From positions 1 to 33,211 of the forward strand of contig JAADGU010000072.1 in assembly GCA_013152195.1 (NCBI GenBank): DNA of 33,211 bases. The letters run 5' to 3'. The notes beneath the pieces were generated by a model, which saw nothing but the letters and a program-made list of their open reading frames with translations, was not told the origin of the DNA and made no database searches. This document shows positions 1-33,211 of the stretch, in pieces. The position numbers and the translations under genes were made by a program. Each line of letters opens with the position of its first letter. Position 1 is the first letter of the stretch. Source of the stretch: Nitrospirota bacterium. Its GTDB lineage: Bacteria > Nitrospirota > Thermodesulfovibrionia > Thermodesulfovibrionales > JdFR-85.

Positions 1-362
1 TTACCGGCGGGGCAGTTAATGACCCCAGGGTTACCATAGAGATTGCTGATGTGGCGTCACTGATCCGCAAGGCTGCAATGAACGGCGGAGATGCTCGGTT
101 TGATGCCATTATTCTTGACCTCTATGAGGGGCCGTTTGAGGCTGCCAGGGAAAGAAGTGACTATCTATACGGAGAGACTGCCCTGGCTATGAGCGGATCA
201 GCCCTGATGCCCGGAGGTGTGTTTGCCGTCTGGTCTGAAGACCCGGATAAGGCTTTTGAGAGGCGGATTGTCCGTGCCGGGTTTACCTTTAAGCGCCATC
301 GGCCGGGCAGGGGGAGCAGGCATGTTGTGTATATTGCAACAAAATCCGGTTCTTCTCCGTGA
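1..362 (+). CDS. Spermidine-synthase-like SAM-binding protein, C-terminal part (5' end outside window)
   Basis: The reading frame is open from the first complete codon at position 3, so the gene begins upstream of the window and only about 119 residues are visible. The fragment has the second half of a Rossmann-type methyltransferase/spermidine synthase fold: a DPRV strand, the acidic segment AIILDLYEGP, and the pattern GGVFAVWSEDP followed by a basic C-terminus. The complete protein on the opposite strand at 1557-2246 shares the same landmarks (DSRV, AILLDVDNGP, GVLAVWSAAPDRAF), so the two are paralogues. Whether it makes a polyamine or methylates a substrate cannot be told from this piece; the family is often annotated as spermidine synthase without evidence of activity. 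Confidence 0.75.
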   Translation, partial: TGGAVNDPRVTIEIADVASLIRKAAMNGGDARFDAIILDLYEGPFEAARERSDYLYGETALAMSGSALMPGGVFAVWSEDPDKAFERRIVRAGFTFKRHRPGRGSRHVVYIATKSGSSP

Positions 363-450
363 AGGGATTAGCTATATTTAGCTGCATTGTAGTAAACTTA
401 CGGTCAAGTTTAGCAGATTAATGAAAAATACACTTGTGAAGGAGTTAAAA

Positions 451-779
451 ATGGCAGAAGCAAAGGGATTGAATAAACCGGTAAAGCTGAAAAATGATTT
501 GGCTGGTCTTCTGGGAGCAACCGAGCTTCCCAGAACAGAGATAACCAAAAAACTATGGGAGTATATTAAGGCAAATAAACTTCAGACAAAGACTGAAAAT
601 GGAAAGCCTGAGAATGCAGGCAAGTTCATTGTGGCTGATGCCAAGTTGCTTCCGATCTTCAAAAACACAAAATCCAAAAGCAAATCAGGCAAGGTCACTG
701 ACCTCTCACAAAGCTGAAAGAGGGCCAGACAATCGACATGATGCAGATGGCTGCTATTGTTGGTGCAAATATAGAATAA
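451..779 (+). CDS. SWIB/MDM2-domain protein, reading frame broken near its 3' end
   Basis: A small SWIB (BAF60b-type) domain protein. The core pattern LPRTEITKKLWEYIKANKLQ is plain, followed by the usual region ending in LPIF. The start at 451 is chosen because AAGGAG lies six bases upstream; an ATG at 421 is in frame but has no such site. The frame ends early at 717, yet the domain's C-terminal helix continues in another frame as KLKEGQTIDMMQMAAIVGANIE to a stop at 777-779. Removing one doubled TC at about 703-707 joins both parts. SWIB domains are best known from eukaryotic chromatin proteins and chlamydial DNA-associated proteins; free-standing bacterial copies are presumed nucleoid-associated, but the role here is unknown. 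Confidence 0.75.
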
Positions 780-815
780 GAATAAGAAGCAGGTTAACAG
801 GCTGAAGGCTGAAGA

Positions 816-902
816 CTGAAGGGAAAGAATAATAACGTTCTGAAGGGCTTGATTACAGCACTAAGTGCTGTCTGATTTACTTCAGCCTTTAGCCTTCAGC
901 CT
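816..902 (+). repeat. 87-bp direct repeat, first copy (second at 1460-1546)
   Basis: The two 87-bp stretches differ at only two positions (G845 versus A1489, A879 versus G1523). They flank the segment holding the intact S23/IVP gene. Each starts in CTGAAGGG, contains a decayed S23 3' end, and finishes in the TTCAGCC heptamers. Confidence 0.85.
837..875 (+). pseudogene. Decayed 3' end of an S23/IVP four-helix-bundle gene (copy A)
   Basis: Reading from 837 gives VLKGLITALSAV and a TGA stop. The intact gene at 985-1341 ends VLNGLIKALSDT and TGA. The match extends to the DNA (GGCTTGATTA and CTAAGTG are shared exactly). Nothing of the upstream gene body remains; the sequence before it is the heptamer arm. 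Confidence 0.65.
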
Positions 903-950
903 TTAGCCTTCAGCCTTCAGCCTTCAGCCTTCAGCCTTCAGCCTTCAGCC
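881..950. repeat. Tandem heptamer array, ten TTCAGCC/TTTAGCC units
   Basis: Ten consecutive 7-bp units start at 881. Units 2 and 4 are TTTAGCC; the other eight are TTCAGCC, with six identical units in a row from 909. There are no spacers, so this is a simple tandem repeat and not a CRISPR array. It lies just upstream of the S23/IVP gene and is the reverse complement of the GGCTGAA units downstream of that gene. Confidence 0.9.
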
Positions 951-962
951 TTAAGTCTCTAT

Positions 963-1356
963 CCTATCAACTTAACTAAAAAAAATGCGTGATCACACAA
1001 AACTTAGGGCCTTTGAGTTGGCTGATGAGGTAGCGCTATTAGTTTATCGGTTCACAGCAAGTTTTCCAAGAGAAGAACTATATGGGTTGACTTCTCAAAT
1101 GAGGCGGGCAGCGGTTTCTATTCCTTCTAACATTGTAGAAGGTTGTGCTCGTGAAAGCCAGGCAGATTACCTTAGATTCCTTAATATTGCCTTCGGATCA
1201 TTAAGAGAACTGCGCTATCAGCTAAGTTTATCGAAGCGCCTGGGCTTCTTTCACAATCAGGATTTTTCCCTGATTGAGCCAAAGATTATTGAGACGGAAA
1301 AGGTTCTTAATGGCTTGATTAAAGCGCTAAGTGATACTTGAGTAAAGGTTGATAGG
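963..1356. mobile_element. Candidate S23/IVP cassette bounded by a 9-bp inverted repeat
   Basis: CCTATCAAC (963-971) and GTTGATAGG (1348-1356) are exact reverse complements enclosing only the S23/IVP gene. Outside them the left flank is TTCAGCC units and the right flank GGCTGAA units, so a transcript could close into a long stem with the gene in the loop. That resembles IVS elements in 23S rRNA. Mobility is inferred from the inverted ends and the three decayed neighbouring copies; no transposase is present. Confidence 0.45.
985..1341 (+). CDS. Four-helix-bundle protein, S23 / 23S rRNA intervening-sequence family
   Basis: A complete 118-residue member of the four-helix-bundle family found inside 23S rRNA intervening sequences of Leptospira and Coxiella and as free-standing genes elsewhere. 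Landmarks are the N-terminal LRAFELADEVALLVY, the central QMRRAAVSIPSNIVEGCARES (residues about 39-58), SLRELRYQLSLSKRLG, and the final helix with EKVLNGLIKAL. The molecular role of the family is unresolved; related Avd proteins serve diversity-generating retroelements. No clear ribosome-binding site precedes the ATG, only an A-run. The gene is bracketed by an exact 9-bp inverted repeat (CCTATCAAC at 963-971, GTTGATAGG at 1348-1356) and, outside that, by complementary heptamer arms. No rRNA gene is nearby. Confidence 0.85.
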   Translation: MRDHTKLRAFELADEVALLVYRFTASFPREELYGLTSQMRRAAVSIPSNIVEGCARESQADYLRFLNIAFGSLRELRYQLSLSKRLGFFHNQDFSLIEPKIIETEKVLNGLIKALSDT

Positions 1357-1433
1357 CTGAAGGCTGAAGACTGAAGGAAAAGAAAAAGACAATAAGGTTT
1401 TGAATGATTTGCTTCGGCCTTCGGTCTTCAGTC
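1355..1433. repeat. Heptamer-arm repeat, copy B, with S23 gene remnant
   Basis: GGCTGAAGGCTGAAGACTGAAGG at 1355-1377 matches the left arm of copy A. It is followed by a degenerate right arm (CTTCGGCCTTCGGTCTTCAGTC). Between them, 1391-1411 reads NKVLNDL, which resembles the EKVLNGL segment of the intact gene; the copy is more decayed than A or C. Confidence 0.7.
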
Positions 1434-1459
1434 TAAATACTTGAACAAAGGTTACCAGG

Positions 1460-1546
1460 CTGAAGGGAAAGAATAATAACGTTCTGAAAGGCTTGATTAC
1501 AGCACTAAGTGCTGTCTGATTTGCTTCAGCCTTTAGCCTTCAGCCT
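1460..1546 (+). repeat. 87-bp direct repeat, second copy; heptamer repeat copy C
   Basis: Nearly identical to 816-902 (85 of 87 positions). It holds the same S23 remnant, VLKGLITALSAV then TGA, at 1481-1519, and ends in TTCAGCCTTTAGCCTTCAGCC. The junction sequence AAAGGTTACCAGGCTGAAGG resembles the boundary after the intact gene (AAAGGTTGATAGGCTGAAGG), so each unit shares a common edge. Confidence 0.85.
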
Positions 1547-1556
1547 AAACACCTGC

Positions 1557-2246
1557 TCAGTCGCAGTTTCCAGAACCGCGTACGGCAATCCAGATTGTAT
1601 GACGCCCGCCACCGCGGGAGCCGCGGGCCCTTACACTGACCTCATCTACATCAAAGCCCGACCTGCGAAGACGTCTTGCAAAGGCACGGTCCGGGGCTGC
1701 TGACCATACAGCAAGCACTCCCTCGGGCCGAAGTGCTGCAAAGGATGTCTCAAGCCCGGCCTGTGAATATAGCCGGTCATTGCCCTCACGTGTCAGTCCC
1801 TCAGGTCCGTTGTCCACGTCCAGCAGAATAGCATCATATGCCCTCTTTTTCTGTTTCAGCACCTGTCCCACGTCAGTTTCGCTTACAGTGACCCTGCTGT
1901 CCTGAAGAGGGTTACCGGACAGTCCGGCAAGGGGTCCCCTGTTCCACTTCACTACTGCGGGTACTAATTCAGATACAACAATACGGGCACCAGGGCTGAG
2001 ACATTTAAGCGACGATGCCAATGTAAACCCCATGCCAAGCCCCCCTATCAGTATCCGGGGACTGCCGTGTCCTGAAATCCTTTCACAGGCAAGCTCGGCC
2101 AGTGCTTCCTCTGATCCATGAGAGCGGCTGTTCATAAGCTCATGACCGTTCACCCTGATCGAAAATTCTTCACCGCGCCTGTACAGGCAAATCTCCCCAC
2201 CGTCTCCGGGGACCTGTGCGCATTCGAGCCGTTCCCATGGGATCAT
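1557..2246 (-). CDS. Spermidine-synthase-like SAM-dependent methyltransferase-fold protein
   Basis: A complete 229-residue protein with the glycine-rich SAM-binding loop GGLGMGFTLAS (residues about 68-78), the acidic strand-2 end VVSELVPAVV, and the motif AILLDVDNGPEGL typical of the spermidine synthase superfamily, then GVLAVWSAAPDRAF. It lacks the N-terminal beta-hairpin domain of true spermidine synthases and is shorter, so polyamine synthesis is doubtful. GAGG lies upstream of the ATG. It is last in a minus-strand run after the parvulin and zinc-ribbon genes, with a 26-base gap from the latter. Its stop lies just beyond the copy C repeat. The partial gene at the window start is a paralogue on the opposite strand. 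Confidence 0.75.
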   Translation of the reverse strand: MIPWERLECAQVPGDGGEICLYRRGEEFSIRVNGHELMNSRSHGSEEALAELACERISGHGSPRILIGGLGMGFTLASSLKCLSPGARIVVSELVPAVVKWNRGPLAGLSGNPLQDSRVTVSETDVGQVLKQKKRAYDAILLDVDNGPEGLTREGNDRLYSQAGLETSFAALRPEGVLAVWSAAPDRAFARRLRRSGFDVDEVSVRARGSRGGGRHTIWIAVRGSGNCD

Positions 2247-2272
2247 AAACGCCTCATCTCTCTTTTTCCATG

Positions 2273-2506
2273 CTAATCAACTTCTATAACCAGACCGCAG
2301 TCTTCGCATCTGTATCTTGCCCTTCCAGTCTCTTCCGCTGTAACTTCTTCAAAATCAACCCGCTTACTGCCGTTTATTTCATAACATTCAGGACAATAAC
2401 CCCCTCCGAGTTCATCGGCCTTTATCGTCAAATGGCAGTGCCGGCAGCGCAGCACGTTCTTTTTGTCAGTCAATAGTTCGAGAATGGTGTGTTTGCAGGA
2501 AGACAC
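2273..2506 (-). CDS. Small zinc-ribbon protein (two CxxC pairs), GTG start
   Basis: A 77-residue protein with two treble-clef-like pairs: CRHC and CPEC around residues 21-41, then CEDC near the C-terminus (RYRCEDCGLVIEVD). An extra N-terminal Cys-His (SSCKH) may be structural. The only sensible start is a GTG eight bases after the stop of the parvulin gene, with a purine-rich GCAGAGGG before it, which suggests co-translation. No enzymatic motif is visible. Zinc ribbons this small usually bind nucleic acid or protein; the function is unknown. Confidence 0.65.
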   Translation of the reverse strand: MSSCKHTILELLTDKKNVLRCRHCHLTIKADELGGGYCPECYEINGSKRVDFEEVTAEETGRARYRCEDCGLVIEVD

Positions 2507-2514
2507 AATGACTT

Positions 2515-2793
2515 TTACCCTCTGCTCGTAATTTTAATAAGGTGATAGCCAAACTGGGTCTTGACCGGGCCGTGTACTTTTCCAACTTCCTTGCTGAATA
2601 CGACTTCATCAAATTCCTTCACCATCTGTCCGGGTGAAAATTCACCCAGCTCTCCGCCTCGTTGCCCTGAAGTGCACTGGGAATGCTCCTTTGCCATTTG
2701 GGCAAAATCAGCTCCCTCTTCAATCTGTTTCCTGATGTTTGAGCATTCTTCCTCACTCTTTACCAGAATGTGACTTGCAGCAGCTTTAGCCAT
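2515..2793 (-). CDS. ppiC: Parvulin-type peptidyl-prolyl cis-trans isomerase (PpiC-like)
   Basis: A 92-residue single-domain parvulin. The family pattern is complete: ASHILVKSEEE at the N-terminus, GADFAQMAKEHSQC, the loop GGELGEFSPGQMVKEFDEVVFS, and the end VKTQFGYHLIKI. The two buried histidines of parvulins are present, in SHIL and YHLIKI. There is no signal peptide, so it should be cytoplasmic like E. coli PpiC rather than a periplasmic SurA or PrsA. AGGAGG precedes the ATG with good spacing. It is first of a minus-strand group with the zinc-ribbon protein and the methyltransferase-like protein. Confidence 0.88.
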   Translation of the reverse strand: MAKAAASHILVKSEEECSNIRKQIEEGADFAQMAKEHSQCTSGQRGGELGEFSPGQMVKEFDEVVFSKEVGKVHGPVKTQFGYHLIKITSRG

Positions 2794-2995
2794 TGTTGCC
2801 TCCTTTTACCAGTGATTTTGCTGATTAGAGTCTCTTGATGAATTCAAACAGTTATTGTTATGTCTTTTCCAGAAAGCCTTCAGAACATCGTTTTTTCAAG
2901 AAGAATTCCTGACTCCCCAATGCGTTAGGGATTGCGGGAATGGCATGTTTTTGAGTATTTGTGTTGTTTATGCACAGACGATACTGAGTATTTAA

Positions 2996-3277
2996 TCATA
3001 TTGCCCGTTTTATTGCACTTATCACGATTTTACCTTCTACGAGCAGTTCTTTCCTGTTCTTTGTGAGCTTTTTTACCCTGTCTTCAACCTTCAGTGCAAG
3101 GCCTTTGTCCCCTATCTTCTTCTTTAAGACCAGCTGCAGAGGAGCCTTTCCTCTTAAATATTTCGAGCCCCGGCTGCCGCCCTTATGCTCTTTGAACCTT
3201 CTCTTCACGTCAGTGGTTATCCCCGTATACAAGCTGCCGTCCCTGCACCTTATTAAATATAAAAACCATATCTCCAT
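2996..3277 (-). CDS. GIY-YIG nuclease-domain protein (UPF0213/YhbQ type)
   Basis: A 93-residue single GIY-YIG domain. The signature is near the N-terminus as YLIRCRDGSLYTGIT, followed by the conserved arginine helix DVKRRFKEH, the GSKYLRG loop, and a glutamate in KVEDRVKKL where the metal-binding residue sits in the family. Its length matches YhbQ-like proteins, which are stand-alone and whose role is unsettled (proposed DNA repair or structure-specific cleavage). It stands alone, about 200 bases from each neighbour, with no strong ribosome-binding site. The family spreads readily between genomes. Confidence 0.85.
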   Translation of the reverse strand: MEIWFLYLIRCRDGSLYTGITTDVKRRFKEHKGGSRGSKYLRGKAPLQLVLKKKIGDKGLALKVEDRVKKLTKNRKELLVEGKIVISAIKRAI

Positions 3278-3473
3278 TTAGTGTGTGCCTCTCGATACCT
3301 TCACGGTGCAAAGTAACTACAGCAGAAAGTGTTATGATAATTATAACTTGACGTGCACTGAATAATAAAGGAAGAAGTCTGGACAGATAAGCTGTTTCTG
3401 TAAAGAAAGCGCAATTGGTCAGGTACTGACAAGTACAATCGAGGATTTTAGCACATAGTAATTTTATAAAGTG

Positions 3474-3668
3474 TCAACTGCATATCTCTTTGACCCGCCC
3501 CACCTCTCCGCTATCCAATCTTACTTTTATTCCATGAGGATGTGAAGGAGAATTTGTCAGGATATCCCTGACAACTCCCTCGGTTAATTTGCCGCTTTTC
3601 TGGTCTTGCTTTAGTACTATCCTGACTCTGATGCCTTGCGTTATTTCCAATCTTTTTTTCCCATCCAT
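3474..3668 (-). CDS. ywbE: YwbE family protein (DUF2196)
   Basis: A 64-residue protein that matches the YwbE family along its length: GIRVRIVLKQDQKSGKLTEG, then VRDILTNSPSHPHGIKV and RLDSGEVGRVKEI. The fold is expected to be a small beta barrel with KOW/SH3-like character, but no function is established. The start is the ATG of MDGKKR; AGGAGGT lies 14 bases upstream, which is longer than usual. The gene follows the ABC-F ATPase on the same strand after about 120 bases and may be co-transcribed. Confidence 0.85.
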   Translation of the reverse strand: MDGKKRLEITQGIRVRIVLKQDQKSGKLTEGVVRDILTNSPSHPHGIKVRLDSGEVGRVKEICS

Positions 3669-3788
3669 AATAATGTTTTCTGACCTCCTCTGATTTTTTT
3701 ACAATATGTCTGGTGGCACACATTTGTCCAGGGTCAACAGGGGTGGCAAACACCACAAGGTCTGACACACTGGATACTGCTGTGTATT

Positions 3789-5681
3789 TCATGCGGACTC
3801 TTTCAATTTCTGTTCAAGCAGGGCCCAGCGTTCATAAGCGCCTGAAATATCTTTCTCCAGCTTTTCGATCATTGCTTTTGCTTCAGCAATTCTGACTCCA
3901 TCTCCTCTGTAAAATTCAGGATCTGCAAATTTTCTGTAAAACACGGCATGCTCTGCCTCCATTGATTCAATCATGCCCGGGAGTTCTTCTATCTCCCTCT
4001 TTTCTTTAAAGCTTAGCTTGCGGGGTCCCTCCTTTTTTTGACGGGGCTTTTTTCTGCCCGGGACCTTCTCTTTCTGGTTTACGGCTTCGGGTACGCGCTG
4101 TCTCAGCCAGTCATCATATCCGCCGACATATTCGCCAATCCTGCCCCCGCCTTCGCAAACGATTGTACTTGTTACAATGTTGTTCAGAAATTCCCGGTCA
4201 TGGCTCACCAGCAGGACCGTGCCTTTATATTCCATCAGCATCTCTTCAAGAAGCTCAAGCGTGTCTATATCGAGATCGTTTGTCGGCTCATCCATGACGA
4301 TTACATTTGAGGGCCGTGTAAAAAGCTTTGCGAGCAGAAGCCGGTTGCGTTCTCCGCCGGACAGGACCTTTACAGACATTCTGGCACGATCCGGCGGAAA
4401 GAGAAAGTCCTGTAGATAGCCGATTACATGTTTTTTAATGCCGTTTACAGTAACGTACTCACCGTCAGCCACATTTTCCACTACCGATTTTTCGTCATCC
4501 AACTGTGCACGGTGCTGATCAAAGTATGCAACTTCAAGTTTTGCTCCCATGCGGACAGAACCCTCGTGCTGTTCCATGTTGCCGAGAAGGATGTTTATCA
4601 GGGTAGTCTTTCCCGAGCCGTTGGGTCCGATTATTCCTATCTTGTCGCCCCTCATAATTACCGTTGAGAAATTATCTATGAGTTTCCACCCCTCAAATGT
4701 ACAGCCAATCCCCTTTGCCTCAAGCACAAGCTTCCCGGATTTTTCAGCTTCGTTAAAATTCATCCTGGCGCTTCCGGACAATTCACGCCTTCTGCTCCTC
4801 TCTCTTCGCATCTCTTTCAATTCCCGTACCCGGCCTTCATTCCGGGTGCGGCGGGCCTTGATGCCCTGACGGACCCATGCCTCTTCCTGTGCAAGCTTTT
4901 TATCAAAAAGCGCATTATTGGTGGCCTCGGCATCCAGCAGTGCCTGTTTTCTTTTAAGATAGGTTGCGTAGTCACCGGGCCAGTCGGTTATCCTGCCGCG
5001 GTCAAGCTCAATTATACGGGTTGCAAGGGACTGGAGGAATTTACGGTCATGAGTTATGAAGAGGATGGCCCCCTTGTAGGCGCTTAAAAATTGCTCAAGC
5101 CACGTGATTGATTCAATATCGAGATGGTTCGTTGGTTCGTCAAGCACTAAAAGGTCCGGCTCACTTACAAGGGCCCTGGCAAGGAGAACTCTTCTTTTCT
5201 GTCCCCCTGACAGTTCGGCAACAGATGCATCGGCATTCAGCTTAAGCATCGAGAGCACAGTCTCTACCCTCTGCTCTGAATGCCAGCCTCCTTCAGATTC
5301 TATCTCGTGCTGCAGCCTCTCAAGTCTTGAGAGTGCCCCTTTGTTATGGTCAGATGACAGTTGGTGACTTATCAGGTGGTATTCAGAGATCAAGCCGACT
5401 ATCTTTCCAAGCCCTTCTGAAACCACATCAAATACCGGACCGCTGAGGTCATGTGGAACTTCCTGGGGGAGTGAGGCAATGCGCAGTCCCTGGGAATATA
5501 TAACCTCACCGGCGTCAGGAAGAATCTCTCCGCTGATTATCTTGACAAGGGTGGTTTTCCCTGTACCGTTCCTGCCGACCAGGCAGACACGCTCCCCAGC
5601 CTCCACATTAAGTGTAACCCCGTCAATCAACTCAGGGCCGCCAAATGCTATCTTTATATCCTGCAGACTTATTATTGCCAA
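3789..5681 (-). CDS. uup: ABC-F family ATPase, Uup type
   Basis: A 630-residue protein with two ATP-binding cassettes and no membrane segments, the ABC-F arrangement. The first cassette has Walker A GRNGTGKTT (residues 36-44), signature LSGGQKRR and Walker B LLVLDEPTNHLD. The second has GPNGSGKTT, LSGGERNR and VIVMDEPTNDLD. The linker between them is rich in Arg and Glu, as in ABC-F proteins that act in the ribosomal E site. The C-terminus carries the lysine-rich stretch and coiled coil (LSFKEKREIEELPGMIESMEAE) that separates Uup from EttA. Uup influences transposon precise excision and ribosome function. It lies 16 bases after greB on the same strand, so the two are probably one transcript. 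Confidence 0.9.
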   Translation of the reverse strand: MAIISLQDIKIAFGGPELIDGVTLNVEAGERVCLVGRNGTGKTTLVKIISGEILPDAGEVIYSQGLRIASLPQEVPHDLSGPVFDVVSEGLGKIVGLISEYHLISHQLSSDHNKGALSRLERLQHEIESEGGWHSEQRVETVLSMLKLNADASVAELSGGQKRRVLLARALVSEPDLLVLDEPTNHLDIESITWLEQFLSAYKGAILFITHDRKFLQSLATRIIELDRGRITDWPGDYATYLKRKQALLDAEATNNALFDKKLAQEEAWVRQGIKARRTRNEGRVRELKEMRRERSRRRELSGSARMNFNEAEKSGKLVLEAKGIGCTFEGWKLIDNFSTVIMRGDKIGIIGPNGSGKTTLINILLGNMEQHEGSVRMGAKLEVAYFDQHRAQLDDEKSVVENVADGEYVTVNGIKKHVIGYLQDFLFPPDRARMSVKVLSGGERNRLLLAKLFTRPSNVIVMDEPTNDLDIDTLELLEEMLMEYKGTVLLVSHDREFLNNIVTSTIVCEGGGRIGEYVGGYDDWLRQRVPEAVNQKEKVPGRKKPRQKKEGPRKLSFKEKREIEELPGMIESMEAEHAVFYRKFADPEFYRGDGVRIAEAKAMIEKLEKDISGAYERWALLEQKLKESA

Positions 5682-5697
5682 GTATTACCTCCAGTAA

Positions 5698-6195
5698 TTA
5701 AAACGGATAATGAATGGATACTACAATAAAGGTGGTTTTGCCGTTTGGTCTGCTCACAACTACTTCATCATCCTTTTTTTTGCCCAACAATGCCTTTGCC
5801 ATAGGTGAATCGATGCTGATATAGTTCCTGGCAGAATCAAATTCGTCACGACCAACTATCCGGTACTTATACTCATTCCCGTTATCATCCTTCAGTTCAA
5901 CCCAGGCGCCGAAGAATATTTTTGTAGTCTCTTTCGCCGGTCTGTCCACAATTTTCAGTTCGTTCAATCGCTGCTGAAGAAACCGCATACGGGAATCGAT
6001 CTGCCTTAACTGCTTCTTTCCATATATATATTCTGCATTCTCAGAGCGGTCACCCATTGCGGCAGCATCGGCAACCGCCTGAGTAACCTTGGGGCGTTTA
6101 ATCTTCCATAGATAGTTGAATTCCTCACGCAGGCGCTTATGTCCCTCGGGAGTTATATAAGGTGAAAGGTTTGATTTAGTTGATGGTATTCTCAT
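5698..6195 (-). CDS. greB: Transcription elongation factor GreB
   Basis: A 165-residue GreA/GreB family protein. The N-terminal coiled coil begins ITPEGHKRLREEFNYLW and has the tip GDRSENAEYIYGKKQLRQID, with the acidic residues that reach into the RNA polymerase secondary channel to stimulate cleavage of backtracked RNA. The C-terminal FKBP-like domain follows (FFGAWVELKDDNG, ISIDSPMAKALLGKKKDDEV). YIYGKKQLRQIDSR and the basic patch favour GreB over GreA. A GGA-type ribosome-binding site (AAAAAGGA) precedes the ATG. It sits between yciH and uup on one strand. Confidence 0.92.
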   Translation of the reverse strand: MRIPSTKSNLSPYITPEGHKRLREEFNYLWKIKRPKVTQAVADAAAMGDRSENAEYIYGKKQLRQIDSRMRFLQQRLNELKIVDRPAKETTKIFFGAWVELKDDNGNEYKYRIVGRDEFDSARNYISIDSPMAKALLGKKKDDEVVVSRPNGKTTFIVVSIHYPF

Positions 6196-6225
6196 ATTTC
6201 CTTTTTAATTGTCTGTGCACTTGTC

Positions 6226-6567
6226 TCATCCCCCTGAGCGTTTCGGTTTATACCCCATTTTTTCAAGTACCGTCATTACAGCACCCCTCCGGTCGCCCTG
6301 AATCTCGAGGAGGTCATCCTTTATTGCCCCGCCTGTTCCGAGCCTGGACTTCAATTGTTTCAGCAGGTTCCTTAATTCTGCATTCTGCATTCGAAGGCCT
6401 TCAATAACTGTTACGGATTTTCCGCCTCTGTGTTTACGGTCAAGACGCACCCTGACTTTCTGCTTCCCGGGACTGAGCTGTTCCCCAGACACTTTAACCA
6501 CGGCCTTCTCTTTTCCAGGGACGACACTGTCAGTAGAGTAAACCAGCTTTGAATCATCCCGGGGCAT
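6226..6567 (-). CDS. yciH: SUI1/eIF1-family translation factor (YciH)
   Basis: A 113-residue SUI1-domain protein. After a short N-terminal tail with LVYSTDS, typical of YciH, the domain runs from VRVRLDRKHRGGKSVTVIEGL through LRNLLKQLKSRLGTGGAIKD to EIQGDRRGAVMTVLEKMGYK. The LGTGGAIKDD loop and the closing GDRR and GY are the most conserved family features. Bacterial YciH resembles eIF1 and can influence start-codon fidelity, but it is dispensable in E. coli. It lies 30 bases upstream of greB on the same strand, heading a yciH-greB-uup group concerned with transcription and translation. Confidence 0.9.
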   Translation of the reverse strand: MPRDDSKLVYSTDSVVPGKEKAVVKVSGEQLSPGKQKVRVRLDRKHRGGKSVTVIEGLRMQNAELRNLLKQLKSRLGTGGAIKDDLLEIQGDRRGAVMTVLEKMGYKPKRSGG

Positions 6568-6652
6568 CTCTTAGTTTATCATGCCGGAATGAATTATCTC
6601 CTGTTCCTGCTTTAATTCCTGCAAATCATGGCTCAACAAAGTATTATTATAG

Positions 6653-6658
6653 TATAAT
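6653..6658 (+). promoter_or_regulatory. Consensus -10 box TATAAT upstream of the AhpD-like gene
   Basis: TATAAT stands about 95 bases before the start codon at 6754 in an AT-rich stretch. No good -35 is visible at 16-18 bases, so this is a tentative promoter. Confidence 0.4.
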
Positions 6659-6703
6659 ATAAGAATATTGTTATATGTTGAGAACCTTAAATCCCTGAAC
6701 AGA

Positions 6704-6730
6704 AATCTCCAGCCTTTGGGCGGAGAGATT
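6704..6730 (+). promoter_or_regulatory. Leader hairpin before the AhpD-like selenoprotein gene
   Basis: AATCTC (6704-6709) pairs with GAGATT (6725-6730), with GCC/GGC able to pair inside. It is followed by CACTTTTTAA and then AAGGAGG. A hairpin with a short T run directly before a ribosome-binding site could act as an attenuator; that role is a guess. Confidence 0.3.
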
Positions 6731-6753
6731 CACTTTTTAAGGAGGAAAACAGA

Positions 6754-7308
6754 ATGAGTTGGATCCGTACGATAGCAGAAGAAGATGCCGATGGTTTATT
6801 GGCAGAGATCTACGAAGAGACTCGAGCCAAATCAGGGCGTGTAGTTAATCTGGTAAAAGTCCAGAGCCTCCGCCCGGAGACCATGGCAATCGGGAGAAAG
6901 CTTTACCGTCACATGATGGACAGCCCGGGCGGCTTGAGCAAGCTGCAGCGGGTCTTGATCGCTACAGTGGTGTCAAAGCTCAATGGCTGCTATTACTGAA
7001 TGGAAAGCCATGAGTCCGATCTCCGTGAAGAGATCAGAGACGATGCCGAGGTATCGAGAATTCAGGAGGATTACCGCCAGGCCAACCTTGATCCAGCCAC
7101 CAAAAAACTGCTTGACTTTGCAGCCAAATTAACGCTGACCCCTAAAGAAATAAGCAGAACGGATGTTGAAGTTTTACGTGCAACCGGTTTTGCTGATGAA
7201 GACATCCTTGACGCAGTACAACTCATTGGTTATTTTAACTACACCAACCGTGTTATGGATAGCCTTGGAATAGATCCTGAACCCGGGATGAGATACAAAC
7301 CGGAATAA
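6754..7308 (+). CDS. AhpD-like peroxidase-related selenoprotein (in-frame UGA = probable Sec82)
   Basis: Two abutting same-frame segments read as one 184-residue protein of the carboxymuconolactone decarboxylase/AhpD family if the TGA at 6997-6999 is decoded. The first ends VSKLNGCYY; the second begins MESHESDLREE. Relatives have a CxxC pair followed four residues later by histidine. Here the codon for the second, peroxidatic cysteine is TGA, giving C79-Y-Y-U82 with H86. A SECIS-like hairpin follows at the right distance. The alpha-helical C-terminal half (ATKKLLDFAAKLTL, ATGFADEDILDAVQLIGYFNYTNRV) is typical of the peroxidase-related subfamily. AAGGAGG lies eight bases before the ATG. AhpD-like proteins with Sec are already known in bacteria. 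The alternative is a Cys-to-stop mutation or base error. Confidence 0.78.
6997..6999 (+). other. In-frame TGA at the position of the AhpD peroxidatic cysteine (Sec codon)
   Basis: The codon lies between GCYY and MESHE, where the family has the second Cys of CxxC. The frame is open on both sides, so this is a single-codon recoding or substitution and not a frame change like the other breaks in this window. Confidence 0.7.
7012..7041 (+). promoter_or_regulatory. Bacterial SECIS-like hairpin downstream of UGA
   Basis: GATCTC (7018-7023) pairs perfectly with GAGATC (7030-7035) across the six-base loop CGTGAA. A lower GTC/GAC pairing (GTC at 7014-7016) can extend the stem past a small asymmetric loop. 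The loop G (7025) is 26 bases after the UGA, within the usual bacterial SECIS distance, and the loop contains GU as in E. coli fdhF-type elements. Confidence 0.6.
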
Positions 7309-7330
7309 AACCGGCATACCGCTGACCACT

Positions 7331-7372
7331 CCCTCCTGTTTGCGTGCAATGCTCAGGCACGCATCAGGAGGG
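7331..7372. terminator. Large hairpin after the selenoprotein gene
   Basis: CCCTCCTG (7331-7338) and TGCGTGC (7341-7347) pair with GCACGCA (7357-7363) and CAGGAGGG (7365-7372), with a small internal loop and a nine-base apical loop. No T-run follows on the plus strand, so it may be a processing or stabilising hairpin rather than a classic intrinsic terminator. Confidence 0.5.
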
Positions 7373-7457
7373 GATAAAAAATACTCAGTTCAGGTATTAT
7401 ATTTTAATGAATTACGCAATTCATACTGACATCATTCCCGGTGATTGTTAATAGCTT

Positions 7458-7892
7458 ATGACACAAAAAACAGACCTGACAGAGAGCTTCAGAAAATTAT
7501 TTGTAAAGGCGGATATTTTATTTCATATATTTGCTGCATTACTGTTGCTTATTGCATGCGGCTTTATGTTCTATTACGCAGCGCTCAATATCGTTCACCC
7601 ATCTCGCGACTCCATAATACGCCTTGTAAATGACGTGCTTTTGGCATTGATAATTCTTGAACTCCTCTGGACCGTTATCAGGTTTCTGAAGAAACAGAAA
7701 TTCCTGCTTGGACCCTTCCTTGCCATCGGCATGATAGCTGCGGTGAGGAGGATTCTTTTGATAGAGGCCCAGACATCCACCATGGAGCATGTACCTGTTG
7801 AAAAACTCTATGAGATAGGGTTAAGCGCTGTTGTAATCCTGATTTTAATGGTTGCATACTACCTGTCCGCCAAGGCTCAGAAAATAGAGTAA
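7458..7892 (+). CDS. PsiE-family membrane protein (phosphate-starvation-inducible type)
   Basis: A 144-residue integral membrane protein with four hydrophobic segments at about residues 22-42, 58-78, 85-97 and 118-138. The order and spacing, and the loop RLVNDVLLALIILELLWTVIRFLKK with a conserved glutamate in the second helix, fit the PsiE family. FLAIGMIAAVRRILLIEAQ is another hallmark, as PsiE relatives carry an arginine pair in this helix. The function is unknown; the name comes from E. coli psiE regulation by phosphate. No strong ribosome-binding site is visible. It is followed 23 bases later by yajQ, so the two may be co-transcribed. Confidence 0.75.
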   Translation: MTQKTDLTESFRKLFVKADILFHIFAALLLLIACGFMFYYAALNIVHPSRDSIIRLVNDVLLALIILELLWTVIRFLKKQKFLLGPFLAIGMIAAVRRILLIEAQTSTMEHVPVEKLYEIGLSAVVILILMVAYYLSAKAQKIE

Positions 7893-7915
7893 TCAAGACA
7901 AAGAAGGAGGGTTAA

Positions 7916-8413
7916 ATGGCTGAAGCACATTCTTTTGACATTGTATGCGTAGTGGATTTGCAGGAAGTGGACAACGCCGTAAATCAGGCAATGAAAGAGA
8001 TAAGTCAGAGGTTTGACTTTAAAGGGAGTAAAAGCAATATTGAACTTAACAAGGATAAGGGCGTTGTTACGGTTATCTCTGATGATGAGCAGAAGATTAA
8101 AAGCGTTATCGATATTCTGCAGTCAAAGCTTGTAAAGCGGGGAATTTCTCTCAAGGCCCTGAGCTATGGCAAAGTGGAGCCGGCAGCAGGGGATACAGTC
8201 AAGCAGGTAATAACCCTTCAGCAGGGAATCCCTCAGGATAAGGCAAAAGAGATAGTAAAGTTTATAAAAAACACCAAGCTTAAGGTGACCTCCGAGATCC
8301 AGAAAGAACAGGTTCGTGTCAAGGGGAAAAAGATAGATGATCTTCAGGCCATTATGTCCAGGGTTAAAGAAGAGGATTTCGGGATACACCTGCAGTTTAC
8401 AAACTACAGGTAG
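7916..8413 (+). CDS. yajQ: YajQ family nucleotide / cyclic-di-GMP-binding protein
   Basis: A 165-residue YajQ protein complete from end to end: the N-terminal [37 protein letters not shown], the middle [18 protein letters not shown], and the C-terminal [14 protein letters not shown]-like end. The fold is two RNA-binding-protein-like domains. In Xanthomonas a YajQ protein binds cyclic di-GMP and acts with a transcription factor; elsewhere it has been linked to nucleotide or ribosome binding. GAAGGAGGG precedes the ATG at normal spacing. The stop is followed by a terminator-like hairpin. Confidence 0.92.
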
Positions 8414-8430
8414 AGAAACAGCCTATCCCG

Positions 8431-8455
8431 GGGTTACACAGGATTAGTGTAACCC
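8431..8455. terminator. Hairpin between convergent yajQ and the RRM gene
   Basis: GGGTTACAC (8431-8439) and GTGTAACCC (8447-8455) are exact reverse complements with a seven-base loop. The tail TATCTCCCTGTTTCC is only weakly T-rich. It lies between two convergent genes and may terminate both. Confidence 0.55.
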
Positions 8456-8531
8456 TATCTCCCTGTTTCCATGAAGATATAACTGAAACGCCGCTTTTTA
8501 CCACGTCCCTGTGAAGCCGGATTGCAGGGTC

Positions 8532-8804
8532 TTAGTATCCTGTTCTGTGTTGTGGACGTTCTCCTCGGGGTTTTGCCTGATTAACCTTTATATTACGTCC
8601 CTTTATTTCTTTTCCGTCCAGGGCCTTAATCGCTTCATCTGCTTCTGAATCATTCGGCATCTCTACAAATCCAAAACCTTTCGACTGTCCTGAAAACTTA
8701 TCCGTTATAATGTTAACAGTAGATACTTCTCCGAATTCTGAGAAAAGCTCTTTCAACTCATCTTCACTTACATTGTAAGGCAGATTTCCAACATAGATAT
8801 TCAT
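8532..8804 (-). CDS. RRM-domain RNA-binding protein
   Basis: A 90-residue protein made of one RNA recognition motif. RNP2 is IYVGNL at residues 3-8 and RNP1 is KGFGFVEM near residue 42, with the aromatic residues that stack on RNA bases. It ends in a short basic tail (AKPRGERPQHRTGY). It resembles the cyanobacterial and proteobacterial small RRM proteins, many of which are cold-inducible RNA chaperones. A consensus promoter and a leader of about 145 bases lie upstream, which fits post-transcriptional or temperature control. GAGGG lies about ten bases before the ATG. Confidence 0.9.
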   Translation of the reverse strand: MNIYVGNLPYNVSEDELKELFSEFGEVSTVNIITDKFSGQSKGFGFVEMPNDSEADEAIKALDGKEIKGRNIKVNQAKPRGERPQHRTGY

Positions 8805-8831
8805 GATATCATTCCCTCAAAACATCAAAAA

Positions 8832-8874
8832 TGTGCGTTAGTCGAGATTGCGCCATCAGATAACCATACGCACA
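8832..8874 (-). promoter_or_regulatory. Stem in the 5' leader of the RRM gene
   Basis: TGTGCGT (8832-8838) and ACGCACA (8868-8874) are exact reverse complements within the proposed leader, some 30-70 bases before the RRM start codon. A further palindrome, ATTGGCCAAT, lies upstream of this stem in the leader (about 8904-8913). Structure near a cold-shock-type start could control translation; this is inference. Confidence 0.35.
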
Positions 8875-8955
8875 GGTTAATCGACAGCGTTCAGCCAACC
8901 ATTGGCCAATTCACAGAAAGACATGCCTTTTAAGATTATTGCATTTAATGTCATC

Positions 8956-8984
8956 ATTATATCCGATGATTTCAGGGTTGTCAA
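8956..8984 (-). promoter_or_regulatory. Perfect sigma-70 promoter for the RRM gene
   Basis: On the minus strand TTGACA (8984-8979) is followed after exactly 17 bases by TATAAT (8961-8956). Both hexamers match the consensus fully. The start of transcription would be near 8949, giving a leader of about 145 bases before the ATG at 8804. Confidence 0.75.
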
Positions 8985-9207
8985 GGCAACAGAGACATTT
9001 GGAAGAAAGCGGGCAGGCTGATAAACCTTCAGGTGAGCAGCAGGTTTCTGCAGATGGGCGCAGACCTGGATTGTAGCAGCAGAAATAGTGCAGGTACGTA
9101 AAACGAATTAAGGTGGCTGTCAGAATATTATCTCCACCGGCCAGGTTAAGGATGTCATGTCTTCAGGAATGAGAAATGCCGGGTTCTGGTTCGACAACCG
9201 TGAAACT
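8985..9207. other. Intergenic stretch without recognisable gene
   Basis: Between the divergent promoters of the RRM gene and lysA I see no convincing coding frame, RNA gene or repeat. Small antisense frames here have no recognisable motifs or ribosome-binding sites. Confidence 0.5.
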
Positions 9208-9237
9208 TTGACATTAAGTGAGCCCCTGTGTTAATAA
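9208..9237 (+). promoter_or_regulatory. Promoter for the lysA-dap gene group
   Basis: A consensus -35 TTGACA (9208-9213) is followed after 18 bases by TAATAA (9232-9237), in an AT-rich stretch about 40 bases before the lysA start codon. Confidence 0.5.
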
Positions 9238-9274
9238 TATAAGATTTAATATCAAGGCTATTTATGGGAGGAGT

Positions 9275-10536
9275 ATGTATTATTTCAGATATATAAAAGG
9301 AGAGCTCTACGCCGAAGATGTTCCGGTCAAGAGCCTTATTGAAGAGTATGGCACCCCCCTTTATGTATACAGCCATAAAACCCTGACCCGGCACCTGAAG
9401 GCGTACAATGACGCCTTCTCGGAAATCCCACATATAATATGTTTTGCAACAAAGGCCAATTCCAACAGCGCCATCCTCCGTCTGATTGCAAATCATGGTG
9501 GAGGCGCTGATATTGTCTCCGGAGGAGAGCTTTACAGGGCCTTACGTGTGGGAATCCCCCCGGAAAAGATTGTTTATGCAGGGGTAGGCAAAACAGATGA
9601 TGAGATTCGATATGCCCTCAGCAAGAGGATATTGATGTTTAATGTTGAATCCGAACAGGAGCTTGAAAGGATTAACGATATAGCAGAGGGCAGATGAATG
9701 TCACTGCACCAATAGCATTGAGAATAAATCCTGATATCGACCCTGAAACTCATCCCTATATATCAACAGGGCTTAGAAAGCACAAGTTTGGCATTCCGAT
9801 AGAAAATGCCCTTGAGTACTACAGAGTGGCCAAGGGGCTTGAAAATATTGAACTGATAGGCGTTCATAAACATATCGGCTCCCAGATAACAAAGATTACG
9901 CCCTTTGTTGATGCACTCCAGAGGATACTGGTCCTCATTGAGAGCCTGAAGGCAGAAGGGATCAATCTGAGATATCTGGACATAGGTGGCGGGCTTGGCA
10001 TACAATATAAGGACGAATCCCCACCCCACCCAAAGGAGCTTGCCCGGAAACTCCTGCCGCTTCTGAGGGGACAGGATATAACCATAATTGTGGAGCCGGG
10101 ACGCTCAATCGCAGGCAACGCTGGCATACTCCTCACAAAGGTGCTTTACCTGAAGAAGGGTGAGGACAGGGAGTTTGTGATAGTGGATGCAGGGATGAAC
10201 GACCTGATGAGACCTACACTGTATGATGCATATCATCACATTCTTCCTGTCAGGAAGAACAGGCGCAGGATGATTGTGGCAGATATTGTCGGTCCTGTAT
10301 GCGAATCAGGGGATTTTCTTGCAAGGGAAAGGGAAATCAACAGTGTGCAGCACGGCGACTGTCTTGCTGTTATGAGTGCCGGGGCCTATGGTTTTTCGAT
10401 GAGCTCCAATTACAACAGCCGTCCAAGACCGGCCGAGGTGCTTGTAAGGGACGGAGAACATTATATTATAAGAAAGAGGGAGACTTACAGAGACCTTGTC
10501 CGGGGTGAGATTATACCCGACTTTCTGGATAAGTGA
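9275..10536 (+). CDS. lysA: Diaminopimelate decarboxylase (one frame break near 9692)
   Basis: Diaminopimelate decarboxylase, the PLP enzyme that converts meso-DAP to lysine. The start at 9275 gives MYYFRYIKGELYAEDV, which fits the family N-terminus, with GGGAGG just upstream. The PLP lysine is in CFATKANSN, followed by GGGADIVSGGELYRAL, HKHIGSQIT, the PGRSIAGNAG phosphate-binding segment, CESGDFLA and the C-terminal SMSSNYNSRPRPAEV. The first frame ends at 9697 after DIAEGR and the second opens at 9694 with MNVTAPIALRINPD. The two parts join smoothly if one base, probably G in GGCAG-ATG, is missing. Both halves are perfectly conserved, so a sequencing indel is likelier than gene loss. It heads lysA-dapF-pilZ-dapA. 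Confidence 0.9.
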
Positions 10537-10556
10537 AGAATTAAATTTTAATGAAG

Positions 10557-10685
10557 TCGTAAAAAGCCGTAAAGCAGCGTTTCTTGTCATTGCGAGCGGA
10601 GCGAAGCAATCTCTTGCAGTATGATTTTAAAACAGATTGCTTCGTCGCTTTGCTCCTCGCAATGACAGTGATGGACTTTTTACGA
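10557..10685. repeat. Large imperfect palindromic repeat element between lysA and dapF
   Basis: The outer arms TCGTAAAAAG (10557-10566) and CTTTTTACGA (10676-10685) are exact reverse complements. Inside, 10586-10612 (GTCATTGCGAGC...GAAGCAATCT) pairs with 10634-10666 (AGATTGCTTCG...CTCGCAATGAC), the left arm being a few bases shorter. The inner GTCATTGCGAG...GAAGCAATCT sequence is a dispersed palindrome seen in many bacterial genomes. It may fold as a long hairpin within the lysA-dapF transcript. Confidence 0.8.
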
Positions 10686-10725
10686 GAACATCAAGATTTA
10701 AGCTGGTATATAATTACCTGATATT

Positions 10726-11604
10726 ATGAAGATCGAATTTACAAAAATGCATGGCCTTGGAAATGACTTTATTGTTGTTAACGCAATTAAAGAGTCCTTT
10801 CTGTCCGCTCTCGGCTCTGATGAACTTTCCAGGCTGTCAGCACATTTATGCAACAGAAGGTTTGCCATCGGGGCCGATCAGCTTCTCCTGCTCTGTCCAT
10901 CTGAAAGGGCCGATTTCAGGATGAGAATATTCAATGCTGACGGTTCGGAGGTCGAGATGTGTGGCAATGGTATCCGCTGTCTGGCCAGATACATCTGGGA
11001 CAGGGGGCTGAGTGAAAAAGAGGTGCTTGAGATAGAGACCCTGGCGGGCATTATCAGGCCGGAGGTCCGTAATGGATTGGTCAGGGTCGATATGGGAATG
11101 CCCGAGTTTTCACCGGAGAGGATACCGGTGGATATCAAGGAAACAGACAGGGCTGTCCTTCCGGAAACAAGCGTTTTTATAAAGTATCCACTTGAGGTTG
11201 AGGGGCAGGTTTTTGATATTACCTGTCTTTCCATGGGGAATCCCCATTGCGTTATAGTTGTTGATGATGTAGACAACTTTCCTGTAAGTTACTACGGACC
11301 AATGATTGAAAACCGCCAGATATTCCCCCGAAAGACAAACGTGGAGTTTGTGGAGATACTCAATGATAAAGAGATAGACATGAGGGTTTGGGAAAGGGGT
11401 GCCGGAGAAACAATGGCCTGTGGAACCGGGGCCTCTGCTGCTGCTGTTGCAACATCATTAATCGGGAGTACAGGAAGAGAAGTGACTGTTCACCTGCTGG
11501 GCGGAGACCTGTTTATTGAATGGGCCGAGAATGGACATATATACATGGCAGGTCCTGCTGTAACTGTATTTGATGGAGTTATAGATGTTGAAGTCGATGG
11601 ATGA
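10726..11604 (+). CDS. dapF: Diaminopimelate epimerase
   Basis: A complete 292-residue DapF, which interconverts LL- and meso-diaminopimelate without a cofactor using two cysteines. Both are present in their motifs: C79 in ADGSEVEMCGNGIRC and C232 in GAGETMACGTGASA. The N-terminus MKIEFTKMHGLGNDFIV and the segments SMGNPHCVI and NVEFVEI are also canonical. There is no strong ribosome-binding site in front of the ATG. Its 3' end overlaps the start of the PilZ gene by 20 bases. The product feeds LysA directly upstream and peptidoglycan synthesis by the mre-mrd-rod genes downstream. Confidence 0.95.
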   Translation: MKIEFTKMHGLGNDFIVVNAIKESFLSALGSDELSRLSAHLCNRRFAIGADQLLLLCPSERADFRMRIFNADGSEVEMCGNGIRCLARYIWDRGLSEKEVLEIETLAGIIRPEVRNGLVRVDMGMPEFSPERIPVDIKETDRAVLPETSVFIKYPLEVEGQVFDITCLSMGNPHCVIVVDDVDNFPVSYYGPMIENRQIFPRKTNVEFVEILNDKEIDMRVWERGAGETMACGTGASAAAVATSLIGSTGREVTVHLLGGDLFIEWAENGHIYMAGPAVTVFDGVIDVEVDG

Positions 11605-11899
11605 AAAAACAGAGAAGAGGAGTGTTTCCAGAGAAGAAACCAGCCTCAATGTCAAATTTGCCGTAACAGAGGTGGGGGGAAGAGATGCTACAAGGGTTGA
11701 GGCAAAGGGCTCGATTGTGGACATTTCAGAGCAGGGGTTTGGTATGATAACCACCTATCCCCTGCAAAAAGGTCATGCGATAACAATAAGGGACAGGGAA
11801 AACGAAAAGATGCCGGGTTATGGACTTGTCAAGTGGACAGAAAAGGCGGGTTCTGCATACAGGGCCGGTCTTTACCACAGGTTCCCGGTAAACTTATAA
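11585..11899 (+). CDS. PilZ-domain protein
   Basis: A 104-residue protein consisting of a PilZ-like domain. After a charged N-terminus (KRSVSREETSLNVKF) come the characteristic GSIVDISEQGFGMIT, corresponding to the D/NxSxxG motif, and the C-terminal strands GYGLVKWTEKAGSAYRAGLYH. The first c-di-GMP motif RxxxR is not clean here: KRSVSREE has arginines but with altered spacing, so nucleotide binding is uncertain. The ATG at 11585 is supported by GGAG six bases upstream and overlaps dapF by 20 bases, implying translational coupling. Confidence 0.75.
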   Translation: MLKSMDEKTEKRSVSREETSLNVKFAVTEVGGRDATRVEAKGSIVDISEQGFGMITTYPLQKGHAITIRDRENEKMPGYGLVKWTEKAGSAYRAGLYHRFPVNL

Positions 11900-11966
11900 A
11901 CTCTTTACAGATTGCCCTTCCCGGATAGAGGGAAAGGGCCGGTATAAAGTTCTTGAGGAGGAAGTC

Positions 11967-12839
11967 ATGCTTAAAGGTTCAATAGTAGCCCTGGTTACCC
12001 CTTTCAGGGATGGTGCGGTGGATGAAAAGGCCCTGTCAGAGCTGATTGAGTGGCATATATCAGAGGGTACAAACGGTATAGTGCCCTGCGGCACTACAGG
12101 AGAGTCGGCAACCCTGACCTATGAGGAGCATTACAGGGTAATAAAGACAACCATAGAAGTTGTAAACAAAAGGATTCCGGTTATAGCAGGTACCGGTGCC
12201 AATTCCACAGATGAGACGATTACAATGACTCAGGAGGCCAGGAAACTCGGGGCGGATGCCGCCCTGCTTGTAGCACCCTACTACAACAAGCCCACCCAGG
12301 AAGGGCTTTACAGGCATTACAGGGCAGTGGCAGAGGCTGTTGACCTTCCTCTTGTACTTTATAATGTGCCCGGACGCACGGCTGTTAACATACTTCCCCA
12401 AACGGTTGAACGCCTTGCCGGGATTGAAAACATTGCGGCCATAAAGGAAGCCTCCGGTGACATGAAGCAGGTGAGTGAGGTCATAAGGCGGTGTGGTGAC
12501 AGGATTACCATTCTTTCAGGAGATGACTTTACCACGTTTCCCCTCCTTGCTCTTGGTGGCAGCGGGGTGATTTCGGTTACTGGCAACGTGATGCCAGGAA
12601 TGGTTTCTCAAATGTGTGCAAGCTACGAGAAGGGGCTTTATGACGATGCACGGAAGCTCCATTTCAAGCTCGAACCACTCAATGCTGCAATGTTCCTGGA
12701 GACCAATCCCATACCTGTAAAAACAGCCCTCTCAATGATGGGCAGGATACGTGGTGAGCTCCGTCTCCCACTATGTGAAATCTCAGAGGCGAACAAAAAA
12801 AGTCTGCGGGAGACCCTGCTCTCATATAACCTTGTTTAA
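11967..12839 (+). CDS. dapA: 4-hydroxy-tetrahydrodipicolinate synthase
   Basis: A complete 290-residue DapA, the class I aldolase that condenses pyruvate with aspartate semialdehyde at the entry to the DAP/lysine pathway. The Schiff-base lysine is K160 in AAIKEASGD, the catalytic Tyr132 is in LYNVPGRT, and the Thr pair 43-44 is in GTTGES; ALLVAPYYNKPTQEGLY is also canonical. AGGAGG precedes the ATG. It is 67 bases after the PilZ gene. dapB, often next to dapA, is absent from this window. A strong hairpin follows the stop. Confidence 0.96.
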   Translation: MLKGSIVALVTPFRDGAVDEKALSELIEWHISEGTNGIVPCGTTGESATLTYEEHYRVIKTTIEVVNKRIPVIAGTGANSTDETITMTQEARKLGADAALLVAPYYNKPTQEGLYRHYRAVAEAVDLPLVLYNVPGRTAVNILPQTVERLAGIENIAAIKEASGDMKQVSEVIRRCGDRITILSGDDFTTFPLLALGGSGVISVTGNVMPGMVSQMCASYEKGLYDDARKLHFKLEPLNAAMFLETNPIPVKTALSMMGRIRGELRLPLCEISEANKKSLRETLLSYNLV

Positions 12840-12843
12840 AACA

Positions 12844-12874
12844 GGCCGCACCCTTTAAGAAAAAGGGTGCGGCC
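12844..12874. terminator. Perfect 13-bp hairpin after dapA
   Basis: GGCCGCACCCTTT (12844-12856) and AAAGGGTGCGGCC (12862-12874) are exact reverse complements around a five-base loop, five bases after the dapA stop. No T-run follows on the plus strand, so termination may depend on another factor or the hairpin may protect the mRNA end. Confidence 0.6.
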
Positions 12875-12958
12875 CGAAAGCATTGATATCACGCCGAAAA
12901 GCAGGCTGAGGGCATCCCCTTCCTTGAAAATCTTAATACCTATCTGGTAGTATTTTAA

Positions 12959-13389
12959 ATGGTAACCCCTGCAGGACTTCTCTCCCGTGTAGTTGCAAAG
13001 GTGTCATAGACCTTATCGTGGCAACTATAGCTGTTGAGATATTACAGAAGACCGGTTTTTTTGCAGGACTTGTATACATTCTGGTAGCCGATGGTTTCTT
13101 TAACGGCAGGAGTCCCGGTAAACTACTGCTTGGGCTAAGTGTGGTCAGGGGGGACGGAGGGCCTTGTACTGTCAGGGAATCCATACTGAGAAACCTGACT
13201 ATTGCTGTCGGGTTTTTGTTGTGGAGAATACCCTTGATAGGCTGGCTTCTCTTTCCCTGTGTGCTGGCCTTTGAGTTTATCGTGCTTTTTGGAAGTGATA
13301 CAAACAGGCGCCTTGGTGACGAGATTGCAAAAACCAATGTTATAGAAATAGCAGGCAAAAAGGAACAGGTGGCAGACAGTGAAGAATAA
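12959..13389 (+). CDS. RDD family membrane protein (frame break near 13002)
   Basis: An RDD-domain membrane protein. The N-terminal MVTPAGLLSRVVAKV reads from the ATG at 12959, then runs into a stop. The rest, IDLIVATIAVEILQ..., is in another frame. Removing one copy of a doubled GT at 13001-13004 gives the exact RDD spacing R-x-x-A-x-x-I-D. The following features are typical: a first transmembrane helix, GRSPGKLLLGLSVV with its conserved GK-G segment, a second and third hydrophobic segment, and a final charged tail with GSDTNRRLGDEIAKT, where the family has its aspartate and RR-GD. RDD proteins are small integral proteins, some of which are ion antiporters; the role here is unknown. It lies between dapA and mreB. 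Confidence 0.75.
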
Positions 13390-13423
13390 CTGCTTGCTGT
13401 GAAACTACTAAAGAGGTTGCGAG

Positions 13424-13444
13424 ACCCTGGAATAAATTCAGGGT
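13424..13444. repeat. Small dispersed palindrome ACCCTG...CAGGGT before mreB
   Basis: ACCCTG (13424-13429) pairs with CAGGGT (13439-13444), with AAT/ATT extending the stem past a bulged G. The same design, with different but still complementary stem bases, occurs at 30332-30352, and a related perfect hairpin at 30287-30307. Confidence 0.65.
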
Positions 13445-13475
13445 GACAATTAAAGTTGCCGCAACAGGAGGATAG

Positions 13476-14504
<1,029 letters not shown>

Positions 14505-14511
14505 TGATGAG

Positions 14512-15299
14512 ATGAGGAACAGACGAGTTGTTTTACTTTTTCTGGTTGTTGTCGTCTCCGCTTCCATTATGACCTTTCAGAGTACCATACCAGGGGACCG
14601 TTTAAACCCCTAACTGCCCTGCAGACCCCTCTGTACCAGCTGGAGAGGGGTTTCGCTGCTGTCATGAAGATCATCAAGTCACCTTTTATCTATTATTTCA
14701 GGCTGGAAAACGAAAACCAGATACTGAAAAACAGGATTGGACAGCTTGAAATGCGGGAACAGGAATACACAGAGCTTAAACTCGAAAACCGGAGACTAAG
14801 CACCATAGTTAGCATAAAGGAAACATCCCCGCATTTTATTGCAGCCGCCAGTGTCATCTCGTCAGGAATAAGACAATGGCCGGAGCTGATTATAATTGAC
14901 AAGAAGGGGACATCAAGCGGTATAAAAAAGGATATGGCAGTAAGGATACCGGAAGGACTTGTTGGGAAAACTTCCGAGGTTATGCCGGGTTTCTCAAAAG
15001 TACTGCTTGTAACGGATGTAAACTTTTCTGTATCAGTACGGCTTCAGGATACAAGGATTGAAGGTATACTGTCCGGCAGGGGTGATGGATCATGTATCCT
15101 GAAATATATCCCGCGGGATGAAGATATAAAGCCCGGAGCTTTATTAATAACTTCAGGGCTTGACGGGCTTTTTCCAAAGGGTATTCCTGTGGGTTATATC
15201 ACGGGGGTCAAGAAGGGGAGTGAACTCTTTCTTGACATTGAGGTTAAACCAATAATAAAGGCATCCATGATTGAAGAGGTCATGGTTTTTAAAAAATAG
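14512..15299 (+). CDS. mreC: Rod-shape-determining protein MreC (frame break in a G run near 14595)
   Basis: MreC, the bitopic inner-membrane protein that links MreB to the periplasmic elongation enzymes. The ATG at 14512 begins a basic tail and a transmembrane helix (RRVVLLFLVVVVSASIM). The frame then stops, but PFKPLTALQTPLYQLERG continues one frame away; one extra G in the GGGG run at 14593-14596 would join them. Downstream are the coiled coil (ENENQILKNRIGQLE), then the beta-rich domain with GIKKDMAVRIPEGLVGKTSEV, VLLVTDVNFSVSVRLQDTRIEGILSG and GLDGLFPKGIPVGYI, all canonical. Loss in a homopolymer suggests a read error. Confidence 0.9.
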
Positions 15300-15309
15300 G
15301 ATTTCAACT

Positions 15310-15771
15310 ATGAATAAAACTGTAAAAAAAATCGCTTTCTGGACAATAATCGTAGCCGGAGTCTTTCTCATACAATCTGTAGTATCAACAGAGTTAATAA
15401 AAGTGAATCTGACACTGCTGCTTGTCTATTATTTCGGTCTCAAAAAAGGTGAGCTCCAGGGTGTCGCAGTAGGGATACCCGTAGGGTTCCTCGAGGATGC
15501 GCTCTCCGGACAGTTAATCGGTCCGGGAATGATGGGAAAAGGACTGGCAGGTATCCTTCCAGCATATCTCTCTGATGGCTTTTTTATATGGACTCCCCTT
15601 CTTGGAATGCTTGCAGTATTTGCCCTGACCGTCTTTGACGAAACAGTGGTATATACATCACTATCCCTCTTTTCACAGAGCCCGGCTCCTTTTCAGGATT
15701 TTTTGGCCCTGACCTTTGTCAAGGCATTGATAAACGCACCCTTCGGGTGGCTGATAAGACCAGGAAAATGA
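15310..15771 (+). CDS. mreD: Rod-shape-determining protein MreD
   Basis: A hydrophobic 153-residue protein with several membrane segments, in the usual MreD position between mreC and the PBP2 gene. Segments VKVNLTLLLVYYFGLKKGELQG-like, PVGFLEDALSGQLIGPGMMGKGLAG and the C-terminal hydrophobic stretches fit MreD, which is poorly conserved in sequence. The ATG at 15310 is preferred to an in-frame ATG at 15271 that would lie inside mreC. Its stop overlaps the mrdA start by four bases (ATGA). Confidence 0.85.
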   Translation: MNKTVKKIAFWTIIVAGVFLIQSVVSTELIKVNLTLLLVYYFGLKKGELQGVAVGIPVGFLEDALSGQLIGPGMMGKGLAGILPAYLSDGFFIWTPLLGMLAVFALTVFDETVVYTSLSLFSQSPAPFQDFLALTFVKALINAPFGWLIRPGK

Positions 15772-17542
15772 TAGATAAAAAAAGAACCATAACGGTTCTG
15801 GCTTACATATCCATGGCAGTTTTTGTAATCTTTTTACTAAGGCTGTGGCAGTTGCAGATACTGAAAGGCAGTTATTACAGGAAGCAGTCTGAGAAAAACA
15901 GGGTCAGGGTCTTCAAGATACCTGCCCCAAGGGGTATAATCTTTGACAGAAATGGTATCCCCCTTGTGAAGAATGCCCCTTATTTTATCGCCTCACTTAT
16001 ACCCGGCCTCTCAAAAAAGGGCCTCAATCTTTCCGGGCTCTCAAAACTGCTTGATACATCAGTTGAAGACCTGTCCGAGAAGATAGCAAAACGAAAAAAA
16101 CACGTCCTTGAGCCGATAAGGCTGAAAGAGGGTCTGAGTTTTGCCCAGGTCGCCAGGATAGAAGCAAGACGGTCTGATTTCCCCGGGCTTGTGGTAGAGA
16201 CAGAGATCACGAGGGCCTATCCATTTGGCAGCACCGGCGCACACCTGATCGGATATTTGAGTCTCCCCACGGAGGCCCAGTTGCGCAAGGGGCTATTCGC
16301 CGGTACCCCCAGGGGGACCTTTGTTGGACAATGGGGTGTGGAGGCACTATATGATAAAAGGTTAAAAGGCGTTCCCGGAAAGAGGTTTATAGAGGTAGAT
16401 GCCCTCGGAAGACAGTTGCGTACACTGAAGATAGTGCCGCCCCAAAAGGGGGAGGACCTCACCCTGAGCGTTGACATCCGGACACAGAAGACGGCAGAGG
16501 AGGCATTCAAGGGAAAGGCCGGAGCACTTATGGCCCTGGATCCTCAGAGTGGTGAAGTACTTGCACTGGTGAGCCTTCCATCTTTTGACCCCAATCTCTT
16601 TGTACGGGGGATATCCCAAAAGCAATGGAAGAGGCTTCAGAGACATCCCGGACATCCATTTCTGAACAGGGTGTTTCAGAGTCAATATCCTCCGGGTTCC
16701 ATATTCAAGATTGTTACTGCCATTGCTGCCCTGGAGGAGGGGGTTGTAGACGAGAACTTTTCAGTGGATTGTACAGGTGCGATTCATGTGGGTATCTGGA
16801 AGTTCAGCTGCTGGAAAGGGCAGGGACACGGCAAAACAGCACTCAGAAAGGCTCTCGTTGAATCCTGCGATATATATTTTTACGAGATCGGCAGGTTACT
16901 CGGTATGGACAGGATTGCAAAGTATGCAAATGCACTCGGACTCGGTATTGCGCCCGGGGTTAATCTGAGCGCTGAAAGGAAGGGGCTCATCCCGACCACA
17001 TCCTGGAAATTAAGGAAAAAGGGGATTCCATGGTACCTTGGTGAGACCTTTAATGCAGCAATAGGGCAGGGATACGTCTCAACCACCCCTGCCCAGGCAG
17101 CCCTGATGATGGCCGCCATAGCAAACGGGGGCAATGTTTACAGGCCTGAGCTTCTCAAGGATCAGCCCGGACCTGAACCAATAGCAAAACTCAGCCTCAG
17201 CCCAAAGACACTCAGGATAATCAGGGACTCCCTGGTGGGGGTGGTTGAGGACAGAAAGGGCACGGGTGGAACGGCAAGGTCGGAAATCGTCAGGATTGCA
17301 GGGAAGACAGGGACTGCCCAGGTCATCAAGATACCCGAGGTAGTCAAGAAAAAACTCGCAAACACAGGGACCATGCATGGTTTGTTGCATACGCACCGGT
17401 TAAAAATCCTTCAATAGCCGTTTCTGTCTTTGTTGAACACGGCGGGCATGGCGGAGAAACAGCAGGTCCTATTGCAAAGGCAACTATTGAAGCATATATG
17501 AAATCATCAGGATACTATGTTGAGACACCGGCTGAAAATTAA
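15768..17542 (+). CDS. mrdA: Penicillin-binding protein 2 (frame break near 17365)
   Basis: PBP2, the class B transpeptidase of the elongasome. After a basic tail and one transmembrane helix (residues about 8-26) come the dimerisation domain with the PAPRGIIFDRNG motif and the transpeptidase domain: active-site S311 in PPGSIFKIVTA, SCDIYFYEIGRLLG, and the KTGTAQ box (K513). The frame ends too early at 17417, but HAWFVAYAPVKNPSIAVSVFVEHG, GGHGGETAGPIAKATIEAYM and a stop at 17540-17542 follow one frame away. One missing base in AACACAGGGAC would restore RDHAWF. Start 15768 gives the ATGA overlap with mreD. The true 3' end overlaps rodA by 26 bases. Confidence 0.92.
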
Positions 17543-18647
17543 TTACCAGGGCATACGGAACTTTGACTGGTTCATGTTCTCCATCCCCCTTGTCCTTACC
17601 CTCCTCGGGATAATGACGATATACAGTGCCACTAGGTCTGTCCTGGATACCCCGCCATCGTTTTATGTAAGGCAGTCAATATGGCTGTTCCTCAGCGTAA
17701 TAGCGCTCTTTGTCTCTGCGAGCTTTGATTACAGAAAACTTATCGGCTATGCCTATCACCTGTACGGGATCGGCCTGATCCTCCTGTTCCTGACTATAGT
17801 GCTTGGCCATACAGGTATGGGGGCTCAGAGATGGCTCAGGATAGGGCCAATCAGTTTTCAACCCTCGGAGATGTTCAGGATAGCTATTATAATCGTTGTT
17901 GCCAAGTATCTAAGCATAAAACGTGCACCCCTTTCAGTCTCTCCCCTCGCAACACTCCTGTTCCTCTTTGTCCTGATACCCTTCTGCCTTCTTTACAAGC
18001 AACCGGACCTTGGTACAGCAATAACATTAGTCGGAATAGTTGTCTTGATGGTGCTGGTAAAGGGGGTACAGAGACGTATTCTTGTCAGTCTGCTGCTGGT
18101 AATTGTCATCTCGCTACCCTTTGCAGGAAACATCCTGTGGGAAGGACTGAAGGAATACCAGCGCAACAGGCTGGTTGCATTTATTGACCCAAAGGTTGAT
18201 CCAAAGGGCATAGGATATCAGATTGAGCAGTCCAAGATCACAATAGGCTCCGGAAAGGTTTTTGGCAAGGGATATCTTAAGGGTACACAGGGGCCATTCC
18301 GGTTTCTGCCCGAAAAACATACGGATTTTATATTTTCGGTCTTTTCAGAGGAGTGGGGGGCTGTTGGCTCTGTTGTTGTAATCAGCCTTTATCTCCTGTT
18401 AATCATACGGGGATATGAGACCGCCTTTTATGCAAAGGATGAATTCGGCACACTCCTGTCCATTGGTATCAGCACCATGTTTCTCTTCTATGTCTTTATC
18501 AATATCGGTATGACCATGGGGCTGATGCCCGTTGTAGGTATTCCTCTGCCGTTCTTCAGCTATGGCGGCACGGCATTGCTCTCCAATTTCATATGTGTGG
18601 GACTTCTGATAAATGTGAGGATGAGACGCTTTATTCTCTTTTATTAA
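17517..18647 (+). CDS. rodA: Peptidoglycan glycosyltransferase RodA (SEDS family)
   Basis: A complete 376-residue polytopic SEDS protein, the glycan polymerase that pairs with PBP2. Landmarks are the first helix region NFDWFMFSIPLVLTLLGIMTIYSAT, the conserved GMGAQRWLRIGPISFQPSE, LLYKQPDLGTAI, the extracellular loop with KGTQGPFRFLPEKHTDFIFSVFSEEWG, which includes the catalytic-loop aspartate region, and the closing GIPLPFFSYGGTALLSNF. Its start lies inside the mrdA 3' end, so the two are translationally coupled. This is the last gene of the operon. Confidence 0.96.
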   Translation: MLRHRLKINYQGIRNFDWFMFSIPLVLTLLGIMTIYSATRSVLDTPPSFYVRQSIWLFLSVIALFVSASFDYRKLIGYAYHLYGIGLILLFLTIVLGHTGMGAQRWLRIGPISFQPSEMFRIAIIIVVAKYLSIKRAPLSVSPLATLLFLFVLIPFCLLYKQPDLGTAITLVGIVVLMVLVKGVQRRILVSLLLVIVISLPFAGNILWEGLKEYQRNRLVAFIDPKVDPKGIGYQIEQSKITIGSGKVFGKGYLKGTQGPFRFLPEKHTDFIFSVFSEEWGAVGSVVVISLYLLLIIRGYETAFYAKDEFGTLLSIGISTMFLFYVFINIGMTMGLMPVVGIPLPFFSYGGTALLSNFICVGLLINVRMRRFILFY

Positions 18648-18662
18648 AGCCGATTATTTTGT

Positions 18663-18668
18663 TATAAT
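18663..18668 (+). promoter_or_regulatory. -10 box TATAAT upstream of the tRNA-Met-like gene
   Basis: A consensus TATAAT lies 27 bases before the first base of the tRNA-like sequence; the -35 region (TTTATT at about 18640) is weak. Confidence 0.35.
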
Positions 18669-18695
18669 TATCTTTACGTTTAAGCGCAAGACAAT

Positions 18696-18769
18696 GGCGG
18701 TGTAGCTCAGTTGGTAAGAGCATGCGGCTCATATCCGCAGGGTCGGGGGTTCAAATCCCTCCCACCAGC
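18696..18769 (+). tRNA. tRNA-Met-like gene (anticodon CAT), acceptor stem imperfect
   Basis: The D arm (GCTC...GAGC), the anticodon stem TGCGG/CCGCA with loop CTCATAT (anticodon CAT at 18730-18732), the variable loop, and the T loop GTTCAAAT with a GGGGG/CCCTC stem are all tRNA-like. The acceptor stem is not clean: 5' GGCGGTG pairs with 3' CACCAGC at four inner pairs and the outermost pair but mismatches at the second and third, and one extra C separates the T stem from it. CCA is not encoded at the end. It may be an elongator tRNA-Met with sequence errors, a tRNA-Ile2, or a decayed copy. Confidence 0.65.
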
Positions 18770-18903
18770 TCTTTATTTCCATTTTTTTACATGCATCCGT
18801 CTTACCCGTATTCGATAATTGCAAAATAAATATGACGATAAGGAAGATATCAAAGGGGCCGGAGGGCAAGAATCCCTTAACCCTCCTCGACAAAAGCTAT
18901 CCC

Positions 18904-20424
18904 CTATGGATTGAACCTCCAGACAGTCATGTTGGAATCTCTGTTCTTATAAATCGTTCCTGCGACCAGGATCTTTCCATTTGAATCAACGGTGACGGAT
19001 TTGCCGGCGTTATGGCCGTCTCCGCTGTCGTAGGTCGCAACACCGTTTGTGCCGAATGTGGTATCCGGCGAGCCGTCAGTATTGAATCTCAAGACAGCCA
19101 TATCGGAAACACCGCCGTTGGAAATGTACCCTGTGACAAGGATCTCTCCATTTGAATCAACGGTAATGGAATAGCCGTACCCCCCATCGTAGGTCGCAAC
19201 ACCGTTTGTACCGAATGTGGTATCCGGCGAGCCGTCAGTATTGAATCTCAAGACAGTTATATCGGAATCAGCGCCGTTGAAAATGTACCCTGCGACAAGG
19301 ATCTTTCCATTTGAATCAACGGTGACGGAATAGCCATAATCGCCATACCCGCTGTCGTATGTCACAATGCTGCCTATGCCGAATGAGGTATCCGGCAAGC
19401 CGTCAGCATTGATCCTCAAGACAGTCATGTCGGAATCATCGCCGTTGTAGCTGGTTCCTGCAACCAGGATCTTTCCATTTAAATCAACGGTAACGGATTC
19501 GCCGTAATCATTGCCGTACCCGCTGTCGTAGGTTACAACACCGTTTGTGCCGAATGTGGTATCCGGCGAGCCGTCAGTATTGAACCTCCAGACAGTCATG
19601 TCGGAATCACTGAAGTTATAACTGGTACCTGCGACCAGGATCTTTCCATTTGAATCAACTGTGATGGATTCGCCGCGACTCCCGTACCCACTGTCGTAAG
19701 TTACAACACCGTTTGTGCCGAATGAGGTATCCGGTGAGCCGTCAGCATTGAATCTCAAGACAGCCATATCGGAAACACCGCCGTTGGAAATGTACCCTGT
19801 GACCAGTATCTCTCCATTTGAATCAACGGTGACGGAATAGCCATAATCATGGTCACCGCTGTCATAGGTCACAACACCGTTTGTGCCGAATGAGGTATCC
19901 GGTGAGCCGTCAGCATTGATCCTCAAGACAGTCATGTCGGAATCATCGCCGTTGTAGCTGGTTCCTGCAACCAGGATCTTTCCATTTGAATCAACGGTAA
20001 CGGATTCGCCGTAATCATAGCCGTATCCGCTGTCATAGGTCACAACGCCGTTTGTGCCGAAGGTTGTATCCAGCGTACCTGAATCATAGCAGACAACTGT
20101 CACATCCGTTACATCCGCCCCAGATATGGTTCCCGTATTGTTCGATACCGTGCAGCTCTGTCCTGCAGGCTGTGTCTTTACAGTCACATTGTAGCTTGCA
20201 CCGTTGGCAAGAGCGGTTGCAAAGGTGAAAGAACCGTCCTGTGTTACCGTGAGGTCGTCCCTGCCGTTGTTCTGTAAAACCACAAATTTTCCGGGTGCAA
20301 GCCCTGTCACCGTCCCCCCAACTGTGTAGGTGTGTGTACTATTGCCGCAGCCGCAGCTGGTCAGCACGACCGCAAGCGAGAGAAACATCAGGGTGATTAT
20401 TAATAATTTGCCGCCATTCTTCAT
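18904..20424 (-). CDS. Lipoprotein with seven Delta-60 (beta-propeller) repeats
   Basis: A 506-residue secreted lipoprotein. The N-terminus has a signal peptide with lipobox VLTSC (Cys24). Residues about 33-112 form a small beta domain (YTVGGTVTGLAPGKFVVLQNNG ... CTVSNNTGTISGADVTDVTVVC) common in outer-surface proteins. From residue 118 to the end come seven copies of a unit of about 55 residues, each opening DTTFGTNGV or DTSFGTNGV, with VTVDSNGKILVAG and VLRFNxDGSP, matching the Delta-60 repeat family thought to build a beta-propeller. Seven units fit a seven-bladed propeller. AAGGAGG lies six bases before the ATG. The function is unknown; ligand or surface binding is likely. Confidence 0.85.
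   Translation of the reverse strand: MKNGGKLLIITLMFLSLAVVLTSCGCGNSTHTYTVGGTVTGLAPGKFVVLQNNGRDDLTVTQDGSFTFATALANGASYNVTVKTQPAGQSCTVSNNTGTISGADVTDVTVVCYDSGTLDTTFGTNGVVTYDSGYGYDYGESVTVDSNGKILVAGTSYNGDDSDMTVLRINADGSPDTSFGTNGVVTYDSGDHDYGYSVTVDSNGEILVTGYISNGGVSDMAVLRFNADGSPDTSFGTNGVVTYDSGYGSRGESITVDSNGKILVAGTSYNFSDSDMTVWRFNTDGSPDTTFGTNGVVTYDSGYGNDYGESVTVDLNGKILVAGTSYNGDDSDMTVLRINADGLPDTSFGIGSIVTYDSGYGDYGYSVTVDSNGKILVAGYIFNGADSDITVLRFNTDGSPDTTFGTNGVATYDGGYGYSITVDSNGEILVTGYISNGGVSDMAVLRFNTDGSPDTTFGTNGVATYDSGDGHNAGKSVTVDSNGKILVAGTIYKNRDSNMTVWRFNP
18907..20073 (-). repeat. Seven tandem intragenic repeats of about 160-175 bp
   Basis: The units are nearly identical at DNA level over their cores (for example TTTCCATTTGAATCAACGGT and TATCCGG(C/T)GAGCCGTCAG recur). 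They vary mainly in the loop coding Y(G/D)xxYG and in the strand before SDM. Such homogeneity suggests recent duplication or gene conversion. Confidence 0.85.
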
Positions 20425-20722
20425 GATAGCCTCCTTTTTGATGATATGGATTGCTACATGGAAGCCATGCTACAATAGCAACCCCTCCTTTTTCCTCTAA
20501 TGATAAGAAAGCACTTTTTAAGCGTGTTTTATTATAGCTGTAACCCCTTTGTCACGTTTCAGGTAACCGAGACCACTAACATAATTGAGAATATTCCAGT
20601 AAAATCAAACGTTCAATCTTTTTACCCATTTCAGATTAAGTGCAGTAATCACTAAAAATGTTGACGGGAGACTTCCCCGGCTGACATCCCTATGCTGCCT
20701 TCAGACACAGGTTGTTGAAGAA
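20425..20722. other. Intergenic stretch between the lipoprotein and the glucan dikinase genes
   Basis: Apart from the ribosome-binding site of the lipoprotein (AAGGAGG) and an isolated minus-strand TATAAT (20536-20531), I see no gene or repeat. It may hold the lipoprotein promoter. Confidence 0.4.
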
Positions 20723-23700
20723 CTACACCTGAGGACGTGTCTGCACCACATAATAACGGCCCCCGGTACAGGCACCCTCGATATCCTGAGGAGAGCCAAG
20801 GACCTTTTCAACCATGACGCCGACGTTGGTGATTCCGGTCAGGAGTTCATTTCTGAAGTTCTCATCCCAAACCAGTGGCTCCTCTGTATAATCCAGCAAA
20901 ACCTCACGGGGGGGAATCAGCATTACGCTGTCATAAAGGCCGGCCCCCGCGTAACCGCTCAGGTCCTCTCCGTTGGAGTCTGAACGGAAGATGAGCCCTC
21001 CGCCAAAGAGACCAACGCTTTTGCTCGGATAGGAAAGGAGCTGTGGTTCGGACCCTCTTTTTTTGCAGGTAAAACCAAGGGCCCTGCCCGGGTAGTTGCC
21101 GACCAGGGTCTCCCCAAGGCCCAACACCACCTCTGCATAGAGTTCATCACTGTCGCCTGTGAATGGATTGTCCGTATGGATTACAAAGGAATATTCCGCC
21201 TCCACGACCTGCTGGATGAGCACTGCCATAAAAAGGTCCTCATCCGGAATACCCCTTGCCTTACGGCTCAGATATGCCCTTTCATTCCACTTGGATGCCC
21301 AGACACGCTTGATACACATCCAGGCATCATCCCAGTCTTTGGGCCACCCAAGCCCTGCATCCTCCATAACCCCGCGAAGTACGGATGGCAACTCCTCCGG
21401 GGCTTCAAGCCCCAGCAGGGTCTTGCGGATCTCTTCAAGTATCTCTTCGGGGTTACCGTCAAGCCGGGATACGAGTTCCCGGCAACGTTGTGCAATCTCG
21501 CTGTTACGATCCATGGCAAGCACTTTTTCGAATACACCAAACGGCAGTGCCACTGAAGCGGGCAGATGGATCCAGTCGGGCAATTTACCCTGAAGGCGGG
21601 TCAGGGAGGGACTTGCCGCCCACCAGCCCTTCCCTGAAATCCCTTGCACCTATAGCGTATGCTGTAAACTCGGGCCGGGCTATCTTTATGAATCCCAACT
21701 TGACCCGCGGGGGTACATTAACCATTTCACCGGAAACCTCTTCAAATACCACATCTCCTGATGCATCCACCGCAAAGTTAAGGTAACGGCCCCTGAGTGA
21801 TTTAAGGTGCTCAAGGTGTTTTCTGTCGTAACAGATGGCAAAGAGCAGGCGGGCGTTTCGGGCACGGACCGCCACATGCGATACAAGATCAACTGCATCC
21901 GGGGTAATAACAGCGGTTACACCTTCAGGGGGCTCTTCATCTCCCCTTACCTTGTCTGCAATGATAACTGTGGGACTGTCAAACCTTTTGCCCTGAACGG
22001 CCCCTAATGACTCGACCGTCTCCACCCGGCCAATCCCCTGGCCCTGGCTGATAACCTGCCAGTTGCCGAGCTTTGCCTTTTTTCGTAATACCGGGTCCAG
22101 ATAACGCAGAAGCATGGACAGAACAAATGCAGGCCTGCCGCGCACAATCTCCTCAGAGAAGAGTGTAATGGCCCATGAATCTGCCTGAAAAGCCTTGCCG
22201 AGCAATTCTGCCCTGGGTTGCAGCAACTGGTAATAATGGTCGATAAAGGCGCCTATGGCACGCCCTATCCTGTCAAGCACGGCCTTGGCATGGAGTGCCC
22301 GGTCACGGGTAAGGGGAGAGGCCGCCTTAAGCCTTTTCCACTCACGGAGACATGCTGAAAACTCTTCACTGTCATAGAAGAACCTTACGTTCTCAAGCAC
22401 CAGGCTTACCAGTTCTACAAGCTCCTTCACCTCCATGCGGGAGTGTATATTGCGCTCTACGATAACGCGCAGGAACTCCTCGAGTGCAAGGTCGAGGTAG
22501 AGGATATCACGAACCCTGGCGTTATCCTTTTCCGTGTTCAGTAGTCTGTTAAGAATGCGCCGCACCTGGGTGATCCTGTCAACGAGCTCCACCACCTCTG
22601 TCCTGCTGTTATCCTTGTGCTTCCATATGAATTCCAGCATTCCGCTTGCTTCGTCATCCAGTAGATACCTTGCGGCATTGATGGCGCTTTCGAGGTCAGT
22701 GCCGGAATGAACCGATCTTAAAAGTCTTAGATACTCCTCAAAATCATGTATCAGGGCGTCTTTCAGGTGGGGGATAAAATCCGGAGAGCTTTTTATGGGC
22801 CGCTCAAAACCTTCCAGCCTCTCTTTTGTAACGCCTCCGGCCTCAAGTGTTCTGTAGAAGAGCTCGAGATCTCCGTCACTTTTCAGAAAATTCAGGTAAG
22901 CCTCACAGATGACGATATCATCGGGGGTGGCGTTGTTGTGGAGTTTCTGGTGCCACTCCTCCAGAAAATGGCCTGCAACCTCCTTTATGTGGTGTCTGTG
23001 CATGATATGGAGTATCTCGTCACGGATACGCTGGCCCTCACCACCCCTGCCCACTGTGGTCATCATCAGCCGGATTAGATCACGGCTTGCCGGTTCATTT
23101 ATATAGACATCTGCAAGCTTCAGGGTCAGGCGGTCCTGGGAGTGGGTCAATTCTCTTGGCTTTGTATTATAGTTCCGTTGCCAGACCAGTTGCCTTATGG
23201 CTGAAAAACGCAGCCATACAAAAAGCAGTGCCAGGCCTTCCACGTCATTTCTGACATTCTCCAGCAGGTCGTGGCAGAGGTTAAACCTGTGCATCAGTGT
23301 CCATGAATGGTTGCCCATTTCAGCCCGGATGATCTCCTCGGCAAGTTGAGACAGGGGAACCTCCTTTTGACCGGCCACGGGTACGTAGAAATTCTGCCCC
23401 CGGTTTTTAATCCAGCGGCCTGTGCCCGGCTGCCTCAGAACAAAGGGAATCCCCATGGGTGCATCCTCTTCCCTGAATTCCAGTATCAAGCGGTTCAGAC
23501 CTTCGTACAGAACGAAAGGTGTCTCTGCAGCTTTGTCGTCAAAGACCTCTGTTCCGGCTGGATGCATTGAAGCGGGGGGCAGGAGCCATTCATTTCGTCT
23601 GTGCCTTGCCACACCCCAATGCAGGAGCAGGGGGCCAGCCATGTCGGTAAGCAGAACAAGCCGGTAGCGGCCGTCTTCCCTGCTGAGGGCAACTGCCAGC

Positions 23701-24167
23701 TGACTGTCCGGGTCAAGGCCATACATGTCTTTAAATAATACTTCACGCTCCTTCAGCGCCTCTTCCAGTACCTGTGCCGGAGAAGGCCCTTTGCGTGCCG
23801 GTGGTTTAATTCTGATCCGGTAGTTCTTTCCCCGGTTATTGTCCCAGGAGCCGTCTTCAGGAAAGAAGAGGGCAAAGTTCAGGATAGAGAAGTTCAGGTC
23901 CTTATCCAGCCTGATGATAATCCGGCCTTCATTGTTATGACGAATGAAAGGTGTTTGAAGCGCTCCCTTACCAAAGGCCCTGCTGCCTTCGGGCCAGAGC
24001 GGTTGCGGGGGAATCTGCCAGGGGGCACGTTCATTGAGCGCAAGCCCCCAGTGCAGGATACAGGTCTCCGTGCTTTTCATTCGCAGTGATAACTCAACCC
24101 CGCCATCTATCTCCCGTCTCTCTACCAGCAGGGTGGTACCACTTCTTGTCTTTATCTCTTCAGCCAT
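20723..24167 (-). CDS. gwd: Alpha-glucan water dikinase (frame break near 21605)
   Basis: A large multidomain enzyme that phosphorylates glucosyl residues of starch-like glucans, using the beta-phosphate of ATP via a phosphohistidine. Order: two CBM45-like modules, each with an LHWG(L/V)A motif followed by W..PP and a QTPF-type segment (about residues 15-125 and 160-270); a helical middle with EEWHQKLHNNATPDDIVICEAYL, a hallmark of plant GWD/R1; the phosphohistidine domain with H764 in DAVDLVSHVAVRARN; then the C-terminal nucleotide-binding domain (LPDWIHLPASVALPFGVFEK, FRSDSNGEDLSGYAGAGLYDS, YYVVQTRPQV). The first frame stops after VGGKSLPDPPSG; the family sequence continues as LTRLQGKLPDW in another frame, probably after a 2-bp loss. 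It diverges from a GH57 gene. Confidence 0.88.
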
Positions 24168-24228
24168 ACAATAATATTATACCTCTTTTTATAACGGATT
24201 CGTATCCCTGCCCGGGGTAAGTTTCTTG

Positions 24229-24255
24229 TTGACGATTTTAATGCTGTAATAATAC
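24229..24255 (+). promoter_or_regulatory. Possible promoter of the GH57 gene
   Basis: TTGACG (24229-24234) and TAATAC (24250-24255) are separated by 15 bases in the 121-base divergent gap between the dikinase and GH57 genes. The spacing is short, so this is tentative. A minus-strand TATAAT at 24181-24176 may serve the dikinase gene. Confidence 0.3.
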
Positions 24256-24288
24256 AGTATAAGCAGTGAAAGGAGAGATGAGACAAAT

Positions 24289-26731
24289 ATGAAACGGTAT
24301 ATCTGTATACATGGACACTTCTATCAGCCACCCAGGGAGAATCCCTGGCTTGAGAGGATCGAGTTTCAGGAGTCTGCATATCCGTACCATGAGAATGAGC
24401 GGGTCAACGCTGAGTGCTATGCACCTATTGCTGTCTCAAGGATAGTGGATGGTACCGGCAGAATTATCCGGATAGTGAACAATTACGAAAAGATAAACTT
24501 TGATTTTGGTCCAACACTGCTTAGCTGGATAGAGTGGCATTCACCACATATCTACAGGAAAATCATCGAGGCCGACAGGGTGAGTATAGAGAACCGCTCA
24601 GGTCATGGCAATGCAATGGCGCAGGCATATAACCATATGATAATGCCCCTGGCAAACAGGCAGGATAAGGTCACACAGGTTGTCTGGGGCATACAGGATT
24701 TCAGGAAGAGGTTTGGACGTCAACCCGAGGGTATGTGGCTTCCGGAGGCTGCAGTGGATACCGAGACCCTTGAGATAATGAACGAACACGGCATTAGTTC
24801 TTGCTCCGGGGCAGGCAAGGAGTGTCAGGCCGGTTGGAGGGGAAGAGTGGACTGATGTGTCGGGTGGCTCAATAGATACCACCATACCCTATCTCTTCAG
24901 GTTACCTTCAGGGGCTGAGATGCACATTATCTTCTATGACGGGGGAATTGCTCATGACGTCTCCTTTGGTGACCTGCTCAACAGCGGCGAGTCCTTTGCA
25001 AACAGGCTCTTTGAGGCATTAAAGCACGGTGGGAACCCTTCACCAATTGTTAATATTGCAACTGATGGCGAGACTTACGGCCATCACCACAAGTTTGGCG
25101 AGATGGCCCTTGCCTATGCAGTTGACCATATTGAAAGGGACCCCGGGGTCAGGCTGTGCAATTACGCGGAATATCTCTCCCTCAACAAACCCTCACACGA
25201 GGTACAGATCATCGAGAATACCTCCTGGAGCTGTGCCCACGGCATTGAGAGGTGGCGTTCTGATTGTGGTTGCGCCACAGGGGGCCATTCTGAATGGAAT
25301 CAGGGGTGGAGGGCCCCTCTGCGTGAAAGCCTGGACTGGCTGAGAGAAGGGCTTGCACGGATTTATGAAGAACATGCTCCCCGTCTTCTGAAAGATCCCT
25401 GGAGTGCAAGAAACAACTACATAGACGTGATACTGGAGCGCACCGGAACCACAAAGGATGCCTTTTTCAGGGACCATGCCATAAAGTCTCTGAAGAGTGA
25501 GGAGAGGGTTACCGCTTTAAAACTCCTTGAAATGCAGAGAAATGCAATGCTGATGTATACAAGCTGCGGCTGGTTTTTCGAGGACATCTCGGGCATTGAG
25601 ACGGTCCAGATACTCCGGTATGCTGCCCGGGCAATAGAGCTTGCCGGTCAGGTCTCGGGACAATGGCTTGAAGATGAATTTCTTGAAAGGCTTGCAGGGG
25701 CAAAGAGCAATATTGAGGAGCTGGGCAATGGGGCGGATATATACAGAAGGTCTGTAAAGCCTTCAAGGGCGGATCTGAAGAGGGCGACAGTGCATGTGGC
25801 CATAAGCTCCTTCTTTGAAGAGTATCCTGAAGACACAGAGGTCTACTGTTACAGGGTGAAGACGGAAGACTATCAGAAACTGAGGCACGAGGACACGGAG
25901 ATTGCCATAGGCAGGCTTCGCGTTACTTCCCTGATAACAGAAGAGACAAAGACCCTCGTATTTGCTGCCCTTCAACTCGGTGCGTATGATTATAATTGTG
26001 CTGTTACGGATTATACGGATAACAGTGAATACAAAAAGATAAAAAAAGAGATGCTCTCCGGTTTCAGCCGGGGGGACCTTGCGGGAATACTGAAGAATAC
26101 CGAGAGATTTTTTGGTCCTGAGCGCTATACAATCAAGGATCTTTTCAAGGACGAACAGCAGAGGTTGCTCGATGTTATCATCAAAGACAATGTTGAAGAG
26201 ATAGAGAAGAACTTTGAGGGTGTGTATGAAAAGAACTCCTTCCTCATGGGCATGCTTGAGGAGTTCGGTCACAGGATCCCCGGGGTCCTCATGATGGCAA
26301 CCGAGATAGCCCTGAAGCGGGAGATCCAGCAGGAGATACAGAGTAAGAGGGTGGATACGGAAAGGGTCAGTTTCCTGCTCCGGGAGATGAAGCGGTGGCA
26401 TATAAAGCTGGATCTGAAGTGGCTGGAGATGTTCCTGAGGCGAAGACTCGAAGAGGAGATGAGGAGATTCAGTGAGTCCCCTGACTTTGAGCACCTCGAA
26501 AGGGTTAATGAACTGCTGACTGTTGTCTTTCTCTTTCCTGTGCAGGTGAATCTCTGGACTGCCCAGAATATATACTACGATATGCTGATGTCTGTATATC
26601 CTGACATGCTGAAGTGCGAGGAATCTGCTGAAGAGGATATCAGGGCAAAGGATATCAAAGAATGGATATCGGGGTTCCTGCATCTTGGGCAGAGGCTTTT
26701 TTTCAATGTTGAGGAGATAACACGCTTTTGA
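24289..26731 (+). CDS. Glycoside hydrolase family 57 protein with DUF3536 (frame break near 24798)
   Basis: A protein of about 813 residues: an N-terminal GH57 catalytic domain and a C-terminal DUF3536 region. Motifs are CIHGHFYQPPRENPW at the N-terminus, SGHGNAMAQAYNHMIMPL, EGMWLPEAAVD with the glutamate expected for the nucleophile, and ATDGETYGHHHKFGEMAL with the aspartate. GH57 enzymes act on alpha-glucans by retention; the DUF3536 group is described as alpha-amylase/alpha-mannosidase-like but is poorly tested. The first frame ends after NEHGISSCSG; the correct continuation is LAPGQARSVRPVGGEEWTDVSGG in another frame, so about eight bases (or an equivalent shift) are missing near 24796-24800. 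AGGAG is 13 bases before the ATG, rather far. Confidence 0.88.
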
Positions 26732-26784
26732 GCCTTTCTGTCTGACAGTCTTTCCGGGATTGCTCAATTAAGATTAATTTGATA

Positions 26785-29040
26785 ATGAAGATACAGGACC
26801 TTATAAATGAACTTTCCGGGCTCTGCGGCATTATCCCGGAGTATTATGACGCATGGGACAGGCTCCGCACTGTTCCGTTTGAGACCAAAGCGGCTGCCCT
26901 CAGGGCCATGGGATATGATACCTCGGACCCGGAAAGGGTTAGGGAGGCGATAGAGGGGATTAAAGAGAAGAGGTATTGTACCCTGATTGAGCCGGTAAGG
27001 GTTGTATCAATAAACGCCCAGCCCGGTGAGTTCCCGTTGTGCATACCGGCTGAAGATGCTGATGAGAGCACAGTTCTAAGATGGTCTGTTACTGATGAGG
27101 AAGACAATACAGAGGTCAACAGCGCGGAGCTTTCAGGTATTCCCCGGCAGACAGTTAAAGAGATTGCCGGAAAGAGGGTTGTTGAGGTTTCAGTTCCAGA
27201 CAGGGATGACAGGCCAACAGGATATTACGATGTAAGCGTCGAGGTCGTTTCGGCAGGACATAACCTGTCAGGGCGGATGCGGCTCATCATAACTCCGGAC
27301 AGGGCCTACCTGCCCCCGGCTCTTGCGGACGGCAACAGGACCTGGGGCCTCGGAATAAACCTCTATGCACTGCGTTCCGGCAGTAACCAGGGAGTTGGTG
27401 ACCTGAGTGATTTGGGGGAGATGCTTCAATGGGTGGGCGGCGGGTTAGGTGGAGATTTTGTAGCGATAAATCCCCTGCACAGTATTACCAACCGGATGCC
27501 CTACGGCGTGAGTCCGTACTCTCCTCTAAGCCGCCTGTACTGCAACATGATATACATAGATATCTACGGGGTTGAAGACGTCAGGAATTCAAGAAGGGCA
27601 ATGGCAATCATTGAAAGCCCCGAATTCGTTGAGGAGCTTGAAAGGCTGCGACAGACTGAACTGATTGATTATGAGGGGGTTGCAAGACTCAAGGAGCCGG
27701 TGCTGAGTGCGGCATTTCAGTATTTATATGAAGAGCACCTCCTCTCCCTGACAGAGAGGGGGCAAGGGTTCAGGCTTTTTATCTCTTCCGAGGGAAAACC
27801 ACTTGATGACTATGCAACGTTTCTCTCCCTCCACGAACACTTTACGCAGAAAGGGCTTTGTCACTGGAAGGACTGGCCTAAGGAGTACCACAGCACCGAC
27901 ACTCATGAAGTCAGGATGTTCAGGGAGAGGCATGAAAAGAGGATAACCTTTCACAAGTACATACAGTGGCTGATAAATGAACAGCTTGGCGATGCATCAA
28001 AAAAGGCAGGGGAATCAGGCATGTCAGTCGGGCTTTACAGGGATCTTGCCGTAGGCTCACTCGCTGACGGCAGTGATGTATGGGGCAGTCAGGAGATATT
28101 TGCCATTGACGTAAACGTCGGGGCCCCGCCTGACAATTTCAGCCTGAGGGGCCAGAACTGGGGCTTTCCACCGTTGATTCCAGACAGGCTTCGTCAGCAG
28201 GGTTACGACTTCTTTATACAGGTTATCAGGGAGAATATGAAGCATGCCGGGGCCATCCGTATCGACCATGCCCTGGGGTTATTCAGGCTGTACTGGATTC
28301 CTCCGGGTATAAAGTCACAGGATGGTGTTTATATACGCTATCCCTCTGAAGACCTCCTGAGGATAATAGCGCTTGAGAGTATGAGGAATCGTGTAGTCGT
28401 GATTGCCGAAGACCTCGGCACAGTCGGCAAGGAAGTAAGGGAGACCCTCCAGAGGTTCGGGATGCTCTCATACAGGCTTTTTTATTACGAGAGGGACCGT
28501 TCAACCCGGGAATATCTGCCCCCGCAGGCATACCCTGAGATGGCGGTCACCTCGATCACTACCCACGACCTTCCCACCATCTCCGGGTTCTGGACCGGAA
28601 GGGATATCGAGGTCAAGAAGGCGCTTAATCTCTATCCCGACAATGAAGCCTGGTTGCGGGACCTGTCAAACAGGCAGGCAGACAGGCAGAGGCTTCTGAG
28701 GGCCCTCAAGCGGGCAGGACTGCTGCCACCGGGAATGCCCGCTGACCCCGGGAGGATACCTGTCATGACAGAGGAGCTATGCCTTGCCATTTACAGATAC
28801 CTTGCAATGACATCCTCAAAACTCCTGACAATAAATCTTGACGATATCATAGGGACAGCAGACCAGCAAAACCTGCCCTCAACCGTAAATGAATATCCGA
28901 ACTGGAGACGGAAGGTCCCTTACAGGATAGAAGAGCTGAAGAAGATGGAGGTCTTCAGAAAGCTCGTTGGGATAAGGGAGAAGCGTGATCAGGCAGATTG
29001 TATATCCGTAAATAAGGGGTATAAAGAGAGACATGATTAA
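26785..29040 (+). CDS. malQ: 4-alpha-glucanotransferase (amylomaltase / disproportionating enzyme)
   Basis: A 751-residue GH77 enzyme that transfers glucan chains between maltodextrins. The N-terminal 190 residues form an extra domain as in MalQ of enterobacteria; the catalytic barrel starts near TWGLGINLYALRSGSNQGVGDLSDL. Catalytic residues are in IRIDHALGLFRLYWIPPG (nucleophile Asp), VVIAEDLGTVGKEVRE (acid/base Glu) and ITTHDLPTISGFWTG (third carboxylate). PNWRRKVPY near the end is also typical. ATG 26785 is preferred over the in-frame TTG at 26779. The last few codons (GYKERHD) lie inside a repeat element, so the native C-terminus may have been replaced. It follows the GH57 gene by 53 bases. 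Confidence 0.93.
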   Translation: MKIQDLINELSGLCGIIPEYYDAWDRLRTVPFETKAAALRAMGYDTSDPERVREAIEGIKEKRYCTLIEPVRVVSINAQPGEFPLCIPAEDADESTVLRWSVTDEEDNTEVNSAELSGIPRQTVKEIAGKRVVEVSVPDRDDRPTGYYDVSVEVVSAGHNLSGRMRLIITPDRAYLPPALADGNRTWGLGINLYALRSGSNQGVGDLSDLGEMLQWVGGGLGGDFVAINPLHSITNRMPYGVSPYSPLSRLYCNMIYIDIYGVEDVRNSRRAMAIIESPEFVEELERLRQTELIDYEGVARLKEPVLSAAFQYLYEEHLLSLTERGQGFRLFISSEGKPLDDYATFLSLHEHFTQKGLCHWKDWPKEYHSTDTHEVRMFRERHEKRITFHKYIQWLINEQLGDASKKAGESGMSVGLYRDLAVGSLADGSDVWGSQEIFAIDVNVGAPPDNFSLRGQNWGFPPLIPDRLRQQGYDFFIQVIRENMKHAGAIRIDHALGLFRLYWIPPGIKSQDGVYIRYPSEDLLRIIALESMRNRVVVIAEDLGTVGKEVRETLQRFGMLSYRLFYYERDRSTREYLPPQAYPEMAVTSITTHDLPTISGFWTGRDIEVKKALNLYPDNEAWLRDLSNRQADRQRLLRALKRAGLLPPGMPADPGRIPVMTEELCLAIYRYLAMTSSKLLTINLDDIIGTADQQNLPSTVNEYPNWRRKVPYRIEELKKMEVFRKLVGIREKRDQADCISVNKGYKERHD

Positions 29041-29048
29041 CCCCGAAC
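29022..29048 (+). repeat. Copy of the AAAGAGAGACATGATTAACC repeat at the malQ 3' end
   Basis: The sequence TAAAGAGAGACATGATTAACCCCGAAC-like (29022-29048) matches the inverted ends of the element just downstream at 29096-29235 and supplies the last malQ codons and stop. Confidence 0.75.
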
Positions 29049-29095
29049 ATCAGGAAAAGCTCTCTTCGAAATTCAGTGATATATTGATATATGGC

Positions 29096-29235
29096 TAAAA
29101 GAGAGACATGATCAACCCTTCACTCATTCTCGTCGGGCATCCAGCCCTCCTCCGAGGAAAGTATCACGGTTCACCCTCCAGGTGAAGCCTTTGTGATACT
29201 TAAAACCGTTCAGGGTTAATCATGTCTCTCTTTTA
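29096..29235. mobile_element. Palindromic MITE-like element downstream of malQ
   Basis: The outer 27-bp arms (29096-29122 and 29209-29235; TAAAAGAGAGACATGAT... and its reverse complement) agree at 24 of 27 positions. Inside, AAGTATCAC (29159-29167) pairs with GTGATACTT (29193-29201), and GGTTCACC with GGTGAAGCC past a bulge, around the loop CTCCA. There is no coding capacity. A third copy of the arm sits at the end of malQ. Confidence 0.7.
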
Positions 29236-29321
29236 TATCGTTCAATGTTGATTTGTCATTCAATCCGGATTGCAGTATTCAATTGCAGAAGTAATAGCAC
29301 GGTTATGAGGATATAAAAAGC

Positions 29322-30170
29322 ATGAAAAGGGGTTTAAAGTTAGGAAAGTTTGAATTGTTCTGGCTCAGCGGCGGGAGATTTGCCATTGATGGCGGGGCCA
29401 TGTTTGGTGTTGTGCCAAAGGTGCTGTGGTCAAAAAAATACCCCTGCTGTGATGAAGAAAACCGTGTCCCGTTGATTGCCTCACCCATACTTGTTAAAAC
29501 TCCCAACACCCTTGCTCTCATTGATACAGGGTTGGGAAACAAGCTTGATGAAAAACAGAAGAGGATATTCAGGCAGCAGGGGGGCTGGGATATCCTGAAA
29601 GACCTGGGCTCTCTGGATATAAAGAGAGAGGATATAGACCTTGTTATCCTGACCCATTATGATTTTGACCATGCAGGCGGAGTGGTTATGATGGTCGAGG
29701 GTGCGGGGCTGGCGCTCACATTTCCAAATGCAAGGCACATCCTTCAGGAAACGGAATGGCAGGACGTCTTAAATCCAAACAGGAGGTCTGTCAACACTTA
29801 CTGGCCCATAAACTATGAGCTGCTGAAGAAGTCAGGGAATCTCGAGCTGGTTTCAGGTGAGGTTGAGGTTGTTGATGGTATAAAGGCCATACATACAGGC
29901 GGGCATACAAGGGGGCATCAGGTAGTGAAAATGGAGTCTGCCGGGCAAACAGCCCTGCATATGGGGGATTTGCTTCCCACGCATGCCCATTTCAACCCGC
30001 TCTGGGTTACTGCATATGACAACTTTCCCCTTGATGCCATTGAAATAAAAAAAGAGCTGGAATCCAGGGGTATTAAAGAGGGATCGTGGTTCACCTTCTA
30101 CCATGATCCGTTTATCCAGGCCTGCAGGTTTGATGAAGAAGGGGATATTGTTGAGGAATGGAAGGGCTGA
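29322..30170 (+). CDS. MBL-fold metallo-hydrolase (lactonase-like)
   Basis: A 282-residue metallo-beta-lactamase-fold hydrolase similar to quorum-quenching lactonases such as AttM/AiiA. The segment NTLALIDTGLGNKLD, the metal motif LTHYDFDHAGG (residues 111-120), IHTGGHTRGHQVV and LHMGDLLPTHAHFNPLW are in the family order. In the metal motif the usual HxHxDH reads H112-Y-D114-F-D116-H117, so the second histidine is aspartate; this may alter metal preference or affect activity. There is no signal peptide. The substrate cannot be told from sequence. The ATG follows an AT-rich run with a weak GAGG upstream. Confidence 0.85.
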   Translation: MKRGLKLGKFELFWLSGGRFAIDGGAMFGVVPKVLWSKKYPCCDEENRVPLIASPILVKTPNTLALIDTGLGNKLDEKQKRIFRQQGGWDILKDLGSLDIKREDIDLVILTHYDFDHAGGVVMMVEGAGLALTFPNARHILQETEWQDVLNPNRRSVNTYWPINYELLKKSGNLELVSGEVEVVDGIKAIHTGGHTRGHQVVKMESAGQTALHMGDLLPTHAHFNPLWVTAYDNFPLDAIEIKKELESRGIKEGSWFTFYHDPFIQACRFDEEGDIVEEWKG

Positions 30171-30283
30171 ATATGATATTAACCCGGCAACTATTCAGCT
30201 GAACTAAATTGGGCAGGCTCTGAACTTGTTTCAGGCCTGGCAAGGCGAATAGACTGCGTCTCATACCATTTTGCCCTTAATTT

Positions 30284-30355
30284 GTCACCCTGAACTTGAT
30301 TCAGGGTCTCATAACCTATTGATTCTTAGAGATTCTGGAGTAAATTCAGAATGAC
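30284..30355. repeat. Pair of small dispersed palindromes after the MBL gene
   Basis: ACCCTGAA (30287-30294) and TTCAGGGT (30300-30307) form a perfect hairpin around CTTGA. Next, ATTCTG (30332-30337) and CAGAAT (30347-30352) form a stem with GAGTAAATT between, the same layout as 13424-13444 but with different, still complementary bases. A similar TCTGAACTTGTTTCAGG sequence lies just before, at about 30218-30234. Confidence 0.7.
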
Positions 30356-30430
30356 ATATATGGTTTTTTTCTGTTTGTGCAACAAACCTTTAACCTGCTA
30401 AATACTCTGTATTTATTTGCCGGTTTAATA

Positions 30431-30461
30431 AAAGAGAGGGGGCATTCCGCCCCCTCTCTTT
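30431..30461 (-). terminator. Strong intrinsic terminator of hcp
   Basis: AAAGAGAGGGGGC (30431-30443) and GCCCCCTCTCTTT (30449-30461) form a perfect 13-bp stem with a five-base loop. On the minus strand the stem is followed by TTTTATT, 27 bases after the hcp stop. On the plus strand it ends in TTTTT too, so it could work in both directions. Confidence 0.85.
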
Positions 30462-30487
30462 TTGAGCATATTTTTATTAAGTAATAC

Positions 30488-32148
30488 TTAAGCTGAAGCC
30501 TTGCTAACCTCAAGACAGTCGGCATCAGCTGCTTCATCGCCACAGAGTATCGCCTTCAGATCCTCCTCCGGCGTACTGATCGGCTTGATGTTATAGTTAT
30601 CAACCAGTACCTTGAGCACGTTCGGTGTGATAAATGCCGGAAGTGTCGGCCCAAGCCTGATATCCTGAATACCCAGGTGAAGCAGGGTCAGCAATATCGC
30701 CACTGCCTTCTGCTCATACCACGAGAGCACCATTGAAAGCGGCAGGTCATTGACTCCCACACCAAAGGCCTCGGAAAGGGCAACCGCTATCTTGATCGCC
30801 GAGTAGGCGTCATTGCACTGACCCACATCCAGGAGCCTCGGTATTCCGCCGATATTTCCGAGATCCTTGTCGAAAAAGCGGAACTTCCCGCATGCAAGTG
30901 TCAGAACCACACAGTCTGAAGGGACCTTCTCTACAAACTCGGTGTAGTAATTTCTGCCGGGCTTTGCCCCGTCGCAACCTGCAACCAGGAAGAAGTGACG
31001 TATATCCTTGTTCTTTACTGCCTCTACAATCGTTCCAGCCACGCCCAACACAGCGTTTCTGGCAAATCCTGTCATTACCGTTTTGCCCGGAACATCGGTC
31101 TCAAAACCCTGCAATTCAAGTGCCCTCTCAACAACCGGGGTAAAATCATACCCTTCGATATGTGTTACACCCGGAAACTGAACAGGCCCTGAGGTGAATA
31201 TATTGTCCTTATAGGTATCAAGGGGTTTCTGCAAACAGTTGGTGGTCATGAGTATCGCACCCGGGAATGCAGCAAACTCCTTGTGCTGGTTCTGCCATGC
31301 AGTTCCGTAATGACCTGCAAGGTGAGGATACTTTTTAAGCCCCGGATAACCGTGGCACGGAAGCATCTCGCCGTGGGTGTATACGTTAATCCCTTTTCCC
31401 TCTGTCTGCTTCAGTATCTCAGCAAGGTCCTTAAGGTCATGACCTGATACGAGTATGGCCTTGCCTTTTTTGGCCCCGAGAGAGACATTGGTAGGCTCAG
31501 GATCTCCATAGGTGCCGGTGTTAGCCGTATCAAGGAGTTCCATTGCCCTGAGATTGACCTCTCCGCACTTCAGGGCCATTGCCACCCAGTCGTTCAGGGT
31601 GAGGTCCTTGCTCAGCATGGAGGCCAGGGCCTCGTGCATAAAGGCATAGACGCCATTGTCCTCCTGTCCGAGTGTGCGTGCATGCACTGCATAGGCAGCA
31701 ACACCCTTCAGCCCGTACAATGTTGTATGCATAAGCGAGCGGATATCCGGATCATCGCTTAAGCTCATAATCCCGACCCGGCCTGACTGTGCAACCATTC
31801 CCTCGTAATCATCTGCCGGGGTGAAAGTAGCGGCATCATGGTCAAGGGTCTTTGAAACCTTAAGCCCATCTCTGAGCTCAACACACCTTTTGACAAGGCC
31901 CGCAATACTCTGCCCGTCGAAGTTAACATTCGTAAGAGTGGTAAAAAGGGCATCTGCTGTAAAGGCATTTACAGCGGGATCAGAAGCGATCCCTTCCTTC
32001 TCAGCCTCCACGGCATACAGGGCCAGGCCCCTTAATGCATGTTCAAGCAGGTCCTGCAACTCCGAAACCTGCGGACTCTTCCCCCACAGACCCCAACCTT
32101 TTCACATCCCGTTCCTTTTGCAGCCTGTTCACATTGATAACAAAACAT
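30488..32148 (-). CDS. hcp: Hybrid cluster protein / hydroxylamine reductase (frame break near 32083)
   Basis: Hcp, a cytoplasmic protein with a 4Fe-4S cluster and a hybrid Fe-S-O cluster, implicated in NO and nitrosative stress defence. The N-terminus reads [22 protein letters not shown] with cluster cysteines 3, 6, 15 and 21 (C-x2-C-x8-C-x5-C, the class I spacing). It then leaves frame, because five Gs (32081-32085) stand where three would give [16 protein letters not shown]. Hybrid-cluster ligands follow: [54 protein letters not shown] and WYEQKAV. GGAGG lies seven bases before the ATG at 32148. An FNR-like box upstream suits anaerobic or NO-controlled expression. Confidence 0.92.
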
Positions 32149-32212
32149 TGATAGTCCTCCTTTGACTTTTATTATCTTTTCTGCTGTAACTGTATCAGCA
32201 CTTTAATGATGC

Positions 32213-32248
32213 ACTATACGAGGGAAAGGATTCCATGATATAAATCAT
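32213..32248 (-). promoter_or_regulatory. FNR/CRP-family operator and -10 box upstream of hcp
   Basis: ATGAT-ATAA-ATCAT (32235-32248) contains the TGAT-N4-ATCA core of FNR/DNR-type sites in a perfect palindrome. A minus-strand TATAGT (32218-32213) lies where a -10 box would put the operator near -36 to -41, close to a class II position. Control by FNR, DNR or HcpR regulators is known for hcp genes. Confidence 0.55.
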
Positions 32249-32381
32249 AAGTTCAGATTTTATTATAAGGATAAGGCTCGTTTTAGTATATAGAAAAGCT
32301 TATCGGCAAAAAATAATAAGCAACTATACTAATTATGGTACAATTTGATAAATACACTGAATAGAATTACGGGAGGAATTT

Positions 32382-32615
32382 ATGGCTTCAAGATATTCTT
32401 TCAGAATAATGTTGAGACCGGAACCGGAAGGCGGATATACTGTTATAGTGCCATCGCTGCCAGGCTGTATAACTTATGGAAAGACAGTGGATGAGGCTGT
32501 TTCAATGGCTGAAGATGCAATACGCGCTTATCTGGAAAGCATGAAAAAACACGGTGAAGAGATTGTTGATGATTCGATGACCCTGGAGAGTGTTTTAAAT
32601 CTGGAATATGCCTAA
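32382..32615 (+). CDS. hicB: HicB-family antitoxin
   Basis: A 77-residue HicB-like protein. The pattern YSFRIMLRPEPEGGYTVIVPSLPGCITYGKTVDEAVSMAEDAIRAYLE is the classical HicB partial-RNase-H fold seen with HicA toxins. It ends soon after the fold and has no clear C-terminal DNA-binding domain, as in the short HicB group. GGGAGG lies before the ATG. The next gene overlaps it by eight bases, as is usual for hicB-hicA pairs. Confidence 0.88.
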   Translation: MASRYSFRIMLRPEPEGGYTVIVPSLPGCITYGKTVDEAVSMAEDAIRAYLESMKKHGEEIVDDSMTLESVLNLEYA

Positions 32616-32805
32616 AATACCGGCGCTGACACCTGATAAAGTTGTTAAAATATTGCTCCGGAACGGCACAGTTATCATTTGATACAGCGTGGACAGAAGA
32701 CCGGACGGAAGTTTAGGGAAATGGGCTTTTCTTGAAATACTTGATTCGTGGAACACGAAAACAGAGATAAAAAAACTTTTAGATAAATCAGACAAAACGG
32801 ATTAA
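32608..32805 (+). pseudogene. hicA: Broken HicA-like toxin gene
   Basis: From the ATG at 32608, overlapping hicB by eight bases, the frame reads MPKIPALTPDKVVKILLRNG, a clear HicA start, then stops at 32680-32682 (TGA). Another frame continues with HLIQRGQKTGRKFREMG, which resembles the HicA LIRQRGSH region but lacks the catalytic GSH histidine. The original frame after the TGA stays open for 41 codons (VDRRPDGSLGKW ... KKLLDKSDKTD) without HicA motifs. Toxin activity is therefore unlikely, leaving HicB as an orphan antitoxin, unless these are read errors. Confidence 0.6.
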
Positions 32806-32814
32806 GAAACTGAA

Positions 32815-33159
32815 ATGCACATTAAAGAAAAAGAAGATTTTATAAAACAGAAGGCGAAAGAACATATGCCGGTATCAAATGAAAAGATATTATGGTCCTT
32901 GCATGCAGTTCAGAAACTAAGAATAGAAGGTCTACGCAAAAAAGAGATCGAGGAATCACTAAAAGATTGTAACATAATCGAAGATTATGATATGAAGGGT
33001 AGGCCACTTCCTGGCTGTCTTGTCCTTGGATATACGGGGTCTCTGCCTGTGCATTCGGTAATAGCTGTCGACAGGGAGCTTGACCGGATATTCATAATCA
33101 CAGTTTATAAACCTTCTGCTGAGAGGTGGGAAAATGGCTGGAAGAAAAGAAAAAAATAA
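32815..33159 (+). CDS. DUF4258 protein, probable toxin
   Basis: A 114-residue protein with a DUF4258 core: residues about 24-40 (LWSLHAVQKLRIEGL), KDCNIIEDYDMKGRPLPGCLVLGYTG, PVHSVIAVD and the closing IFIITVYKPSAERWENGWKKR. The family has an RNase-toxin-like fold related to RelE/MqsR-type proteins and is often encoded beside a zinc-finger antitoxin. That is the case here: the next gene starts within its last 26 bases and begins like a YgiT-type antitoxin. The target has not been established for most members. Confidence 0.8.
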   Translation: MHIKEKEDFIKQKAKEHMPVSNEKILWSLHAVQKLRIEGLRKKEIEESLKDCNIIEDYDMKGRPLPGCLVLGYTGSLPVHSVIAVDRELDRIFIITVYKPSAERWENGWKKRKK

Positions 33160-33211
33160 CACAAAGAAGTGTCCCTTATGCGGTGGGAGAATGAGTGACG
33201 GCATGACAGTA
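33134..33211 (+). CDS. YgiT-type zinc-finger antitoxin, N-terminal part (runs off window)
   Basis: The ATG at 33134 overlaps the DUF4258 gene and opens MAGRKEKNNTKKCPLCGGRM SDGMTV up to the window edge. CPLCGGRM is the N-terminal zinc-finger motif of MqsA/YgiT-type antitoxins, which usually continue to a second CxxC and a helix-turn-helix. The 3' end lies outside the window. The tight overlap supports a toxin-antitoxin pair. Confidence 0.65.
   Translation, partial: MAGRKEKNNTKKCPLCGGRMSDGMTV

Follow-up and report, generated by a model that had tools for sequence, protein, structure and literature searches.

The window, a stretch of 33,211 nucleotides, carries a malQ gene (the identification holds, by PF02446) whose 3' end coincides with a long palindromic element. 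A palindrome of 140 bp had been predicted at this place, and its arms lie where they were expected, with 96% complementarity both between 29023-29048 and 29208-29233 and between 29096-29119 and 29212-29235. The 140-bp piece folds far better than chance would allow (z of approximately -9.8 as DNA and as RNA, equaled by 0 of 200 shuffles). The predicted extent was too short, however, since inverted repeats lie outside the palindrome, which is the inner part of an element that fills 28999-29269. The left outer inverted repeat, on the plus strand at 28999-29015 (TGTATATCCGTAAATAA), is degenerate and was aligned with an end from the source organism's own family, CCCGGATCCAGAGATAA, and with the orthologous element of the congener G004, where it reads TGTATATCCGGAAATAA. 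The right outer inverted repeat, on the minus strand at 29253-29269 (TCCGGATTGAATGACAA), was aligned with the CCCGGATCCAGCGATAA ends of other copies and with the orthologues in G004 and in a further congener, G002. In its uninterrupted form the element is approximately 196 bp long.

Within these ends lies a three-way junction unit, consisting of a stem, P1, and a core, which the covariance model R1 matches in full on the minus strand at 29097-29234 (125 bits, E value of 1.3e-28). Read along that strand, the right P1 arm (29213-29235) leads through a near-invariant joint between P1 and P3, UGAACGG (29206-29212), into hairpin P3 (29158-29201, apical sequence CACCUGGAGGGUG), then through the joint CCUCGGAG (29150-29157) into hairpin P2 (29133-29149, GAGGGCUGGAUGCCCGA), and finally through a near-invariant joint between P2 and P1, CGAGAAUGAGUGAA (29119-29132), to a second left P1 arm (plus strand, 29098-29118) that is the present partner of the right arm. 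Both hairpins have a GGA in the loop. The middle joint is unchanged in 52 of 52 sequences, and its CUCG is paired with CGAG at the foot of P2. Where the original prediction had one inner hairpin of about 17 bp there are therefore two, P2 and P3, and the core of what had been viewed as a simple palindrome is far more structured and widespread than that view implied. R1 finds a single copy in the window, and a second motif at the window end (33187-33206) was rejected as a coincidence.

The arm that was predicted to provide the last codons and the stop of malQ does so, the stop lying at 29038-29040. In all, the final 13 codons and the stop (CISVNKGYKERHD, plus strand, 28999-29040) are element derived, because the congener G004, which has the element, shares this tail and two congeners without it end differently. 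The proposed comparison of MalQ C termini among relatives gave ...KGYKERHD* in G004, which has the element, versus ...RETRQRTAEA* in G005 and ...READRV* in G001, which do not. The comparison shows that the element replaced the tail of malQ, as had been suspected. The third arm, in contrast, is the original left P1 arm of the resident element (plus strand, 29023-29043) and not an end that landed separately. In G004 and G002 an element sits at the same malQ site; its one left arm forms the end of malQ and runs straight into the core. In the source genome the left arm is followed by 54 bp of filler DNA (29044-29097), absent from G004 and G002, then by the second left arm, and then by a core of another subfamily. 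Forty bases of the filler (29045-29084) are 92.5% identical to a coding stretch in G004:C63 and G003:C188, in a putative Lon-type protease gene. We infer that one copy inserted at the malQ 3' end and gave it the new 13-codon tail, that a later break-repair event at the palindrome would have placed the filler between the old left arm, thereby split off, and the element, and that the core was probably exchanged for one of another subfamily; break repair and core exchange together would explain the layout. No clear 5-bp duplication was seen around the malQ copy, whose left end is degenerate.

Other repeats in the window were noted in passing. The inverted pair at 13411-13455 and 30276-30320 (CACCCTGAACTTGATTCAGGGTCTC type) possibly belongs to a second dispersed palindromic family. 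A 90-bp repeat at 813-977 and 1457-1554 (97% identical, 644 bp apart) is followed by a CTTCAGC/CTTTAGC minisatellite, and at 18904-20424 a beta-propeller protein with DUF5122 repeats is encoded by 168-bp DNA units that are nearly identical (88% at most), suggesting recent internal duplication.

Copy number and the folded core

The source genome holds approximately 44 copies by R1, and a DNA search of the same assembly (1.58 Mb, 152 contigs) gave 57 matches to whole and partial copies. The genome search originally proposed, which used the arm, recovers that exact sequence at only 12 places with up to 3 mismatches; the feature common to distant copies is the core between the arms, not the arms. 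Within the order of the source organism, R1 found copies in 30 of 41 genomes, at 0 to 79 each, with a distribution that is patchy even inside the family. A scan of GTDB species genomes with the core pattern CACTCATTCTCG-N15-21-CTCCGAGG returned at least 93 stretches, the hosts among the matches listed being Nitrospirota, Nitrospinota, Desulfobacterota, Latescibacterota, Gemmatimonadota, Auribacterota, UBP3, Melainabacteria, and several Patescibacteria, and 33 genomes drawn from that scan had 1 to 98 R1 copies each. The core fold is kept in at least eight bacterial phyla; the Gemmatimonadota and Latescibacterota loci have flanks in common and may be one lineage. The core pattern had no match among 2.9 million viral contigs of IMG/VR, and blastn of the window copy had no plasmid match in PLSDB. 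No neighboring gene recurs, with 113 neighbors yielding 185 Pfam families of which the commonest had only five members; the plus strand of the core runs with the transcribed strand of neighboring genes in 26 cases and against it in 14, a bias that is not convincing. Rfam gave no match in the window and none over the element at 13 other loci, and literature searches on the core sequence, Nitrospirae palindromic repeats, three-way junctions in miniature inverted-repeat transposable elements (MITEs), and CsrA with mobile repeats returned nothing relevant. The family is apparently undescribed so far.

In every copy compared, the core forms a three-way junction in which joining strands connect stem P1 with hairpins P2 and P3. 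P1 has at least 17 pairs, and at almost all of its positions each of the four Watson-Crick pair types occurs; the same holds for P2 and P3. The joining strands, UGAACGGWUU, CCUCGGAG, and CGAGAAUGAGUGA on the minus strand (in short form UGAACGG, CCUCGGAG, and CGAGAAUGAGUG), are nearly invariant. Among 52 diverse sequences the covariation score was 0.652, versus 0.189 for shuffled and 0.12 to 0.17 for slid partners, and all 33 varying pairs showed double changes. The mismatches that P1 does contain are directional: on the plus strand, A.C exceeds G.T in 72 copies and the reverse holds in 10 (P value of 1e-12, which is optimistic in that copies share ancestry). The source genome alone gives 15 to 0, and the direction is the same there, in G014, in G044, and in the scan set. 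Because an A.C on one strand is a G.U or G.T on the other, it is the minus strand that must fold, which supports the minus strand, as RNA or as single-stranded DNA, as the selected form. Between orthologous resident copies in close relatives no compensatory changes were seen; resident copies drift without compensation, which suggests that it is the moving copies that restore perfect pairing.

The core most likely works as a folded minus-strand RNA, which presupposes that copies are transcribed. P1 would need only to pair, and the joining strands may bind a partner common to all hosts. Like the proposed core, integron attC sites are recognized as a single strand that folds and leaves conserved bases unpaired. 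The core differs from them in that its motifs do not, by eye, resemble RYYYAAC/GTTRRRY and in that its copies are scattered rather than set in cassette arrays.

Several copies in the source genome depart from the common layout. L003 (1605-1675) and L006 (1611-1681), on contigs C144 and C37, share an additional palindromic piece of approximately 72 bp that is nested behind P3 (TCATGGGTGCTTCATGGTAATGAAGC...) and looks like a further small repeat inserted into the element. In L004, L005, L014, L025, and L028 a hairpin module, CCCGAAGTACTTCGGG, takes the place of either a portion of P2 or the left half of P3, as though hairpins were swapped as units. In L006, L009, and L016 the core is inverted relative to two unlike outer ends, as expected of recombination between P1 arms.

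Loop sequences and CsrA

According to PMC7652899, CsrA sites have the SELEX consensus RUACARGGAUGU and present its GGA in hairpin loops. The minus-strand P2 and P3 loops in the family of the source organism read CUGGAUG, CAGGAUG, and similar, and ACAGGAUGU, which agrees with the consensus, occurs in the P2 of several genomes. We counted a genome as GGA positive when at least half of its copies had GGA in the loop, and as CsrA positive by PF02599. A P2-loop GGA was present in 23 of 24 CsrA-positive versus 3 of 20 CsrA-negative genomes, and a P3-loop GGA in 19 of 24 versus 0 of 20 (Fisher P value of 3e-8 in each case), a correlation that is partly confounded by lineage and to which some genomes contribute one copy only. 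The stems vary freely in both classes of genome, whereas the loops are held with CsrA and look random without it (GAA, CTTTA, CAAG, TTAG, CGAG). Predictions set beforehand for 12 further genomes were correct in 11 (Fisher P value of 0.018), among them two positives and one negative within the source organism's own order. The exceptions to the rule are L074, which was the wrong prediction, and G048, G049, G050, and G067; part of the copies in the source genome have CGA instead of GGA in P2. CsrA is encoded in the genus and family of the source organism. The only CsrA match in the source genome itself (G000:C58, 6075-6229) consists of two fragments in different frames, an assembly error or a broken gene, and the gene is single and whole in all congeners.

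There is a strong inference from these patterns that the loops are candidate CsrA-binding sites in CsrA-bearing hosts. In such hosts the P2 and P3 GGA loops would probably bind a CsrA dimer, and each copy, where transcribed, could serve as a small sponge for CsrA or place the RNA that contains it under CsrA control. CsrA is unnecessary for the persistence of the element, because many copies persist in CsrA-less genomes, and the same fact rules CsrA out as the partner of the invariant joints. CsrA-antagonist RNAs of the CsrB/RsmZ type likewise have GGA in hairpin loops, several per molecule, in a host with CsrA. Unlike them, the element is mobile and repeated, places two loop sites on a three-way junction in a predicted transcript, and is also present, lacking GGA loops, in CsrA-less hosts.

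The same MITE-like transposon could instead owe its core to folded single-stranded DNA, for example a structure bound by a transposase or host factor at replication, with the GGA loops kept by descent. We consider this the less probable reading, at perhaps one chance in a handful or slightly better. Folded single-stranded DNA would leave the same minus-strand trace that is expected of selection on RNA, CsrA status is partly confounded with element lineage, and the core is kept in CsrA-less genomes. Descent accounts poorly, however, for loops that are fixed with CsrA and random without it while stems vary in both, for the 11 of 12 genome predictions that held, and for the ACA..UGU flanks of the loop GGA, which fit the published consensus. 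It is unlikely, in turn, that the covariation of P1 reflects mutual correction of its arms by template switching in replication rather than selection. Long palindromes are prone to such switching, and the filler and second arm at malQ resemble its products, but neither the 72:10 strand asymmetry nor the invariant joints can arise in this way, nor can the covariation of the short hairpins P2 and P3.

Ends, target duplications, and mobilization

Complete copies in the family of the source organism, G007, G014, and G056 are bounded by terminal inverted repeats of the form CCyrrATyvAGCGAT. These are clearest in young copies of the deltaproteobacterial genome G056 (CCTAAGCTGAGCGATT, CCTAAATTGAGCGATT); the outer ends are CCCGGATCCAGCGATAA in the source organism's family, CCCAAATCCAGCGATAA in G014, and CCTGAATTGAGCGATT in G007. 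Copies in G056 sit between exact target duplications of 5 bp, among them GGTAA, TTATA, AAACA, TATCA, and TTGTT. With ends assigned automatically, exact duplications were found at 5 of 10 copies in G056, 3 of 14 in the source genome, and 3 of 16 in G014, against 0 to 1.1% in mismatched controls. Outer ends were not recognized in G044, G058, and G051, and no duplications were found at P1 ends in those three genomes and G070. One copy in G014 (L373, contig C153) is flanked by a direct repeat of approximately 17 bp (ATAGACTTTCCTTTAAC) instead of 5 bp.

The inverted repeats and exact 5-bp duplications identify a MITE-like nonautonomous transposon of approximately 195 to 212 bp. The original prediction of a noncoding mobile element moved in trans is thereby borne out, as the element is multicopy and has no transposase gene inside. 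Of the target duplications that were to be looked for, those at other copies exist, and the malQ copy has no clear one. Of 28 source-genome loci that were given anchors, almost every one could be matched to a site in G004, the closest congener, and most of these sites have no intact element. Remnants of the element persist at several of them, with microhomologies at the joins, which shows that elements have been lost as well as gained. Both the mobility and the structure of the element are well supported. It is very improbable that we are dealing with a conserved, non-mobile structured RNA gene family repeated by chance: deep covariation, invariant joints, and a few orthologous occupied sites would suit one, but copy numbers of 0 to 98, sites empty in close relatives, 5-bp duplications, and decaying copies would not.

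The elements reviewed in PMC10969869 are also short, noncoding, and intergenic, with terminal inverted repeats, a target duplication, and transcripts expected to fold as hairpins. The present element differs by its internal three-way junction, invariant joints, and strong covariation over at least eight phyla, no counterpart of which appears in the cited review text.

Mobilization is probably due to a DDE-type transposase from the IS1380 family, or closely related to it, that makes 5-bp target duplications. ISEcp1, a member of the IS1380 family, has CC ends and a 5-bp duplication. The element resembles that family (ISEcp1, ISPme1) in its CC-type ends and 5-bp duplication; it differs in having no transposase gene inside and in that IS1380 is missing from most host genomes. 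IS1380 copies in the host family of the source organism have ends of the form CCYnnAnnnnGCG, as does the element, and those next to IS1380 transposases (NF033539) in G014, G011, and G004 (CCTGAATCCTGCG, CCTAAAACAAGCG) are similar, not identical, to the element ends. Of the first 13 bases of the G014 IS1380 end, 10 are shared by the element ends of the source organism, G014, and G007, and 9 by those of G056. IS1380 as a correlate of copy number was rejected, as its transposase (PF13701) occurs in just 7 of 42 genomes and does not follow copy number. A PF13701 search found none in the source genome (G000), G058, and G062. Given these few genomes and the negative search of the source genome, IS1380 as the mobilizer is a reasoned guess. 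At L328 in G014 (contig C50, 156-2940), a transposase gene of the IS1634 family stops no more than 10 bp from the left end of an intact IS1380-family copy.

RAYT (Y1) transposases were disfavored as mobilizers. REP/REPIN elements are, like this one, palindromic, intergenic, high-copy repeats moved in trans, and the source genome has three Y1/RAYT-type genes (L136, L137, and L138, on contigs C61, C56, and C40), but such an origin is the least credible of those weighed, given that no element motif lies beside any of the three genes, that the element has a three-way junction, and that 5-bp duplications and long terminal inverted repeats are not known as RAYT traits. The Y1 genes L137 and L138 lie amid short G+C-rich palindromic repeats of their own (GGGCGGGG.CCCCGCCC and GTAGGGGC.GCCCCTAC types).

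Implications of the element family

Taken as a whole, we favor, with a probability of roughly 0.6, a MITE-like transposon moved in trans that carries a conserved folded unit, whose loops would bind CsrA in CsrA-bearing hosts, and one copy of which would have had the insertion history described at malQ. A more speculative extension, which we hold only tentatively, is that the family carries its own RNA, plugged into global regulation, across at least eight phyla, so that transposon load might tune CsrA activity in the manner of a transposable CsrA sponge.

MITEs usually pass for deletion relics in which hardly anything besides the ends is conserved. The present family keeps an internal, RNA-like structure across a broad span of bacteria, and this structure appears to track the presence of CsrA in the host. 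The malQ comparison also documents a new C terminus that the gene of a metabolic enzyme received from such an element. If confirmed, the family would account for the density of palindromic repeats in many uncultured Nitrospirota and, within the searches made, would be the first transposon family known with a binding platform for a global RNA regulator. The comparison of loop sequence with the presence of csrA would offer a simple handle on how mobile DNA rewires posttranscriptional control.
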